From an uncultured Clostridia bacterium (GTDB lineage Bacteria; Bacillota; Clostridia; Oscillospirales; Acutalibacteraceae), in contig CAMNST010000009.1 in the NCBI GenBank assembly GCA_946555465.1, positions 1 through 64,000 of the forward strand: 64,000 nt of DNA, given 5' to 3'. Under the pieces are notes generated by a model, which saw nothing but the letters and a program-made list of their open reading frames with translations, made no database searches and had not been told where the DNA came from. The translations under genes were made by a program, and so were the position numbers. How positions within the stretch are numbered: position 1 is the stretch's first letter; the number at the start of each line of letters is the position of its first letter. Below are positions 1 through 64,000 of this stretch, one piece after another.

Positions 1-42
1 TTTGAAAATACTGAAATCGTAAACACAGCAGAAAATGCATAA
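1..42 (+). CDS. 3' end of an unidentified gene (partial)
   Basis: Frame 1 is open from the window edge and reads FENTEIVNTAENA before a TAA at 40-42. A strong hairpin terminator lies about 40 bp downstream, as expected after a real gene end. Only 13 residues are visible, so the family cannot be named, and chance openness of so short a frame cannot be excluded. Confidence 0.35.
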   Translation, partial: FENTEIVNTAENA

Positions 43-83
43 TAAAACAGTATTTGATTGAGATTATGTAAAAGTTATATAAA

Positions 84-120
84 TAATAATGACCATCCCC
101 TTTAGGGATGGTCATTATTA
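84..120. terminator. Bidirectional hairpin terminator
   Basis: The arms AATAATGACCATCCC and GGGATGGTCATTATT pair perfectly around a five-base loop, with A/T-rich flanks on both sides. It sits between the gene tail at 1-42 (plus) and the remnant at 161-493 (minus), so it can end transcription from both directions. Confidence 0.8.
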
Positions 121-160
121 TTTAATTTATGCTCTTGTTTATTATATGTTCCGGCTTTAT

Positions 161-493
161 TTATATAGTTATTTTCTTTCTTCCTTTTAAATAGATATCA
201 ACAACTTCTGCGCTGCTGTCTTTAAGTATGTTTTTATCAAGAATGGCAAAATCAGCCTTTTGACCTGGCGCAAGCATACTGCACGAAGCACCGGGGCAAT
301 CAATCATTATTAAGTTATTGATAATGGGTATAACTGCTTTTCCGGTTAAATCAACAACTTTATCACTGTCGTAATAGATGGGTGTGTTATATCCCATATA
401 TTCAATTTCTTTACCGTGCACTACCATAACAGAATATATTAAATCATCTTCATCAAGAGATATAAAATCTCCGTTGATAAAAACAGTCGTCAT
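161..493 (-). pseudogene. Amidohydrolase (YtcJ-like) remnant with the catalytic barrel deleted
   Basis: The 110-residue frame joins the two ends of a YtcJ-type amidohydrolase. Residues 1-57 look like the N-terminal strand region (FINGDFISLDEDD, then VVDLTGKAVIPI, where the family usually continues into a GFIDxHxH metal motif). Residues 72-110 look like the C-terminal strand region (LAPGQKADFAILDKNIL, then VVDIYLKGRK). The metal-binding TIM barrel, normally several hundred residues, is missing, and no metal-ligand histidine remains. The frame is intact and has a GGAG about 10 bases before the ATG, so a small beta-sandwich protein may still be made. I infer an in-frame internal deletion; a purpose-built mini-protein is less likely. 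Confidence 0.6.
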
Positions 494-582
494 AGGCTGA
501 ACTCCATTTATGAAAATAGTCTTAGTGTTACAGTCATAATATAATACACAGAAAAGATTTTGTCAAATTTTGTTCAAAAATG

Positions 583-614
583 AAAATGCATCCGATTAAT
601 TTCAGATGCATTTT
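583..614 (-). terminator. Terminator of the flavodiiron gene
   Basis: AAAATGCATC and GATGCATTTT form a 10-bp stem just past the minus-strand stop codon at 623, followed on that strand by a T-rich stretch. Confidence 0.7.
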
Positions 615-622
615 TTGCTTTA

Positions 623-1774
623 TTATTTAATTTCTTCGGCGAGTTTGTCAAGAGCCTCTAAATCTGCAGATTTAACGGTTGTTTTTATTGTAACTGTATT
701 TTCTGCAAATGTAATGTTTTTCATCTGTTCAAATTCGGCTTTCATGGTTCTTGCAGCAGATGCAGCCCATGATGCGTTTTCAACAAAGGCAACTTTTCTA
801 TTCTGGAAAGCCTTGCTCTTTAAATGGTGGATAAAATCGCTCATAGGTGCAAATACGCCGCCGTCATAACTTGATGCCATGCAAAGAAGGGTGCTGTGGC
901 GAAAGGCATCTTCTACACATTCAGCAATATCATCTCTTGAAAGATCGGCAATAGCAACTCTCGGACATCCTTTTTCTTCAAGCATTTCTTTCATTTTATG
1001 GGCAGCCTCTGCTGTGTTGCCGTGTATGGATGCATATGCGATAAATACGCCTTCGTCTTCAGGTTCATAGGATGACCATGTATTGTAAAGTGCAAGAACT
1101 TCGGGAATGGTATCTGTAAGAATCGGTCCGTGAAGAGGGCATATTGTTTTGATATCAAGGGCAGAGGCTTTTTTGAGAACAGTCTGAACAGGAGCACCGT
1201 ATTTTCCTACGATATTAAAATAATATCTTCTTGCTTCGCAGGACCATCCCTCGTCAGCATCGAGTGCACCGAATTTTCCGAATGCATCGGCAGAGAAAAG
1301 AACTTTTTCGCTGCTTTCATATGAGATAATAACTTCCGGCCAGTGAACCATTGGTGCGGTTACAAAGTTGAGGGTGTGGCTGCCGAGTTCAAGTGTATCG
1401 CCTTCGCCTTTTGTAATGATTTCACAGTCAAGTTCTGCAAACTGAGGCATCATTGCTTTTGCCTTTGCAGAACAAACAATTTTAATATCGGGATAAAGAT
1501 CAACGATTGCTTTCATACTGCCTGAATGGTCAGGCTCAAGGTGTGAAACAACAAGATAGTCAGGTGTTCTTTCGCCGAGTTCGGCTTTAAGATTTTCAAT
1601 CCATTCATCGGTTTTTCTTTTGTCAACTGAATCCATTACGGCAATTTTTTCATCTATAATTACGTATGAGTTATAGGAAATTCCGTTTGGAACAATGTAT
1701 TGACTTTCAAATAAGTCGATGGTTTTGTCGTCTGTTCCGATATATTTTATAGTGTTTGTAATTTCAGGTTTCAT
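623..1774 (-). CDS. Class A flavodiiron protein (FprA-type)
   Basis: This cytoplasmic protein probably reduces O2 to water (or NO to N2O) at a non-haem di-iron site, using electrons from an FMN domain; in strict anaerobes the family is mainly oxygen defence. The N-terminal metallo-beta-lactamase domain carries the di-iron ligands HLEPDHSGS (near residue 78), MVHWPEV, FSADAFG and CPLHGP. The C-terminal flavodoxin domain starts near residue 245 with AYASIHGNTAEAA, the FMN-phosphate loop. There is no fused rubredoxin or flavin reductase, so it is the basic two-domain class. I chose the ATG at 1774 because GGAGGAT lies at the right distance; a longer frame to 1810 has no such site. It lies 60 bp downstream of the GH27 gene and could be co-transcribed or have its own promoter. 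Confidence 0.93.
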   Translation of the reverse strand: MKPEITNTIKYIGTDDKTIDLFESQYIVPNGISYNSYVIIDEKIAVMDSVDKRKTDEWIENLKAELGERTPDYLVVSHLEPDHSGSMKAIVDLYPDIKIVCSAKAKAMMPQFAELDCEIITKGEGDTLELGSHTLNFVTAPMVHWPEVIISYESSEKVLFSADAFGKFGALDADEGWSCEARRYYFNIVGKYGAPVQTVLKKASALDIKTICPLHGPILTDTIPEVLALYNTWSSYEPEDEGVFIAYASIHGNTAEAAHKMKEMLEEKGCPRVAIADLSRDDIAECVEDAFRHSTLLCMASSYDGGVFAPMSDFIHHLKSKAFQNRKVAFVENASWAASAARTMKAEFEQMKNITFAENTVTIKTTVKSADLEALDKLAEEIK

Positions 1775-1834
1775 AAAAACATCCTCCAAATTTAAATCTG
1801 TTATTTTCAAACATCTAAATAATATAGTTAATTA

Positions 1835-3562
1835 TTAAACCGCTTTTACTCTGAATACCTTAACGCTGTGCTTTTCAAGCGAAGTGTTTATTGCGGTTGT
1901 TTTTGCTCTTTCATCGCTCCACAGTTCGTGTGTTTCATAGTTTGAAGACGGTGAAAAATCAAGATACGTATCTTTTGAAAGTTCATTCAAATCAAAACTG
2001 ATATTCTTTCTGCCGGAAGATTTGTTGAAGAGGCACAGTGCAACATCACCGTTTGCCAGCGGACGTGCAAGAACATCAATTCCTGAAAATTTCTTTATTA
2101 TTTTAGCACTTTTGCCGAGCGCATCCTGGTCGATGGCAATAAGTTGTTTGTTTGTAACAATTTTAAGGGTGGCGTTTCCTTCAACGGCATTTGAATTACC
2201 GTCAACAAATTTTCTTACATCATTGCCGAGCATGAGCGGTGCCGCCATCATACACCAGAGTGAAAAGTGTGCCTTATTTTCGTTTTCGGTAAGTTTGCCG
2301 TTTCCTACCTCAAGCATATCCGGATCGTTCCATCCGCCGGGTGCCGAGTGTTTGTAAAGTTTTACCGTGAATTTATATATGAGCATAATACTTTTCCAGT
2401 TTGCAAAAATATCATGTGTGGTTCTCCACATATTTCCGGCGTTTTTACCCCAGTGCCACGGCATTGCTGTGCCCCATTCGCAGATAGAGAATACGATGGG
2501 TCTTTCAGGTGTATTTGTAATTTTTGCCCACTGTTTTGTTGCATTTTTCAGTGCATCATACATTTTTTTGTATTGAATATATGATGAATCGGCAACGGTT
2601 GCAACCGGGTTTTGAATTTTAATTTCATTTTCGCCTGCATTCAGTTCAACTATAATCTGGGCTCGTCCGTTATCGCTGAAACCATTTGATGTAGGAAATG
2701 TTATTTCAAACATTTTTCCGTTTACGATAACCTGCATATATTGGTTGTGGCGTACAAATGTTTTTTGATAAACAACGGTGAATGCATATTCCCCCGAAAC
2801 GGGAACTTTTGCAGCAAATGATGCTGTTCCTGCACCATATCCGAGGTAGCCTATTGCTTTGCCGCTGGGCAGACCCTGAATGTCAATTACTTTTGCTCTG
2901 CCTGTGAGTTCGGCATCTTCCGGAGTGAGTGTTATGCATTCGTTTGAATCTAATTTATTGATTTCAATTTTTTCAACAGCAGGGCAGTCACCGCTGATTC
3001 TCTTATTATGACAGAAATCGTATTTGAAAAATTCACAGCCCCAGGATGCAAGTGTTTTTGCATCAAGTTCCTCATTGCCCATAGAAGCAGGCAAATCTTC
3101 ACAGGTCAGTGTTCCGTTTGAGGAATAGAGGCCTACTTTAAGACCAAGAGCGTTTATATCTTTAATAAGTTGCGGAATTCCGCGGCTGAAAGTTTTTAAG
3201 TCACCCTGAAGTTTTCCGTCCTTATCTCTGATTGAACTCTGCCAGCAGTCATCAAGGTTGACATATTTATATCCGGCATCTGCAAGTCCGCTGTTTTTCA
3301 TCGCGTGTGCAACTTCCATAATCAAATCTTCATCAATATGATTTCTGAAAGTATTCCAGCTTGACCAGCCCATAGGCGGAGTGAGTGCAATGGTTTTTTC
3401 CTCTTCTTCTCCGATATCCATTGTTATTTTGGTTGGCTTTGTTATTTTTTTCAATGCGCAGAGAGGACATTTGCCGTTAACTTTCATAGTGAAAAACCAT
3501 GAAATAAACAGCACAATCAGTATTGCAATAATTACAGCAAAGATAATCAAAAATGTTTTCAT
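1835..3562 (-). CDS. Membrane-anchored GH27 alpha-galactosidase-like glycosidase with an inserted beta-sandwich
   Basis: The protein has an N-terminal membrane anchor (residues 3-25), a CPLC motif near residues 33-36, then a GH27 barrel. Family signatures are PPMGWSSWN, YVNLDDCWQ, the nucleophile region FKYDFCHN near residue 181, and the acid/base region GGWNDPDML near residue 411, followed by the typical C-terminal beta domain. GH27 enzymes release alpha-linked galactose or related sugars with retention. The unusual part is about 140 residues inserted directly after the nucleophile strand (roughly 195-335). It resembles a CBM35/CBM6-type carbohydrate-binding sandwich, with GEYAFTVVYQ and LNAGENEIKIQN typical of that fold. 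The gene overlaps the upstream nucleotidyltransferase by 4 bp (ATGA). Substrate is inferred only. Confidence 0.85.
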   Translation of the reverse strand: MKTFLIIFAVIIAILIVLFISWFFTMKVNGKCPLCALKKITKPTKITMDIGEEEEKTIALTPPMGWSSWNTFRNHIDEDLIMEVAHAMKNSGLADAGYKYVNLDDCWQSSIRDKDGKLQGDLKTFSRGIPQLIKDINALGLKVGLYSSNGTLTCEDLPASMGNEELDAKTLASWGCEFFKYDFCHNKRISGDCPAVEKIEINKLDSNECITLTPEDAELTGRAKVIDIQGLPSGKAIGYLGYGAGTASFAAKVPVSGEYAFTVVYQKTFVRHNQYMQVIVNGKMFEITFPTSNGFSDNGRAQIIVELNAGENEIKIQNPVATVADSSYIQYKKMYDALKNATKQWAKITNTPERPIVFSICEWGTAMPWHWGKNAGNMWRTTHDIFANWKSIMLIYKFTVKLYKHSAPGGWNDPDMLEVGNGKLTENENKAHFSLWCMMAAPLMLGNDVRKFVDGNSNAVEGNATLKIVTNKQLIAIDQDALGKSAKIIKKFSGIDVLARPLANGDVALCLFNKSSGRKNISFDLNELSKDTYLDFSPSSNYETHELWSDERAKTTAINTSLEKHSVKVFRVKAV

Positions 3563-4731
3563 AAAAGTCCTATCTCCTTAAAATAAGCAAGTTCCTCTTT
3601 TGCAAGAGACTGCGTTTCTTCATCACCAAGTTGATTTACGGTTTTTTTCATAAATTCTTTTCTGTTTTTTAAATTAAAATAAAATCTGTAACACCATGCA
3701 TATGGGGTAAGCCATGGTTTTCCGTCTATAAATTTTATATACGGAATATCTTTTAGTTTGCTGTAAGAAGGAAAGGCGAGGTGCAGCCGTGATTTAAACG
3801 ACGAAAAGGACTTGCCCTCTTCAAGTTCTCTTCGCACGATTACGGCTCCTTTGTTCGTCTGCAGGCTGCCGAAAGTTCCGCAGCGGCATAAATATTCCTG
3901 TGTTTTTTGTGTGTCGTCAATATATTTCTGACCAATGCCAAACCATTCATAACACACGCTCAGTATAACCTTTGCAAAATAATCAAGGTTAACATTTTTT
4001 AATATAGTAAAAACGTTATTCATATCAATTTTGCGGTTGGTTTGGAAAACGGCAAGGTCAAGAACAAATCGTATACCTGCACCGTAAAATCTGAAATGAT
4101 GGGCAATATGGGCGATTAAATATGCAAAGTGATAATTATCATCAAGTGTGCCTGTATAATTGCCGTCTTCAAAACAGGCCCTCTCAAACGCGTCAGAAAA
4201 GGCGTTTTCGCCGAATTCGTTAATTATCTTTGTGTGAACCTCAACAAGCACGTTTTCGCGGCTGTAATCAAACACAGGACCGTTCTGTGCCGTACATTTA
4301 AATCCCGCATCTTCAAGAATCTTCTTTACGTTGTTTCGGTCTTCAGGTTTTATCAGCACATCAATATCACCCATAACTCTCGCCTCGGGAATGGGATAAT
4401 ATTCTCTTATTACTGAGCCTTTAAAGAAAATGTGTCTGATTTTGTTTTTTTCAAAAATCTTTTTTAAATCATTCAGGCATTCGCTCTGCAGATTGAAAAG
4501 ATAATATGAATCAAGAAATCTGTCACGCAGACAATTCAGAAAGGCGCTGTATTCACTGTTATCGCTTTTTTTGTCATGCAAAACGCATTGGCAAACTGCG
4601 ATAAGATTGTGATGAACTGCAAGTTTCAATAACTTTTGAAGTTCAATATTTTTTTCAGGTTCTGATAATTTTTTATTATTATGCAAAAAAGCGTTACAGA
4701 TTTCAACTAAATATTTTTCTTCTTTATCCAT
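3559..4731 (-). CDS. Nucleotidyltransferase-fold protein (PF14907-like)
   Basis: The 390-residue protein carries FKGSVIREYYPIPEARVMGD followed by IDVLI near residues 105-125. This is the GS...D.D pattern of the polymerase-beta-like nucleotidyltransferase fold in the 'uncharacterised nucleotidyltransferase' group, which often sits in polysaccharide or peptide-modification loci. A large helical region follows. The start codon overlaps the stop of the COG2426 gene by one base (TAATG) and the end overlaps the GH27 gene, so translation is probably coupled. What it nucleotidylates is not visible from the sequence. Confidence 0.75.
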   Translation of the reverse strand: MDKEEKYLVEICNAFLHNNKKLSEPEKNIELQKLLKLAVHHNLIAVCQCVLHDKKSDNSEYSAFLNCLRDRFLDSYYLFNLQSECLNDLKKIFEKNKIRHIFFKGSVIREYYPIPEARVMGDIDVLIKPEDRNNVKKILEDAGFKCTAQNGPVFDYSRENVLVEVHTKIINEFGENAFSDAFERACFEDGNYTGTLDDNYHFAYLIAHIAHHFRFYGAGIRFVLDLAVFQTNRKIDMNNVFTILKNVNLDYFAKVILSVCYEWFGIGQKYIDDTQKTQEYLCRCGTFGSLQTNKGAVIVRRELEEGKSFSSFKSRLHLAFPSYSKLKDIPYIKFIDGKPWLTPYAWCYRFYFNLKNRKEFMKKTVNQLGDEETQSLAKEELAYFKEIGLL

Positions 4732-5234
4732 TAAAATACTACCGAACCGAAGAGCAGGCTCAATACGGTTATAATAAGCCCTGCGATGAATACGCCGATT
4801 GTGATTACACCGAAACTTTTTTTCTTGTCAAGTTTAAGAAGAGAAGCAAGGAGTGCCCCGGTCCATCCGCCGGTGCCGGGAAGGGGGATGGCAACAAACA
4901 GAAGAAGACCCCATATGCCGTATTTGTCAATTTTATCCCGCTTTTTCAAGGTTTTATCCTCAAGCCAGAAAACAATCTTTTTAATGCCGGGAACTTTTTT
5001 CAGTATTTCAAATATCCAGTTAATCAGAAGCAGAATGAACGGAATGGGAAAAATGTTGCCGATAAAACTGATTAAAAATCCGATAAAAGGATTCATCTCA
5101 AGAAGTACAATAGCGGTGAACATTCCGAGTCTGCATTCAAGAATAGGGCAGACCGAAATTAAAAATACAACCAACCAGTCGGGTATTCCGTGGGCGGATA
5201 AAAATTCCTGTAGGGTTCTGCAAATTTCCTGCAT
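4731..5234 (-). CDS. COG2426 small multidrug-export-like membrane protein
   Basis: The 167-residue protein has about four hydrophobic segments and the family pattern CPILECRLGMF near the first helix, a charged middle loop (KKRDKIDKYG), then LFVAIPLPGTGGWTGAL. This matches the PF06695/COG2426 group, named as small multidrug export proteins although transport is poorly proven. It lies 3 bp after the Nudix gene and overlaps the next gene by one base, so it is a mid-operon gene. Confidence 0.82.
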   Translation of the reverse strand: MQEICRTLQEFLSAHGIPDWLVVFLISVCPILECRLGMFTAIVLLEMNPFIGFLISFIGNIFPIPFILLLINWIFEILKKVPGIKKIVFWLEDKTLKKRDKIDKYGIWGLLLFVAIPLPGTGGWTGALLASLLKLDKKKSFGVITIGVFIAGLIITVLSLLFGSVVF

Positions 5235-5237
5235 AAA

Positions 5238-6143
5238 TCAAGCCTCTTTCTTTTTTGTATTTTTGTTTTTTTGAGTTATTTTTTTATTTTGACTCTGATT
5301 TAAATTATTATTTTGTTTTGTTTTTTGTTTACCATCAGCGTTTTTGCCTTTTTTATAACTTCGCTTTTTATCTTTATTATTTTTTGAAGGCTTTATAAAA
5401 ATATCTTCGCTTAAAGGGATAATTTCATTATCAATTAAATAATGAGCCGCGCTTTTAAGAATATTTTTGTCGTTATCAAAACTCAGGCGTTCATATGCCA
5501 GTTGATACGGAAGCCATGCATAATCTTCAATTTCATCTTCCTGAATATTTGTCTGAGTGTCTTCAGTTGAGCCTACAAAGATTGAAACTTTTTTATCTAT
5601 TCTGTTTCTTATTTTGTATTTTGATATTCCCTCAAAGCCGATATGCAGTTTTACATGTATACCGGTTTCTTCCAGAACTTCACGGCGTGCAGCATCTGCT
5701 TTGGTTTCGCCTTTTTCAAGGTGACCTTTCGGAAAGCCCCAGTGAAGGGAACGCTTGTTTTTTATTAAAAGAAAGCGGTATTCTCCGTAAAGCATTCTGT
5801 ATACAATCGCACCGCCGCTGCTTTCATAAAGGCAGGTTAAATTGTAGTCGGAGAAATATTCTTCATAATGAATGTTCTCAATAATATCAAGATTGATATA
5901 CCGCGAACTTTTGGGCGCTAAAATCCATATTCTTTGTTTATTGTCCTCTTTTTCCTTAGGTGTTAAAACCGCAACTATTCTTCCGTCAAAATTGCTTACC
6001 GGATGATCTATACCGATAATATAAGCGAACTCTTCTTCAGGGGTATCATAAATTGACGCGTAGTTGAGTGGATGAATAAAATTGTTTTTGCAAACAAAGC
6101 CAATCGGTTTAACAACCTTTGCTCTGGCACACTGTCCAAGCAT
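5238..6143 (-). CDS. PPase-like domain fused to a Nudix hydrolase with a basic tail
   Basis: Three parts are visible. Residues 1-105 (CARAKVVKPIGF, FAYIIGIDHPV, WILAPKSSRY) resemble the small inorganic-pyrophosphatase-like proteins of clostridia, though I cannot assign catalytic residues. Residues 115-240 form a Nudix domain with a complete box from GHLEKGETKADAARREV to LEETGI near 134-157, plus a GFPKG lead-in, closest in style to diadenosine polyphosphate hydrolases. Residues 255-301 are a Lys/Asn/Gln-rich low-complexity tail. It likely clears a nucleoside-diphosphate compound; the exact substrate is unknown. The ATG follows GGTGGTGAT. It is the first gene of a four-gene operon with tight or overlapping joints. 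Confidence 0.85.
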   Translation of the reverse strand: MLGQCARAKVVKPIGFVCKNNFIHPLNYASIYDTPEEEFAYIIGIDHPVSNFDGRIVAVLTPKEKEDNKQRIWILAPKSSRYINLDIIENIHYEEYFSDYNLTCLYESSGGAIVYRMLYGEYRFLLIKNKRSLHWGFPKGHLEKGETKADAARREVLEETGIHVKLHIGFEGISKYKIRNRIDKKVSIFVGSTEDTQTNIQEDEIEDYAWLPYQLAYERLSFDNDKNILKSAAHYLIDNEIIPLSEDIFIKPSKNNKDKKRSYKKGKNADGKQKTKQNNNLNQSQNKKITQKNKNTKKKEA

Positions 6144-6175
6144 TGTATCACCACCAAATCAACATATATACACTA

Positions 6176-6204
6176 ATTATATAAAATTATAATAAATAAA
6201 ACAA
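6176..6204 (-). promoter_or_regulatory. Promoter of the Nudix-GH27 operon
   Basis: On the minus strand TTGTTT (6204-6199) and TATAAT (6181-6176) are 17 bases apart, about 30 bases upstream of the Nudix start. The surroundings are very AT-rich, so the -35 is less certain than the -10. Confidence 0.5.
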
Positions 6205-6245
6205 GTAAATAATGACATAAATATAAAAAAATAATCAAAAAAAGA

Positions 6246-6269
6246 ATTGCCTCAACTTAATGAGGCAAT
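6246..6269 (-). terminator. Terminator of the giant minus-strand gene
   Basis: ATTGCCTCA and TGAGGCAAT form a 9-bp stem with a six-base loop, followed on the minus strand by a run of T. It lies about 40 bp after the stop codon at 6307. Confidence 0.8.
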
Positions 6270-6306
6270 CCTTTTTTATTTTAGTATGTTTTTTGTTAAC
6301 TTAACA

Positions 6307-9300
6307 TTATCCGGCAATTTCCTGAAGGAGACCAACGAGGTCTGAAATAACCTGATCTGTTTCGCCCTGAAGCATACCAAGAACAGTGTTAATCATGTCG
6401 GTAATGTTGTCTGCAACACCGTCACCTAACAATCCGCCGATAAGGCCGCAGATTGCATCAAAGTTTCCGCCTGCATTGACTGTGTCAATCAGATATCTGA
6501 GAACAGCAATCAATGTTTCTGATGAATCACCATCAACAAAGATTCTTGCACCGTAGGTCGGAGCCTGTGAAGCACTTACGATTGTTGTGCCGTGGCTTGC
6601 AAGTTGTAACCAGTCAACAGCATTAAGTTTGATGTTGAGTTTGGTTCCCTTAATGTCAATCATACCAAGAATGTTGTTTACAAGCGGGATAATAGCGTCG
6701 CCGCCGAGAACAGGCTTCAAGGTCTTGTTGATATCATAAATATCAAGTTTGAAGTTCTTAATACCAATCTTTCCAAGTAAACTGTTGAGGTCTACATTAA
6801 GTGCTGAAAGGATTGATGGAAGAAGGTCGTTCAAGTCAACGATAGGTCTGATTGAATCAAGAAGAGCAGAGATAGGAGTAAGCATATTATCAAGAATCTG
6901 GCAAAGTCCGTCGTTGCCGATGAACAATGCAAGGTTTGGAAGAACTGCTGCTACAGTCTGAAGAGGAGCGGCAAGAATATCTTCTACCTTATCCCAGATA
7001 GGATTGATGATGTCAAGAAGAATTGCATCATATTCCTTGTTAATATCTTCTCTGTATTGATACTGGGTCTTAATGTTATACATTGAGAATGCTTCCATAA
7101 GAGGAACGATTGATGATGTATAACCATTTGAACCGGGAATTCTTACGATATCAAAGATACCGAGTGATGCATCGTTAAGAAGAACATCAAGTACACCGTA
7201 GATAGGACGGAGTACAGCAACGAGTGCGTGGAAGAAACTGTCTCTGTCTGTTACACCCCATTTGAGTGATTCAACGTTTACATTCTTCCATGAACCTGCT
7301 GATCTGATAACAGATGCAGCGTTTTCAAATGTCTGACCGTAATCCTTGTCAACAAGGAGTTTGGCAACATTTGCTGTTGAGAAGTCAATGTTTGTCTGAG
7401 CAAGAAGACTTGTAAGGTTTGTATTATCGTTAATCTTAACGCCTTCAACTGCGCCGTAAAGTCCTTTTGCAAGTTTGCTGATAAGTTCATCCTTGAACAA
7501 TGCCTTGCTGATGGTTTCGTTCAGGTCAAGAAGAGAACCGATTAAGCCATCAAGCATTGGAGGAAGTGAAACAAGGAAGTCAGTATCTACGCTTTCAGGA
7601 TAAGTGAATGTGTACTTGCCTGTTTCATATTTTGTGTAATCCCAGAAAGCATTTTCCGGTTCACCTGCAAGGAGATAGAATACAGCAGCAACGATTTCAT
7701 CAGCAGAAGCAGTACCAATCGTGTTGAATACACTCTGAAGGATTGAAATGATGAGATCTGCCTGTTTGCTGTTCTTGATTCCATCTATTGAACAGATGAG
7801 ATCTTTAAGTGATGTGTGGTTATTAATAAGTACGTTTGCAACATATCGAAGAACAGTGATAAGAACCTTACCCTGATCGATATTGCCGACTCTCTTGCCG
7901 GTTAAGAAGTCACCGTCTGAACCGGTAGCCTTGCTTTCATAAGTTTCTTCAGAACCAAGGCTGATAAGCATATTCCAGTTGATATCAGGAAGTTCAATAT
8001 CAATGTTTTTGCTCTTAAGGATGTAGTTAACTATCGGAATGATAGCATCTTCAAGATTAAGCGTTGTTAAGTCTTTAAGATTAATATTGAGTGTGCCTTC
8101 TTTGAGACCAATCAGACCACTGATAAGTTCATCAAGTGATTTGCCTGCGATTGCTTCAATGATTGCATCAACATCAACCACATCAGCCAATGCATAAACA
8201 ATATTAGTTACAGGAGCAATAAGATTGCTTACTAACTGTGAAAGTCCGTGTGCATCAAGGTACATTGCAACATTCGGAAGAAGAACTGCAAGTTCCTTAA
8301 CCGGATTAGCACAGAGTTTGTTGAGGAATGAACTGCTTGAATTTCCAACTAACGGATTAAGGATATCAAGAAGTAAGTTATCCTTAGCGTTTGCAACGTC
8401 TCTTCTGTACTGAGCGTATGTATCAACATCTGAGCACTGAAGAGCCTCAAGAAGAGGAATGATTGCACTGTTGTAACCGTTTGTACCTTCAATCTTAAGA
8501 TCATTAAGAGTTTTGAGTGAAGTGAAATCAACTTTAAGTGTTGATGTTCTTGAGTAGTCACGGTTGTTAGGATCTTCTCTTACACCTAATGTAAGAACGC
8601 CGTTCTTCATTGAGTAGGTGAGTTTAGCCTTAATCGGCTTATCCTTGTCGTCTGAGATTGTGATGTATTTAACAGTTGTCTTTACATCAATTAAGCAAAT
8701 TGCTTCGTATGCAGTATCACTGAGTTCAAGTGTTCCTTCATTAAGGAATACATCAAGAACACTGTTGAGCGGACGGAGGATAGCGGCTAAAGCATTTACA
8801 AAGCCCTGCTGAGCAGCATCTGTGCCGTCTGTAAAGCCCCAGTTTACATTCTTAACATTCTTCCAGTTTGACTGAGCCTTGATTGTGTTTGCTGCACTTG
8901 TGTAAGTTTTGCCGTAACTGCTGTCTGTCAGAAGTTTAGCAACATCTTTTGTTGAAGAAACAATTCCGAGAGAAGAAAGTACGGTCTTAATTGTCGGATC
9001 AAGTCCGTCGAGTGCACCGTAAAGAGCGGTAGCAAGTTTTGTGAGTAATTCATTTGTGAATAACTTGTTGTTGATAATATCCTGGAGATTGTCTCCGCCG
9101 AGGTCAACACCGAATGAACCGAGGAGTGAAAGTACACTGCCTACTGCTGAATTGAGTTGGTTAACTCCGTTATCAGCCATTTCTTTGGTGATTCCCATTG
9201 GATATTTGAAACTTTCAAGTGCTTCCTGAAGGTACTGAGCAAATGTCCAGTAAACAAGTGTAGGACTGTCGGTAACTTCAAGGATTGTATTAAGAACAGA

Positions 9301-12300
9301 AAGAAGATCTTTAGCGTTAACTTTTCCGCTCTTTAATGCATCAATAATCATTGTTGCAACATCGTTATTAATGAGTTTAATAAGTGCTGCAAGGTTTTCG
9401 TTTTCAAGCAATACTTCGATTACATATTCAAGAACATAAACAAGAGCAGCAGCAGGTGAATTTGCCTTGCTGAGTTTTGCCCAGTCTATCTGCTTGAGTG
9501 TAATTCCGGTAGAAGCAATATAACTATTAATAATAGGTATAAGGTTTTTGCCTGAAAGTGAGTATCTGTAGTTGCCTAAACCAAGTTTAATGGTATCGGC
9601 ATTAATCTTATCAAAGAGTACATCCGCAACACCGTTAAGAATTTCCTGAAGTGATGGTGATGTTGCAAGGAGTTTATCGCTTGTAAGACCGAATATATTT
9701 CCGAGACCATCAATCTCCTTTATAAGAGGAGTTCTCACACCAGTCAGGATTGATTTGATTGTTGCACCATTGTTATCGTCAAGTATTCCGGCAATACCCT
9801 GAACTGATTTAATAAGTGTTGTTGCAGGTTTGCTGAGGAATGCATTTAACCATTCAGAAACAGGTCTCATAATTCCGAGAAGTGCTTCATCGTGGTAACC
9901 GTTTGTTAACTTTTCATATTCTTTTGCAGAGTCAATCTTAATTCCGTTAGGTGTGCAGAATGCACCGAGAACCGGCATAAGAACGGAACCGTACCAACCG
10001 GTGTCAATAAGAAGAACGCTGAGAATAGAAGTAACAAGTCTTAATGAAGAAGCAAGGCCGTTAAAGAATGCAGTCTTATCGCCGTCTTTAATACCCCAGT
10101 CGATATTGACTTTGAGTTTGCCTCTTGCAGTCGTTTCTGCTGCGTTGTGCCAGCAGTTGTATTTGTCAAGTTTCTTTTGTGCATCATCATAACCGTCAAG
10201 TCTGATTGCGATAGCATCAGGAGAAATAAGTCCTTCGATTGCTTCAACAAGAAGATTGTACTGTGCTGATGAGCCGTTTTCAAGTTCATAAGTATCGTAG
10301 AAATTCTTAAGAAGGTCTTCTGCGATGTCTTCAATTAATCTGAAGGTTTCAACAACAACTGTTGTTAATGATTCGTTAGTATAAACATCTTTGTCTTTTA
10401 CATTACCGTTCTTGTCAGCAGTCTGTGTTTCCTGACCTGTGATGTAGTAAACATAGATATTTACAAGTCTCATAATATTGTTGTAACAGTCTCTTCCGAG
10501 ATAGTTAGTAAAGAATGTTACAAGGCTTGCAAGAATATTATCGGTTTCACTTAAATTAAATCCGTTAAAAGTGCTGTCCGAAAGGAGAGAAGAAAGCATT
10601 TTATCGAGATTGTTAATAAGATCTGCTGCATTGCTGAGTTCAGCGGCTGAATAGTTAGCGGAACTTGCTTTAGCAGTTGTAGCAGCCTTTGGTTTATAAA
10701 CAGGTGAATTGCTTGCAGCGGTTGCAGCAAGACTGTTTATGCCGCCCGCAGCGGAAACACTGCTTCCCGAACCAAAGTTTGCAATAAGGTTTGTTACAAC
10801 CTCAATAAGTGTTTTTACATTTGTAATTAAGAAATACGCATGATCTTTTGTAAGACCTGTAAGGCCGTTTGCACGTTTTTCAAATGTGAAACTGAATTTG
10901 CTTTCACGGTCAAGTTGGAATACACCATTAAGGATGTCAGTGATAATACTCTGTTCGCCTAAGCCGCCGAGAGCATTAAGAAGACCTGAAACAATCGGAA
11001 GATTATTTGCAATTTCATTATCAGTTGAAATAACGTTGTTGAGAAGGCTTACGATTGCGTTGAGCCATTCTTCAACAAAGATACCTGCAAAGCAGTCAAG
11101 AATATCAACTTTTCTGTTCTTATCTGTGCTGCCGGCAAATGATTTGAATGTTTCAAGAGATGTGTTTTTAAGATTGCCGTTTTCGGCTCTTACCAATTTG
11201 CCTTCATAACAGTATACCCATTCATCCTGAGCAACGCCGTATTTGTCAGCAGCGAGGTTTTCCATAATATCAAAGAGCTGCGGAAGAGCAACAAAGATAT
11301 TATTAAGACCTGAATAAAGTCTTTGTCCTGACTTGTCATATCTTGTTTCGTTTCTGAGTTCCGGTGTGTTTACAAAGGTGTCAACAGATTCTGTAAATAA
11401 TGTAGCAATTTCAACGATTACTTCATATAATATAGGACCTGCAGTTGCACCGAGTGCTTTGCCGAGCATGCCTTCAAGGTCTGCAATGCTTGCATCACGG
11501 AGAGCCTTATCGGCAAGATAAATTCCTGTAAGATAAGGAACGTTATCTTCATATGTCATATAATAGGTAAATACGGAATCAGGATAGTCAGCAAGAACTT
11601 CATCCATATCTTCGCTTGTTTTGCCCATATATGTGAATGTTGTGGCATCTTCGCCGTCAACTCTTACAAGTTCGTTTCCGTTCTGGTCAACAACTTTGTA
11701 ATTTCTTACGTCTGCGGTATTTACTTCGCCGGCAGGTGTAAGTTTTGTAACATATTCTGTGCCTTCAAGAACCTTAACTGCAACTGTACCGAGATTGTAA
11801 TACTCAATTCCTGCAGCGTCTGCACCTTCAAGAAGCCAGTGCATCAAGTTCGGAAGAAGTGTATTAAGATCCCAACTTGTAGTATCTATACCAATATATG
11901 AACCGGATGCTGTAATATAGTCTTTAAGAAGTGTGTTACCAACAACACCCATAAGCGTGTTATTATACTGGTCGCCCTGTCCGTTGATAATGAACGGAAG
12001 GATGAGGTCGTCAAGAACAACTACGATTACAGGTAAAAGTTCAACAATCGTTCCGATAGGTGAGTCTAACAGTCTGTCTGTTGACCAAAGGTCTTTCAGT
12101 GCAGTTTCAAGTTCAACGTCTGTTTCAAGAAGACCGTTAATCAATTCGCTGAGTTTTTTGCCCATAAGGTCAGTATCTAAAAGACCGATAATGGTATCAT
12201 TTAATGATTTATTAATAATAGCAGCACCGATATCGTTTGTGAAATCAACGCTCTCGATAAGTGCAATCTGCTCTTCGGTAAGTGTGGCTTCTGCACCTGA

Positions 12301-14304
12301 AGAAGATTCATCCATCTTCTTTTCAATATAAGCCGGTACATCTATAACAAAATCAACGTGTGTGGTTTCATCACTTTCAAAATCGGTTATTTCAAGAAGT
12401 TCTGAAACGATTGTTGAATAAGCATAAATTTCTGCTCTTGCCATATAGCCGTTAATGGATGTTTCAATATTTCCCTCTTCATCCTTACCGTTAACGCTGC
12501 CGTAGATTGGTGAATAATCGGTATAGTTGAGTTCGGGAATTCCGTTTTCATCAACTTTAACGTTTGAAAGCTGTGAGTTCGGAGGCTGGCCGTCTACCGT
12601 AACATAAAAATTGTTTCGGTTAAAATACTGCGGGTGGAATGTTTTGAGCATTTCTCCCAAAGTATTCTCCAGGCTTCCGTCTTCAAGAGTTTCTAACAGA
12701 AATGCCTGCAGATAGTCGGCAAAAGCCGTGTTAAGAACGGATTCAGGGCAAATAAGGTCATATTCAATGCCTGCTGCCTGATGAAGAGTTCCGCCGCTGA
12801 AGAAGAGATTAATCTTTTCTTCACATTCATTGGCCTCTATACCGGTCAACATTTCCTGAAATGCAAGAGTCATTATTCTGATGTCATTCTCAGAAAGTGC
12901 ACAAGCCTCTTCAGCCCAGCCGTTCGGCATGATCTCTTTAACCATACTGTCGAGTTCAGCCTTTGAAGCAACTGCGCCGCTCTGAATTGCCATACCTGAA
13001 AGCGCATTAATGTAGTTAGCCTTAAGAACACCGTTCAAATAAAAAGGAATAGCATATGCTTTAAGGTACGAATAATTTAATTCAAGGTACGAATCAGTTA
13101 ATTCCGCTGTACTTGAACCAAATATATCGACAGCGCCTTTTCTTACATCAATATCGCTGAAAGAATACTGATTGTTATTTCCGTCTACGAGTACAGGGTT
13201 GCCTTGTGCATCAAATACCTGATCTCCGTTATCGTCGTACTTGTAACTAACATATACATAACCTCTATCATTGCCTTCAACATCCGGAGCATATACACTT
13301 GCCATTTCGGAGTCTAAAAACATTTGTACTGCGATAACGTCAGCATATTCGGCGGGCTTGATATCAGTGATATTGAAATTTGTTACGAGTTCGATTGATA
13401 ATCCGTCAGCCTCACCTTTGAAAGAAACGGTATCGGCAACTTCTCTGATTAAGTTATCATAATAGTAAGCCGTTAATAAATCTTTGCCGGCACCGAAGAA
13501 GTAATAGAGAAGTTCTCCTACGTTATCTATGGTGATGTCTGCGGCAGGAACATGATAACTTTCAAGTTGCTTATTGTATGACGGATAAATGCTTGCTAAA
13601 AATTCTTGGTCTTCATCCGAAAGTTCATAGTCAAAAGTTTCAAGTCCGTAAAGAGGTGCAGTTAAGTAATCTTCACCTGTAGGCATTACCTCGTCATATC
13701 TTGCACCGAATTCCTTGATTCTGTTTTCAAGAGCAGTAACAGCTTCTGCAATCGGCATAAGTTGATCATAAACTTCCTGCAGCTGCTTTCTTTCTTTTGC
13801 AGATAAAGGATTTCCGCCAAAGTCTTTACTGTACTTGTCGCAAAGAGCAACAATCGTGAAGTAAGACATTGTGCTGTCGGTGTTAAGGAAATCAAATCTG
13901 CTTGATTTTGTGCCGGTGAAATATGTATCAACAAATTCCTCCTGCTTTGTGCCTTCAAGCAGTTCCAGAAGCATTGGCTGAAGTGCATAAAGCACATCTG
14001 TAAGGGTAGTGCTGTTTGCAATCTCCTCACGTTCTGCCTCGGTAAGTTCCTCAGCAGTTTTGCCAAGTTCTTTTGCTCGCTTCTCGAAAATCGGGTCACC
14101 GATTGCCCCTATACCGAGAAGAATTGACGGCAGATACTCATTTGCTATGCCGTCGAGAGTGTCAAACGCATCCTGCGCTTCACTCGAGGTGTTCCATATG
14201 CTGTTTCGGTTATCCTGCGCAAACGCGGTAAAACCTACAGAGCACGTGGTAACAACCATTACTACAGCCAGAAAAAGGCTGAGTAGTTTTTTGCTCGTTC
14301 TCAT
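6307..14304 (-). CDS. Giant secreted repetitive protein (2665 residues)
   Basis: The N-terminus is a clear signal peptide (MRTSKKLLSLFLAVVMVV, cleavage probably after FTAFA). The rest has no domain I recognise. It is mostly amphipathic helix rich in Leu, Ile, Asn and Asp. Modules recur at roughly 400-500-residue spacing near residues 1400, 1820 and 2340, marked by versions of WGxxDGD, then a RPxxSVLDVxL segment, a GYxSxIxPLxEA segment and a LLPNxAxF segment. An Ala/Ser-rich linker lies near residues 1195-1225. No dockerin, LPXTG, SLH or membrane anchor is visible at the C-terminus, which ends in MLQGETDQVISDLVGLLQE. A strong AAGGAG precedes the ATG, and it has its own promoter and terminator. 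Partnership with the divergent giant at 15105 is suggested only by position and similar size. Export is well supported; function is unknown. Confidence 0.85.
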   Translation of the reverse strand: MRTSKKLLSLFLAVVMVVTTCSVGFTAFAQDNRNSIWNTSSEAQDAFDTLDGIANEYLPSILLGIGAIGDPIFEKRAKELGKTAEELTEAEREEIANSTTLTDVLYALQPMLLELLEGTKQEEFVDTYFTGTKSSRFDFLNTDSTMSYFTIVALCDKYSKDFGGNPLSAKERKQLQEVYDQLMPIAEAVTALENRIKEFGARYDEVMPTGEDYLTAPLYGLETFDYELSDEDQEFLASIYPSYNKQLESYHVPAADITIDNVGELLYYFFGAGKDLLTAYYYDNLIREVADTVSFKGEADGLSIELVTNFNITDIKPAEYADVIAVQMFLDSEMASVYAPDVEGNDRGYVYVSYKYDDNGDQVFDAQGNPVLVDGNNNQYSFSDIDVRKGAVDIFGSSTAELTDSYLELNYSYLKAYAIPFYLNGVLKANYINALSGMAIQSGAVASKAELDSMVKEIMPNGWAEEACALSENDIRIMTLAFQEMLTGIEANECEEKINLFFSGGTLHQAAGIEYDLICPESVLNTAFADYLQAFLLETLEDGSLENTLGEMLKTFHPQYFNRNNFYVTVDGQPPNSQLSNVKVDENGIPELNYTDYSPIYGSVNGKDEEGNIETSINGYMARAEIYAYSTIVSELLEITDFESDETTHVDFVIDVPAYIEKKMDESSSGAEATLTEEQIALIESVDFTNDIGAAIINKSLNDTIIGLLDTDLMGKKLSELINGLLETDVELETALKDLWSTDRLLDSPIGTIVELLPVIVVVLDDLILPFIINGQGDQYNNTLMGVVGNTLLKDYITASGSYIGIDTTSWDLNTLLPNLMHWLLEGADAAGIEYYNLGTVAVKVLEGTEYVTKLTPAGEVNTADVRNYKVVDQNGNELVRVDGEDATTFTYMGKTSEDMDEVLADYPDSVFTYYMTYEDNVPYLTGIYLADKALRDASIADLEGMLGKALGATAGPILYEVIVEIATLFTESVDTFVNTPELRNETRYDKSGQRLYSGLNNIFVALPQLFDIMENLAADKYGVAQDEWVYCYEGKLVRAENGNLKNTSLETFKSFAGSTDKNRKVDILDCFAGIFVEEWLNAIVSLLNNVISTDNEIANNLPIVSGLLNALGGLGEQSIITDILNGVFQLDRESKFSFTFEKRANGLTGLTKDHAYFLITNVKTLIEVVTNLIANFGSGSSVSAAGGINSLAATAASNSPVYKPKAATTAKASSANYSAAELSNAADLINNLDKMLSSLLSDSTFNGFNLSETDNILASLVTFFTNYLGRDCYNNIMRLVNIYVYYITGQETQTADKNGNVKDKDVYTNESLTTVVVETFRLIEDIAEDLLKNFYDTYELENGSSAQYNLLVEAIEGLISPDAIAIRLDGYDDAQKKLDKYNCWHNAAETTARGKLKVNIDWGIKDGDKTAFFNGLASSLRLVTSILSVLLIDTGWYGSVLMPVLGAFCTPNGIKIDSAKEYEKLTNGYHDEALLGIMRPVSEWLNAFLSKPATTLIKSVQGIAGILDDNNGATIKSILTGVRTPLIKEIDGLGNIFGLTSDKLLATSPSLQEILNGVADVLFDKINADTIKLGLGNYRYSLSGKNLIPIINSYIASTGITLKQIDWAKLSKANSPAAALVYVLEYVIEVLLENENLAALIKLINNDVATMIIDALKSGKVNAKDLLSVLNTILEVTDSPTLVYWTFAQYLQEALESFKYPMGITKEMADNGVNQLNSAVGSVLSLLGSFGVDLGGDNLQDIINNKLFTNELLTKLATALYGALDGLDPTIKTVLSSLGIVSSTKDVAKLLTDSSYGKTYTSAANTIKAQSNWKNVKNVNWGFTDGTDAAQQGFVNALAAILRPLNSVLDVFLNEGTLELSDTAYEAICLIDVKTTVKYITISDDKDKPIKAKLTYSMKNGVLTLGVREDPNNRDYSRTSTLKVDFTSLKTLNDLKIEGTNGYNSAIIPLLEALQCSDVDTYAQYRRDVANAKDNLLLDILNPLVGNSSSSFLNKLCANPVKELAVLLPNVAMYLDAHGLSQLVSNLIAPVTNIVYALADVVDVDAIIEAIAGKSLDELISGLIGLKEGTLNINLKDLTTLNLEDAIIPIVNYILKSKNIDIELPDINWNMLISLGSEETYESKATGSDGDFLTGKRVGNIDQGKVLITVLRYVANVLINNHTSLKDLICSIDGIKNSKQADLIISILQSVFNTIGTASADEIVAAVFYLLAGEPENAFWDYTKYETGKYTFTYPESVDTDFLVSLPPMLDGLIGSLLDLNETISKALFKDELISKLAKGLYGAVEGVKINDNTNLTSLLAQTNIDFSTANVAKLLVDKDYGQTFENAASVIRSAGSWKNVNVESLKWGVTDRDSFFHALVAVLRPIYGVLDVLLNDASLGIFDIVRIPGSNGYTSSIVPLMEAFSMYNIKTQYQYREDINKEYDAILLDIINPIWDKVEDILAAPLQTVAAVLPNLALFIGNDGLCQILDNMLTPISALLDSIRPIVDLNDLLPSILSALNVDLNSLLGKIGIKNFKLDIYDINKTLKPVLGGDAIIPLVNNILGMIDIKGTKLNIKLNAVDWLQLASHGTTIVSASQAPTYGARIFVDGDSSETLIAVLRYLIDTVNAGGNFDAICGLIGGLLGDGVADNITDMINTVLGMLQGETDQVISDLVGLLQEIAG

Positions 14305-14458
14305 ATAAATCTCTCTCCTTTACATATGATTTAACGAATCATGTCGTTTACTTTGCGTTGGGATAAATATGAACTCAAATTACAGTTGTTCACACAATGT
14401 TCACATTTTACTGCTTTTTGGGTGCAAAAAACCCCTACGCACGAACAAATACAACTTA

Positions 14459-14487
14459 TTTATACCAAATAAAACTAACTAAGTCAA
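14459..14487 (-). promoter_or_regulatory. Promoter of the 2665-residue protein
   Basis: TTGACT (14487-14482) and TATAAA (14464-14459) are separated by 17 bases on the minus strand. Transcription would start near 14452, leaving a leader of about 150 bases before the ATG at 14304. Confidence 0.7.
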
Positions 14488-14895
14488 TAGTTTTTTAAGA
14501 TTTTGAACAAACTGTTAATTTTTTCACAAAAGAACCGCTTTTTACCACTTGATTTTGTGATTTTGTTCACATATTTATTCAGATGACAGGCCGCTTTAAA
14601 ATGTGCAGCAACATATAGTTTTTGCCATCAAACTATACACAATATATTGTTGGATTTTGATAAAAAACGGCAAAATAGACAGATATTGTTACTTACGTAA
14701 AGGGAAAAACTTTACACTTGCAAATTACCTGTAAAGCAACTCATTTTACAGGTGAAAAATGTGTTTTGGAATGCGAAAATATTAACAAATTGTAAATAAT
14801 TAGTTAAAACTTAATGAATTTTTCGTTCGATTTGTCAAAAAAAACGAACGCTTTTTGGACATTTCAACAAATTTGCACTTTATTATGAACATTTA
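14488..14895. other. Divergent regulatory gap between the two giant genes
   Basis: No gene is visible in this AT-rich stretch. It holds several inverted repeats: ATAGTTT...AAACTAT (about 14614-14636), the palindrome ACAATATATTGT (14639-14650), ACCTGTAAA...TTTACAGGT (14727-14753), and CGTTCG...CGAACG near 14823-14850. These are candidate operators; none matches a site I can name. The two giant promoters face away from each other on either side. Confidence 0.5.
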
Positions 14896-14924
14896 TTGAC
14901 ATTTTTCTAAAAGTATGTAATAAT
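14896..14924 (+). promoter_or_regulatory. Promoter of the 2163-residue dockerin protein
   Basis: A perfect TTGACA (14896-14901) is followed after 17 bases by AATAAT (14919-14924) with a TG one base upstream, an extended -10. Transcription would start near 14931, about 175 bases before the ATG. Confidence 0.7.
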
Positions 14925-14930
14925 CAAAAC

Positions 14931-15104
14931 GTGTTTATAGGGATTTTTGTATAGATCTTTCTGCGAAATGGCAGCGTTCTAAGCCGCAAGGCTTGAGGTC
15001 AGAGAATGATGTCGTTTTATAAGATTGTTTAAAATTTGTCAAAAATCTCACACATAACAAATTTCGGTTTCAAACCGAACATTACTTTTAACGGAGGTAA
15101 AAAG
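14931..15104 (+). promoter_or_regulatory. Long structured 5' leader of the dockerin giant
   Basis: The leader can fold into at least two hairpins: CTGC...GCAG (14961-14974) and AAGCC-GCAA-GGCTT (14981-14994), a 5-bp stem with a GNRA tetraloop, which may be closed by TTCT...AGAA. The GGAGGT ribosome site is at 15093-15098. I compared it from memory with c-di-GMP, fluoride, SAM, THF and T-box consensus features and saw no match. A regulatory leader is possible but not shown. Confidence 0.35.
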
Positions 15105-18100
15105 ATGAAAGTAAAAGCAAAGAAGTTTTCGCATAAGTTACTTGCTTTATTCATGGCAGTGCTTATGGCGTTAACTTGTTTCAGCGGTGCGTTTTCAGCA
15201 TATGCTGCATCAAAAGATGTAAAATATCTTGATGATGCTGTAGAATATAACGATCTTGCATGGAACGTTTTGTCTGATGAACAAACTGCTACTGCTCTTC
15301 TCGACTATGCTGACGATATGCTTGCAGAGTTCGGCCCGCAGATTGATGCGCTCCTTAAAGGTGCTCTTCCGACCAGCGGTGTTTACAAGTATGATGCAAA
15401 CAAAAGAACCATTGAAATCAATGCCGTAGTTGTTTCTGCTTCAATCAAAGTGTATACACACAGCGTTGATGAAATTCTGGAAACACTTGAAAGCGTTGAA
15501 TCTGTTCTCAGAGATAAGGGTAACCTTCTCGGTGACGCAGGTAACATTCAGTTAGGTTCCACAGGCGGAATGAGAAGAAGCAATACTTCTTCATGCGATA
15601 TTATTAAGGGTATTCTCGGTATTCTCCAGAAAAACTCTGCAGACTACAACGGCAAAGACGTTCTCGGCGAATTCCTTCGCGGCGGTTTTGACCTCGGTAC
15701 TCTTGGTACATTCGTAAAATTAGACATTTACGGCGCAATCGGCGGTCTTCTCGGCTGCGATGCAGGATGGGAATCAAACTCAGTTTATAATATTGTTCAG
15801 TCACTCATCTTCAACAATACAAATTGGTTCACAGATGAAGAAAAAGCAAATTATAAAGCAAATCCTTCAACATTCATCTTTGATGATGTTCTTCTTGAAA
15901 AAATGACAGCAGAACTTCTTCAGAAGATTAATGTACTGGTTACATATCCTGACGGAACAAGTTCAATCTCAAGAAGAGAAGCAATCGACAAGAAAATGGA
16001 TGAAGGCAATATGACCTACAGACAGGCTTGTATCGCTCTCGGATATGATGAGAACCTTGTTTACTCAAAGGAAAATACCGGCAACGTATTATTATTTGTA
16101 TATGGTGCTGATGAAAACGGCGAGGCTGCTTCAAATGCAACAAAGTTAACCATCAACAAAGGTGATAACCTCTTTGATTTCGGTTACAAAGCACTTGACC
16201 TTGCTTGGACAACTGTTCTCGAGCAGACAGTTAAACTTGTTCACGTAAACAATAATGTTGACCGTGGCCACGGCTCAAACTTTGATAATGTATATTATTA
16301 TTGGGCAACAAGCGACGAAGGTAAGCAAATTGTAGGTGCATGGGATCAGAATAATCTTGCTGACATGTACAAGGAATCAAACATCAATGCATGGGCTGAA
16401 GCAAAATATGCAGACTACAGTGCAAAAGATGCTGCTGAATTCTTATCTTGGGTTAGAAATAACTATGAATTTGATCGTACAGTAGCAGAAGGTGCAAAAG
16501 GCATCTGGTCAGACATTGATGAAACAACCTTATTTAATAAGGTAAGATACAGCCCTCTTGCTGACTATGGTTTCAACATGCAGACCGGTCCTATCAACCT
16601 TTATTTCATGCAGACCGGAACAAGCAATCTTGACGCTTTCTTTGAATCATACAGCAACTACAGTTCTCTTGTAGGCGGTTTCAACGATTGTCTTGTTGCT
16701 GCTGTTAAGGATATCTTTGTTCAGAGAGATAATATTGACGGTTCACTTGCTGAATTAGCAACAGTTAACCCATCAACTATTAATGACAATGCTATCATCA
16801 GCATTGTTAATACTCTTGTTGGCAATGCTCTTAAAGTTGTTCAGTATACTGCTGATGCAACAGATAAGAACATTCTTAACGGTTTCTATACAAAGTACGG
16901 CGCATCTGCCGAACTTGCAGAAGCAAACCTTGAAGAAGCAATGCTTCCAATGCTTATTGCCTGCCTCGGTCAGGTTAATCTCGGCAGCGGAAAACTTGAA
17001 AGCATTATCCATCCGGAAGACTGGGATGCTTGCCAGGATGCAGAGGCAGTTATCTACCTTTGCTTAAGAGAATATCTCTCTTACATTCTTCCTGATAAGA
17101 ATTATGACGTTCTTGTAACAAAGAGCGAAACTTCAATCACACCTGCCAAGGCAGGCGCAGATATGCTTCAGGGCGTACTTCTTCCAATGGCTCGTGATGC
17201 TGTTGTTTATGTAATGCAGGGTTATGTTCCTGTTACAGGCACAGACGGTAATGAGTGGAGAGTAGAATATAAGCCTGTTGATGACAGCAATACTTTACTT
17301 CAACTCCTCAACTCTGTAATCTGCTACTACGGCGGCGAATATGATTACAAGAATTCTTCAATCGCTAAGTCAGTAGGCGCTATGGGCGTAGGTGCTCTTC
17401 TCGGTGTATGCTCACCAACAGACGGCACAAGCCTTATCACAACCGATAATACGATTTGGCAGAATATTGACCTTGTTGCAAACCAGCTCCTTCCTGTACT
17501 CGGAACTCTCCAGTATGGCGATTCAGCAAAGAAGGGTCAATTCAGTTCAGAAGATCTTATCTGGAACGATGTCGTTTTAGGTATACTTGATATTGGTAAT
17601 ACTTCGATTCATGACAGCGGTATGGGCGGTGTTTCTAACTTCCTTTACAGACTTCTTACAATCGTATCAGCAGAGCCAATTCAGTCAACTCCTATCGTTC
17701 TTACCATTTATGATGTAGCTGCAGATTTCCTTAACGGTCTCTTCGGTGCTCGTTATAATGGTCAGAGTTTTGACGTTGTAGTTCCTGCAAGAACATCTGC
17801 TCATCCATTTGATGATGTTCTTCAGATTAATGTTATTGCCGGTACCGGCGGAAACAACATCGGTGTAATCGGCAAATTCCTTTGCAACCTTGTAGAATTT
17901 GCAGGCTATGGCACCAGCGGTGTTAACACATATCCTGACTCAATTCTCAGAGGTCTTATGTTCGCTATCGACGCTGTAAACAGTTTCATTCCTGAAGCAA
18001 TTACTTCAATCGGCGAACACGACATTAAGATGGCAACTTCTGAGTTTAAAGACAGTTCTGTTCAGGGCTGTACAACAAACAACGCAGTAAACTCATCTGT

Positions 18101-21100
18101 AACATTTACCAACAACTCAGTTGGTATCAACAATGCTTATGTTGATGGTCTCGGAAATGGTTCATTAAACAACGGTATGGTTGAACAGCTCAGCCGTTAC
18201 TATGTTAAAATTACCAAGGCTGAAATGCCCGGTGCTACAATCACTATGCCTTCGCAGACTGTTGTTGCTCCCGGTGAATCAGTTTCACTTCCGACATCAG
18301 CAAGATACGTACCTGATGAAAACAACTCAACTTCCTACTCTGCAACGATTACATATAACATCTGCAGTGATAAGGAAGGTAAGAATGCTCTTTACTCAGG
18401 TCTTGAAACAACCTGTTATCAGTACTTAACCGGTGCTAAAGGTTGGGAAGATATTGTTTATCCTGCAGACAGAGGCGGTCAGTTAAACACTGCTCTTGAA
18501 GGCGGCAGAACAGCTCATTACCAGACCTTTACAACACAGGGTTACAGATCATTCTCAAGCAGAAACTTCCGTGACGGTAAGTTATATGTTACATATCCTG
18601 AATATATGGTTGTAACAACAAGCAACCTTGCTGCTATTGACAGATTCCAGTTCAGAGTTAACAACGAAAACCTCGTTGGTAGTTCATTCTCAGTAGATGG
18701 TTTCTACTGCTATGATGATACATCTGTTTACGATGATGTTACAGGCGCATATGTTGCTGTTAATATGAAGAACGCTATCCCTGTTTATGACAAGGAAACC
18801 GGCGATCTTATCAAGTACGGTATGTATGACTATAAGATTGACAACGGCGATTGGCAGCGTAACGGCAAGACCGGTTACACTGAGGATGAAATCAACAATG
18901 TTTACAACCAGAATCCAAATGCTAACATTGAAGTAAGAACTCACATTTCTTACACACTTCAGGAAGCAATCGACGCAGGTATCGTTGCTGCATACCACAA
19001 AAACGATGCCGGTGTTATTGAGTATTACTACATGAAGTCAGGCAGCGGTACAAATTATGATACCACACTTGGTCAGGTTTCATTAAGAGGTCCTGTTGAT
19101 GGTATCTATATCAATCAGGGTAAAGTTGCTGACGTTCCTAAGAACGGTTCAAAATATACAACCGACCTCTTCAAGTATGATGGTTCAACTCCTATCCAGG
19201 CCGGTGAATATCAGGTTAAACTTTGTGTTTACAGCAGTTACAACAATGGTAACGGTTCAGGTTCTCTTGATGGCCCCGGAACATGTACCCTCGTTGTAGG
19301 TGATGATGGTTCTGCTACATCACTTAACGCTAAGTACAAAGAACTTTCAGAACTTCTTGCAAATTATCGTACAGAAGACTTTACGGATGCAACTGTTAAG
19401 ACAGACGCAGAAGCAGCACTTATTAATGCTCTTTCTGCTAACTCAGCAGTAATCACTCCAACAAGTGCTATTGCACTTTCAGACCAGACTTATCTTGCTC
19501 CAACCACCACAACTACAACCAGCGAATATGGTGACAAAGCATATAAGCCTTTCAGCGAATCAAACGCAACAACTCTTAATATGCCTATCGGTGTTCGCGC
19601 TGATGCATATGTAGGTGATGGTACAAACGGTGTTGCAGGTTATTACTACTTTGATGCCGCTTGCACAATGCCAATCTACTCAAATGTTCCTCTTGAAGCA
19701 TCTGACGTGACAGATGGCAAAGACCCTGCAGGCAACGCAGTTATCGAAGGCACTCAGGATGATGCCGGCAAGTTCTGGCTCAGAAATACTCCTGTATATG
19801 AAACAGAGTGGAACACAACTACATACCAAAATCCTTGGAGAGAAGTTGTAGTTGATGACAGCGGAAACAAAGTACAGGCAAAGAACGGCAGCGGCGAACT
19901 TCTTTATTCACAGGTTACATATGTATATCGTAACGCATCAAGTGAAAAAGTAAATTCAGACTTCGTATGGTTTGCTAAATTCCCTGCAACAGAGTATAAA
20001 TGTATTGAAAACGATGGCGTAACAGAATATCGTGGTCTCTATACACAGGCTAATGATAAGATTGCTTGGGCTATCGAAAGAGTTTATGACTCAGTAAATA
20101 CCTCTATTGCACAGGATCTCTTTGAAAAGATTTCTCTTGTTAGAAATAACATGAACAACAACAACTTTGAAGTTGTAACATACAACAAGATGGTTGATAT
20201 GGCTAAAGTTGCTGAATCAGGATATACTCTTAACATCACTTATGATTACAAAGAGAATGTTCTTGACGCAGACGGCAAAGTTGTTATGGGTGAAGACGGC
20301 AAGCCTCAGACTGTAACAAAGACTAAGACAGATACAGGCGTTAGATTCAGCCAATACAATGGTTATGTAAATAACAAAGATATCACTATTACAAATACAA
20401 CAACATCATCAACACTTTCATCTGTACAGGTTGAAGAATACTTACGTCTCTTCAATATTTATATGAATAAAGTAGTTGAAAGAGGTTACCTCGGCGATAA
20501 ACTTGAAGCAGAAATCGCTTGTGCTTCAGGCAATGCTCATGATCTCCTCAATGCAACACCTGCTCAGTACAATGAAGCAGGCGAAAAGACAGCAGATGCT
20601 GTTGTAACAAAGACCGCAGACGCTGCAGCACCTGAATTTGGTGCTTGGGATGCAAGCGGTAAACTTGTAAATAACGGTGACGTTGTTTACGCTGACGACA
20701 TCTGGACCGAGTATGTTGATGCTCTTGCTAATGCAGTTAATATTGCCAATATCGGCAATAACAATTATGCTCATGCAACAAAGGCATATTACCAGGCAGA
20801 TGCTAAAGAGTCTTATACAGCACAGGTAACAGATTGTTACAGTGCCGATACAAATCTCCAGAAGGCAGAAATCAAACTTGAAGGCTGCCACACAGTAAGT
20901 GTTGCTGACGTACCTGGTGGTACCGTTGCTATCAACGGTGCAACATATGATAAACCATATGCTGTTACACCTGATACAGAAGTTGTTCTTACTGCAACTG
21001 CAGATGCAAACTACAGATTTGATGGCTTTGAAGGTATTGAACCTGACGAAGAAGGCAACTATGTAGTTAAGGTTAGAAACGCTGACGTAGTAGTTACTCC

Positions 21101-21596
21101 TATCTTCACAAGCGTTGCATCTTCAGGTCATACAGTTACTGCTTCTCTTGTAGTTGCAACTACCCCATCCGGTGCAACAGACAATGTTGCAGTAAACGGT
21201 GATTACACAATCACTGTTTACAACGAAGCAGGTGAAGTTGTTGCAACAGAAACATTTGCAATGGCTAAAGACGCTAATACATTCAGTTTCGAACTTCCTG
21301 CCGGTACTTACACTGCTACAATCGAATCTGCTTACTCATTAATCCGTCAGGATATAACAATTGTTGTTGGCGATTCTGATGTTACCGGTCCTGCAATTCC
21401 AATTATTGCTTGTGACTATGACGGCAGTACAACAATCAGTGGTGGTGACGCTGCAACTGTATATGCAAATGCTGCCGGTGCAGGCGGTCTCTTCTGCGAC
21501 CTTGACGGTAGTGGAACAATCAGCGGTGGTGACGCAGCTGTTGTATATGCTTGCGCTACAGGTACACCTAACCTTGCACCTGTTACTATCGGATAA
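15105..21596 (+). CDS. Giant secreted protein with C-terminal variant dockerin (2163 residues)
   Basis: The start at 15105 is set by GGAGGT seven bases upstream; an in-frame upstream ATG at 15036 lacks a site and would bury the signal peptide. The signal peptide (KLLALFMAVLMALTCF, cut after AYA) is followed by about 1000 residues of helical unknown sequence, then Ig-like or beta-rich segments, an InlB/Big-type repeat near residues 1930-2000, a short Ig-like module (YTITVYNEAGEVV) and a dockerin-like pair near 2103-2157. The two loops, CDYDGSTTISGGDAATVYA and CDLDGSGTISGGDAAVVYA, follow the dockerin F-hand spacing (acidic at 1, 3 and 12) but have Ser at position 5. Dockerins bind cohesins on scaffolds or the cell surface, so it is probably a surface-complex component. 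Codons are strongly biased, suggesting high expression. Confidence 0.85.
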   Translation: MKVKAKKFSHKLLALFMAVLMALTCFSGAFSAYAASKDVKYLDDAVEYNDLAWNVLSDEQTATALLDYADDMLAEFGPQIDALLKGALPTSGVYKYDANKRTIEINAVVVSASIKVYTHSVDEILETLESVESVLRDKGNLLGDAGNIQLGSTGGMRRSNTSSCDIIKGILGILQKNSADYNGKDVLGEFLRGGFDLGTLGTFVKLDIYGAIGGLLGCDAGWESNSVYNIVQSLIFNNTNWFTDEEKANYKANPSTFIFDDVLLEKMTAELLQKINVLVTYPDGTSSISRREAIDKKMDEGNMTYRQACIALGYDENLVYSKENTGNVLLFVYGADENGEAASNATKLTINKGDNLFDFGYKALDLAWTTVLEQTVKLVHVNNNVDRGHGSNFDNVYYYWATSDEGKQIVGAWDQNNLADMYKESNINAWAEAKYADYSAKDAAEFLSWVRNNYEFDRTVAEGAKGIWSDIDETTLFNKVRYSPLADYGFNMQTGPINLYFMQTGTSNLDAFFESYSNYSSLVGGFNDCLVAAVKDIFVQRDNIDGSLAELATVNPSTINDNAIISIVNTLVGNALKVVQYTADATDKNILNGFYTKYGASAELAEANLEEAMLPMLIACLGQVNLGSGKLESIIHPEDWDACQDAEAVIYLCLREYLSYILPDKNYDVLVTKSETSITPAKAGADMLQGVLLPMARDAVVYVMQGYVPVTGTDGNEWRVEYKPVDDSNTLLQLLNSVICYYGGEYDYKNSSIAKSVGAMGVGALLGVCSPTDGTSLITTDNTIWQNIDLVANQLLPVLGTLQYGDSAKKGQFSSEDLIWNDVVLGILDIGNTSIHDSGMGGVSNFLYRLLTIVSAEPIQSTPIVLTIYDVAADFLNGLFGARYNGQSFDVVVPARTSAHPFDDVLQINVIAGTGGNNIGVIGKFLCNLVEFAGYGTSGVNTYPDSILRGLMFAIDAVNSFIPEAITSIGEHDIKMATSEFKDSSVQGCTTNNAVNSSVTFTNNSVGINNAYVDGLGNGSLNNGMVEQLSRYYVKITKAEMPGATITMPSQTVVAPGESVSLPTSARYVPDENNSTSYSATITYNICSDKEGKNALYSGLETTCYQYLTGAKGWEDIVYPADRGGQLNTALEGGRTAHYQTFTTQGYRSFSSRNFRDGKLYVTYPEYMVVTTSNLAAIDRFQFRVNNENLVGSSFSVDGFYCYDDTSVYDDVTGAYVAVNMKNAIPVYDKETGDLIKYGMYDYKIDNGDWQRNGKTGYTEDEINNVYNQNPNANIEVRTHISYTLQEAIDAGIVAAYHKNDAGVIEYYYMKSGSGTNYDTTLGQVSLRGPVDGIYINQGKVADVPKNGSKYTTDLFKYDGSTPIQAGEYQVKLCVYSSYNNGNGSGSLDGPGTCTLVVGDDGSATSLNAKYKELSELLANYRTEDFTDATVKTDAEAALINALSANSAVITPTSAIALSDQTYLAPTTTTTTSEYGDKAYKPFSESNATTLNMPIGVRADAYVGDGTNGVAGYYYFDAACTMPIYSNVPLEASDVTDGKDPAGNAVIEGTQDDAGKFWLRNTPVYETEWNTTTYQNPWREVVVDDSGNKVQAKNGSGELLYSQVTYVYRNASSEKVNSDFVWFAKFPATEYKCIENDGVTEYRGLYTQANDKIAWAIERVYDSVNTSIAQDLFEKISLVRNNMNNNNFEVVTYNKMVDMAKVAESGYTLNITYDYKENVLDADGKVVMGEDGKPQTVTKTKTDTGVRFSQYNGYVNNKDITITNTTTSSTLSSVQVEEYLRLFNIYMNKVVERGYLGDKLEAEIACASGNAHDLLNATPAQYNEAGEKTADAVVTKTADAAAPEFGAWDASGKLVNNGDVVYADDIWTEYVDALANAVNIANIGNNNYAHATKAYYQADAKESYTAQVTDCYSADTNLQKAEIKLEGCHTVSVADVPGGTVAINGATYDKPYAVTPDTEVVLTATADANYRFDGFEGIEPDEEGNYVVKVRNADVVVTPIFTSVASSGHTVTASLVVATTPSGATDNVAVNGDYTITVYNEAGEVVATETFAMAKDANTFSFELPAGTYTATIESAYSLIRQDITIVVGDSDVTGPAIPIIACDYDGSTTISGGDAATVYANAAGAGGLFCDLDGSGTISGGDAAVVYACATGTPNLAPVTIG

Positions 21597-21701
21597 TTTT
21601 TAAAATTATTCAATAAATTTGTGTTTATAGGTTTAAATCAAAAAATTTGTGTTTAGACCCATTTCATCCAATGTTTTGCTTAATGCTTAACATAAAACAC
21701 G

Positions 21702-21729
21702 TTGGCAGAGAGTGAAAACTCTCTGCCAA
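21702..21729. terminator. Strong hairpin between the two dockerin genes
   Basis: TTGGCAGAGAGT and ACTCTCTGCCAA pair perfectly over 12 bp with a GAAA tetraloop. No T-run follows on either strand, so it may act as an mRNA-stabilising or processing hairpin as easily as a terminator. Upstream, TTTGTGTTTA occurs twice (near 21619 and 21650). Confidence 0.55.
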
Positions 21730-21908
21730 TGGTGGAATCTTTATAACAGCCGATTATAAAAGTTTATTTGTACCCAGGCGATATTAATTATTAAAACAAA
21801 AAATAAATTATATTTACTAGTACAAATTTTTCTTACCATATACCGCTTTTATATATTGTGTGTGTTATAAATGATTACTTATTTGTTCTAAAAAACGGAG
21901 GCAGACAT

Positions 21909-23033
21909 ATGTTAAAGAAAACGCGTTTGAAAGATTTTCTTATTCTTAACTTAATTTGTTTGGTAGGGATTGTTTTATTAATCTGTCTGCCTTCAACTGT
22001 CTATGGTGCCCAAGGCACCCTGGGAACTGTTGTGCCTGATATCAGTTGTGCTTACTACGATGCAGACGGAAATGAAGTCGATGGTAATGCACTTACTGCC
22101 GGTTCATATGATATGACGATTAAGTTGTCGGGAACGCAGCAGTTATCAGTTGTTCAGGTAACTGCGTCTCATACAGATGCGGTTACATTTGAAAGCACCC
22201 CCAAAAACCTGATGACTTCAGATTATACAGATATGTCATCTATGGGTTATGTTATTGACGAACAAAACCTTGTATTCGGTTTTGTATCCAATAACAGTGA
22301 TACATCGCTTATCGAAGACAACGCTGTTATAGCAACTTTGGGTGTCACTTTCACTCAGGATTGTGACGCTGCGGATGTAATTCAATTTTCCACAAATCCA
22401 AATGAGACATTTGTTTTGTCTGATTATGCCGATGGCTATAATGACGAATATGCCCTTGTTTCGGAATTTGACGGATATAATGGGGTTCTTTATCAGATGA
22501 CTTCTGATGTTTCTCCGGTTTTGAAAATCGGATACAATGTCAGCGGTTCTATTGTAGTAATGACAGATTCATCCGGTTCCACGAATGGCAGTCCTGTTGG
22601 TGGCGAATATGTTTTTGACATCTACAAAGACGCTGAAAGAACAGATTTGCTTAAATCTGTTAAATCAATAGAAACGATTGATGAAAGTGGTATTAGAAAA
22701 AATACCTTTAACATAGAAGAACTCAATCCGGGTACTTACTATGTAACGCTTTCGTCCAAGTATGCAATTACGCGCAGAGATATAACAATTATCGTTTCCG
22801 ATTCCGATATTGCAGATTATGCAATTCCGATAATCGCCTGCGACTTTGATGAAAGCGGAACGCTCAGCGGCGGTGATGCAGCATATGTTTATGCAAATGC
22901 GGCTGCCGGTGCTGAAGAAAAATCGTTATGTTACGATTTGGATGGCAGCAATACCATCAGCGGCGGTGACGCAGCTGTTGTATATGCTTGCTCATCGGGT
23001 GAATTATCTTATGGTTCTTTAACCATACAGTAA
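21909..23033 (+). CDS. Secreted dockerin protein with a cohesin-like N-terminal domain
   Basis: The ATG at 21909 follows CGGAGG; the longer frame from 21858 has no site. An uncleaved anchor or signal peptide lies at residues 7-33. Residues about 40-185 form a beta-rich domain with features reminiscent of cohesin or bacterial Ig folds (YDMTIKLSGTQQLSVVQVTA, then NAVIATLGVTF). Residues 205-300 repeat the Ig-like module of the upstream giant (TFNIEELNPGTYYVTLSS, RRDITIIVSDSD, IPIIACDFD). The dockerin pair at 311-362 (DFDESGTLSGGDAAYVYA, DLDGSNTISGGDAAVVYA) has the same variant form. A stretch of about 27 bp in the second loop is identical to the upstream gene apart from its start, pointing to recent duplication or gene conversion. 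It could be an adaptor linking cohesin and dockerin partners; the cohesin reading is tentative. Confidence 0.75.
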   Translation: MLKKTRLKDFLILNLICLVGIVLLICLPSTVYGAQGTLGTVVPDISCAYYDADGNEVDGNALTAGSYDMTIKLSGTQQLSVVQVTASHTDAVTFESTPKNLMTSDYTDMSSMGYVIDEQNLVFGFVSNNSDTSLIEDNAVIATLGVTFTQDCDAADVIQFSTNPNETFVLSDYADGYNDEYALVSEFDGYNGVLYQMTSDVSPVLKIGYNVSGSIVVMTDSSGSTNGSPVGGEYVFDIYKDAERTDLLKSVKSIETIDESGIRKNTFNIEELNPGTYYVTLSSKYAITRRDITIIVSDSDIADYAIPIIACDFDESGTLSGGDAAYVYANAAAGAEEKSLCYDLDGSNTISGGDAAVVYACSSGELSYGSLTIQ

Positions 23034-23137
23034 GAATCACCATCCTGAATTATTATAATTCAAATCGAAAATTAATTTTTAAAATAATACGTATTGTTTT
23101 AAAACTCATTTAACTCAAATTTAAAGGGGAAATTTAA

Positions 23138-26089
23138 GTGAAAAAAACATTCAGAAGAACATTGGCTTGTCTTCTTGCTGTTTTAATGGTTGCTTTCTCA
23201 ATGCCTTTTAATGCACTTGCAGCGCAGGTTTGCAGAAACTGGTGGGAAGATGATGGCATCCAATTAAAAGATATTAAAGAAGAGCCGACTTATGTTGGTT
23301 ATAACACAGAAGATGAAGCTAACGATATCTTCGCTTGGTATTTAGGTTTCGGTGATACCATTTGGCTTGGCGGTCCTGATGATCCGGGTCACGAAGATCA
23401 CCGTGACGATTACAAGCCTGTTATCGGTGTAACCGTAACAGATATGGGTACTGCTGATCTTTGGGGTACCTCAAAACTCTATTCAGCCAACAAAGCTTGG
23501 TACACAGATTTCTACGGCGGCAAAACTCATAAAACTTATGAAGAAGTTAAGGCTGCCGGCAGAATCCTTAACCCTGCACAACTTAAGGCAGGTCAGCGTA
23601 TTGCTATCACAGTAGAATTCGGCGGTTTTGACGCACTTTACGGCGGACAGTTTAAAGGTACATTCGATCAAACTGCTCTTTCGGCAGTGAACTTCAAAAC
23701 CACTCCTTCAAGAAGCGATACATGGAAACTTTATCCGGAAAACGGTGCTAACGCTTGGATCACAACAACAGGTGATATGGGCTATGGTGCTTCTGTAAGT
23801 GCTGCAGGTGCTAATACACAAATACAAAATGTTAATGGTTCTACATTCGGTTCTTTCTATATTGCTGTAAACTCAGCCGGACTTGTAAACGGAACTAAGG
23901 GCGGTAACTTCCTTGGCACCGGTCTTGATGATATTAACCAGGCAGCTCGTTCATATGGTAAATACGGTATCATCGGCGGTACAATGACATTTGAAGTTCT
24001 TAAGGACTGTGACCTTTCAGAAGTATTCCGTTTCACACCTTCAGTATTTGGTGTAGATGATGGTACTTACTTTGAACCATACGACGTTTCAACTCTTGGC
24101 GGTAGCAAAACCAATGATCAAACTCAGTGGAGAATTGCTGTTAACAGTACTTCAAACGACGTATTTGCTAACGCTGCTGTAATCTGGACTGATTACGAAG
24201 CAAAACCGGCAGATACACATACACATGACTTTACTGATGCTGTTGCTGTAACAAACAACAACGGTACTCATACAGTAACATGTACTGCTGCTAACTGTGA
24301 CAAGTCAGAAGGCTATCAGGTAACATCTAATTGTACTTATGATGAAGGTAAAGTAACAACTAAACCAACTTGCGGTACAGAAGGCGTTAAGACATTCACA
24401 TGTACAGCTTGCGGTCACACATATACAGAAAAAGTTGCTGCTACTGAAAACCATGCTTGGGATGACGGTACAGTAACAAAGGCTCCGACATGTACAGAAA
24501 AGGGCGTTAAGACCTTTAACTGCACAAATTGTGACGCAACAAAGACAGAAGAGATTCCTGCAACAGGTGTACATACATGGGATGACGGCGTAGAAACAAA
24601 GGCTCCGACATGCGTAGAAAAGGGCGTTAAGACCTTCACATGTACAGTATGTAACGAAGCAACAAAGACAGAAGAGATTGCTGCAACAGGTGTACATACA
24701 TGGGATGACGGCGTAGAAACAAAGGCTCCAACATGCGTAGAAAAGGGCGTTAAGACCTTCACATGTACAGTATGTAACGAAGCAACAAAGACAGAAGAAA
24801 TTGCTGCAACAGGTATTCATACCGAAGTTGAAATTCCTGCAGTTGCTCCAACTTGCGTAAAAGATGGTACAACAGCCGGTGTTAAATGTTCAGAATGCGG
24901 CACAGTTCTTACTGCTCCTCAGGTTGATCCTGCAACAGGTGTTCACACTTGGGGTGAAGGCGTAGTAACAAAGGCTCCTACAATGAGCACTCCTGGTACT
25001 ATGACTTATACATGTACAGTATGTAACGAAGCAACTAAGACAGAAGAAATTGCTGCTCTTGGTGTAGACGTAACAGTTGACACTGCTGACCTCGGCTCTG
25101 TAACTCTTAACGGTGCTGACGTAACAGAAGGTGCAACAGTTAATGTTCCATTCAATTCAGATGTAACTCTTGTTGCTACTCCAAGTGAAGGCGCAACATT
25201 CGTTGGCTGGACTGCAAATGGCACAACTCTCGTATCTAAGGATGCAACATTCGTAACAAAGGCTCTTGCTAATGTTACTTATACTCCTGTATTCTCAACA
25301 ACAGGCGCTACCTCATTCACAGTATCATTTGTTGATGTATTCGGTAACGTAATCAAGACTCAGACTGTAAAGGCTGCTGATGAGATTGCAATTCCTGATG
25401 CTCCTCAGTTTGTTGGCTACAACTTTGTTGGTTGGTCAATGACAGCTGAAGAAATCGCTGCTCTTACATCAGAAGCAGTAATCACTGCTCAGTATGAACT
25501 TGCTGAGACAACATTCACAATCACTGCTACAGACGCTTGCACAATCACTGCAAACGGCGCATCAGCAACAGGCTCACTTGCAGATGTTGCTATGGATGCT
25601 GTTGTAACAGTAACTGCTGAAGGTGCTACAGCTTGGGAAATCAATGGCGTAACTGTTGCTTATGGCGACACTTACAAATTCTTCGCTTCAGCAAATGTTA
25701 CAGTTGTTCCTACATTCGAAACTGCTGTTGAAGCAACTCCAACTGTTGCTGCTGTTTCATTTGAAAGAATGGCCGGTTCACACAAAGTAACATTTGTTGC
25801 AACACGTTCAATGACTGATGACTGCACATATGTAAGTGCTGGTTTCATTTATGGTAAAGACCTTGCAGTTAAAGATCTTACACTTGATATGGTAGGTAAG
25901 AAGGGCTCTAACGCATCATCAGGTACAGTAAAGGCTATTTACTGCGCAACTGATGCTGAACAGTTCATGCTTAACTACGGTGTATCTGCTGCTACAGGTA
26001 CTGCTTCTGCAAGAGCATTCCTTGCTTATGTAGATGCTGCCGGCGATACTCAGGTTGTATATGCTGCTCCTCAGGTTTATACTTATTAA
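23138..26089 (+). CDS. Secreted surface protein with cysteine-pair repeats and InlB-like repeats (983 residues)
   Basis: It starts at a GTG after AAAGGGGA, with a signal peptide cut after NALA. Residues 30-370 form an unknown, probably beta-rich domain. Residues about 380-640 hold six repeats of about 41 residues of the type HTWDDGV..KAPTC.EKGVKT followed by FTC..C...TKTEEI, each with three cysteines in a C...CxxC pattern; such repeats are common in clostridial surface proteins, perhaps metal- or disulphide-stabilised. Then come two InlB B-repeat/Flg_new-like modules (VPFNSDVTLVATPSEGATF..GW and FVDVFGNVIKTQTV...GYNFVGW), and a C-terminal 120-residue beta domain ending QVVYAAPQVYTY. No dockerin, LPXTG or SLH anchor was seen. 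Function is unknown; ligand binding or adhesion is a guess. Confidence 0.82.
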   Translation: MKKTFRRTLACLLAVLMVAFSMPFNALAAQVCRNWWEDDGIQLKDIKEEPTYVGYNTEDEANDIFAWYLGFGDTIWLGGPDDPGHEDHRDDYKPVIGVTVTDMGTADLWGTSKLYSANKAWYTDFYGGKTHKTYEEVKAAGRILNPAQLKAGQRIAITVEFGGFDALYGGQFKGTFDQTALSAVNFKTTPSRSDTWKLYPENGANAWITTTGDMGYGASVSAAGANTQIQNVNGSTFGSFYIAVNSAGLVNGTKGGNFLGTGLDDINQAARSYGKYGIIGGTMTFEVLKDCDLSEVFRFTPSVFGVDDGTYFEPYDVSTLGGSKTNDQTQWRIAVNSTSNDVFANAAVIWTDYEAKPADTHTHDFTDAVAVTNNNGTHTVTCTAANCDKSEGYQVTSNCTYDEGKVTTKPTCGTEGVKTFTCTACGHTYTEKVAATENHAWDDGTVTKAPTCTEKGVKTFNCTNCDATKTEEIPATGVHTWDDGVETKAPTCVEKGVKTFTCTVCNEATKTEEIAATGVHTWDDGVETKAPTCVEKGVKTFTCTVCNEATKTEEIAATGIHTEVEIPAVAPTCVKDGTTAGVKCSECGTVLTAPQVDPATGVHTWGEGVVTKAPTMSTPGTMTYTCTVCNEATKTEEIAALGVDVTVDTADLGSVTLNGADVTEGATVNVPFNSDVTLVATPSEGATFVGWTANGTTLVSKDATFVTKALANVTYTPVFSTTGATSFTVSFVDVFGNVIKTQTVKAADEIAIPDAPQFVGYNFVGWSMTAEEIAALTSEAVITAQYELAETTFTITATDACTITANGASATGSLADVAMDAVVTVTAEGATAWEINGVTVAYGDTYKFFASANVTVVPTFETAVEATPTVAAVSFERMAGSHKVTFVATRSMTDDCTYVSAGFIYGKDLAVKDLTLDMVGKKGSNASSGTVKAIYCATDAEQFMLNYGVSAATGTASARAFLAYVDAAGDTQVVYAAPQVYTY
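24569..24814 (+). repeat. Tandem 123-bp repeat inside the surface protein gene
   Basis: Two adjacent units (24569-24691 and 24692-24814) are nearly identical in DNA, differing at only a few bases, while flanking units have diverged. Each encodes one 41-residue cysteine-pair repeat. This is the sign of a recent unequal duplication and predicts copy-number variation between strains. Confidence 0.85.
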
Positions 26090-26115
26090 TTAGTTATAGC
26101 AAGGAGGACTATATA

Positions 26116-26220
26116 ATGAAAGAGACTTATACAAAGCCAATTTCAAAGATTGACGAATTTGAATCTGTTGATGTATTTACTGCATCAAGAGCAGAACAGT
26201 TACCAGGAGAAGATGACTAA
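26116..26220 (+). CDS. 34-residue peptide, end of the surface-protein operon
   Basis: An ATG with a near-perfect AAGGAGGA eight bases upstream opens a 34-residue frame beginning MKETYTKPISKIDEF and ending SRAEQLPGEDD. It lies 26 bp after the surface-protein stop and right before a strong terminator, so it is the last gene of that transcript. It has no signal peptide, no cysteine and an acidic tail. From memory it resembles the many short clostridial peptides of the form K.Y.KP.I....F...DVI.TS, whose role is unknown; a modified-peptide precursor is one idea, but no modifying enzyme is encoded nearby. Confidence 0.7.
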   Translation: MKETYTKPISKIDEFESVDVFTASRAEQLPGEDD

Positions 26221-26253
26221 TTGTCATTTATCCGATTGTTAACAGTCAATCGG

Positions 26254-26282
26254 GGGGACGGAGAAATCCGTCCCCTTTTTTT
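26254..26282 (+). terminator. Terminator after the 34-residue peptide
   Basis: GGGGACGGA and TCCGTCCCC form a 9-bp GC-rich stem with a GAAA tetraloop followed by eight T. A second, weaker hairpin CCGATTG...CAATCGG lies just upstream and overlaps it by a few bases. Confidence 0.92.
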
Positions 26283-26283
26283 A

Positions 26284-26313
26284 TTGACTAAAATGCCCTG
26301 ACTGTGATATAAT
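26284..26313 (+). promoter_or_regulatory. Promoter of ncRNA copy 1
   Basis: TTGACT and a consensus TATAAT lie 18 bases apart. The spacer ends in CTGACTGTGA, which is the same in the promoter of copy 2. Confidence 0.85.
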
Positions 26314-26319
26314 AATTTT

Positions 26320-26486
26320 GCGACAAAAAGTTATTAATATTTGTAAATTAAGTATACTATTTTTATCTCTTGATAAAAATGCATGCTTTAATTCAGTATA
26401 CTTTTTTACAAGTTTGAATTAATAACTTTGTGTCGCAGCAAACGAAGCATGCGTTTTTAATGCGTGGCTTCGGCTGCGCATTTTCT
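26320..26486 (+). ncRNA. Structured non-coding RNA, tandem copy 1
   Basis: About 165 bases run from the predicted start to a terminator, with no plausible reading frame. P1 pairs 26320-26338 with 26418-26436 (18 of 19). P2 pairs AAGTATAC (26350-26357) with GTATACTT (26396-26403). P3 is the hairpin ATTTTTATC-TCTT-GATAAAAAT (26359-26380). GCATGCTT in the bulge (26381-26388) is fully complementary to AAGCATGC (26445-26452) outside P1, so a pseudoknot can form. The 3' end is a 10-bp UUCG hairpin (26459-26482) followed by TTTT. Copy 2 keeps the same architecture with different helix sequences. I do not recognise it as 6S, tmRNA, SRP, RNase P or T-box RNA. Confidence 0.8.
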
Positions 26487-26507
26487 GTTTTATGAACAAA
26501 AATATAT

Positions 26508-26537
26508 TTGACTAAATTGCGCTGACTGTGATATAAT
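26508..26537 (+). promoter_or_regulatory. Promoter of ncRNA copy 2
   Basis: TTGACT and TATAAT are again 18 bases apart, and most of the spacer matches the copy 1 promoter, including CTGACTGTGA. Confidence 0.85.
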
Positions 26538-26542
26538 AAATA

Positions 26543-26710
26543 CGCCAAATATAATTGAATCATTTTATTGTAGTAAAAGTGTGTTTTTTTATCCTTGATA
26601 AAAATGCATGCTCTATTAAACACATGCTTTTATTGCAATATGTGTTCAATTATGTTTGGCGACAGTTGGGGCGTGCGTTTTTAATGCGTGGCTTTGGCTG
26701 CGCATTTTTT
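26543..26710 (+). ncRNA. Structured non-coding RNA, tandem copy 2
   Basis: P1 pairs 26543-26559 with 26645-26661 (17 bp with one G-U) although its sequence is unrelated to P1 of copy 1, so pairing is conserved by compensatory change. P3 (TTTTTATC-CTT-GATAAAAA) and the following ATGCATGCT bulge are nearly unchanged. The pseudoknot is kept with G-U pairs: GCATGCTC (26606-26613) against GGGCGTGC (26669-26676). The terminator hairpin (26683-26706, UUUG loop) ends in six T. A ribosome site and ATG of the next gene follow within about 25 bases, so this copy could be a free RNA or a leader controlling that gene. Confidence 0.8.
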
Positions 26711-26730
26711 ATTTTCAGGAGGGTCATAAA

Positions 26731-27006
26731 ATGGCTGAAAAAACGTATTCATATGACATTGAGGGCAAAGATTTGCACGAATTCTTCAAACTGCACAATC
26801 AACTCAACGACAGGTTGGGTATTCTCTCCAACAAAATTGAACTGCTGAATGTTCTGCAGGGGTGCTGTGTTGAACTGGAGGCATATAACAACAAAAACTA
26901 CGACCTGCTCTGTATGGCAATCGGCGATGCGCTGGATTATACTGAAGAACTGACTGCATTTTCAGATAAATGCTATCAGCATATGCAGCATATGCTCGGC
27001 AAATAA
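26731..27006 (+). CDS. 91-residue helical protein of unknown function, downstream of the ncRNA pair
   Basis: The ATG at 26731 follows AGGAGGG, and an earlier in-frame ATG at 26656 lies inside ncRNA copy 2 without a ribosome site. The protein is soluble, mostly helical and amphipathic (LHEFFKLHNQLNDRLGILSN, then AIGDALDYTEELTAF), with three cysteines and no recognised motif. No separate promoter is visible between the ncRNA terminator and the ribosome site, so transcription probably depends on readthrough from copy 2. A strong terminator follows. I do not recognise the family. Confidence 0.72.
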   Translation: MAEKTYSYDIEGKDLHEFFKLHNQLNDRLGILSNKIELLNVLQGCCVELEAYNNKNYDLLCMAIGDALDYTEELTAFSDKCYQHMQHMLGK

Positions 27007-27008
27007 AA

Positions 27009-27044
27009 AAGACCTTGCAGATATGTACATATCTGCAAGGTCTT
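27009..27044. terminator. Bidirectional terminator
   Basis: GACCTTGCAGATAT and ATATCTGCAAGGTC form a perfect 14-bp stem with a GTAC loop, with A-runs before and T-runs after. It serves the 91-residue gene (plus) and the tautomerase gene (minus). Confidence 0.92.
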
Positions 27045-27077
27045 TTGCGTTTTTTTAATGTGGTTTGATCTGAATTG

Positions 27078-27416
27078 TTAAAAGTTAAAGTTGTTATATC
27101 CCCAGTGGTCAATCTCCGTGTATTTAACATAAACCCTGTCGGCCGAAACAGAAAGGTATTTTTCTGCAATAGAACAGATTCTTCTTGTAAGTTCATCATA
27201 ATCACTGTCGGCAGCCTTGCCGAATATTTCAATTTCAAACATAGCACAAGGTGCACTGTCACCCTTGAAATACATATCAAGATTATCCTGAATTTCAACC
27301 ATAAGCCATGCTTCGCTTTTACCCAGAATGGCAGTTATTGCCGAGCCGAGTTCTGATTTTAACTGTTTTTTAACGTCTGAAATATTTTGATTTGTTTTTA
27401 CCTGAATAAAAGGCAT
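27078..27416 (-). CDS. MIF/tautomerase superfamily protein
   Basis: The 112-residue protein begins M-P, with Pro2 as the expected catalytic base, and has the MIF length and pattern: PFIQVKTNQNIS, a middle SEAWLMVEIQDN, CAMFEIEIFG, and the C-terminal VYVKYTEIDHWGYNNFNF that matches the end of the MIF fold. The family forms trimers and catalyses keto-enol tautomerisation; in bacteria its substrates are mostly unknown. It is the last gene of the minus-strand galactoside operon, 12 bp after the alpha/beta hydrolase. Confidence 0.88.
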   Translation of the reverse strand: MPFIQVKTNQNISDVKKQLKSELGSAITAILGKSEAWLMVEIQDNLDMYFKGDSAPCAMFEIEIFGKAADSDYDELTRRICSIAEKYLSVSADRVYVKYTEIDHWGYNNFNF

Positions 27417-27428
27417 AATATAACTCCT

Positions 27429-28376
27429 TTACATTTTTAAATATTTTTCAATCCACTCATCAAGTTTTTTGTGATATCCTGTCTCGTCGTACATAATGCT
27501 CTGTGCGTGGGCAGCATGTTCAACAAGAAAAAGTTCTTTTTCATTCTGGCAGAGGTTAAAAAGTTCAACTCCCATTTTTGTGGGCACAAAAGTATCTTTT
27601 TTACCATGAACAAAAAGCATGGGAACTCTTGAATTTATAACCGCACGGCGCACATCAGTTTCATTGAGATCAAAACCCGCAAATTTTTTGTTCATTGCGT
27701 TAAACGCGTTTAAAACGACTTTTGTGTACTTAATGCCAAATGACTTTACTGCGTATTCAAACTCTTCAAGAGCGTTTGTATACGGGCAATCGGCAACCGC
27801 AAAAACAACCTGCTCGGGAACTTTGTTTGCCATCTGGCAGATGGTTGAACCACCCATTGAAACACCGTGAATAATTATTTTTATATCTTTTCCGAAACGG
27901 GATATAAGGTACTCAATCCAGTCAAGAGAATCTTTGTGTTCAAAATAGTTGAAGCCAACCCAGTTTCCGCCGCTCTCACCGCTTGCCACATGGTCAACAC
28001 TTAAAAAGTTGATTCCTTTTTCAAGATAATATCTCATAAAGTTTGCAGGATCGCCGTTATGGTCTGTTCTGTATCCGTGGGCAAAAAAGACAAATACGCG
28101 GCTTTTCTTTTTTGCCATGGTAAGATAACCTCTGAGTATGTCGCCTCTCTGAGAGGTGATGGATACCTTTTCGGTATCGCATTTATTAATCCATTCCATT
28201 TTTTTTGCTGTAAAATTGTGGAATGCTTCCATATTTTTATCGTTTGCTTTGTTGGCAAAATAACTGATTACCGACTGAACTTTCATTGGTTTTGCCATAA
28301 TATCCATATAGCCGTGAACAGCCATTTCAGCAACAAGTCCTGCTGCGGCTGCACCTGCTAATATTATTTTATTCAT
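27429..28376 (-). CDS. Alpha/beta hydrolase with N-terminal anchor
   Basis: A hydrophobic N-terminus (residues 3-22) is followed by a COG1073-like alpha/beta hydrolase. The nucleophile elbow is HGVSMGGS near residue 172, the acid is probably in FVHGKKDTFVP, and the base histidine lies in EHAAHAQS. Substrate is not visible; an esterase or deacylase acting near the membrane is likely. The gene is 13 bp after the transporter gene, suggesting a role in processing the imported or extracellular sugar compound. Confidence 0.82.
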   Translation of the reverse strand: MNKIILAGAAAAGLVAEMAVHGYMDIMAKPMKVQSVISYFANKANDKNMEAFHNFTAKKMEWINKCDTEKVSITSQRGDILRGYLTMAKKKSRVFVFFAHGYRTDHNGDPANFMRYYLEKGINFLSVDHVASGESGGNWVGFNYFEHKDSLDWIEYLISRFGKDIKIIIHGVSMGGSTICQMANKVPEQVVFAVADCPYTNALEEFEYAVKSFGIKYTKVVLNAFNAMNKKFAGFDLNETDVRRAVINSRVPMLFVHGKKDTFVPTKMGVELFNLCQNEKELFLVEHAAHAQSIMYDETGYHKKLDEWIEKYLKM

Positions 28377-28389
28377 AAGTTAACCCCTT

Positions 28390-29865
28390 TTATTCAACAG
28401 TGATTCCGCGGGCAGCACGCTGCTCGGCAAGTTCGTTTTCCATTCTTTCTTTATATTCACCCGTAAGTTTATAAAAAAACATCGGAATGATGCAAATCAG
28501 AAGTGAAATTGCAGGGATAAGAGAAACAACGCTGAACATACCCTGTCTTACACTTTCACTCATATCAAGCGGATTTGCAGTTACTTTGGCACTGAAAGAA
28601 GCAACATCAAGGTCTACAATGATATACATAAGAATGATAAAGGATGTGCTGAGTGCATTGCCGAATTTGGTAACAAAACTCTGTATTGCCGATCCCATTC
28701 CGGTAAGGCGTCTGCCTGTTTTCCATTCCATATAATCGAGACAGTCACCTATCATTGCAAAGGCGCAAACGTTGATTGCACCGCAGGGAATGGTTGAAAG
28801 AATAAGACACGGAACACAAGCCCAGAAGTTTTCATAGCCGATAAACCACATTGCAAAACTGCCGGCTGAGCCGATAAGCGAAGTTGCAATAATGATTTGC
28901 TTGTAACTGAATTTTTTTATCAAGGGAGTAACGGCAAGCATTGCCCCCATCATTCCTACTGCAGAACATACCGAAAAAACAGTTGAAACCGTTGAGATAT
29001 TTGACTGAAGTGCTTCTTCAACCTCGGCAGCGCTTAAGCCCGTAAGGTCTTTGCCTATGTAAAAAGAATATCTCGCAACGTGAACCGCACCGGCCTGGTA
29101 CATATATCTTGCTGCTGAAAGAACACCCATCAATGCGGTAAGCATAAGCGGTTTGCAGGTAAAAATCAGTTTTAATGATGATGCTTCGCCTTTTTCTTTC
29201 TTTTGCGGAGCAGGAATATTGACTCTTTCTTTTGTTTTGAAATAAACCCTGACAAAAAGGATATTTCCTATAATTGAACTTACAAGTGCCATTACGGTGT
29301 ATTTTGTCTGCTCAAGTTCGGTTCCCGCAAGATTCATCTTCGGAAGGATGAATCCAAGCACCATAAATATTGCCATAGGAATTGCCGAACCCACGCCGTT
29401 TGCCGTTCGCGCTTTCGATATGATTGAACCGCGTTCGTCGGGATTTGATGTCATTATATTAGGCAGGCTCCAGAACGGAACATCAGATGCAGTGTAAATC
29501 ATTCCCCATAAAACATAAGTTATGCCGGCATAAATCATTTTGCCTGTATCGCTGATGTTTGGTGCATAGAATAAAAGCATTGTAAGAATTGCAACGGGGA
29601 TAGGCGTATAAAGCAGATACGGGCGCATTTTGCCTTTTTTGGGATTAACGTGGTCAACGATAAATCCCATAATAGGGTCATTTATGGCATCCCATATTCT
29701 TGCAAGAAACATAAGCAGAAGAACAAATACAGGCGTTACCTTGAGTACGTTAAGATAAAAGTCGGATATATACGAACTCATAATTGCATAAATCATGCCC
29801 TGTCCTAAAGCACCGACGCAGTATGCCATCCATTCTTTTTTAGGAACGAAATCAGTTTTTTTCAT
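28390..29865 (-). CDS. GPH-family sugar:cation symporter (MelB-like)
   Basis: The 491-residue protein has about twelve membrane helices and typical GPH features: an N-terminal MSSYISDFYLNV region, RIWDAINDPIMGFIVDH in the first loop, KKGKMRPYLL, and a central cytoplasmic loop. Family members import melibiose, other galactosides, pentosides or glucuronides with Na+ or H+. Being in one operon with a clan GH-D glycosidase, an alpha-galactoside is the best guess. The protein uses its own ATG at 29865 with GGAG just upstream. Confidence 0.88.
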   Translation of the reverse strand: MKKTDFVPKKEWMAYCVGALGQGMIYAIMSSYISDFYLNVLKVTPVFVLLLMFLARIWDAINDPIMGFIVDHVNPKKGKMRPYLLYTPIPVAILTMLLFYAPNISDTGKMIYAGITYVLWGMIYTASDVPFWSLPNIMTSNPDERGSIISKARTANGVGSAIPMAIFMVLGFILPKMNLAGTELEQTKYTVMALVSSIIGNILFVRVYFKTKERVNIPAPQKKEKGEASSLKLIFTCKPLMLTALMGVLSAARYMYQAGAVHVARYSFYIGKDLTGLSAAEVEEALQSNISTVSTVFSVCSAVGMMGAMLAVTPLIKKFSYKQIIIATSLIGSAGSFAMWFIGYENFWACVPCLILSTIPCGAINVCAFAMIGDCLDYMEWKTGRRLTGMGSAIQSFVTKFGNALSTSFIILMYIIVDLDVASFSAKVTANPLDMSESVRQGMFSVVSLIPAISLLICIIPMFFYKLTGEYKERMENELAEQRAARGITVE

Positions 29866-29883
29866 AATTTTTTCTCCGTAATT

Positions 29884-30639
29884 TTATTCTATCGTTTCAA
29901 ATCCGGGATAATATTTAAATTTAACTTTACCTACAATTTTGCTTCTGTGAACATATTTGTTTTTCCAAAAACGTGAGTCATGGCTGGTATTTCTGTTGTC
30001 GCCCATCATAAAGTAGCAGTCTTCAGGAACTTCAAACGGGCCGAAATCACCTGTCGGTGTGCAGTTTGTAACAAATTCATCATCAAGTTGAATTCGGCTG
30101 CCGTCTGTTTTAGTAACATACACAATACCGTTTACAACTTCAACCGTTTCTCCCGGTAAGCCGACAATTCTTTTTACAAAGAACTGGCTTTCATCATCGG
30201 GGTATTTGAATATTACAATATCATATCTCTGAGGGTCTTCGTTGATATATGCAAGACGGTTTGCAATGATTCGGTCATTTTCCTGAATTGTATTGAGCAT
30301 TGAGCCTGTGGGCACAACAGCATTTGCAAAAACAAAGGTTTTAAGAAGTATTGCTGCAATTATCGCTATAACAATAGGAATGCAAAATTCTATTGCGTCT
30401 CTGAGGGGAGATTTAGGTTCTTTTTCATTTTTCTTTTTTTTGCTTTTTTTAGATTCTTCTGCAGACTGACTGTTTTTAGTTTCCGATTCATTTTCATCAA
30501 TATCGTCAACAACCTTTGTCGGGTTGGTAACTTCATTAACATTTATCTCGGTATCAAACATTTCTGCGCCGCAGTTGGCGCATTTATACCAGTCGTCCTG
30601 TTTGATTAATGTATCGCATCCGCACTTTTTGCATTTCAT
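29884..30639 (-). CDS. Signal peptidase I with an N-terminal zinc ribbon
   Basis: Residues 1-29 form a zinc ribbon (CKKCGC ... CANCGAE), followed by an acidic/basic linker, one membrane segment (residues 80-100) and the SPase I catalytic domain. The nucleophile serine is in VPTGSM near residue 111, the lysine in FFVKRIVGLPGE near 154, and the box-E motif is MGDNRNTSHDSR. It cleaves signal peptides on the outer membrane face. The zinc ribbon is uncommon for this family and would lie in the cytoplasm. It lies in a sugar operon between a glycosidase and a transporter; with so many exported giants here, a dedicated or general role cannot be told apart. Confidence 0.9.
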   Translation of the reverse strand: MKCKKCGCDTLIKQDDWYKCANCGAEMFDTEINVNEVTNPTKVVDDIDENESETKNSQSAEESKKSKKKKNEKEPKSPLRDAIEFCIPIVIAIIAAILLKTFVFANAVVPTGSMLNTIQENDRIIANRLAYINEDPQRYDIVIFKYPDDESQFFVKRIVGLPGETVEVVNGIVYVTKTDGSRIQLDDEFVTNCTPTGDFGPFEVPEDCYFMMGDNRNTSHDSRFWKNKYVHRSKIVGKVKFKYYPGFETIE

Positions 30640-30641
30640 AA

Positions 30642-32987
30642 TTATTTTTTCTTCTTTCTTTTGCCCATTTTTGTTAATACTTCTTTAAGACTTACAATTT
30701 CATCGTAAGGAGTTGCTTTTTCTTTAACGGAAAATTCTTCCGCCTCGCTTTTCAGAGAAATGTCTATTTCCGATTTGGCATTTTCATCATAACCGGAAAC
30801 ATCAAGTTTTTCATCAATATATATTTTAACCATTTTGTTCTTTTCCCTGACAATGGTTATCTTGTGCTCGTTTGAACTTATGATGCTGTTTGATTTTACC
30901 GTGCAGCAATCACATTTTACGTTTATAAAGCCTTTTTCAATGCTGATTTTGATATCTTCGTTTTCGCAGATTTCAACATTTTCTTCGCCTTTATAATTAA
31001 ATGAAACGGTGAAGTCGGTTATGTTTTCAAGATAATCAAAGCGTCGGTCAGACTTACCAAACTGAAAAATTTTAACCTCAAAAGGCTTAAGCGTCATATC
31101 AATTTTGTCACCGTAGGAATAACTGTCAAAACTTTCCGATGCACCGATATTATACACGTTATATCTTTGAACATGGCTGAGATTTTCAGGGCATCCCATA
31201 AGTTTGTTAAGTGTAAGCGTTATTGGCGTTTTTTCGTCTGTAGGATTTCGCAGTGCGATAATTCCGTCTCCCTTTTCATTCCAGCCAAAGTAGCCGTAAA
31301 TATTATTTTCTTCAGGATTTCCGCCGATGAACGAAACATTCTGCAAAATGTCATAATTGCTTTTCTGCCATCTGATAACGTTTGCAAGTGTTCGCCATTT
31401 TGATTTGTTCATCATTGAATAACTGAGATGAAGTTCATTAAGAGCCTGACCGCGGCAAGCATTGAAATAAAGATATTTTTCAAATTCTTCATCAGTATAG
31501 TTTACCTTGGCACAGGTGCCGTAAATTGGTTCGTGGTTATAGAGATATTTATTCGGAATCTGAATTGCCCTTGTGCAAAGCAGATTAAAATATCTTGCAT
31601 CGCGGTAAGTTATTTCTCTGTCAAGTTGAGACTGAAGTTCAAGATTGTCCGCAAAGCCGATATCATTGCTGTTTTGCAGCCATATGCTGTTTACATACTG
31701 AAGAAACCACGGAGAAGCGTTTACGTAACAGGTCATATTAATCCAGATTGATTTGCCCTGTGCCTGACGCAGTTTTCTTACAGCCTTAAAGATTTCTATC
31801 CATCCGTGCCACATTTCGGTGATGAAATACATATCATTTTCACCGCCCACAGCGTGATTATGTTTTGGGTTGGTGCATGGAGCAAGGCAGAAACCGTCAA
31901 ATTTCCAGTAGTCAATATCAAACTCTTTTGTGCATTTTAAAATGAAATCACAAACATTTTTATGATAGGTTTTATCTGCAACACAGATGTCAAATGCCTG
32001 GGCATTATATGAGCCGAAACCGCTTTTTTCGATGCGCTTTGCAAATTTATTCTGAGCATTGTATCCGCCTCTCGGGCCTAACCACATACCAAAGTCGGAT
32101 GAAAAACGCTTTGTCATATCTGAAACATCATAAAACTGGTTGGGAAATTTTTTATTAAAACTCCAAAAGCCGGATTTATAGTCATTCCAACCGTCGTCAA
32201 CAACATATGCATCTATAGGTGCAATGCCGTTTGAAGAAAGATGTTTTTCAACTTCAAAAAATGACTTTTCGATATTGTCGGCATCAATGTTGAGCATATG
32301 GTCATACCAACTGTTATATTGAACACGGAATTTGCACGGTGCTGCAATATCATCAATATAATTGAAAAACGCTTTCTGAACATCTGCCATCGTGTTGCTT
32401 TTTGCTCCGCCGACAACAGTTACCGGACAGTCAAATCTGCCGTTTATGCATTTTCCGAAATAGTATTTTACCTGACCTATTCCATAAACTATGGAGTTTT
32501 CCGTGGCAGGGAATTCGCATCCGAAAAACAGGCTGTCAATATAAAACGGCTGACCGAGTGCTGAATGGGCGCCGTTTAATTCTTTGCCTTCAATATCGTT
32601 AGGAACACAGAAATGTGTTTTTGAATTAATTATTCCGATATGCTCAAGCAGTATATAGTCAATAACCTTGTCACTTTTCTGAACAAACGAAATCTGTTTT
32701 TTTAATGTGTTTCCGTCCTGCCCTGCCCAGAAAGACATTGTTACGGTAATTCCTTCCTTTTCCTCAAATGTGAACGAAAGTCTGCCGTTTTCATTATTCT
32801 GAGAGCAGACTTTAAGCCCCTTTGATGAAAATTCGCTTCCGTCAGTAAAATGGAACAAAAACTCGACGCTGTTTCCGTCGGGAATCAAGTCCATATTTGA
32901 AAGCGTATTTCGTATCTGAGAAGCATAAAGATTATCTTCATGAACCTTGAATTCTCTTTGCAGTATTTTGCTTTCGAGTCTAAACAT
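30642..32987 (-). CDS. GH36-like alpha-galactosidase family protein (781 residues)
   Basis: No signal peptide is visible, so the enzyme is probably cytoplasmic. The barrel shows VVDDGWNDYKSG, DFGMWLGPRGGY, and YWKFDGFCLAP near residue 361, whose Asp is the expected nucleophile, then WINMTCYVNASPWFL and NSNDIGF near 440-450. This matches clan GH-D, closest to GH36-like proteins, which hydrolyse or transfer alpha-linked galactose or N-acetylgalactosamine. The N-terminal 230 residues form the beta-supersandwich. The C-terminal region from about 640 is beta-rich and ends in a lysine cluster (GKRKKKK). It is 2 bp from the signal peptidase gene. The exact family number needs a profile search. Confidence 0.8.
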   Translation of the reverse strand: MFRLESKILQREFKVHEDNLYASQIRNTLSNMDLIPDGNSVEFLFHFTDGSEFSSKGLKVCSQNNENGRLSFTFEEKEGITVTMSFWAGQDGNTLKKQISFVQKSDKVIDYILLEHIGIINSKTHFCVPNDIEGKELNGAHSALGQPFYIDSLFFGCEFPATENSIVYGIGQVKYYFGKCINGRFDCPVTVVGGAKSNTMADVQKAFFNYIDDIAAPCKFRVQYNSWYDHMLNIDADNIEKSFFEVEKHLSSNGIAPIDAYVVDDGWNDYKSGFWSFNKKFPNQFYDVSDMTKRFSSDFGMWLGPRGGYNAQNKFAKRIEKSGFGSYNAQAFDICVADKTYHKNVCDFILKCTKEFDIDYWKFDGFCLAPCTNPKHNHAVGGENDMYFITEMWHGWIEIFKAVRKLRQAQGKSIWINMTCYVNASPWFLQYVNSIWLQNSNDIGFADNLELQSQLDREITYRDARYFNLLCTRAIQIPNKYLYNHEPIYGTCAKVNYTDEEFEKYLYFNACRGQALNELHLSYSMMNKSKWRTLANVIRWQKSNYDILQNVSFIGGNPEENNIYGYFGWNEKGDGIIALRNPTDEKTPITLTLNKLMGCPENLSHVQRYNVYNIGASESFDSYSYGDKIDMTLKPFEVKIFQFGKSDRRFDYLENITDFTVSFNYKGEENVEICENEDIKISIEKGFINVKCDCCTVKSNSIISSNEHKITIVREKNKMVKIYIDEKLDVSGYDENAKSEIDISLKSEAEEFSVKEKATPYDEIVSLKEVLTKMGKRKKKK

Positions 32988-32998
32988 AAATTACCCCT

Positions 32999-33253
32999 TT
33001 AAAATTCTTCTTTAATTTGTTCAAGTGCCTGTGCAAGTTGATCCGGGCACGATGTACCGCGCATACGGCAATCAATTCCGCTTAAAGCCGCAATAACCTC
33101 ATCAATAGTTTTGCCTTTTACCAGCGCTGCAATACCTTGAAGATTACCATGGCAACCGCCTGAAAAAGCAACGTTTTCAATCGTTTCGTCATCATTTATT
33201 TCAATGGTAATTTTCTGGGAACAAACTCCCGTCGGTGTATAAGTATATGTCAT
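32999..33253 (-). CDS. TSCPD-domain protein (TIGR03905-like)
   Basis: The 84-residue protein has the family pattern TYTPTGVCSQKITIEI, AFSGGCHGNLQGIAALVKGK and CRMRGTSCPDQLAQAL, with four conserved cysteines likely to hold metal. The domain also occurs at the end of some ribonucleotide reductases; stand-alone copies have no proven role. The gene leads the minus-strand operon, 11 bp before the GH36-like gene, with GGAG upstream of its ATG. Confidence 0.85.
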   Translation of the reverse strand: MTYTYTPTGVCSQKITIEINDDETIENVAFSGGCHGNLQGIAALVKGKTIDEVIAALSGIDCRMRGTSCPDQLAQALEQIKEEF

Positions 33254-33285
33254 TTTTAAATCTCCTTGAAGTTGTATATACCTAT

Positions 33286-33314
33286 ATTATACATACATTT
33301 TTTAACTAATGCAA
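33286..33314 (-). promoter_or_regulatory. Promoter of the TSCPD-galactoside operon
   Basis: TTGCAT (33314-33309) and a consensus TATAAT (33291-33286) are 17 bases apart on the minus strand, about 33 bases upstream of the first ATG. Confidence 0.7.
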
Positions 33315-33363
33315 TAATTTAAAATATAACTGAAAAATATTTATTTTTTGTTGTTTTAGTGTG

Positions 33364-33434
33364 TTGAATTATTGTTTTTTATATGGTATCATTTAGAATG
33401 ACAAGAGTCGGGCAGAAAGTTCTTTTCTGTCATT
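33364..33434 (+). promoter_or_regulatory. Promoter and leader hairpin of the iol operon
   Basis: TTGAAT (33364-33369) and TATCAT (33387-33392) are 17 bases apart. The predicted transcript begins with an inverted repeat, AATGACA (33397-33403) against TGTCATT (33428-33434), enclosing a smaller CAGAAA...TTTCTG hairpin. It could be an operator for an inositol repressor or a leader structure. Confidence 0.6.
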
Positions 33435-33463
33435 ATAATATTAAATATTTGAGAGGTAAATTT

Positions 33464-34477
33464 ATGGAAAAACTCAAAGTAGGCATTATTGGTGCCGGTC
33501 GTATCGGTCAGGTACACGCAAAATCAATTACATACCATATTCCGCAGGCTGAAATTGTTGCCATTTCAGACATTTATGTTGATGGTGCTAAAAAAGTTGC
33601 AGAGGATTTGGGTATTCCTAATTATTACGAGGATTATCACGAAATCTTAAATAATCCTGAGATTACTGCTGTTCTTATCTGTTCTTCAACAGACACACAT
33701 GCAGATATTGCGATCGAAGCAGCAAAGGCAGGCAAGCACATTTTCTGTGAAAAACCTGTTGATTTAACAATCGCAAAAATCAAATCAGTTATTGATGCAG
33801 TAAATGAAGCAGGCGTTAAACTCCAGATTGGTTTCAACCGTCGTTATGATCATAACTTTGCTCATATTAAAGACCTTGCAAACAAAGGAAAAATCGGTGA
33901 ACTTCAGACAATTAAGATTACATCACGCGATCCTGAACCGCCCCCGATTTCTTATGTTGCAGTATCAGGCGGTATCTTCCTTGACATGACAGTTCATGAT
34001 TTTGATATGGCTCGTTTTATCGGTGGTGAGGTTGAAGAAGTTTATGCCAATGCGGCAGTAACAGTTGACCCTGCAATCGGCGAGGCCGGTGACGTTGATA
34101 CAGCACTTGTTGCTCTTAAATTCAAGAGCGGTGCAATCGGTGTTATTGATAACTGCAGAAAAGCGGTTTACGGCTATGACCAGAGACTCGAAGTTTTCGG
34201 TAAAAAAGGTCAGGCAAGTGCTGCAAATGATACCCCTACAAATGTTGAATTTATTGATGAAAACGGTGCCGTAACCGATAAACCTCTTTATTTCTTCCTT
34301 GAGAGATATATGCAGTCTTTCACAGATGAAATGACAGAGTTTATTGACTGTGTTCTTAATGATAAAGAAACAAAAACAACAGTTTATGACGGACTTGAGG
34401 CACTTCGTCTCGGTCTTGCAGCAAAACTTTCCGTTAAAGAAAACAGACCTGTTAAATTATCTGAAATTGAGGGTTAA
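33464..34477 (+). CDS. iolG: Inositol 2-dehydrogenase-type Gfo/Idh/MocA oxidoreductase
   Basis: The N-terminal Rossmann fold shows VGIIGAGRIGQVHAKSI and, later, the family motif CEKPVDLTIAK with its catalytic lysine. Further on GFNRRYD, SRDPEPPP and MTVHDFDMARF match myo-inositol 2-dehydrogenases, including the catalytic D...H pair in VHDFD. It oxidises myo-inositol to 2-keto-myo-inositol with NAD+. The ATG at 33464 follows GAGAGG; a longer frame from 33383 starts near the -10 and is rejected. It leads an operon with iolD 2 bp downstream. Confidence 0.9.
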   Translation: MEKLKVGIIGAGRIGQVHAKSITYHIPQAEIVAISDIYVDGAKKVAEDLGIPNYYEDYHEILNNPEITAVLICSSTDTHADIAIEAAKAGKHIFCEKPVDLTIAKIKSVIDAVNEAGVKLQIGFNRRYDHNFAHIKDLANKGKIGELQTIKITSRDPEPPPISYVAVSGGIFLDMTVHDFDMARFIGGEVEEVYANAAVTVDPAIGEAGDVDTALVALKFKSGAIGVIDNCRKAVYGYDQRLEVFGKKGQASAANDTPTNVEFIDENGAVTDKPLYFFLERYMQSFTDEMTEFIDCVLNDKETKTTVYDGLEALRLGLAAKLSVKENRPVKLSEIEG

Positions 34478-34479
34478 TC

Positions 34480-36333
34480 ATGAAAAGAGAAAGACTTACA
34501 ATGTCACAGGCACTTGTTAAGTTCCTTGACAATCAGTACATAGAGTGTGATGGTGTCGAAACCAAATTTGTAAATGGTATTTTCGGCATTTTCGGTCACG
34601 GCTGCGTTGTTGGTGTAGGTCAGGCTTTGGAGCAGGGCGGACACAACCTGAAATTTTATCAGGGTAAAAACGAGCAGAATATGGCTCTTGCAGCTGTCGC
34701 TTATGCAAAACAGATGGACAGAAAAGCAATCATTCCATGTGTTTCTTCTATCGGTCCCGGTGCAACCAATATGGTAACCGCCTGCGGTTGTGCAACTGCA
34801 AACAGAATACCCCTTCTTGTATTACCGGGTGATACTTTTGCCTGCCGTCAGCCCGATCCTGTTTTGCAGCAGGCAGAGTTTTTTGATAACTACGGCAGAA
34901 CAGTTACAGATGCCTTTAAAGGTGTGTGCCATTATTTTGACAGAATTAACAGACCCGAACAACTTATGACTGCATGTCTGAATGCAATGCGTGTTCTTAC
35001 GGATCCTGCAGATACCGGTGCGGTTTGTCTTGCAATGCCTCAGGATGTTGAGGGCGAGGCTTATGATTATCCGGAACATTTTCTTGCTAAAAGAGTCTGG
35101 CATATGGACAGACGTCCTGTTTCTGCTTCTCAACTTGAGCGTGCAACAGAGATGATTAAGGCGGCAAAAAAGCCGATTATCGTTTGCGGCGGCGGTGTTC
35201 GTTACAGCGGTGCGGAAAAAGAACTTCTTGAATTTGCTGAAAAATATAATATTCCTGTTTCTGAAACTCAGGCAGGTAAAGGTATTATTGACTGGAAACA
35301 TCCGCTCAATCTCGGAGGTATAGGTGTAACAGGCGGAAAAGCAGCAAATGTTATTGCAAGAGATGCCGATCTTGTTATCGGTGTGGGAACCCGTTTCAGT
35401 GATTTCACAACATCTTCAAAATGGCTTTTCAATGAAAACAGAAAAGTTCTTGGTATAAACATATGCCCGTTTGATGCATTTAAAATGGATGCCGAGGCAA
35501 TTATTGCCGACGCAAAAGAAACGATGACTGCGCTCATTCATTCCTGTGACGGATATAAGAGCGCATATGAAAATGAAATTGCTGATGCTAAGGCAGAGTG
35601 GGATGCAATCGTTGACGAATATTATTCAACCGAACTTGAAGGCGGTCTCAATCAGACTCTTGCTCTCGGTATAATCAACGAGTTTATGGATGATGATGCG
35701 ATTGCCCTTGGTTCTGCCGGTTCACTTCCGGGTGATATGCAGCGTCTGTTCAGACCGAAGGACAGAGGCACATACCATATGGAATACGGCTATTCCAATA
35801 TGGGTTATGAAGTAAACGGTGCACTCGGTGCAAAAATGGCAAAGCCGGAATCTGAAGTTTATACTTTCTGCGGTGACGGTTCATTCCTTATGGGCCACAG
35901 CGAACTTTACACAGCATTGCAGGAAGGTCTTAAAATCAATGTTTGTCTGTTTGACAATATGGGCTGGGGCTGTATTGAAAATCTTCAGAATAACCAGGGT
36001 ACAGATACTTTCGGAACTGTTTTCAGAGCAAGAAATCCTGTAACAGGTATGCTTGACGGTGCAGAAATTGATCCTGATTTTGCCAAAATTGCTGAGGGTT
36101 ACGGTGCAAAGGCTTATACCTGCCGCACTTCTGATGAACTTCGTGCCGCTCTTGAAGATGCTAAAAAGCAAACGGTTTCATGTTTGTTTGATATAAAAGT
36201 TCTTCCTAAAACAATGACTCCGGGTTTTGAATCCTGGTGGAGAGTGGGCGTTGCAGAAGTTTCAAAGAGTGAAACTGTTGCCGCTGCATATGAAGATATG
36301 CAGGCACATATTAAAGACACATTTGATTATTAA
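34480..36333 (+). CDS. iolD: 3D-(3,5/4)-trihydroxycyclohexane-1,2-dione hydrolase
   Basis: The 617-residue enzyme is thiamine diphosphate dependent and opens the ring of the inositol-derived diketone. It shows the three ThDP enzyme regions: the N-terminal domain with YQGKNEQNMALAAVAYAK (the E binds the cofactor), a central domain with KPIIVCGGGVRYSGA, and the C-terminal domain with CGDGSFLMGHSE, then LFDNMGWGCIENLQ, the metal/ThDP motif. Length and order fit IolD. It is followed by iolE after 31 bp. A first ATG after the iolG stop was kept as start. Confidence 0.93.
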   Translation: MKRERLTMSQALVKFLDNQYIECDGVETKFVNGIFGIFGHGCVVGVGQALEQGGHNLKFYQGKNEQNMALAAVAYAKQMDRKAIIPCVSSIGPGATNMVTACGCATANRIPLLVLPGDTFACRQPDPVLQQAEFFDNYGRTVTDAFKGVCHYFDRINRPEQLMTACLNAMRVLTDPADTGAVCLAMPQDVEGEAYDYPEHFLAKRVWHMDRRPVSASQLERATEMIKAAKKPIIVCGGGVRYSGAEKELLEFAEKYNIPVSETQAGKGIIDWKHPLNLGGIGVTGGKAANVIARDADLVIGVGTRFSDFTTSSKWLFNENRKVLGINICPFDAFKMDAEAIIADAKETMTALIHSCDGYKSAYENEIADAKAEWDAIVDEYYSTELEGGLNQTLALGIINEFMDDDAIALGSAGSLPGDMQRLFRPKDRGTYHMEYGYSNMGYEVNGALGAKMAKPESEVYTFCGDGSFLMGHSELYTALQEGLKINVCLFDNMGWGCIENLQNNQGTDTFGTVFRARNPVTGMLDGAEIDPDFAKIAEGYGAKAYTCRTSDELRAALEDAKKQTVSCLFDIKVLPKTMTPGFESWWRVGVAEVSKSETVAAAYEDMQAHIKDTFDY

Positions 36334-36364
36334 TTTTATATAATAATGAAAGGTAGTAAAAACA

Positions 36365-37264
36365 ATGCTTGATAAGAATAAAGTAAAACTTGCCATTGCG
36401 CCAATCGGTTGGACAAATGATGATATGCCCGACCTCGGTGCTGAAAATACATTTGAACAATGCATCAGCGAAATGGCTCTTGCAGGTTTCAAGGGTTCTG
36501 AAATCGGAAATAAATATCCTGCAGATGCTGATGTTTTAAAGCCGTATCTTGATATCAGAGGACTTCAGATATGCAATGCATGGTTCTCATCTTATTTAAC
36601 TTCAAAGCCTTATGAAGAAACGATTGAGGCTTTCAAAGCACATTGTGACAAACTTTATAAACTCGGTGCAAAAGTGATTGGTGCTTCTGAACAGGGCAAT
36701 TCAATTCAGGGTGATCTGAGCAAATCAATCCTTGATGAAAAACCGTATTACACCGATGAGCAGTGGAAAATTGTTGCAAAAGGTTTCAATGAAATGGGTG
36801 CTTATGCTAAGAGCAAAGGTATGTTCTTTACAGTCCATCATCATATGGGTACAGGCGTTCAGACAGTTGAAGAAATTGATAAACTTATGGAACTTACAGA
36901 CCCCGATTTAGTTTATCTTCTCTTTGATTCAGGTCATCTTACCTTTGCAGGTATTAACCCTGTTCCTGTTCTCAAAAAATATGCTGACAGAGTTAAGCAC
37001 GTTCATCTTAAAGATGTTCGCCTTGATGTTTATAACAATCAGGTTGTTCCCGAACATATGTCATTCCTTGATGCTGTAAGAGCAGGTGTGTTCACGGTTC
37101 CGGGTGACGGTGATGTTGATTTTAAGCCGATTTTTGATATCCTTGAAGAAAGCGGATATGAAGGTTGGGTAGTTGTTGAGGCCGAGCAGGATCCTGCAAA
37201 GGCTAATCCTTTTGAATATGCAGTAAAGGCAAGAAAATATATTGCAGAAAACACAGGACTTTAA
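36365..37264 (+). CDS. iolE: Inosose dehydratase (2-keto-myo-inositol dehydratase)
   Basis: The 299-residue TIM-barrel protein (AP endonuclease 2-like sugar isomerase fold) shows [15 protein letters not shown] at its start, [28 protein letters not shown] and KHVHLKDVR, which carry the metal ligands (E, D, H, E). It removes water from 2-keto-myo-inositol to give the IolD substrate. AAAGGTAG lies before the ATG. With iolG and iolD the first three catabolic steps are covered; iolB, iolC, iolJ and a transporter are not in the window. Confidence 0.93.
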
Positions 37265-37277
37265 TCTCTATAATAGC

Positions 37278-37308
37278 AAAAGACTGACTCAAAACGAGTC
37301 AGTCTTTT
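37278..37308 (+). terminator. Terminator of the iol operon
   Basis: AAAAGACTGACTC and GAGTCAGTCTTTT form a perfect 13-bp stem with an AAAAC loop, 13 bp past the iolE stop. Confidence 0.92.
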
Positions 37309-37337
37309 ATTATTGTTAGGTAAAAAATCAGAAAATA

Positions 37338-37392
37338 AAAAACCGCAGACAGAGAAGTTTGATGTAGGTATGAATAGCGTCTGCGGTTTTTT
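37338..37392 (-). terminator. Hairpin ending an orphan short transcript
   Basis: AAAAACCGCAGAC and GTCTGCGGTTTTT form a 13-bp stem around a 28-base loop, followed on the minus strand by a T-rich run. No gene lies upstream of it on the minus strand for the next 130 bases, only the palindromes at 37408-37448, so it may be the 3' end of a small RNA. Confidence 0.65.
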
Positions 37393-37407
37393 ATTAACTT
37401 AAGGAGA

Positions 37408-37459
37408 GTTAGTCTTTTCTAACCACTTATAGGTTAGCGTAAACTAACTTAATTGTCAA
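37408..37459 (-). promoter_or_regulatory. Two tandem DtxR/IdeR-like palindromes next to a promoter-like TTGACA
   Basis: GTTAG-N6-CTAAC occurs twice, at 37408-37423 and 37433-37448, centres 25 bp apart. The second (ATAGGTTAGC...CTAACTT) is close to the known DtxR/IdeR iron-box consensus TTAGGTTAGCCTAACCTAA. On the minus strand TTGACA (37459-37454) lies just upstream; a TATAAG at 37431-37426 is 22 bases away, too far for a normal promoter, and TAACCT at 17 bases is a poor -10. Iron or manganese control of the short downstream transcript is inference. Confidence 0.55.
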
Positions 37460-37486
37460 TACTTTTTTATATTTTTGCAAAAAAAA

Positions 37487-37508
37487 GGAAGTGATTAAAA
37501 CCACTTCC
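37487..37508 (-). terminator. Terminator of the gtrA operon
   Basis: GGAAGTG and CACTTCC form a 7-bp stem, extended by A-T pairs, with an eight-base loop just past the minus-strand gtrA stop at 37521; T-rich sequence follows on that strand. Confidence 0.75.
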
Positions 37509-37520
37509 CTTTTTTGTTTA

Positions 37521-37976
37521 TTAATCTTTTTTCTTTTTGAAAATTACAAATTTGCTGAAGAAATAATTAAGAATAACAACAATCACTGCAAGAATAACCT
37601 TCGCTATAATCTGACCCGTAATTTCAAATGAAAGAAGGTTGAATGAAAATCTGTCAAATTTAAGTACGGTTACAAATAACCAAAGTCCGCCTTCTTCAAG
37701 TGCAAAACTGAACACTCTTGCAAGGAAAAATTCAGGTATCTCTTTAACAAGAACTTTAACTTTCCAACTTTTTGATTCAAAAACAAACAATTTGTTTGTA
37801 ACATATGCAAATATCACGGAAAGAATCCATGCTATTGCATTGTTGAGCAGATAAAGTTTTTCGCCGCAGATTTTGGTGAATACCCAGAATGCCGCAAAAT
37901 TTACAAGTGTTGTCAGAACGCCGAAAATAACATAGGTTATTACTTCTTTATATTTTTCAAATAGTTTTTTCATCAT
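37521..37976 (-). CDS. GtrA-family membrane protein
   Basis: About 151 residues with four membrane helices and GtrA features: YVIFGVLTTLVNFAAFW, AYVTNKLFVF and LNYFFSKFVIFK at the end. GtrA-like proteins are thought to flip or assist polyprenyl-linked sugars across the membrane. I chose the ATG at 37976 (MMKKLF), preceded by GGGTGAC, which overlaps the 3' end of the glycosyltransferase gene by 20 bp; the frame extends to 38030 without a better start. Pairing with a GtrB-like enzyme and GT-C-like proteins supports a three-part sugar-transfer system. Confidence 0.88.
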   Translation of the reverse strand: MMKKLFEKYKEVITYVIFGVLTTLVNFAAFWVFTKICGEKLYLLNNAIAWILSVIFAYVTNKLFVFESKSWKVKVLVKEIPEFFLARVFSFALEEGGLWLFVTVLKFDRFSFNLLSFEITGQIIAKVILAVIVVILNYFFSKFVIFKKKKD

Positions 37977-38907
37977 CGTCACCCAAATGCTTTCTGAGAA
38001 TATAGACAGGTCTGTTTTTTGACTGAACATAAACTTTGGAAAGATATTCTCCCATCACTCCGAGTGAAAACAACTGAAGTCCGCCCAGAAGAAGAATAAG
38101 CACAATAATTGTTGCATAACCCGGAATGTCAATTCCGAAAGCAAGTTTCTGAATAACAACTATGATAAGATAGATGATTGAAACGAGAGAGAAGAAGAAA
38201 CCAATAATGGTTGATATTTTAAGCGGGAAGGTTGAGAAAGAGATAACACCCTCAAGTGCATATTTAAAGAGTTTTCTGAATCCCCATTTGGATTCGCCGC
38301 TCTCGCGCTCTGCAACTTCATAAGGAATATATTCCGTGTTGAATCCTACCCAACTGAATATACCCTTTGAAAAACGGTGATATTCGGTCATCTGCAGAAT
38401 TGCATCAACCATGCTTCTTTTCATAAGTCTGAAATCGCTGGCACCGTTTACAAAGTCAACCTCTGCCATTTTGTTTATAAGTTTGTAAAAACATGATTTG
38501 ATAGCAGAAATAGCCTTGCCTTCCTTACGCTTTTCCTGATAAGCGGTTACACAGTCAAGTTCTTCATTGCTGTTCATAACATCAAGCATTTCAAGCACAA
38601 CTTCGGGACGCTGCTGCAAATCGGCATCAATAAGGCAGACCATATCTCCCTTTGCTTTTGAAAGACCTGCATAAATTGCAGATTCTTTGCCAAAGTTACG
38701 GCTGAAAGAAAGTACCTGAATATTATGCATTCTGTTTTCATCATAAATGCTTTTCAGATTTTTGTAGGTGCTGTCACTGCTTCCGTCGTCAACAAAAACA
38801 AATTCATAGTCGCTTACTTTACCGAAAAAGGCTTTGTTAACTTCGTCAAAAAATTTTTTTACGTTGTTTTCCTCGTTATAACAAGGAACAATAAGTGATA
38901 ATTTCAT
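37957..38907 (-). CDS. GT2 polyprenyl-phosphate glycosyltransferase (GtrB/DPM1-like)
   Basis: The N-terminal GT-A fold shows LIVPCYNEENNVKKFF, FVDDGSSDSTY and CLIDADLQQRPEVV, with the DXD metal site, then NGASDFRLMKR. Two C-terminal membrane helices (from about residue 230) are typical of GtrB and dolichol-phosphate sugar transferases. It probably moves glucose or a similar sugar from a nucleotide donor to undecaprenyl phosphate on the inner face. It sits between GtrA and two GT-C-like proteins. Confidence 0.9.
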   Translation of the reverse strand: MKLSLIVPCYNEENNVKKFFDEVNKAFFGKVSDYEFVFVDDGSSDSTYKNLKSIYDENRMHNIQVLSFSRNFGKESAIYAGLSKAKGDMVCLIDADLQQRPEVVLEMLDVMNSNEELDCVTAYQEKRKEGKAISAIKSCFYKLINKMAEVDFVNGASDFRLMKRSMVDAILQMTEYHRFSKGIFSWVGFNTEYIPYEVAERESGESKWGFRKLFKYALEGVISFSTFPLKISTIIGFFFSLVSIIYLIIVVIQKLAFGIDIPGYATIIVLILLLGGLQLFSLGVMGEYLSKVYVQSKNRPVYILRKHLGDDDEKTI

Positions 38908-38923
38908 TTTGAACCTCTATTCA

Positions 38924-40453
38924 TCAATATTTATAATCGGAATATTTAACAAATTCAAATTGAACCTGTTCATCTATACCGTGAAATTTTTTGTATCGCG
39001 TTGCCCATGGTTCTTCGTCAGGATTACCGTACCATACATAAGAATCATAAGGAAGAGTACAAAGCGTTACTTCATTGTTCTCCTGCGACTGCTCAACGGC
39101 GGTTTCGTTTCTTGCCGTGTCATATCTGTGAATCGGAACATATATATTTAAATAATAAATTCCGGAAGCAAAAATTACTGCTGCAAAAGTAAGTGACAAA
39201 AACTTTTGCAGATTATTATTGTTTGCACATTCAAGAAGATTTTCAAGAATGAATGCTGCCATCATAATCATAAGCATAAAAGGCGGGAAAAAGTTTCTCG
39301 GACCAATCGGGTTAACCACCAGCAGCGGGGCAACAATTATCGGAATGCTTATTATGAGGAATAATGCCTTATCTCTGATGCCCTCGCCATCAAGGCAGAC
39401 AAGCATTACAGCAGACAGAGAAATATAATAAAGTCCTGCGGCAACAGTGAAGAATAAAACCGTAACAACCGTGCCGTATTCAGATTCAAGAAGCAGTTTC
39501 CAGTGAGAAAAGTTTGCCTTGAACAGAATCAGAATAAGTGAAAACACATGAACTGCCGAACAGAAAATAACAAGATTCCTGTATTTTTCTTTTTTTATTT
39601 TATTCAGTTTTAATCCTGCCAAAGCAAGGGTCAAAACAGTTAAGATTATAAGCAGAACAAAATTGTTTATAAAAAGTTGCGTGTATATTTTTTCAAGATG
39701 AGAGCCGATTGTTTCAATAAGATTTCCGCTGCCGAGGGCAGATGATCTGTAACCGTCTCCCTCTTTATTTGAAGCAATAATTCCGTATGATGAATTTGTA
39801 AACATCATAACAGCACCTGCCACAGTTCCGACGAAGTACGAAATATGAGGCAGAAATGCTTTTTTGAATTTTATGCCGCAGTATAGAATAACAAGAATTG
39901 CGGCGGCAATGGAATAAAGCGTAAGATTTTCCATAAACATTGCGCCGGCAAATCCCAAGATAAAGGTTAAAACAAAAATCGGCTTTGCATAAACAGGCTT
40001 GTCCTTATTGAAAATATTTTTAACCAGAAGAATGTAGCCAATCATCATCAATATCGGCGGAACATAGTTTGTATAGCCCGATGTCCACACAACTGCCTGA
40101 ACAAATATTTCTTTCGGCATGGTAAAGAACATTGCAATGCTGAAAATGAAAACGGAAATTCTACTTGAAGCCGAATATTTGTATGCAAACAAGCAGGTCA
40201 GATAATATGAAACCGCCATAAATGCAATTTTCAGAACGGGAACTCTTGTGAGTGCAATTACCAGAAGATTTCCGGCGTATCTGCCGTTATATCCGTCAAA
40301 CCAGTTGTTTAAACGCTCAATGCCGAGTTGGCTTCCCCACGCCCAGTCATCACCCGAATAGGGAAACAGATAGGCCAAAACGGCAAACAGTATAATTGCA
40401 GCCGTGCTTATAAGGGCAAAGGTTATATTTTTCTTTTTCTTGCTTATTGTCAT
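38924..40453 (-). CDS. Polytopic GT-C-like membrane protein, copy 2
   Basis: The 509-residue protein has about eleven hydrophobic segments. The first extracellular loop has YSGDDWAWGSQLGIERL followed by WFDGYNGRYAGN, an acidic pair after the first helix as in GT-C transferases, which take sugars from polyprenyl phosphate. It resembles the uncharacterised DUF6056 group from memory. The C-terminal loop has YDTARNETAVEQS and PYDSYVWYGNP. It is a diverged tandem duplicate of the next gene and lies 16 bp before the GtrB-like gene, so it may be the acceptor-specific transferase of that system. Confidence 0.75.
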   Translation of the reverse strand: MTISKKKKNITFALISTAAIILFAVLAYLFPYSGDDWAWGSQLGIERLNNWFDGYNGRYAGNLLVIALTRVPVLKIAFMAVSYYLTCLFAYKYSASSRISVFIFSIAMFFTMPKEIFVQAVVWTSGYTNYVPPILMMIGYILLVKNIFNKDKPVYAKPIFVLTFILGFAGAMFMENLTLYSIAAAILVILYCGIKFKKAFLPHISYFVGTVAGAVMMFTNSSYGIIASNKEGDGYRSSALGSGNLIETIGSHLEKIYTQLFINNFVLLIILTVLTLALAGLKLNKIKKEKYRNLVIFCSAVHVFSLILILFKANFSHWKLLLESEYGTVVTVLFFTVAAGLYYISLSAVMLVCLDGEGIRDKALFLIISIPIIVAPLLVVNPIGPRNFFPPFMLMIMMAAFILENLLECANNNNLQKFLSLTFAAVIFASGIYYLNIYVPIHRYDTARNETAVEQSQENNEVTLCTLPYDSYVWYGNPDEEPWATRYKKFHGIDEQVQFEFVKYSDYKY

Positions 40454-40519
40454 CCGATAACTCCCTTTCGGTAAATTATATATTAATTTACATATTTAGT
40501 CAACAAAGGCAAATAAACG

Positions 40520-42025
40520 TTATTTTGTTTTATAGTATTCCTCGTAATCAATGAAATTTACTTTAACTTCAGTGTCAACACCGAGATATTTTTTATATCT
40601 GTAATTCCACATTTCAAGCCGTGCATCACCATAAACATATTCGTCATAAGGAAGATTTGGCAGAGTAATCTGATCGCTTGTTTTTGATTCTTCAATTAAA
40701 GTTTCGTTTCTTTCTCTGTCGCAAATGTAATTTGGAATGTAAATGCTGAAATAGAAAGCGGAGACTGCTATTGTAAACACTGCAAATACTGCACAGAGAC
40801 TCTTTAAAACAGCGGTCTTTCTGCGACTAATTATCTGTTCAAACAGCATTACCCCAAGAACCATAAACAGGAAGTAAGGAGGGAAGAAACATCTTGCCCT
40901 TACAGGGTTGACAGCGGCAAGCGGAGCCGTAACAATGGGTATGCTGATAAGGATAAGCGCCAGTTTTTCTTTTAAATTTTTTTCGGCACATATCAGTATG
41001 ATTGCTGCAAGGGATAAATAATATACTCCTGCAACGGCAGTGAAAAACAGAACAATAAGAAATCTTGGTTTTTCCGTGGTGGGTTCTGCATTTATGCTTA
41101 TGACTTTTTTTACAATAAGAACTGCAAGAGAAACAACATTAGCAATCATGCAGAGAGAAGAAAACATTTTTGTTTTTTTCTTCATATTTTTTGATGCTGT
41201 TATAAACAAAATAACCGCAAGAACAGATATAACTGCAAGCAAGGCAACGTTGTCAATAAATAAATCTTCATATATAATCTGAAAATTATTTTTGATTGTA
41301 TCAAACAGACTGCCGTTGCTCAGCCCTGTCGAACGGTAATCATCTTCGCTTGATGCGATTGCACTGTATGCCGAGTTTGTAAACATAAGAACGGCGCCTG
41401 CAGCAGAACCTGCAAAATATGCTATGTGCGTAATATAAGCCCTTTTGAATTTTATCGCTGTAAAAATGATTATAATTACTGCAATCACGACAGAAAAGAT
41501 TGTTACGTTTTCCATAAACAATGCTCCTGCAAAACCGAGCAGAAAAGTGATTACAGGTGTTATTTTTAGGTAGTAAGGCTTTTTTTGGTCAAATATATTC
41601 TGAATAAGGCAGAAATAAGTGACTGTCATCAGAATGGGCGGAAAATAGTTTGAATAGCCCGATGCCCATGATACGGTTTGAATAAAGGTATCTTTAGGCA
41701 TAATGAAAAATGTAACCAGTGCAAAAAGAAAAACGCAGAGTTTTTTAGATTTTGCATAGTTATAACATAAAAAGCATGCCCAGTAAAATGACAGCGCCAT
41801 TAGTATTATTCTGATAATATTGCTTCTTGTTAAAAGAATGATAAGCAGGTTTCCTGCATATCTTCCGTTATATGCCTCAAACCATGTGCTGAGTCTTTCA
41901 AGGCCGAGCGGTCCGCCCCATGCCCAATCATCAAGAGAATAGGGAAAGAAAAAGGCGAGAGCGGCAAACCCGATAATGGTTATGACACTTGTAATTATAA
42001 ATCCGGTGTTTTTCTTTTTTTCCAT
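40520..42025 (-). CDS. Polytopic GT-C-like membrane protein, copy 1
   Basis: At 501 residues it aligns along its whole length with the protein at 38924-40453: YSLDDWAWGGPLGLERL, WFEAYNGRYAGN, KDTFIQTVSWASGYSNY, ALFMENVT, and a C-terminal DRERNETLIEES. Both copies keep the acidic DD pair and the NGRYAGN loop, so both may be active on different acceptors or sugars. The gene starts 14 bp after the nadC stop with GGAGG upstream, and 66 bp separate it from copy 2. Confidence 0.75.
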   Translation of the reverse strand: MEKKKNTGFIITSVITIIGFAALAFFFPYSLDDWAWGGPLGLERLSTWFEAYNGRYAGNLLIILLTRSNIIRIILMALSFYWACFLCYNYAKSKKLCVFLFALVTFFIMPKDTFIQTVSWASGYSNYFPPILMTVTYFCLIQNIFDQKKPYYLKITPVITFLLGFAGALFMENVTIFSVVIAVIIIIFTAIKFKRAYITHIAYFAGSAAGAVLMFTNSAYSAIASSEDDYRSTGLSNGSLFDTIKNNFQIIYEDLFIDNVALLAVISVLAVILFITASKNMKKKTKMFSSLCMIANVVSLAVLIVKKVISINAEPTTEKPRFLIVLFFTAVAGVYYLSLAAIILICAEKNLKEKLALILISIPIVTAPLAAVNPVRARCFFPPYFLFMVLGVMLFEQIISRRKTAVLKSLCAVFAVFTIAVSAFYFSIYIPNYICDRERNETLIEESKTSDQITLPNLPYDEYVYGDARLEMWNYRYKKYLGVDTEVKVNFIDYEEYYKTK

Positions 42026-42039
42026 ATTGTCCTCCGAGA

Positions 42040-42879
42040 TTATTCAACAGGTGTAAGATTTTTCAGACTTATATCCATAATCGGTGCTGAATGGGTCAAT
42101 GCACCGCAGGATACGAAATTAACACCTATTTCGGCAATTTCCTTCAGTCTTTCTTTGGTAACATTGCCTGAACATTCGGTCTGAGCCTTGTCACCAATCA
42201 TTTCAACTGCTTTTCGCATGGTTTCATTATCCATATTGTCAAGCATAATTATATCTGCTTTTGCATCAAGTGCTTCCTGAACCTGTTCAAGAGTTTCTGT
42301 TTCGATTTCAATTTTGCGAACGAAAGGTGCATAAGCCCTTGCCATTTCGATTGCTTTTGTAATTGAGCCTGCAGCGCCGATGTGGTTGTCTTTTAAAAGA
42401 ACGCCGTCTGAAAGGTTGTATCTGTGATTGGTTGCACCGCCAACGGTTACTGCATATTTTTCAAAAGGACGCATATTGGGTGTGGTTTTTCTTGTATCGA
42501 GAAGCGTTGTGCCTGTTCCTTTAAGTCTGTCGGCATATTCTTTTGTAATTGTTGCAATGCCGCTCATTCTCTGAAGGTAGTTGAGCCCTGTTCTTTCGCC
42601 GCTGAGTATTGCTTTGATATCTCCGTAAATAATTCCGAGAAGATCTCCTTTTTTTACTTCATCGCCGTCTTTGAAATTTGCTTCAAATCTGCTGGTATCA
42701 TCAAGAAGTTCAAAAGTTCTTCTGAAAATGTCAAGACCGCATATAATACCGTCCTGCTTGCAGATGAGTTCTGCTTTGCCCTGTTTATCTTCAGGCATTA
42801 CAGCGTTTGTGGAAACGTCTTCAGATGTGATATCTTCTTTTAAAGTGTTGAGAATATATTCGTCAACATTAATTTTCAT
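42040..42879 (-). CDS. nadC: Nicotinate-nucleotide pyrophosphorylase (quinolinate phosphoribosyltransferase)
   Basis: The enzyme makes nicotinate mononucleotide from quinolinate and PRPP in de novo NAD synthesis. It shows ERTGLNYLQRMSGIATITKE, LLDTRKTTPNMRPFEKYAV, GGATNHRYNLSDGVLLKDNH, then EIETETLEQVQEAL and IMLDNMDNETMRKAV, all family hallmarks. The start ATG at 42879 (MKINVDEY) lies inside the last codons of nadB, an 11-bp overlap suggesting coupled translation; the longer frame reaching 42984 runs through nadB and is rejected. 279 residues is the normal length. Confidence 0.95.
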   Translation of the reverse strand: MKINVDEYILNTLKEDITSEDVSTNAVMPEDKQGKAELICKQDGIICGLDIFRRTFELLDDTSRFEANFKDGDEVKKGDLLGIIYGDIKAILSGERTGLNYLQRMSGIATITKEYADRLKGTGTTLLDTRKTTPNMRPFEKYAVTVGGATNHRYNLSDGVLLKDNHIGAAGSITKAIEMARAYAPFVRKIEIETETLEQVQEALDAKADIIMLDNMDNETMRKAVEMIGDKAQTECSGNVTKERLKEIAEIGVNFVSCGALTHSAPIMDISLKNLTPVE

Positions 42880-44194
42880 TGTTACACCATTTATCATAGA
42901 ATTCTTTATCCTTTCCTCTGATTTCATCCATAATAAGTTTTTTGAATTCCTTTTGTCTTTCGTCTTCACCGGGGTATGAGTCAAGATTTATTTCCGGCAA
43001 ATCAACAGGTTTTTCGCTTTCGTCACCGGCAATAAGAATTGCCGCTCTTTTAGCAAAAACCAGGCTTTCAAGAAGTGAATTTGAAGCAAGTCTGTTTTTG
43101 CCGTGAACACCGTTGCACGCTGTTTCGCCAACTGCATAAAGGTGTTTCATTGAAGTCTGACCATTGATATCTGTTTTTACGCCGCCCATCATATAATGCT
43201 GAGCCGGAGTAACGGGAACTTTGTCTTTGGTAATGTCATAACCCTCGTCCATACATGCTTCAAAAATATTGGGGAATCTTTCCGATGCCTCTTTGCTGTC
43301 CATTGTGGGAAGCGTGATATAAACATGGTCAGTGCCGAATTTTGCCATTTCGTCAACAATAGCGTTTGTAACCACGTCTCTTGGCTGAAGTTCATCTGTA
43401 AATCTTTCGCCTTTTTCATTAAGCAGAATGGCGCCTTCACCGCGCACACTTTCGCTTATTAAAAATCTTCTGCCCTTCTTTTTGCTGTAAAGGGTGGTTG
43501 GATGAATCTGAATATAACTCATATCCTTAAGTTCTATGCCGTGCTTGAGAGAAAGGGCAAATGAGTCACCCGTGATGTGCGGAAAATTTGTTGAGTTCAG
43601 GAATAATCCGCCGATACCGCCTGTTGCAAGAATAATATCTTTTGCAATAATTGCGCCCATCTCGCCGTATTCATCTTCACATACAATTCCGTAGCAGGTA
43701 TTGTCTTTTTCAATCAGGTCAATCATTGTTGTCTGGGCAACAAGGGTGATGTTTTCTCTTTTCTTTGCTATTCGCAGAAGCGTGGCAGTTATTTCTTTGC
43801 CTGTTTCATCTTTGTGGTGAAGAATTCGGTTTCGTCTGTGGGCACCTTCACGCGTATAGTCAAATTCTCCGTCATCGTCTGTATCAAAATCAACACCAAG
43901 TTCAACAAGTGTCTGTATTACATCGGTTGATGATTCAATCATAACACGCACCGATTCGGGATTGTTTTCATAATGACCTGCTTTCATGGTATCTTCAAAA
44001 TAGCAGTTAAAATCGTTAATATCCTTTAAAACGCAGACTCCTCCCTGTGCAAGGTAAGAGTCACATTCTTTAAGATTTTCTTTTGTGATAATAAGAATAT
44101 CTTTATTTTTCGGCAGGCAAAGGGCGGCAAAAAGCCCGGCAACACCGCTGCCGACGATTACAATGTCTGTTTTTATAAAATCTTTCATTTCCAT
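42869..44194 (-). CDS. nadB: L-aspartate oxidase
   Basis: The flavoprotein oxidises L-aspartate to iminoaspartate, the first step to quinolinate. FAD binding is shown by IVIVGSGVAGLFAALCLP near residues 11-28 and CDSYLAQGGVCVL. The catalytic region includes YTREGAHRRNRILHHKDETG, HPTTLY and ESVRGEGAILLNEKGERF, then GVKTDINGQTSMKHLYAVGE. 441 residues is slightly short for the family, as the C-terminal helical part is reduced. nadA, the partner that uses iminoaspartate, is not in the window. The ATG is about 19 bases from GGAG, an unusually long spacing. Confidence 0.93.
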   Translation of the reverse strand: MEMKDFIKTDIVIVGSGVAGLFAALCLPKNKDILIITKENLKECDSYLAQGGVCVLKDINDFNCYFEDTMKAGHYENNPESVRVMIESSTDVIQTLVELGVDFDTDDDGEFDYTREGAHRRNRILHHKDETGKEITATLLRIAKKRENITLVAQTTMIDLIEKDNTCYGIVCEDEYGEMGAIIAKDIILATGGIGGLFLNSTNFPHITGDSFALSLKHGIELKDMSYIQIHPTTLYSKKKGRRFLISESVRGEGAILLNEKGERFTDELQPRDVVTNAIVDEMAKFGTDHVYITLPTMDSKEASERFPNIFEACMDEGYDITKDKVPVTPAQHYMMGGVKTDINGQTSMKHLYAVGETACNGVHGKNRLASNSLLESLVFAKRAAILIAGDESEKPVDLPEINLDSYPGEDERQKEFKKLIMDEIRGKDKEFYDKWCNNEN

Positions 44195-44236
44195 AGGCGT
44201 TAATTTAGGAAATCTCCTTTAAGTTATACTTATTCT

Positions 44237-44265
44237 AATATATAATTTTTTTATTATATTGTCAA
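44237..44265 (-). promoter_or_regulatory. Promoter of nadBC
   Basis: TTGACA (44265-44260) and TATATT (44242-44237) are 17 bases apart on the minus strand, about 45 bases before nadB. No clear NadR or NiaR site was recognised. Confidence 0.7.
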
Positions 44266-44277
44266 GTATTACCAAGG

Positions 44278-44306
44278 TTGATAAACGCCGGATGTTATGG
44301 TAAAAT
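44278..44306 (+). promoter_or_regulatory. Promoter of the HAD-phosphoesterase pair
   Basis: TTGATA (44278-44283) and TAAAAT (44301-44306) are 17 bases apart, 20 bases before the ATG at 44326, facing away from the nadB promoter. Confidence 0.65.
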
Positions 44307-44325
44307 TTAAAAAGGATGTGATTAT

Positions 44326-44892
44326 ATGAATGTTTTTGATTTTGACAATACGATTTATGACGGCGAAACTTTAGTGGATTTTATAGCCTATTACATAAAG
44401 ACAGATCCTAAGATATGGAAATATGTTCCCAAACTTCTTTGGATTTATTTTAAAGACACCTGTCATCTTTTTACGGTTGAAGAGGCGATAAAGGCATATG
44501 CATCCTTTCTTGAGGGATATTATGTTCATATTGATACGATTGAAGAAGATGTAAAGAAATTCTGGGATGAAAATGAAAAAAAGATAAAACCGTGGTATAA
44601 CGAAGTAAGACGCGACGATGATATTATTGTTTCCGGTTCAACAGATTTTCTTCTTGATGAAATCATGCACCGTATGGGTATAAAAAACTATGTAGGCTCA
44701 TCCATAGATAAAAAAACAGGCAAGTTTAAAAGACTTTGTTTTTTGGAAAATAAAGTTAAAATATTCAATGAACTTTATCCTGATGCCCATATTGATAATT
44801 TTTATACGGATTCAATGAACGACAGGGCAATGATGGATATTGCCGATCATGTATATTTTGTTACAGGTGATAAAATTGAACAAATAAAATAG
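44326..44892 (+). CDS. HAD-IB superfamily phosphatase
   Basis: The 188-residue protein has the HAD motifs: FDFDNTIYDGE (motif I, nucleophile Asp5), VSGSTDFLLDE (motif II), a lysine in the GKFKRL..ENKVKIF region (motif III), and YTDSMNDRAMMD (motif IV). A helical cap lies between motif I and II, like phosphoserine phosphatase relatives. Substrate unknown. It is related to the protein at 61739-62329 and is followed directly by a metallophosphoesterase with only nine bases between stop and ATG. Confidence 0.88.
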   Translation: MNVFDFDNTIYDGETLVDFIAYYIKTDPKIWKYVPKLLWIYFKDTCHLFTVEEAIKAYASFLEGYYVHIDTIEEDVKKFWDENEKKIKPWYNEVRRDDDIIVSGSTDFLLDEIMHRMGIKNYVGSSIDKKTGKFKRLCFLENKVKIFNELYPDAHIDNFYTDSMNDRAMMDIADHVYFVTGDKIEQIK

Positions 44893-44901
44893 GTGAATAA
44901 T

Positions 44902-46275
44902 ATGACAAAACTGACCTTTATTGCAGATACGCATCATTACAGCAAAACGCTGGGAACCACAGGAAGACAGTATAATCTCCGCTCGGGTTCAGACCAGAAA
45001 TGCCTTGCCGAGACAGACGAAATAATTGATGCCGCTTTTGAAAAAATAGCCCATTCCGATACAGATGCGGTTATGATTGCCGGTGACGTGACAAATAACG
45101 GAGAAATGGTTTCTCATATTGAGTTTCGCAAAAAACTGTATAAACTTAAAGAAAAGAAAAAAGTATATCTTATTACCGCTACCCATGACTGGTGCTGTGA
45201 TGGTAATCCAAGAAGATTTCACGGTAATACCGTAACACATAATGTTGATGTTATGCCAAGCGGCAATCTGCCGGAATTTTACCGCGATTTCGGCCCTGCA
45301 GACGCCTTAAGCGTGTTTACAACGCATATAGGCACTTGTTCCTATGTTGTGAATTTAAGCGAAAATGTGAGGCTTCTGGCGCTTAACGATGATAAAAATG
45401 AAAACAACCATGCCGGATTTACCGAAGAACATTTCTGCTGGATTGAAGAACAGATAAAAAAGGCACGCAAAGACGGTTGCCTGATGATAGGAATGGAGCA
45501 TCACCTGCTTACTCCCCATATCAGTCCGCTTATAACAGGCGGTTCAACCTGTGTTGCAAACAGGGAATATGTTGCCTCGCGTCTTGCAGATGCAGGACTG
45601 AGATATATGTTTGTCGGTCACTCGCATATCCAGAATACTGCTGATTTTAAATCAAAAAACGGCAACATTATAACTGAGGTCAATATCGGTTCTCTGGTAG
45701 GCTATCCTGCCCCGATTGTAAATGTTACCGTTAATGATGATTTTACGCTTTCCTATGAGGTTAAGCATCTTGAAAAGTTTATCCTGAACGGAAAAGAAGT
45801 GGACGCACAGGATTATCTTGCAAAACATGCTGTTGCAATAATTCACAGACTTCTGCAATCTTCCTGCAAAGAAGAATTCGGGGACAGAGCAACGGCTCTT
45901 CAACTGAACGGCGAAAAGATTTCAAAGTATTACGCTCTTATCTCGCTGGTTTTCAGATTTGTTCAATCAGCAAAAGTTTCGGATGTTTATAAAAAACTCA
46001 GATTTATCGGTCTGTCAAAAGATATTGATAAAAAACTCATTGAAAAATATAAAAATAAAAAATTGCTTGAATGTGTTGATGAGATAATGCTCAGTGCTTT
46101 TAACGGAAGCGTAAAAAGATACAGCCGTGATGACGATTATTATAAACTGGTTATGTTTTTTGTATCTGTTCCAAGCAAAATTTTCAAAAAAAATAATGAT
46201 ATGAAAAAATTTATTTTTGCCATAGATAATATTCTTACCGGCGGCAGATTCAATAATCAGAAAGACACAATATGA
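44902..46275 (+). CDS. Calcineurin-like metallophosphoesterase
   Basis: Di-metal motifs are in order: FIADTHHYS near residue 6 (D-x-H), MIAGDVTNNGE (GD), TATHDWCC (the GN[HD] position, here THD), GMEHHLL and FVGHSHIQ (GHSH). The C-terminal 170 residues are helical and specific to this group. I place the start at ATG 44902 with AGGTGA five bases upstream; a GTG at 44893 would be inside that site. It is in one transcript with the HAD phosphatase. Substrate unknown; a cytoplasmic phosphodiesterase is likely. Confidence 0.86.
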   Translation: MTKLTFIADTHHYSKTLGTTGRQYNLRSGSDQKCLAETDEIIDAAFEKIAHSDTDAVMIAGDVTNNGEMVSHIEFRKKLYKLKEKKKVYLITATHDWCCDGNPRRFHGNTVTHNVDVMPSGNLPEFYRDFGPADALSVFTTHIGTCSYVVNLSENVRLLALNDDKNENNHAGFTEEHFCWIEEQIKKARKDGCLMIGMEHHLLTPHISPLITGGSTCVANREYVASRLADAGLRYMFVGHSHIQNTADFKSKNGNIITEVNIGSLVGYPAPIVNVTVNDDFTLSYEVKHLEKFILNGKEVDAQDYLAKHAVAIIHRLLQSSCKEEFGDRATALQLNGEKISKYYALISLVFRFVQSAKVSDVYKKLRFIGLSKDIDKKLIEKYKNKKLLECVDEIMLSAFNGSVKRYSRDDDYYKLVMFFVSVPSKIFKKNNDMKKFIFAIDNILTGGRFNNQKDTI

Positions 46276-46638
46276 CACAAATGTTTTAATTTTGAATTTA
46301 CTTTGTCTTTATATATAAAACACCTTGACTTTTGTATGACATTGTGTTACTCTTTTGTTACCTTTTGAACATACAATATTTTGAAACATTTAATTCTAAT
46401 TTGCCGTCAATACAATATATTGTATTGAATAACTATGTTTTCGACAAAATATATGAAATTGTGATTGGTTACATTTTGGATAAAATATTGAAATATGATT
46501 TATTTTGTATGCTCATTTTGGTATAATATGAATGTTTGTTGGAATACATATTTTGAGCCTTTGAAACAAACATTAATTATGAATTGATTTTTTCAGACTT
46601 TTATATATGATAACCTATTAAGAGAGGTGAAAGCGCAC
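46276..46638 (+). promoter_or_regulatory. murA upstream region with a 22-bp perfect palindrome
   Basis: No gene is supported here; a 64-codon frame at 46332-46526 lacks a ribosome site and has biased AT-rich composition. The palindrome at 46407-46428 (TCAATACAATA and its exact mirror) has no loop, as an operator would. A TATAAT at 46522-46527 may be the -10 of murA, with a poor -35 (TTTATT) 17 bases before it. Upstream, TTGACT...TACTCT near 46326-46354 is another promoter-like pair. Confidence 0.5.
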
Positions 46639-47925
46639 TTGGAGAATTTTGTAATTCACGGTGGTAAAGAACTTTTCGGTGAAGTTAATATCAGCGGTGC
46701 AAAAAATGCCGCAGTTGCAATAATTCCTGCCGCTTTGCTTTCGGATGATATAGTAAGAATAGAGAATATACCGAATATAAGCGACGTTAGTCTTATTATT
46801 CAGATTCTTGACCGTATGGGAGCAGGAATCAAGATGATAAATAAAAATACGATTGAAATTGATTCACGTTCAGTTACATGTCAGGCAGTTCCTTATGAAC
46901 TTGCCTCTCATTTTCGCGCAAGTTATTATCTTATCGGCATTATGCTGGGCAGATTTAAGCAGGCTGAAGTGGCAATGCCCGGCGGCTGCGATTTTGGCAC
47001 CCGTCCCATTGACCTTCATGTTAAAGGTTTTAAAATGCTTGGTGCAAGTGTTGAAACAATTAACGGTATGGTGTGTGCCAACGCGGATAAACTTGTCGGT
47101 GCTTCAATTTATATGGATACTGTGTCTGTAGGCGCAACAATGAATGTTATGCTGGCAGCAGTTCTTGCAAGAGGTCTTACCGTAATTGAAAACGCTGCTA
47201 AAGAACCGCATATCGTTGATTTGGCCAACTTCCTTAACTCAATGGGTGCCGATGTTCGCGGCGCAGGTACAGACGTTATAAAAATCCGCGGTGTTGAAAA
47301 ACTTCATGGCTGCACATATTCAATTATTCCCGATCAGATTGAGGCAGGAACTTATATGGTTGCTGCTGCTGCCTGCGGCGGAGATGTACTTGTAAAAAAT
47401 GTTATACCCAAGCACCTTGAATCTATCAGTGCAAAACTTGAGGAAGCGGGTGCGGAAATTATTGAATATGACGATGCTGTTCGTGTAACGCGTTTTAAAC
47501 CGCTTTCAAGATGCAATGTAAAAACAATGCCCCACCCGGGTTTCCCGACCGATATGCAGCCTCAGATGGCAGTTTTGCTTTCTCTGGCAAAGGGAACAAG
47601 TATTTTGTCTGAAAGTGTGTGGGATAACCGTTTTCAGTATGTCGGCCAACTTCTCAGAATGGGGGCAGATATCCAGGTAGACGGAAAAATTGCCGTTATT
47701 GAAGGCGTTGACAGTCTGACAGGCGTTAATGTTAAAGCAACGGATCTCAGAGCGGGTGCCGCTATGATTATTGCAGGTCTTGCGGCAACCGGTGAAACAA
47801 CGGTTGAAGATATTCAGTATATTGACCGCGGTTATGAAGATGTTTGCGAAAAATTTTCATCAATCGGTGCCGATATCCGCCGCGTGACAATAAATGATGC
47901 CGAAATTGTATCAGATGCAGGTTAA
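46639..47925 (+). CDS. murA: UDP-N-acetylglucosamine 1-carboxyvinyltransferase
   Basis: MurA adds enolpyruvate to UDP-GlcNAc, the first committed step of peptidoglycan synthesis, and is the fosfomycin target. NISGAKNAAVAIIPAALL (with the conserved K-N), the active-site loop MPGGCDFGTRPIDLHVKGF with the fosfomycin-reactive Cys, GATMNVMLAAVLARG and HPGFPTDMQPQ are all present. I chose the TTG at 46639: it gives the standard N-terminus MENFVIHGG and has AGGTGA eight bases upstream, while the GTG at 46627 is part of that site. 428 residues is the normal length. Confidence 0.95.
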   Translation: MENFVIHGGKELFGEVNISGAKNAAVAIIPAALLSDDIVRIENIPNISDVSLIIQILDRMGAGIKMINKNTIEIDSRSVTCQAVPYELASHFRASYYLIGIMLGRFKQAEVAMPGGCDFGTRPIDLHVKGFKMLGASVETINGMVCANADKLVGASIYMDTVSVGATMNVMLAAVLARGLTVIENAAKEPHIVDLANFLNSMGADVRGAGTDVIKIRGVEKLHGCTYSIIPDQIEAGTYMVAAAACGGDVLVKNVIPKHLESISAKLEEAGAEIIEYDDAVRVTRFKPLSRCNVKTMPHPGFPTDMQPQMAVLLSLAKGTSILSESVWDNRFQYVGQLLRMGADIQVDGKIAVIEGVDSLTGVNVKATDLRAGAAMIIAGLAATGETTVEDIQYIDRGYEDVCEKFSSIGADIRRVTINDAEIVSDAG

Positions 47926-48027
47926 TTATGATTTGATTTTTTTAGCGTATTGGTTCGCCGATACGCTTTTTTGGTGATTGAAAATAAAAACAGGGAAATT
48001 AAATTTGTTTCCTTTTCGGAGAAAAGT

Positions 48028-48816
48028 ATGTCAAAAGTTTGTCAGTTATATTCAGGAAGCAGCGGAAATTCAATATTGATATCGGATAAAGGGCATAACA
48101 TTCTGGTTGATATTGGTGTTTCGGCAAAAAAATGTGAAAATTCTCTTTTGGATTTAGGTGTTGATCCCGACAGTATTGACGCTGTTTTTGTTACCCATGA
48201 GCATATAGACCACTGCAAGGGTGTGCGTGTTTTTTCATCACGTCACAAGGTTCCTGTTTTTGCATCTGAAATATGTCTTGAAAAAATGCTTGAACAGGGA
48301 TATATGAATGATAAAACAACTTATGAAAAAATTGATTTTCATATGGAACTTTGCGGTATTGAGATTAAAACGTTCAGGCAGAGCCACGACAGTGCAGACT
48401 GCCTTGGCTATCGTCTTGATTTGCCGGGGGGCAGAAGTGTCGGTGTGTGCACCGATACCGGTTATGTGACCGACAGTGCAAAGCAGATTCTTGAAGGAAC
48501 AGATTTGATTTTTATTGAGTCCAATCACGAAACATCTATGGTTGAAACGGGCCCTTATCCGTATCATCTGAAGAAAAGAATACTGGGCTTAAAAGGTCAT
48601 CTTTCAAATTTTGCCTGTGCCCGGTACATAAAGGAACTTGCCGAAAGCGGAACAACAAGATTTGTTCTTTCGCATCTCAGCCGTGAAAACAATATGCCCC
48701 ATATCGCAAGGCAGACTGCCCTTGCATCTTTAAGTGAGATTGGTCTTTGTGAAAATCAGGATTTCAGGCTTTATGTTTCACCGCCTGAAAATGACAGCAG
48801 GGGAATTGCCTTATGA
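48028..48816 (+). CDS. YycJ/WalJ-type MBL-fold metallohydrolase
   Basis: The protein has the MBL metal site FVTHEHIDHCKG (HxHxDH), a His in FRQSHDSADCLGYRL, CTDTGYVTDS and ESNHETSM, then VLSHLSRENN. This arrangement matches YycJ/WalJ, proposed to act as a 5' exonuclease or in coordination of cell division with DNA replication. I chose the ATG at 48028 with CGGAGAAA upstream; the frame from 47950 adds residues unlike the family. The end overlaps rlmH by four bases (ATGA), a neighbourhood often seen in Firmicutes for YycJ and RlmH. Confidence 0.9.
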   Translation: MSKVCQLYSGSSGNSILISDKGHNILVDIGVSAKKCENSLLDLGVDPDSIDAVFVTHEHIDHCKGVRVFSSRHKVPVFASEICLEKMLEQGYMNDKTTYEKIDFHMELCGIEIKTFRQSHDSADCLGYRLDLPGGRSVGVCTDTGYVTDSAKQILEGTDLIFIESNHETSMVETGPYPYHLKKRILGLKGHLSNFACARYIKELAESGTTRFVLSHLSRENNMPHIARQTALASLSEIGLCENQDFRLYVSPPENDSRGIAL

Positions 48817-49292
48817 TGAATATAACGGTTATAGCAGTCGGAAAATTAAAAGAAAAATTTCTGCGTGAAGGCTGCAGTGAATATATAAAAAGACTCGGAA
48901 TTTATTCAAAAATAAATATTGTTGAAATTAATGAAGAACGCTGTTCGGATAACCCTTCAGATGCCGAAATAAAAAATGTTATTTTAAAAGAAGGCGAGCG
49001 GATAATCAGGAAAATACCAAAGGGTGCAGAAGTTATTGCACTTTGTATTGAGGGAAAGGAATACAGCAGCCGTGATTTTTCATCTCTGATTGAAAATATT
49101 TCTTTAAAAACTTCACATATCTGTTTTATTATCGGCGGTTCTTTCGGACTGAGCGATGAGGTTAAATCACTTTCAAAAACAAAATTGTCTTTTGGTAAAA
49201 TGACGCTTCCGCACCAACTTGCAAGAATGGTTTTGCTTGAGCAGGTTTACAGAGCGTTTTCAATTTCAAATCATTCAAAATATCATAAATAA
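48813..49292 (+). CDS. rlmH: 23S rRNA (pseudouridine1915-N3)-methyltransferase RlmH
   Basis: 159 residues of SPOUT methyltransferase. It shows ITVIAVGKLKEKFLREGCSE YIKRL at the start in family order, GAEVIALCIEGKEYSS, the SAM loop FIIGGSFGLSDEV, and MTLPHQLARMVLLEQVYRAF, ending in NHSKYHK where most family members have GHPYHK. It methylates N3 of pseudouridine 1915 in 23S rRNA. It is translationally coupled to the MBL gene. Confidence 0.95.
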   Translation: MMNITVIAVGKLKEKFLREGCSEYIKRLGIYSKINIVEINEERCSDNPSDAEIKNVILKEGERIIRKIPKGAEVIALCIEGKEYSSRDFSSLIENISLKTSHICFIIGGSFGLSDEVKSLSKTKLSFGKMTLPHQLARMVLLEQVYRAFSISNHSKYHK

Positions 49293-49296
49293 AAGC

Positions 49297-49340
49297 AAAA
49301 AGAAAAAGGCATCCTTTGATTATGGATGTCTTTTTCTTTT
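49297..49340 (+). terminator. Terminator after rlmH
   Basis: AAAAGAAAAAGGCATCC and GGATGTCTTTTTCTTTT pair around a ten-base loop, with one or two weak pairs. The remaining 140 bp before the next gene hold a second hairpin, AACCTTGTT...AACAAGGTT near 49450-49474, which may end the minus-strand gene. Confidence 0.8.
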
Positions 49341-49479
49341 AAGGGGTAAAAAATTTATGTAAAAAGCGTTCGTAAGTATATATAAAAAGGTTGAGAACTT
49401 TCAGGCAACTTTAATCACGGTTCGGATTTCTGTTCTTTGTTTGTGTTCTGCAACCTTGTTGACAGTAAACAAGGTTTGT

Positions 49480-50313
49480 TTATTGCAAAATTTCGTATGG
49501 GTTTGAGTTGATTGTTATTTTACCTTTTGTATTTTTTTCGGGAGTAAGATTTCTCAGCATTGCACCTTTTATCATAAAGAAAGCAATGTCTTTGCTGATT
49601 TGCTCATAATCAACATTGAATATCTTTGCCGAAACATATTTATTAAATATATTAATAAGCGGACCCATGCAAAAAGCAGTGATGATTGTTCCTATACCGA
49701 TATTTTTAACGCCTGAAATATTTCCGTTAAATATCGCTGTTAATCCACCGCTTACTACAAGACCGATAAGAATAACGGTTAAATCGGTAATAACTCTTAC
49801 CCATTTGTGTTCAAGTTTTATTCCTCTGCTGAGCATAAAACCAAGTGCATCGTAAGGACCGACGCCGACATTAGCCGTAAAGAATAATGAACAAGCAAAG
49901 CACAGGGTTATGATACCGGCAATGAGAAGGGGGACTCTTACCGCATAAGTGTAATTGTTCTGAACAAGGGGTTCAAAAATATTTTGGAAGAATTCGCATG
50001 AATATCCGCATCCTACCATATTGAATACGGTTCCTACACCTACCAAACCCCTATGGGCAACGATAATGACATAAAGAAGGATTACTGCGTTTACGATTAA
50101 CTGATATGTACCAAAGCCAATGCCCAGTGTGCTTGCAATATTCATATTCATTGAGGTGAAAGGATCAACACCGAACCCCGAGACAGAGAACAAGCAAATT
50201 CCGAACCCCATAACGATAATGCTGATAAAGGAGAGAATAATACGCTTTACCATATGGTGTTGTGCAAACATATCTTTTAGATATCCGTATGCTTCCGATT
50301 TGATGTTTTCCAT
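49480..50313 (-). CDS. YczE/YyaS-type membrane protein (COG2364)
   Basis: The 277-residue protein has five or six membrane helices. FSVSGFGVDPFTSMNM and VGVGPYDALGFMLSR are the repeated G-G-DP/G-PYDAL motifs of the COG2364 integral membrane family, whose function is largely unknown (some members sit near surfactin or efflux genes). The N-terminal segment MENIKSEAYGYLKDMFAQHH is cytoplasmic. It lies downstream of spoVT by about 150 bp and has its own likely promoter region. Confidence 0.8.
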   Translation of the reverse strand: MENIKSEAYGYLKDMFAQHHMVKRIILSFISIIVMGFGICLFSVSGFGVDPFTSMNMNIASTLGIGFGTYQLIVNAVILLYVIIVAHRGLVGVGTVFNMVGCGYSCEFFQNIFEPLVQNNYTYAVRVPLLIAGIITLCFACSLFFTANVGVGPYDALGFMLSRGIKLEHKWVRVITDLTVILIGLVVSGGLTAIFNGNISGVKNIGIGTIITAFCMGPLINIFNKYVSAKIFNVDYEQISKDIAFFMIKGAMLRNLTPEKNTKGKITINSNPYEILQ

Positions 50314-50464
50314 AAGTCTGCCTCTGTTCGTTTATGTTGATTTCCTCTCTTTGTCACTATTATATTCTTGCATTTGAAAAAATCAAGTTTTTTGTGCAAC
50401 ATTCTACCTATGTAATATTTTGCACAAAAAAATATTAAAATTATTGTGCAAAATCAACAAATAA

Positions 50465-51001
50465 TCATTCCATTTGTTTACCAAGGAACGCGGCGGCAAC
50501 CTGAACAAGTTTAATATCTGTTTCGCTTGGAAGTGTGTTGTTTTCATCTTCGATAAGAGCAACCGCTCCGCTGACATCCCCGCCGTAAATAATAGGGTAA
50601 ACAACATTTGCCTTTCTGTCAAAACCCTCAATGGCATTCATACTCGGAACAAGATCGGTGGCAATGTGTATGGCCCTGTTTTCCATAAGTTCTTCAAGGC
50701 TTTTTGTAACTCTGCGTTCAAGAATTTCTCTTTTGCTGATTCCCGATGCCGCAATGACATGGTCGTTATCCATGATTGCAACGGGAAGTCCGCCGTTTTT
50801 ATGAAGAACTTCGGCATATTGGTTGGCAAAGTTTGAAAGTTCGCCAATCGGAGAATACTTTTTAAAAATTACTTCACCTTCTGCATCTGTGAAAATTTCC
50901 AGCGGGTCACCCTCTTTGATTCTGAATGAACGTCTTATTTCTTTAGGAATAACAATTCTTCCCAAATCATCAATTCTTCTTACAATACCTGTTGCTTTCA
51001 T
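50465..51001 (-). CDS. spoVT: Stage V sporulation protein T
   Basis: The N-terminal 50 residues form an AbrB-type swapped-hairpin DNA-binding domain (MKATGIVRRIDDLGRIVIPK, EIRRSFRIKEGDPLEIF). The C-terminal part (residues 60-178) is a GAF-like domain (LPVAIMDNDHVIAASG, VVYPIIYGGDVSGAVAL). This layout and length of 178 residues is SpoVT, a late forespore regulator, so the organism is expected to form spores. AGGAG precedes the ATG. No clear forespore sigma-G promoter was seen. Confidence 0.93.
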   Translation of the reverse strand: MKATGIVRRIDDLGRIVIPKEIRRSFRIKEGDPLEIFTDAEGEVIFKKYSPIGELSNFANQYAEVLHKNGGLPVAIMDNDHVIAASGISKREILERRVTKSLEELMENRAIHIATDLVPSMNAIEGFDRKANVVYPIIYGGDVSGAVALIEDENNTLPSETDIKLVQVAAAFLGKQME

Positions 51002-51132
51002 ATCTTCTACTCCTCAAAAATTGTAAATTTAACTGTAATATTTTGCACATATTTCTTTACGGTATTCTTTAAAATAACAGGTTTTATATGGAAATTTTTT
51101 TGCCGATTTTAATTTGTTTTCACTAAAACAAC

Positions 51133-51167
51133 AACTGCCTGATACATATCATTGTATCAGGCAGTTT
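51133..51167. terminator. Bidirectional terminator
   Basis: AACTGCCTGATAC and GTATCAGGCAGTT form a perfect 13-bp stem with an eight-base loop, just after the minus-strand stop at 51170, with A/T tracts on both sides. Confidence 0.85.
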
Positions 51168-51169
51168 GC

Positions 51170-51703
51170 TTATTCTTCTGCATCAAGCGGGCTGTCACTT
51201 ACTTCCTGCGGTTCTTTCCAGTCTATTTTAACGTGGCGAAAGTCATTTAAAAACAATGCATATTTATCTGAAAAATACATATTGTCATTATGTACTGCAT
51301 AAAATCTTTCTTCATAAACATATTCTTCTATATCGGGTCCCCAGTTATAAGATGATTTATCTATATCAAACAGAATGGTGAATTCTGTTTTTTTATTTGT
51401 GACGGATATATTTTCTGATTTTGCATGCGTATTAAAATATCTTATTTCTCCGCCGCCTTCTGTTCCGCTGAGATAAATATCATTATATTCATTTGTGTCA
51501 AAAAACCATTTTTTTACAGTTCCTCTTATTTCAAATCTGTAATAATCACTGTTGTTTTTATATTGATATGCGGTTATTGAGTTGACATCTGATATAAACA
51601 AATGCCGTTGCGACCAATATTTTACAGCACATGTAAATGTGCCTGCCGGAAGAAAAATGAATACTGCCGCTATAATTATTATAGATCTTTTTTTGTTAGT
51701 CAT
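51170..51703 (-). CDS. Membrane-anchored or secreted protein of unknown function
   Basis: The ATG at 51703 follows GGGGGAGA; a longer frame to 51745 overlaps the trmO end without a site. Residues 5-25 are hydrophobic (RSIIIIAAVFIFLPAGTF followed by TC), so it is either a signal anchor or a weak lipoprotein signal. The rest (about 150 residues) is beta-rich with many Tyr and Asp (YYRFEIRGTVKKWFFD, IYLSGTEGGGEIRYF). I do not recognise the family. It is the last gene of a four-gene minus-strand operon. Confidence 0.7.
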   Translation of the reverse strand: MTNKKRSIIIIAAVFIFLPAGTFTCAVKYWSQRHLFISDVNSITAYQYKNNSDYYRFEIRGTVKKWFFDTNEYNDIYLSGTEGGGEIRYFNTHAKSENISVTNKKTEFTILFDIDKSSYNWGPDIEEYVYEERFYAVHNDNMYFSDKYALFLNDFRHVKIDWKEPQEVSDSPLDAEE

Positions 51704-51728
51704 ATATTTCTCCCCCAAAAAAATTTTA

Positions 51729-52400
51729 TTATATTTTAACAGCATCAGTAACTGTTAATTTTATACCGTCAACTTTAAAATGAATATCATAACCGGCATA
51801 TTTAACACCGTAAATTCTTTCAGATGAGTTGTGATATGCAGGACGGGGATCATGCTTTAATATTCCAATCAGTGCTTTTTGTTTTTCTTTTGAAAAAATT
51901 TTTAAAATATCCTCGCTGATTTCAACATCAAGTGCATAATCAAGAAAATCCTCGGCAAATCCCTGGGTGGATTCAGGTCTGCTGTCGGTATATTTTATGT
52001 ATGGTTTAATATCATAAATAGGTGTGCCATTCATAAGATCTGCACCGCTTACAATAAGGACAGTGCCTTTGTCATTTGTATGCACAATTTTCTCAAGTTT
52101 AACACAGGATAAACCTATGGGGTTTGGGCGAAATGGTGAGCGTGTTGCAAAAACGCCCTTTCGTTTTTCACCTCCGAGACGCGGCGGACGAACGGTTGGT
52201 GAAAAATTTTCTCGGATATTTTCGCTGAATTCCCATATCAGCCACAGGTGAGAAAATTCCTCAATGCCGTCGAGTGCCTCTCTGATTCTGTATTCAGGTT
52301 CAAAAACGATTCTGCCTTTTAATTCTTCTACAATTCCGCTCTGACGCGGTATGCCGAATTTATCAGGCATATCTGTTTCAATTTTTGCTATAATTTTCAT
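51729..52400 (-). CDS. TrmO/TsaA-family tRNA methyltransferase
   Basis: 223 residues with the family signature KFGIPRQSGIVEELKGRIVF, EFSHLWLIWEFSE, RPPRLGGEKRKGVFATRSPF followed by RPNPIGLSCVKL. TrmO adds the N6-methyl group to t6A37 in some tRNAs using SAM. The C-terminal part has GILKHDPRPAYHN, also typical. Its start overlaps the DUF218 gene stop by one base (TGATG). Confidence 0.9.
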   Translation of the reverse strand: MKIIAKIETDMPDKFGIPRQSGIVEELKGRIVFEPEYRIREALDGIEEFSHLWLIWEFSENIRENFSPTVRPPRLGGEKRKGVFATRSPFRPNPIGLSCVKLEKIVHTNDKGTVLIVSGADLMNGTPIYDIKPYIKYTDSRPESTQGFAEDFLDYALDVEISEDILKIFSKEKQKALIGILKHDPRPAYHNSSERIYGVKYAGYDIHFKVDGIKLTVTDAVKI

Positions 52401-53176
52401 CAGAATAAAAACTCCTTTATTACGCCCAGCGTGTCTCGTACATAAAAGGTGGGTGTTGCAAAAAATCCTGATTTTGCACGGATACGCTGTGCTTTCAGTC
52501 CTTGTTTTTCTGCTATCATAGTTGCTCTTTTTAAATGAAAGTCGGAAGTGACGATAATAACGTTTTCATCAAGATTGTTTTTTTCAATAATTTCTTTTGA
52601 ATTTCTGATATTTTCATATGTATTTCTGCTTTCATTTTCAAGAAAAAGACGGTTTTCATCAATTCCCTTTTCTGTAAGAATGTTAAACATGCACTGTGCT
52701 TCGGATATGTTTTCTCCGTTTCCCTGACCGCCTGAAAGAATTGCTTTGGCATTTTCATTTTTTTCAAGGTATTCATATGCCGCATTTACTCTGGCAGCCA
52801 GCATAACGCTCGGCGTTTCGTTATAAACGGCACAGCCAAGAATGATAACCGTGTTCTGCTGCGATGCATTTGTTGTTGAAGCGGCGATTGTTGCACCCAG
52901 TGCAATAATAAAACTAAGTCCAATGCAGGACAGTGCTGCTGCAGCAGCGGAAAAAATTATTTTTCCTGCTTTGTTTTTTGTTATTTTTCTGCATAATAAA
53001 ATGATTTTTTCAAAAAAGAAACCGCATATCAGAAATATTGCACTTATAATAAGCCCTGTTATATTTCCAATATTTAATATACCGCCGGCAAGCGGTGCTG
53101 CAAACAGCAGAAAAAGAATAATTCCGATAACTTTTAAAACGGTTTTAATCGTTTTTTTCATCTTTTCTTTTTTCAT
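52400..53176 (-). CDS. YdcF/SanA-like DUF218 membrane protein
   Basis: Three hydrophobic segments (residues 10-35, 40-60, 75-105) precede a DUF218 domain: VIILGCAVYNETPSVMLAAR, AILSGGQGNGENISEAQCM, LENESRNTYENIRNS and VIIVTSDFHLKRAT. Such proteins sit in the membrane and have been linked to envelope integrity (SanA, ElyC), with unclear chemistry. I chose the ATG at 53176 with AAAGGATT upstream; it overlaps the HTH gene by 32 bp. Confidence 0.87.
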   Translation of the reverse strand: MKKEKMKKTIKTVLKVIGIILFLLFAAPLAGGILNIGNITGLIISAIFLICGFFFEKIILLCRKITKNKAGKIIFSAAAAALSCIGLSFIIALGATIAASTTNASQQNTVIILGCAVYNETPSVMLAARVNAAYEYLEKNENAKAILSGGQGNGENISEAQCMFNILTEKGIDENRLFLENESRNTYENIRNSKEIIEKNNLDENVIIVTSDFHLKRATMIAEKQGLKAQRIRAKSGFFATPTFYVRDTLGVIKEFLF

Positions 53177-53846
53177 TGCAAATCCTTTCAATTTTTTTGG
53201 TTGCTTTAAAAAATATAATAACAATTATAAGAAGTATAATTGGCATTATAATGAGCGTGAAATCAAATAAAGGAGAGCAGTTGATTATTCTTGCTATAAA
53301 TGTGAACGGAAAAACCGTAAGCAATGCAGACAGTGCGATTGTGCTTTTCTTGAATTTTGAATAGATTTCGCTGTCGGAATACTCAAGCCGGAGTCTTTGA
53401 ATACCGATAATAAAAATCATTGCCGATGCAATACTGAGAAAAAGGGAGGCTGCAGCAAACATAATTTCCCAATGTGTGTAAAATAAAATCGGAAATGCCC
53501 ATAGGCAGTAAATTTCGGTTATTCCGCCGAGAAGTGCACTTGTTGCCGCAAGACAGAATGAAATCGTAAAACAGATTTTAAAATCGTTTAAAACCTGTTT
53601 CTTACAATTTTTATTTTTTTCAGTTATAACAAGTTCGCTTCTTTCTCCTGTAAGCAGTTCGTCAATCGTTACCGAAAGTGTTTTTGATATTTCGGGCAGC
53701 AGTGATATGTCGGGAAATCCGTCACCGTTTTCCCATTTTGAAACGGCACGGTTGCTTACATTGAGCATCTGGGCAAGTTGAACCTGTGTCAGCCCCATCT
53801 CTTTTCTTTTTGTACTGATTATTTTTCCTGTCTGCCTCGGGTCCAT
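53145..53846 (-). CDS. XRE-family regulator with a C-terminal membrane domain
   Basis: Residues 1-60 form an XRE helix-turn-helix (IISTKRKEMGLTQVQLAQML, NVSNRAVSKWENGDGFPD). A linker near 65-85 is followed by four hydrophobic segments up to residue 220. HTH proteins with this membrane part are common in Clostridia, often sensing the envelope state, with unknown ligands. The ATG at 53846 follows GAGGTGG. It heads the operon DUF218, TrmO, unknown protein, and may control itself. Confidence 0.87.
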   Translation of the reverse strand: MDPRQTGKIISTKRKEMGLTQVQLAQMLNVSNRAVSKWENGDGFPDISLLPEISKTLSVTIDELLTGERSELVITEKNKNCKKQVLNDFKICFTISFCLAATSALLGGITEIYCLWAFPILFYTHWEIMFAAASLFLSIASAMIFIIGIQRLRLEYSDSEIYSKFKKSTIALSALLTVFPFTFIARIINCSPLFDFTLIIMPIILLIIVIIFFKATKKIERICNEKRKDEKND

Positions 53847-53953
53847 AATCCACCTCATTTTATAATGAAAAAATAATGATTACATTTATGTGTTTTTTAC
53901 AAATTCATTGTACCAAATGTTTCAAAAAAACACAATGCACAGTTAATTGAAGA

Positions 53954-53972
53954 ATTCCACGCAGCGTGGAAT
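53954..53972. repeat. Short inverted repeat
   Basis: ATTCCACG-CAG-CGTGGAAT is a perfect 8-bp inverted repeat in the intergenic space between the HTH gene start and the small membrane gene end. It could be part of a dispersed REP-like element or an operator; no second copy was noticed in the window. No convincing gene lies on the plus strand here. Confidence 0.5.
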
Positions 53973-54007
53973 CGGCGGTGTTGAGGGCTTTTTCGGCATA
54001 AAAATAA

Positions 54008-54039
54008 CAGAGGCTGCATTTTTGACAATACAGTCTCTG
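54008..54039 (-). terminator. Terminator of the phosphoglucomutase operon
   Basis: CAGAGGCTG and CAGTCTCTG form a 9-bp stem with one G-U pair. On the minus strand T-rich sequence follows. It lies 18 bp after the small membrane gene. Confidence 0.7.
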
Positions 54040-54057
54040 CTGATTACATTTTTATTT

Positions 54058-54159
54058 TTATCCCTGAAGTATGCCGATAATTCCTACTCCGAGTCCACTT
54101 ACTGCCATAAGTGCGGCAAGTATGATTGCGGTGATTTTAACCCATTTTCTTTGGTTCAT
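54058..54159 (-). CDS. 33-residue single-span membrane protein
   Basis: This frame starts ten bases after the phosphoglucomutase stop with AAGGAGAT ideally placed, and reads MNQRKWVKITAIILAALMAV then SGLGVGIIGILQG. It is a basic N-terminus followed by one membrane helix, similar in layout to DUF4044-type small membrane proteins. A terminator follows closely. The strong ribosome site and operon position make it likely real; function unknown. Confidence 0.72.
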   Translation of the reverse strand: MNQRKWVKITAIILAALMAVSGLGVGIIGILQG

Positions 54160-54169
54160 TTAAATCTCC

Positions 54170-55885
54170 TTATTTCATCAGTTCATCCGCTTCGGCAAGC
54201 AAAGCATCGGCAATTTCTTTTGCCTGTTCCTTTGTTTCTCCGATTGCAGTTATGTATGCTTTGATTTTCGGTTCTGTTCCGGAAGGACGAACAATAATTT
54301 TATTTCCGCCCGTAAGCGTATAAGCAAGAACATTCGATTTCGGCAGTTCAATTTCAGATTCCGTATGGTTTGCAATATTTGCTGAAACAGAGGTTTTATA
54401 GTCATCTGCAACGGTTACTTCAAGTCCTGCAAAATGGCAAGGCATTTCCATTCTTAAATCTTCCATAATTGCAGCCATTTTTTCCATTCCCGATGCACCT
54501 TCAAAAGTATAACTTGCAACGGTGTTGAAATAATAACCGAATTCATCATAAATATCGTCCATAACCTGAGCAAGAGATTTGCCCTGTGTTTTATAATATG
54601 CGGCCATTTCGCATATAAGCATTGATGCAACAACGGCGTCTTTATCACGTGCATGTGTGCCGGCAAGATAACCGTATGATTCTTCAAATCCCATTACAAA
54701 TTCTTCGGCTTTGCCCTGTGCCTCAAGTTGGGTGATAAGTTCGCCTATGTATTTAAAGCCGGTTAAAAGATTTTTGAAAGTGCAGTTGTATTTTTTTGCA
54801 ATAACTTCTGCAAGGTCTGTTGAAACAAAGGATTTTACTGCTATGCTTTCTGACGAAAGAGTGCCTTTATCTTTTTTCTGTGAAAGAAGATAATTAAGAA
54901 GCATTGCACCGACTTCGTTGCCGCTCATAAGTTTGTATTCGCCGTTTTTATCAAGAACAGCAATGCCCACACGGTCACAGTCCGGGTCGGTTGCAAGAAG
55001 AAGGTCGGGTTTGATTTCTTCCGCCATTTTAAGAGCGCATTCAAATGCCTGTTTGATTTCCGGATTCGGGAACGGGCAAGTGGGGAAATTGCCGTCAGGC
55101 ATTTCCTGCTCGGCAACAACATAAACATCTTTAACGCCGATACGCTCAAGAATTTTTCTTACGGGTTTATTGCCTGTTCCGTTAAGAGGCGTGTAAATGA
55201 CTTTAAGGTCTGCCTTTTCGCATATTCCCGGATTAACGCATTGTTTAACAACTTCGTCAAGAAATGCATCAATCACTTCATCGCCCATATATTCAATAAG
55301 ACCGCTGTTTACAGCCTCGTCAAAATCCATTGATTTTATGCCTGTGAAATAATCCACATTCTGAATAAATTCATATGTTTCTGCTGCTTCCTCGTCGGTC
55401 ATCTGATAGCCGTTTGAGTTGTAGCACTTATAGCCGTTATATTTTGCAGGATTGTGTGATGCTGTGAGGATAATGCCGCTTGATGTTTTAAAATGTCTGA
55501 TCGCAAAGGAAAGGCATGGCGTCGGCTGAAGTTCTTTGTAAAGATACACTTTGATTTTGTTTGCAGCAAGAACTTTTGCACATTCACGGGAAAAGTAATC
55601 CGATTTTATTCTTGAATCGTAGCCGATAGCAATAGACGGATTTTCAAAATGTTTGTTAAGAAAATCTGCAAGTCCCTGGGTTGCCCGGCATACAGTGTAA
55701 TAATTCATTCTGTTTGTACCTGCACCGATAACACCGCGCAAACCCGCAGTTCCAAATTCAAGGCTGCGGTAAAATCTGTCAAATATTTCATCTTCGTTAT
55801 CTTTGACAGATTCAAGTTCTGCTTTTAAATCAGGGTCTGCTGTTGCTTTTTCAAGCCAGATTTCATAAAGTTTTTTAGTATCCAA
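54170..55885 (-). CDS. Phosphoglucomutase/phosphomannomutase (alpha-D-phosphohexomutase)
   Basis: The enzyme interconverts sugar 1- and 6-phosphates, probably glucose. It has the four domains and active-site motifs in order: TASHNPAKYNGYK with the phosphoserine, the metal loop DPDCDRVG, the sugar-binding GFEESYGYL and the phosphate-binding RPSGTEPKIKAY. The full length of about 570 residues fits the Firmicutes PgcA-type. The start is not certain: a GTG at 55894 directly abuts AAGGAT, so I prefer the in-frame TTG at 55885, about nine bases from it. It supplies glucose-1-phosphate for envelope sugars and glycogen. Confidence 0.92.
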   Translation of the reverse strand: MDTKKLYEIWLEKATADPDLKAELESVKDNEDEIFDRFYRSLEFGTAGLRGVIGAGTNRMNYYTVCRATQGLADFLNKHFENPSIAIGYDSRIKSDYFSRECAKVLAANKIKVYLYKELQPTPCLSFAIRHFKTSSGIILTASHNPAKYNGYKCYNSNGYQMTDEEAAETYEFIQNVDYFTGIKSMDFDEAVNSGLIEYMGDEVIDAFLDEVVKQCVNPGICEKADLKVIYTPLNGTGNKPVRKILERIGVKDVYVVAEQEMPDGNFPTCPFPNPEIKQAFECALKMAEEIKPDLLLATDPDCDRVGIAVLDKNGEYKLMSGNEVGAMLLNYLLSQKKDKGTLSSESIAVKSFVSTDLAEVIAKKYNCTFKNLLTGFKYIGELITQLEAQGKAEEFVMGFEESYGYLAGTHARDKDAVVASMLICEMAAYYKTQGKSLAQVMDDIYDEFGYYFNTVASYTFEGASGMEKMAAIMEDLRMEMPCHFAGLEVTVADDYKTSVSANIANHTESEIELPKSNVLAYTLTGGNKIIVRPSGTEPKIKAYITAIGETKEQAKEIADALLAEADELMK

Positions 55886-56006
55886 ATAAAACACATCCTT
55901 AAAAATTATTTGTGATTTTTGCTGTATATACTTACTGATATTTTAAACCGATTAAATTCTGTTGTCAATATCAATAATAGTATGCTATAATTGTTTTGGT
56001 GATGAT

Positions 56007-57539
56007 ATGTATGCGAGAGTAAAAAGTTTAGGCATATTCGGGTTTGACGCATTTGATGTTACTGTTGAATGTGATTTAAGCAATGGGCTTCCCAGATTTG
56101 ATTTGGTAGGTTTGCCCGATGCCGTTGTTAAGGAGAGCAGGGAGCGCGTTAGGGCATCCATAAAAAACTGCCATCTTGATTTTCCTGTTTCAAGAATTAC
56201 GGTTAATATTGCACCTGCTGATATTAAAAAGGAAGGTGCACTGTATGATTTGCCTGTTTTTGTATCCATACTCAAGGCAAGCAATCAGTTAAACGGTGAA
56301 ACAGATGATTATGCCTTTGTGGGTGAACTTTCGCTTGACGGTGAAATACGTCCTGTAAACGGTATTCTGCCAATGCTTATGTGTGCCAGAGAGAAAGGAA
56401 TAAAGGCTGTTTTTATTCCTTATGCCAATAAACTGGAAGGCAGTGTTTTATCGGGTATTGATGTTTTGCCTGTTCAAAATATTTATCAGGTTATGCAGCA
56501 TATTTCGGGCGTCAATAAAATCAGCGCCTGTTATGAACCGGAACTTACCCAAATGAAAACAACATATAATGTGGATTTTTCTGATGTAAAAGGGCAGGCA
56601 GATGCAAAAAGAGCACTCGAAATTGCGGCAGCAGGCGGTCATAACTGTATTATGGTCGGACCTCCCGGTGCCGGCAAATCAATGCTTGCAAAAAGGCTGC
56701 CGACCATTCTTCCTGATATGCGTTTCAGTGAGAAACTTGAAACTACCAAAATTTATTCAATCGCAGGGGCAATTCCAAAAGGCGAGGCAATTATAGGTGA
56801 ACGGCCTTTTCGTTCCCCTCACCATACTGTTTCTGCGCAGGCTCTTACCGGCGGAGGCACATTGCCAAAACCCGGTGAGATAAGTCTGTCCCATAACGGT
56901 GTTTTGTTTATGGACGAATTTCCCGAGTTTGACAGAAGAGCAAAAGAATCCCTGCGCCAGCCAATAGAAGACGGCGTTATAAATATTTCAAGAACTTTGG
57001 GCTCGGTTACGTATCCGTCAAATATTATGCTTGTGGCGGCAATGAATCCGTGTGCCTGCGGTTTTTTCGGTCATCCTTCAAAGGAATGCAAATGTTCCGA
57101 TGCAATGCGAAAAAGATATATGGATAAAGTATCAGGTCCTGTTCTTGACAGAATTGACATACATATCGAGGTTGCGCCCGTTGATTATGAACAACTCTCC
57201 TGTAAAACGCCTGAGGAATCTTCTGATGATATACGAAAAAGAGTGAACAGAGCAAGAGAAATTCAGCAGAAAAGATTTGCCGGAACAGATATTTCCTGCA
57301 ATGCAAAAATGTCCCCTAAAATGACAAAAGAGTACTGCGTGCTCAGTGACGATGCAAATCGTCTTTTGAAGATGAGTTTTGAAAGGCTCGCTCTTTCGGC
57401 ACGTGCTTATGATAAAATCTTAAGAATGGCAAGAACGATTGCCGATCTTGACGAGAGCGAAAATATTGAACTTAACCACATTTCGGAGGCGCTTCAGTAT
57501 CGTTCGCTCGACAGAAAATACTGGAACTCGGAGGTATAG
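56007..57539 (+). CDS. YifB-family magnesium chelatase-like AAA+ ATPase (ComM-like)
   Basis: The N-terminal 170 residues form a ChlI/Lon-protease-like domain (VECDLSNGLPRFDLVGLPDA, INIAPADIKKEGALYDLPV in this order with small differences). The AAA+ domain has Walker A GPPGAGKSMLAKRLP, the LTGGG..PKPGEISLSHNGV region and FMDEFPEFDRRAKESLRQP with the Walker B/sensor area. A C-terminal cysteine-rich part (NPCACGFFG..SKECKC) follows, as in family members. ComM is a hexameric helicase for branch migration during transformation. The ATG at 56007 follows GGTGAT. Confidence 0.93.
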   Translation: MYARVKSLGIFGFDAFDVTVECDLSNGLPRFDLVGLPDAVVKESRERVRASIKNCHLDFPVSRITVNIAPADIKKEGALYDLPVFVSILKASNQLNGETDDYAFVGELSLDGEIRPVNGILPMLMCAREKGIKAVFIPYANKLEGSVLSGIDVLPVQNIYQVMQHISGVNKISACYEPELTQMKTTYNVDFSDVKGQADAKRALEIAAAGGHNCIMVGPPGAGKSMLAKRLPTILPDMRFSEKLETTKIYSIAGAIPKGEAIIGERPFRSPHHTVSAQALTGGGTLPKPGEISLSHNGVLFMDEFPEFDRRAKESLRQPIEDGVINISRTLGSVTYPSNIMLVAAMNPCACGFFGHPSKECKCSDAMRKRYMDKVSGPVLDRIDIHIEVAPVDYEQLSCKTPEESSDDIRKRVNRAREIQQKRFAGTDISCNAKMSPKMTKEYCVLSDDANRLLKMSFERLALSARAYDKILRMARTIADLDESENIELNHISEALQYRSLDRKYWNSEV

Positions 57540-57541
57540 AA

Positions 57542-58180
57542 ATGAATATAGAGAAAACCATGAAAAATCTTGAGAAAAACGGATTTAAGCCTTTTTATGT
57601 TAAAACAAAAGAAGAGGTTGTTCCGCTTGTAAAAACGCTGATAAATAAAGGGGAGAGCGTTTCAAACGGTGGTTCTGTTACCCTTAATGAAACAGGTGTT
57701 TCAGAACTTATTGCCTGCGGTGACTATGATTTTATAGACAGAACAGGTCTTCAGGGCGAAGAACTGCGTCAGTCGTATATCCGCGCTTTTGGATGTGATA
57801 CATATTTCTGTTCATCAAATGCCGTAACCGAAAATGGTGAACTTTATAATGTTGACGGAAATTCAAACCGTGTTGCCTGTATCGTTTACGGACCAAGGCA
57901 GGTTATTATGGTTGTTGGGAAAAATAAAATAGTAAAGGATATTAACGAGGCTGTTGTGCGTGTCAAAGAGCAGGCGGCTCCGCCTAACACGGTAAGGCTT
58001 AATATTAATACTCCGTGCAGCAAAACAGGAAAATGTGTTTCGCTTTCTGCGGAAAATTCTGATTTGTGTGACGGCTGTGCGGTTGACGGCAGAATTTGCT
58101 GTAACTATGTTGTTTCTGCCAAACAGAGGCATAAGAACAGAATAAAAATAATTATTGTTGATGATAATTTAGGTTATTGA
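57542..58180 (+). CDS. LUD-domain protein (DUF162)
   Basis: 212 residues with the LUD domain pattern: KNGFKPFYVKTKEEVVPLVK, VSNGGSVTLNETG, the FLSSNA-like FCSSNAVTENGELYNVDG, VACIVYGPRQVIMVVGKNKI and a C-terminal cysteine cluster (CSKTGKC, CDGCAVDGRICC) likely to hold an Fe-S centre. LUD proteins are related to LutC-type lactate oxidation subunits; this stand-alone clostridial type is of unknown role. It starts 2 bp after yifB. Confidence 0.87.
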   Translation: MNIEKTMKNLEKNGFKPFYVKTKEEVVPLVKTLINKGESVSNGGSVTLNETGVSELIACGDYDFIDRTGLQGEELRQSYIRAFGCDTYFCSSNAVTENGELYNVDGNSNRVACIVYGPRQVIMVVGKNKIVKDINEAVVRVKEQAAPPNTVRLNINTPCSKTGKCVSLSAENSDLCDGCAVDGRICCNYVVSAKQRHKNRIKIIIVDDNLGY

Positions 58181-58241
58181 TTTTTGTTTTACTATGTGTT
58201 ATTTTTGAGTTAGTAAAAATATTGTTTATAAGGAGAATATT

Positions 58242-59147
58242 ATGTTTGGTTTTGTTTCAGGCTTAATGTCCTATTGGCTTTTCTTGGTACTGTGCTGCCT
58301 TTTTTCACTCGTTTTTGATGTTATGATTATGCTTGCAATCGGTTTTGATCTTAAGTCAAGAGGTTCTGAAAATACAACGGTATGGATGATTCTTGCCTTT
58401 TTCTTTCCTGTAATTACGGGAATTGTATATGCTTTTAAGCGTGATGGTATTGCTGCAGATGTTCCCAAAACATGTGTTAACTGCAATCATGTTGTAAATG
58501 CAAAAGCAATGTTCTGTTCCAACTGCGGGGGAAATGCATTTACTTCTTTTCCGGTGCCGGGAAAAGAGAAAAACACCAAAAATAAGAATATTGCTCTTAC
58601 AATCGGTATAGTGGCAATCGTTATTTCAATTATGTGTTCTGCTTTTGCTTTTTCATCTTTATTTAAGTCTTTCGGCAGTCTTGACGGCTTTTTTGACAGG
58701 ATCTTGGATGAGGCATTTGATTATGACTGGGATGATTATGATGATTATGACTGGGAATATCAGATAGAGCGTTATGGCTATGATGTTGACGGTAAAACCG
58801 TTTATTATGATATGAAAGGCAATTCTTATTCAGATGCAAATGATGTTTTGCTTTATGATTCAAATTCAACGGCGTACAAATTTGACAGCGAAGACCAGGA
58901 GTTTGAAACCAAAGACGGCAAAGAATATAATATGTTTTGCTGTTATTTAGATGAAAACGGTTATCTTTTTTATGATGGAGATGATAAACTTTTTTCTTCC
59001 GCATATGAAGATTACTATCTTGATATAGACGGAAACAGATTTTATTATTTTGAAAATATAAGTTGGAACAAAGACGGCAAAATGGTAGATAACTACAGCG
59101 GAGAAATTATAACGCCGAAAGAAAACAATCAGCAAAATAACGGATAA
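58242..59147 (+). CDS. Membrane protein with a zinc ribbon and an acidic repeat region
   Basis: Two N-terminal membrane helices (residues 8-32, 43-62), a zinc ribbon (CVNCNHVVNAKAMFCSNCGG, residues 78-97), a third helix (115-140), then an acidic, Tyr/Asp-rich external or cytoplasmic domain (DYDWDDYDDYDWEYQ). The last 120 residues hold short repeated pieces with DxDG (YDVDGKTVYYD, YLDENGYLFYDGDD, YYLDIDGNRFYYF), which resemble tandem beta-hairpins. GGAG lies before the ATG. Function unknown; not related to the zinc-ribbon signal peptidase beyond the ribbon. Confidence 0.75.
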   Translation: MFGFVSGLMSYWLFLVLCCLFSLVFDVMIMLAIGFDLKSRGSENTTVWMILAFFFPVITGIVYAFKRDGIAADVPKTCVNCNHVVNAKAMFCSNCGGNAFTSFPVPGKEKNTKNKNIALTIGIVAIVISIMCSAFAFSSLFKSFGSLDGFFDRILDEAFDYDWDDYDDYDWEYQIERYGYDVDGKTVYYDMKGNSYSDANDVLLYDSNSTAYKFDSEDQEFETKDGKEYNMFCCYLDENGYLFYDGDDKLFSSAYEDYYLDIDGNRFYYFENISWNKDGKMVDNYSGEIITPKENNQQNNG

Positions 59148-59150
59148 TGA

Positions 59151-59184
59151 AAAACCCGAAACTCGCAATGAAGTTTCGGGTTTT
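59151..59184 (+). terminator. Terminator of the zinc-ribbon membrane gene
   Basis: AAAACCCGAAACT and AGTTTCGGGTTTT form a perfect 13-bp stem with an eight-base loop, beginning three bases after the stop codon. Confidence 0.9.
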
Positions 59185-59206
59185 ACGATGTTATGAAAAA
59201 TAAATA

Positions 59207-59243
59207 AAACCTGCGGCAGACATTTGTGTTTGCCGCAGGTTTT
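59207..59243 (-). terminator. Terminator of tRNA-Arg
   Basis: AAAACCTGCGGCA and TGCCGCAGGTTTT form a perfect 13-bp stem directly adjoining the 3' end of the tRNA-Arg gene, followed by T-rich sequence on the minus strand. Confidence 0.85.
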
Positions 59244-59317
59244 GGCACCCTCAGTAGGAATCGAACCTGCATCTAAGTCTTAGGAGGACCTTGTTCTATC
59301 CGTTGAACTATGAGGGC
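59243..59317 (-). tRNA. tRNA-Arg (anticodon CCT)
   Basis: The minus strand folds into a cloverleaf: acceptor GCCCTCA with TGAGGGT (a G-U first pair), D-loop AGTTCAACGGATAGAAC, anticodon stem AGGTC/GACTT with loop CTCCTAA, and T-loop TTCGATT. The anticodon CCT reads AGG. CCA is encoded. The T-stem GCAGG/CCTAC has one C-A mismatch. Confidence 0.93.
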
Positions 59318-59330
59318 GTGTATTAATGAA

Positions 59331-59356
59331 AAAAGGCACCTCGTGAGGTGCCTTTT
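59331..59356 (-). terminator. Terminator after the Met-Glu tRNA transcript
   Basis: AAAAGGCACCT and AGGTGCCTTTT form a perfect 11-bp stem with a CGTG loop between tRNA-Glu and tRNA-Arg, ending in a T-run on the minus strand. It suggests the Met-Glu pair and tRNA-Arg can be separately expressed. Confidence 0.85.
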
Positions 59357-59359
59357 ATA

Positions 59360-59434
59360 TGGTGACCCGGACGGGAATTGAACCCGTGTTACCGCCGTGA
59401 AAGGGCGGTGTCTTAACCTCTTGACCACCGGGCC
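59360..59434 (-). tRNA. tRNA-Glu (anticodon TTC)
   Basis: Acceptor GGCCCGG pairs with CCGGGTC, the anticodon stem is CCGCC/GGCGG with loop CTTTCAC, the T-loop is TTCAATT, and CCA is encoded. The anticodon TTC reads GAA and GAG. Confidence 0.95.
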
Positions 59435-59436
59435 GT

Positions 59437-59513
59437 TGGTGGCTTTAACTGGATTCGAACCAGTGACACTGCGGGTATGAACCGCATGCTCTAGCCAACT
59501 GAGCTATAAAGCC
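59437..59513 (-). tRNA. tRNA-Met (anticodon CAT), elongator type
   Basis: Acceptor GGCTTTA with TAAAGCC, anticodon stem TGCGG/CCGCA with loop TTCATAC, T-loop TTCGAAT, encoded CCA. The first acceptor pair is G-C, unlike initiator tRNA. A CAT anticodon can also be tRNA-Ile2 after lysidine modification; elongator Met fits better from memory of clostridial sequences. Confidence 0.92.
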
Positions 59514-59641
59514 ATACCGGATAGTGCAAGCAAAATTATATAGTAAAAAATCGGATTTGTCAACACTTTTTTTGCCAAATTTCAAATTTTTTTTAAATTT
59601 ATCAAAAAAACTGATTTATCTAAAAAATTTTGCCCCAAAAT

Positions 59642-59681
59642 TGCACGTATGTTTGACACGGCGCAGTTATAGTGTTATTAT
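59642..59681 (+). promoter_or_regulatory. lexA promoter with a likely SOS box
   Basis: TTGACA (59653-59658) and TATTAT (59676-59681) are 17 bases apart. GCAC-GTAT-GTTT (59643-59654) overlaps the -35 and differs at two bases from the Gram-positive LexA site GAAC-N4-GTTC, which would allow self-repression. Confidence 0.6.
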
Positions 59682-59748
59682 AATATAAAAATTAACAGAT
59701 TAGTATTATATAGTCTGTGATTGAAATAATAAATCTTTGGAGGGAATT

Positions 59749-60339
59749 ATGAAAGAACTCAACGATACTCAAAAAAAAGTTTTTGAATATATTAAAGAAG
59801 TCATTTCAAAACGCGGTATAGCCCCGTCTGTAAGAGAAATCGGTCAGGCTGTGGGTCTTCGTTCAACATCTTCGGTTCAATATAATCTGGATGCACTTGA
59901 GAAAGCAGGGTATATTAAAAGAGATGCCAATTTAAAAAGAACGCTGCGTGTATCGGGTTCGGCGGAAAATATAAGGCATATTCCCCTTCTCGGAACTGTA
60001 ACTGCAGGAATTCCTATTCTTGCTACCCAGCAGATTGAAGATTACATTGCGGTTTCAGGTATTAGCGGTGATAATCTTTTTGCGCTTCATGTCAAGGGTG
60101 ATTCAATGATTAATGCAGGCATATATGACGGCGACATAGTTATTGTTGAGCAATGCCCAACCGCAGAAAACGGTGAAATTGTTGTTGCAATGATTGATGA
60201 TGAGGCAACAGTCAAAAGATTTTATATGGAATATAATCATTTCAGACTTCAGCCTGAAAATGATAAATATGCGCCTATTATAACCGAAGAATGTGTTATT
60301 CTGGGCAAAGTTAAAACTTTATTACGTTCTTATTATTAA
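59749..60339 (+). CDS. lexA: LexA repressor
   Basis: The winged-helix domain (VFEYIKEVISKRGIAPSVRE, IGQAVGLRSTSSVQYNLDAL) is followed by the self-cleaving domain: the Ala-Gly cleavage site in LGTVTAGIPIL, the catalytic serine in VKGDSMINAGIYDGD and the lysine in DDEATVKRFY. LexA holds the SOS genes off until RecA-driven self-cleavage. The ATG at 59749 follows GGAGGG; a TTG at 59737 lies in that site. 196 residues is normal. Confidence 0.95.
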   Translation: MKELNDTQKKVFEYIKEVISKRGIAPSVREIGQAVGLRSTSSVQYNLDALEKAGYIKRDANLKRTLRVSGSAENIRHIPLLGTVTAGIPILATQQIEDYIAVSGISGDNLFALHVKGDSMINAGIYDGDIVIVEQCPTAENGEIVVAMIDDEATVKRFYMEYNHFRLQPENDKYAPIITEECVILGKVKTLLRSYY

Positions 60340-60361
60340 GACAGAATCAGGAGAGTGAATT

Positions 60362-61192
60362 ATGAGCGAATGTACGCACGACTGCTCAAGTTGCAAATCA
60401 AATTGTTCTTCAAGAAAGCCTTCAAAAGAAGATTTTCTTAAACCTATGAATAAATATTCAAATATCAAAAAAATTATCGGTGTTGTAAGCGGTAAAGGCG
60501 GCGTTGGAAAAAGCCTTGTTTCATGCATGCTTGCAAGCAAATGTGCAAAGGCAGGGCTGAAAGTCGGCATTCTGGATGCTGATATTACGGGTCCTTCCGT
60601 GCCTAAATCCTTCGGTATAACCGAACGTGCAATGCAGGATGATGAATGTCTGCTTCCTGCAGTAAGCGAAAATGGTGTTAAAATAATGAGCATAAATCTT
60701 CTGCTTGAGGATGTTAACTCTCCGGTAGTGTGGAGGGGTCCTGTTATAAGCGGTGTAATTGAACAGTTCTGGAGCGATGTCCGCTGGGGCGAACTGGACT
60801 ATCTTTTTGTTGATATGCCTCCCGGAACGGGCGATGTTGCGCTCACTGTTTTTCAGAGTCTGCCTGTTGATGGTATAGTTATTGTTTCAACACCTCAGGA
60901 TCTTGTTAAAATGATTGTAAACAAGGCATATAATATGGCAAAAATGATGGATGTGCCTGTGCTTGGTTTGGTTGAAAATATGAGTTATTATCTTTGCCCG
61001 GACTGCGGCAGAAAAATAAATATTTTCGGTGAGTCACGTATTGACGAAACTGCACAGGAACTTGGTGTGCCTGTACTGGCAAAACTGCCTGTTAATCCGC
61101 AGATTAACAAACTGGTGGATGACGGAAAAATTTATGATGTTGAGTGTGACGAACTTGATGAATTTGTCTCTGTTTTGGCAGGAAAAGACTGA
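60362..61192 (+). CDS. Mrp/NBP35-type Fe-S carrier ATPase
   Basis: An N-terminal cysteine cluster (CTHDCSSCKSNC) precedes the P-loop GVVSGKGGVGKSLVSCMLAS, GILDADITGPSVPK, and the switch region DYLFVDMPPGTGD. The C-terminal NMSYYLCPDCGRKINIFG holds the CPxC motif that binds a bridging [4Fe-4S] cluster. It takes part in assembly of Fe-S proteins. Both the N-terminal cluster and the CPxC motif are present, as in the NBP35-like type. It follows lexA by 22 bp with a clear ribosome site. Confidence 0.93.
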   Translation: MSECTHDCSSCKSNCSSRKPSKEDFLKPMNKYSNIKKIIGVVSGKGGVGKSLVSCMLASKCAKAGLKVGILDADITGPSVPKSFGITERAMQDDECLLPAVSENGVKIMSINLLLEDVNSPVVWRGPVISGVIEQFWSDVRWGELDYLFVDMPPGTGDVALTVFQSLPVDGIVIVSTPQDLVKMIVNKAYNMAKMMDVPVLGLVENMSYYLCPDCGRKINIFGESRIDETAQELGVPVLAKLPVNPQINKLVDDGKIYDVECDELDEFVSVLAGKD

Positions 61193-61240
61193 TAATTGAA
61201 ACGTATTTCAGATGTATGTTTTCTTATGGGAGATTAAAAT

Positions 61241-61738
61241 ATGGCGAAAAGAGATAATTATATAAACTGGGATGAATATTTTATGGGCGTGGCAATCCTT
61301 GCATCGCAGAGAAGCAAGGATCCCAATACCCAGGTTGGTGCCTGTATTGTTAATGACGACAATAAAATTATGTCTGTAGGGTATAATGGTTTCCCGAGAG
61401 GATGCAGTGATGATGAATTTCCGTGGGAAAGAACGGCAGACCGTGACAGCAACACAAAATATCCTTATGTGTGCCATGCCGAATTGAATGCAATTCTAAA
61501 TTCAGGCGGCAACAGCCTGAGCGGGTGCAGAATTTATGTTGCGCTTTTCCCCTGTAATGAATGCGCAAAAGCAATTATACAGAGCGGAATCAAAGAAGTT
61601 ATTTACATAAGTGACAAATACAGTGATACAGATTTGGTTCAGGCAAGCAAGAGAATGCTGAACTGTGCCGGTGTAAAACTTACTCAGTTTGAGTCTGAAA
61701 AATCAATTATTATTGATTTTAATAAAGAGGAAATATAA
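61241..61738 (+). CDS. dCMP deaminase (ComEB-like)
   Basis: The 165-residue cytidine deaminase-fold protein has the zinc site [14 protein letters not shown] (H-A-E) and [16 protein letters not shown] (P-C-x-x-C), plus the extra [10 protein letters not shown] and [10 protein letters not shown] regions of deoxycytidylate deaminases. It turns dCMP into dUMP for dTMP synthesis; in Bacillus the homologue is in the competence locus without an essential role there. The stop codon abuts the next gene directly (TAA then ATG). Confidence 0.92.
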
Positions 61739-62329
61739 ATGAAGGTTGATATTTATGATTTTGATAAAACATTAGTTCCGTTTGACAGCGGCTCGCTGTT
61801 TATGGGGTATTGTCTTATTCATTATCCGTGGACTGTTATTACCCTTCCTTTGCAGGCAGTCGGCGGACTTTTGGCACTTCTCGGAATCATTGATTTTACT
61901 GCTTATAAAAAAATATGTTTTTGTTTTGTGGCTTTAATTCCGCTTGATAAAGCGGTAAACGGTTTCTGGCAAAAACATGAGAAGCAGTTACATAAATGGT
62001 TTTTTGAAAAAGAAAGGCATTCGGTTGTTATAAGTGCTTCACCCGATTTTCTTTTAAATGCAGTAAAAGATAAGTTTAAAATTGACACTTTGATTTGTAC
62101 AAGACATAACAAAAAAACGGGTGCCATAATCGGCAGAAACTGCCGTGACGAGGAAAAGGTTAAAAGATTTTACGAACTTTTTGATGAAAATGAAACAGAG
62201 GTTTGTGATGTTTATTCTGATTCTCTCAATCATGACAGACCGATTTTTTCTCTTGCAAAGAAAAACTGCTATCACATCGTAAAGGGTAAAAAGATAAAGT
62301 TCAAGTACGGTGATGTTTATCAGAAGTAA
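61739..62329 (+). CDS. HAD-IB superfamily phosphatase with a membrane-like helix
   Basis: Motif I is IYDFDKTLVPFD, motif II is VVISASPDFLL, motif III lies near KVKRFY, and motif IV is VYSDSLNHDRPIF. Between residues 25 and 65 there is a hydrophobic helix-rich cap (YPWTVITLPLQAVGGLLALL), suggesting membrane contact. It belongs to the same group as the protein at 44326-44892 with low identity. A phosphatase on a lipid or membrane-linked substrate is possible. Its start directly follows the dCMP deaminase stop. Confidence 0.87.
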   Translation: MKVDIYDFDKTLVPFDSGSLFMGYCLIHYPWTVITLPLQAVGGLLALLGIIDFTAYKKICFCFVALIPLDKAVNGFWQKHEKQLHKWFFEKERHSVVISASPDFLLNAVKDKFKIDTLICTRHNKKTGAIIGRNCRDEEKVKRFYELFDENETEVCDVYSDSLNHDRPIFSLAKKNCYHIVKGKKIKFKYGDVYQK

Positions 62330-62361
62330 GCGTTTTACCTCTGATTTGTGAAAGGAACATT

Positions 62362-63654
62362 ATGAAAAAAACAATAATTGCAACGGTTGCAATTTTGATT
62401 GCTGTTGTGGGAATTTTTGCTTTTTCAATTCAATACAGAAATAAAAAAGAGACTGAAGATATAAGGTCTGTTTCAACCGGACAGCACACTGCAAGGACTG
62501 AAAAAACTACAGTTGCTATTGAGGATAACGCCGGAAATCTTATTGCAGAAAATAAAGAAGGCGACTATCAGTTGTATTCAGACGGTGATAAAGTTGTTCT
62601 TGTCCATGGTGATTATCGTCATGAGTTCACTTCGTGGAACTGGTCTGTTATGCAGGAAACGCCGAAAATGTTTTATAAAGATTATGACGGCGACGGTGCA
62701 AAAGAACTTTTAATCAGAATTGTAAACGGTGTTACGGAAAACAATAAGGTTTACACATATGCGCTTTATCTGTTTAAACCTGCTGTTACGGATAACGGAG
62801 CAAAAGATTTTAAAATTATAACGGCATCAACAGACACCTGGAAAACACCTTTTGAGCAGGCAATAAAATGCGAGATTATCCAACTTAACTGTAAAAAATA
62901 TATTCAGTTTACAATGGATGATATTTATGAAAAAATAGTCTATGATGAAAAAACGGGTATAACGCAGAGTGAATATGCCGGATATGCCAAGGCAATGACA
63001 AGCATAAAAAAGGAATATTACACGCTTGACAGATGGAGCAAGGGAGCGGGAATATACCGTGTCGATGATGACGGAAATATATCACTTGATATTCAGGTGC
63101 TGGTGAATTATAAAGAGGTAAAAGATACGCAGTATATCGGTGATATACATTGTAACCTTGAAATGAAAAACGGCGTGTTCGATATTGTTCCTAATACGAT
63201 TGTGTTTTTGGCTGCTGAACAGTATGCAATTTTAGATCCGAGGGATACTGCCCGGGAGGCGTGGAGTGTATCAATCACGAACAGCAGCAAAAATACCAAT
63301 TTCCAGAGTTCCGAAATTGACTGGATAGAAACCGAATTTGATCTCAGCGGTAATCATACGGAAATATCTGAATCATTTGAAAAGCGAAAAAGTAAAATCA
63401 AGTATGTTGATAAAGTGGAATTCACGGAAGGAACACTTACTCTTACGGCAAAAGACGGTTTTGAATTTCAGCAGAGAATGGCTGATAAAGGTTCCTATTC
63501 ACTGATAATTAAAGATGATAAAAACAAAGAAATTGATATATGCTATACCTGTGAAATAAAAAAAGTTTCCGGTAAAAGTATTCTTGTTTATACATTTGAC
63601 AAAACTTATGATAAAGAAGATTTAAACAATGCAGTAATTAAATTCGGAGTTTAG
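62362..63654 (+). CDS. Membrane-anchored extracellular protein of unknown function
   Basis: An N-terminal anchor (residues 4-22) is followed by a Ser/Thr-rich linker and about 390 residues of beta-rich sequence. KDYDGDGAKELLIRI near residue 115 is a calcium-binding DxDxDG loop of the FG-GAP or VCBS type. The rest (YTLDRWSKGAGIYRVDDDGN, FLAAEQYAILDPRD) has no family I recognise. A ribosome site AAAGGAAC precedes the ATG. It is likely displayed outside the membrane; role unknown. Confidence 0.72.
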   Translation: MKKTIIATVAILIAVVGIFAFSIQYRNKKETEDIRSVSTGQHTARTEKTTVAIEDNAGNLIAENKEGDYQLYSDGDKVVLVHGDYRHEFTSWNWSVMQETPKMFYKDYDGDGAKELLIRIVNGVTENNKVYTYALYLFKPAVTDNGAKDFKIITASTDTWKTPFEQAIKCEIIQLNCKKYIQFTMDDIYEKIVYDEKTGITQSEYAGYAKAMTSIKKEYYTLDRWSKGAGIYRVDDDGNISLDIQVLVNYKEVKDTQYIGDIHCNLEMKNGVFDIVPNTIVFLAAEQYAILDPRDTAREAWSVSITNSSKNTNFQSSEIDWIETEFDLSGNHTEISESFEKRKSKIKYVDKVEFTEGTLTLTAKDGFEFQQRMADKGSYSLIIKDDKNKEIDICYTCEIKKVSGKSILVYTFDKTYDKEDLNNAVIKFGV

Positions 63655-63701
63655 GCAATGCGCGGAAATATAAACAAATAATAAAATCAAATATCAGTTT
63701 G

Positions 63702-63730
63702 TTGCTTAAAGTATTTCCTTATGATATACT
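63702..63730 (+). promoter_or_regulatory. Promoter of the DegV gene
   Basis: TTGCTT (63702-63707) and TATACT (63725-63730) are 17 bases apart, 25 bases before the TTG start. Confidence 0.6.
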
Positions 63731-63754
63731 TTTTCAACGGAAGGTGAGATAATA

Positions 63755-64000
63755 TTGAAAGAAGTTGTAATTACAGCAGATTCAACATGTGATTTACCCG
63801 CATATTTAATTGAAGAAAATAATATCGTGATTTTTCCTCTTTCTGTTCTTTTGGGTGAAGAGGCTTATCAGGACGGAGTGGATATTTTTCCTGACGATAT
63901 TTACAAATATGTTGAAAAAACAGGAGTATTGCCAAAAACAGCAGCAGTTTCTCCGTCACAGTATATTTCGGTTTTTGATGAAATTACATCTCAGGGAAAG
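63755..64000 (+). CDS. DegV-family fatty acid-binding protein (5' part only)
   Basis: A frame opening at TTG 63755, with AAGGTGA seven bases upstream, runs to the window edge. It has the DegV start EVVITADSTCDLPAYLIEE, then FPLSVLLGEEAYQDGVDIF and LPKTAAVSPSQYISVFDEI. DegV proteins (FakB-like) bind single fatty acids and hand them to the FakA kinase. Only the first 82 residues are visible, about a quarter to a third of the usual length. Confidence 0.88.
   Translation, partial: MKEVVITADSTCDLPAYLIEENNIVIFPLSVLLGEEAYQDGVDIFPDDIYKYVEKTGVLPKTAAVSPSQYISVFDEITSQGK

Follow-up and report, generated by a model that had tools for sequence, protein, structure and literature searches.

What are the two short structured RNAs that lie in tandem in this clostridial DNA, and what is their relation to the genes around them? 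We examined them within the window, i.e., the whole analysed stretch of 64,000 nucleotides. The original prediction placed two RNAs of about 165 nt at 26284 to 26710, each with its own promoter, and this layout holds: TTGACT begins at 26284 and 26508 and TATAAT at 26308 and 26532, with a spacing of 18 nt in both copies (Table 1). Copy-to-copy comparison likewise bears out the near-identity of the P3 hairpin and the bulge that follows it, as well as of the terminator region, and the complementarity between this bulge and an outer segment (referred to as X) is present twice, pairing GCATGCTT with GAAGCATGCG in copy 1 and GCATGCTC (26606-26613) with GGGGCGTGCG (26668-26677) in copy 2. The long basal helix P1 does keep its pairing, but it turns out to be only the lower half of one long stem, with 36 and 38 pairs in the two copies under a constrained fold. 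Its sequence, described as unrelated between the copies, is largely free above the base, although the base itself recurs in a few forms. A terminator was assigned to each copy and is found at both, but the U-tract of copy 1 is interrupted (TTTTCTGTTTT), and its terminator therefore looks weaker than that of copy 2. The folds have z-scores of -9.05 (copy 1) and -7.47 (copy 2), with none of 200 dinucleotide shuffles as good. Absent from the prediction was a Shine-Dalgarno sequence and a 91-codon ORF (26731-27006) directly 3' of copy 2; it also missed the size of the family, its class-wide spread, the antiterminator role of the pseudoknot strand, and the leader position of most copies.

Table 1. 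Features of the tandem RNA pair and the gene behind it (positions in the window).
Feature	Positions	Strand	Basis
Copy 1 promoter, TTGACT-18-TATAAT	26284..26313	+	sequence match
Copy 1 long stem, 5' arm (P1, hinge, P2)	26320..26358	+	constrained fold
Copy 1 P3 hairpin, TTTTTATC/GATAAAAA	26360..26379	+	fold
Copy 1 conserved bulge GCATGCTT, pseudoknot 5' strand	26381..26388	+	pairing and cis covariation
Copy 1 long stem, 3' arm (P2, P1)	26395..26436	+	constrained fold
Copy 1 segment X (GAAGCATGCG), pseudoknot 3' strand and antiterminator 5' strand	26444..26453	+	pairing and cis covariation
Copy 1 intrinsic terminator ATGCGTGGC-TTCG-GCTGCGCAT, short U-tract; 5' half is antiterminator 3' strand	26460..26484	+	
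Copy 2 promoter, TTGACT-18-TATAAT	26508..26537	+	sequence match
Copy 2 long stem, 5' arm	26544..26584	+	constrained fold
Copy 2 P3 hairpin	26586..26604	+	fold
Copy 2 conserved bulge GCATGCTC, pseudoknot 5' strand	26606..26613	+	pairing and cis covariation
Copy 2 long stem, 3' arm	26622..26660	+	constrained fold
Copy 2 segment X (GGGGCGTGCG), pseudoknot 3' strand and antiterminator 5' strand	26668..26677	+	pairing and cis covariation
Copy 2 intrinsic terminator, run of six T; 5' half is antiterminator 3' strand	26684..26710	+	
Shine-Dalgarno AGGAGGGT of the 91-codon gene	26717..26724	+	sequence
91-codon gene led by copy 2	26731..27006	+	14 places in genome; predicted helical hairpin

Upstream of the RNA pair, three large ORFs occupy 15036-26089, the third with CxxC repeats; two of them end in what we take to be dockerin repeats. 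A 34-codon ORF at 26116-26220, with AAGGAGG upstream and no match in Pfam or NCBIfam, ends shortly before a terminator that precedes copy 1.

The RNAs were not recognised as any class in the original prediction, which considered an undescribed family, and the Rfam scans agree. At the gathering thresholds of Rfam 15 the window contains only three tRNAs, and among the 23 matches listed in a permissive scan of 26230-26730 none came near its threshold, the best being CRISPR-DR65 at 25.4 bits (43 needed) and tsr26 at 23.6 bits (141 needed). For 6S RNA no match was listed at E<=10 in the same segment. A scan of 12 distant loci of the family described below returned only four tRNAs, and we rejected a known Rfam class on the grounds that neither the window copies nor these 12 loci match one at strict or permissive thresholds. 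At three of the 12 (L312, L118, and L120) the RNA has a tRNA gene some 80-250 nt upstream.

The pair belongs to a large family. Allowing up to two mismatches, the 18-mer TTGATAAAAATGCATGCT occurs 24 times in the 2.2-Mb source genome (reversed control, 0), and reading the surroundings of these occurrences gave 34 RNA copies, as did a search of the same genome with a covariance model (referred to as R1) built from ten of its copies. Thirty of the 34 are complete and fold with 27-39 long-stem pairs, the other four being truncated or degenerate and left out before folding. The true number may exceed 34, since assembly contigs end inside units of RNA and 91-aa gene (G000:C2:1-299 and G000:C14:1-51). 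At L022 (end 3678) and L028 (end 3903), truncated copies start inside the core (TAAAATACATGCTC), tight against coding-looking upstream sequence, which would fit a loss of the 5' half.

Matches to R1 are present in 30 of 37 genomes of the genus (source genome included), in 10 of 23 genomes from other genera of the order, and in 92 of 391 genomes (54 of 223 genera) of a class sample in which only seven candidates per genome were scored with R1. In a phylum sample of 299 genomes, some of them of the same class, a match at E<=1e-5 was found in the source genome only. Further, 57 of 114 stretches picked by the exact 18-mer alone were passed on to the R1 search, which matched 41 of 43 contigs from Clostridia (the two without a match are both labelled Lachnospiraceae) and none of 14 from unrelated lineages, among them Lactococcus, Rhodoferax, Psychrobacillus, Paenibacillus, and Muricauda. 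Among the named matches are Clostridium sp. CAG:217, Ruminococcus sp., and MAGs labelled Oscillospiraceae, Ruminococcaceae, or 'Eubacterium sp.'; ruminant guts are the source of many. We left out one of 94 matches in the relatives (33 bits, opposite strand) and eight of 44 in the exact-18-mer contigs (partial, cut off, or on the same contig as another locus); the remaining copies are not all independent, because some named contigs may duplicate other genomes in the sample. The core 17-mer also occurs in three viral contigs; in two of these, the IMG/VR contigs L310 and L311, the RNA copy is cut off at the contig end.

Family members share a common anatomy, in the 5' to 3' order promoter, P1, hinge, P2, P3, bulge, return strands of P2 and P1, a short linker, X, U-run, and terminator. 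The consensus strands are UUUUUAUC/GAUAAAAA for P3, GCAUGCUC for the bulge, and GGAGCAUGCG for X, which is variable. Over 222 copies (one of 223, in which the landmarks were not found, was left out) the long stem averages 35.7 bp (sd 3.7), divided into a P1 of 17.9 bp and a P2 of 17.8 bp by its largest internal loop, the hinge, which lies near the midpoint: within 0.4-0.6 of the stem in 172 copies, where uniform placement would give 65. Close to the hinge, the strand contains AATA in 165 of 223 copies, an enrichment over the 107 in shuffles. The few forms in which the first ~8 nt of P1 are kept include GCCAAA/TTTGGC and GCGACA/TGTCGC. Outside the source genome, 159 of 195 copies have a promoter scoring at least 10 of 12 to TTGACA/TATAAT, compared to 2 of 94 in a control stretch, and in 144 of these 159 the -10 element ends exactly 3 nt before the start of the model, which suggests that the RNA should begin at P1.

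Many further homologues with covariation in the long stem and the pseudoknot, as a genuine family would imply, were found in Clostridia by covariance model. In 66 class-level sequences, whose alignment was itself fitted to the structure, both partners change in 40 of 46 modelled stem pairs; both-side cells number 569 vs. 165 in shuffles, and the score is 0.545 vs. 0.193. As the pseudoknot was absent from the model used, its covariation provides an independent test. In the same sequences its columns are 92.5% paired (87.0% in shuffles, 0 of 500 as high) and its covariation score is 0.293, against a shuffled value of 0.191 (no shuffle of 500 as high) and no more than 0.09 when the columns are slid; two of the five measures are weak, namely both-side changes (5 vs. 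3.7, reached in 62 of 500 shuffles) and pair types (17 vs. 14.4, reached in 14 of 500). In strand permutations that treat related copies as exchangeable (two of 123 copies left out, landmarks not found), the duplex energy of the bulge with its own X is better than with permuted X, at z -5.1 in the source genome (n=30), -12.5 in other species of the genus (n=80), and -5.5 in other genera of the order (n=11). The control pairing of the bulge with Y, the 5' half of the terminator, gives z -0.5, 0.3, and 0.6 in those three sets, and the antiterminator pairing of X with Y gives -2.0, -3.5, and -2.2. Cis covariation is therefore strong for the pseudoknot and modest for the antiterminator. Compensations can also be seen by eye, in the antiterminator at L127 (GGAGUC/GACUUC) and L132 (GCAAAUG/CAUUUGC) and in the pseudoknot at L125 (GCAAAUUCC/GGAGUUUGC). 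Pseudoknot, antiterminator, and terminator share strands, and are thus mutually exclusive structures of an expression platform.

Most copies are followed by a gene. Among the 195 copies outside the source genome, 136 are followed by a Shine-Dalgarno-preceded ORF of at least 40 aa that begins 20-89 nt (median 26) past the RNA, compared to 10 of 93 copies for divergent ORFs upstream of the RNA; 59 have no such ORF behind them, and a few of those counted do not look genuine (L324, L338). In the genus and order set, this holds for 66 of 93 copies from outside the source genome (within 80 nt), and in the class set for 70 of 102 (within 90 nt, a few spurious-looking). Copies in distant genera that carry one or few of them also precede genes. 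Such a structured RNA in the 5' leader of a gene is the placement characteristic of riboswitches, and it applies both to these 136 copies and to all 13 testable copies of the 91-aa gene discussed below.

The downstream proteins are diverse. Signal- or membrane-like N-termini, counted by a simple rule as raw frequencies, are present in 38 of 66 and 35 of 70. With five spurious-looking ORFs of the 70 in the class set left out before the Pfam scan, LRR_5 is found in 8 of 66 (genus and order) and 14 of 65 (class) proteins, i.e., 22 of 131. Among the matches listed (the best 25 of 62 families for the 66 proteins and the best 25 of 41 for the 65), there are also PIN7 (4 in the genus and order set), HTH_3 (4 and 1 in the two sets), dockerin (3 and 1), zinc ribbons, DUF6809, Cu_amine_oxidN1, and others. 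Since these genes share no pathway (22 of 131 with LRR_5, the rest scattered), they suggest no ligand. At L158 and L160, from other species, only the start of a PIN7-like gene seems to be left behind the RNA (ATGGCTTGC..., then loss of frame or a stop), which suggests that leaders outlive their genes; at L158 the -35 element of the next tandem copy overlaps this relic, as judged by eye.

The 91-aa gene behind copy 2 is found at 14 places in the source genome, 12 of them full length. The RNA lies directly upstream in all 13 copies with a complete 5' end, the fourteenth being cut by a contig end. The gene was found in 0 of 39 other genomes searched, and a pattern search of wider genome contigs (62 stretches), which detects close relatives only and may pass over the source genome itself, confirmed no relative. 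The protein in the window has no Pfam or NCBIfam match; two paralogue queries gave sub-threshold Pfam matches, and there were weak PHROG matches, pointing to no convincing family. A structure model from 12 paralogues predicts a two-helix hairpin (residues 12-45 and 55-90; mean pLDDT 84.4, pTM 0.70). In the 11 full-length copies inspected, homology between units stops at the stop codon. Third-codon identity is 0.83 among pairs with >93% protein identity, while over all 66 pairs identity is 0.73 in the stem above P1 (0.72 shuffled) and 0.78 and 0.81 in the P1 arms (0.75 shuffled). With identities near the shuffled level, the stems seem to diverge no more slowly than synonymous positions.

We propose that each element is probably a self-contained riboswitch-like transcription attenuator. 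Building on what the computation shows, namely which strands pair and covary in cis, where the promoter lies, how genes are placed, and where the hinge sits, we infer that RNA polymerase would start at the base of the hairpin, and that P1 and P2, two near-equal struts of ~18 bp, would form and fold back at the midpoint hinge. That the bulge and X sit at opposite ends of the stem may seem an objection to their pairing; two equal folded struts, however, would bring them together, and a ~36-bp stem with a hinge at its midpoint could fold back in this way to dock the pseudoknot, with the bulge beside X just outside P1. In the docked state, X would be held in the pseudoknot, the terminator hairpin would form, and transcription would stop (presumed OFF). 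Undocked, X would pair with the 5' half of the terminator (consensus CAGUUGGAGC with GCUUCGGCUG) and block it, allowing readthrough into the Shine-Dalgarno sequence and ORF ~26 nt further on (ON). The struts would set distance only, which may explain why sequence is free to drift in them as long as they still pair. Each tandem copy retains a promoter and a terminator of its own, which is unusual for a riboswitch.

The choice between the two states would be set by a signal, for which a small molecule is our first guess, held with limited confidence; a protein is less likely, an RNA slightly less so again, and a physical cue improbable. Cyclic di-GMP was rejected as a general ligand: GGDEF is present in 23 of 60 genomes, with one in the source genome, and is missing from five RNA-rich relatives that are 90-97% complete (G015, G004, G016, G001, and G032, with 13, 9, 8, 6, and 6 RNA copies, respectively), so that a diguanylate cyclase is absent where a general signal would require it. 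A peptide encoded upstream of the switch seems unlikely, with a Shine-Dalgarno-like stretch, a start codon, and at least six codons beginning before nt 100 in 20 of 223 copies. The same combination at nt 100-140, around X and the terminator, is present in 76 of 223, and ribosome binding at X is a possible alternative input, because X resembles a Shine-Dalgarno sequence.

Several described systems resemble this attenuator in part. The preQ1, ZTP, c-di-GMP-II, and SAM-II riboswitches are pseudoknot riboswitches that act on transcription termination, and the elements found here share with them the 5' leader position, a pseudoknot competing with the antiterminator or terminator, and a gene immediately downstream. 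Unlike them, our elements have no Rfam match, enclose the sensor in a hinged ~36-bp stem of mostly free sequence, have a promoter locked to P1, and reach 34 copies per genome with no common pathway. T-box leaders occur in many copies per genome and choose between terminator and antiterminator. The likeness extends to both copy number and this choice, but no T-box match was found in Rfam, and the downstream families listed have no aminoacylation or amino-acid theme. Type III toxin-antitoxin loci consist of tandem structured RNAs with a pseudoknot, then a terminator and a gene. Here, in contrast to ToxIN/CptIN (PMC4627078), with which the tandem pseudoknotted RNAs, the terminator, and the gene are shared, the genes are very diverse, every RNA has its own promoter, and the RNA is ~165 nt rather than a short repeat; no ToxN/AbiQ-like endoribonuclease is among the best 25 of 62 and best 25 of 41 downstream Pfam families. 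The MRSC-65-2 motif, as described in PMC11109978, is a long single stem with strong covariation and dozens of copies per genome; it is similar in its covarying stem and copy number, and is set apart, going by that description, by the promoter, terminator, antiterminator, pseudoknot, and narrow start-codon spacing present here. A set of 3,161 structured-RNA candidates from human microbiomes (PMC8040213) derives from overlapping source communities, and this family could be among its unlabelled candidates. In the literature searched, including text of PMC11109978, PMC8632094, and PMC8040213 (supplements aside), we found no description of this RNA; an earlier, unlabelled listing is possible.

The elements thus apparently represent an undescribed, large gene-control RNA family in gut Clostridia. 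It looks like an abundant regulatory RNA of gut and rumen Clostridia, present in about a quarter of the class genomes sampled (92 of 391), where it precedes surface and accessory genes coding for BspA-type LRR, lipoprotein-like, PIN, and HTH proteins. If true, the hinged two-strut architecture would be a new design of pseudoknot switch, with stems free to drift, and a search for its ligand would be feasible with short synthetic transcripts.

Some loci carry an antisense segment in place of a gene. At 11 source-genome loci, ~20-30 nt antisense to the RNA 3' end are centred 41-101 nt past the RNA. Over all loci except five of 229 (short or masked), antisense scores of at least 12 occur at 15 of 65 ORF-less loci (sense 0, shuffled queries 0) and at 5 of 159 ORF-bearing loci (sense 0, shuffled 1), several of the latter looking like modules misfiled through a spurious ORF. 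The clear modules outside the source genome (L322, L361 twice, L362, L365, L369, L324, L338, and L360) all belong to one other family of the class, f42. For 10 of the 11 source-genome loci (the type B locus L012 was left out), modules pair at -28.0 kcal/mol with RNAs leading the 91-aa gene (type A), at -19.9 with RNAs of the module-bearing loci (type B), and at -26.1 with the rest; the difference between types A and B has a label permutation p of 0.0003. Antisense action on the own RNA was rejected, as modules pair worse with it than with other RNAs (mean rank 21.1 of 30, null 15.5, p 0.018), and a reading of the type B segments as coding for conserved peptides was given up after the frames had been inspected by eye.

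These modules raise the question of whether the type B antisense binds type A leader 3' ends and sets their terminator in trans. The presence of 11 modules in the source genome and similar ones in f42, and their preference for type A RNAs over their own, would fit such a switch. This is nevertheless unlikely to be how the switch is worked, and it is not general, as no convincing module was seen in the genus and order set tested. Further, simple drift of the type B leaders away from the consensus could also yield the pairing difference; an antisense beyond its locus's own terminator needs readthrough for expression; and in some cases (L019, L012, and L356) it is the module's own leader type that it matches. 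An extended scheme is a two-tier regulon, in which type A leaders would control protein genes by hinged-hairpin docking, and type B loci would have swapped the gene for an antisense that hits type A leaders and largely spares type B leaders, so that one set of switches, once on, would turn the other off in trans, with the hairpin as a general docking ruler of a new sensor architecture. We regard this scheme as doubtful. The modules offer a direct test of RNA-on-RNA regulons.

Alternatively, the terminated ~165-nt RNA may itself be the product, the copies being paralogous trans-acting small RNAs and the downstream genes receiving incidental readthrough. Every tandem copy does have its own promoter and terminator, stand-alone copies exist (copy 1 of the window and three of four tandem copies in L122), and a dispersed paralogous sRNA family, FopS, is present in Rfam. 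We consider this reading improbable given that the RNA lies a median of 26 nt before a Shine-Dalgarno-led ORF in 136 of 195 copies and before 13 of 13 91-aa genes with a complete 5' end, a placement also seen in distant genera with one or few copies; moreover, the stand-alone copies L158 and L160, with their decayed PIN7-like gene start, look by eye like leaders without their former gene. Less probable still is that the element is a selfish or mobile repeat, either MITE-like or a recombination hairpin of the attC type, whose spread places it before genes by chance. Its dispersal in 34 copies, the tandem duplications, the sharp ends of units at promoter and stop codon, the contig ends inside units, and the stem differences among units with 91-aa proteins of 93-100% identity could all be read in this way, and the text of PMC11109978 interprets the many-copy, long single-stem motif MRSC-65-2 as mobile. 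The co-orientation with genes, the narrow spacing to the start codon, the three strand-sharing pairings, two of which covary in cis, the promoter locked to the RNA start, and the presence of one or few copies in many genomes argue against it, and no transposase or integrase was noticed on reading the flanks. Nor were terminal repeats or a target duplication noticed in the flanks inspected, except at L016, where near-identical inverted terminator hairpins (GGGCTGTAAAAAACGAAAGTTTTTTACAGCCC) are present on both flanks of the unit and may bear on how units are gained.
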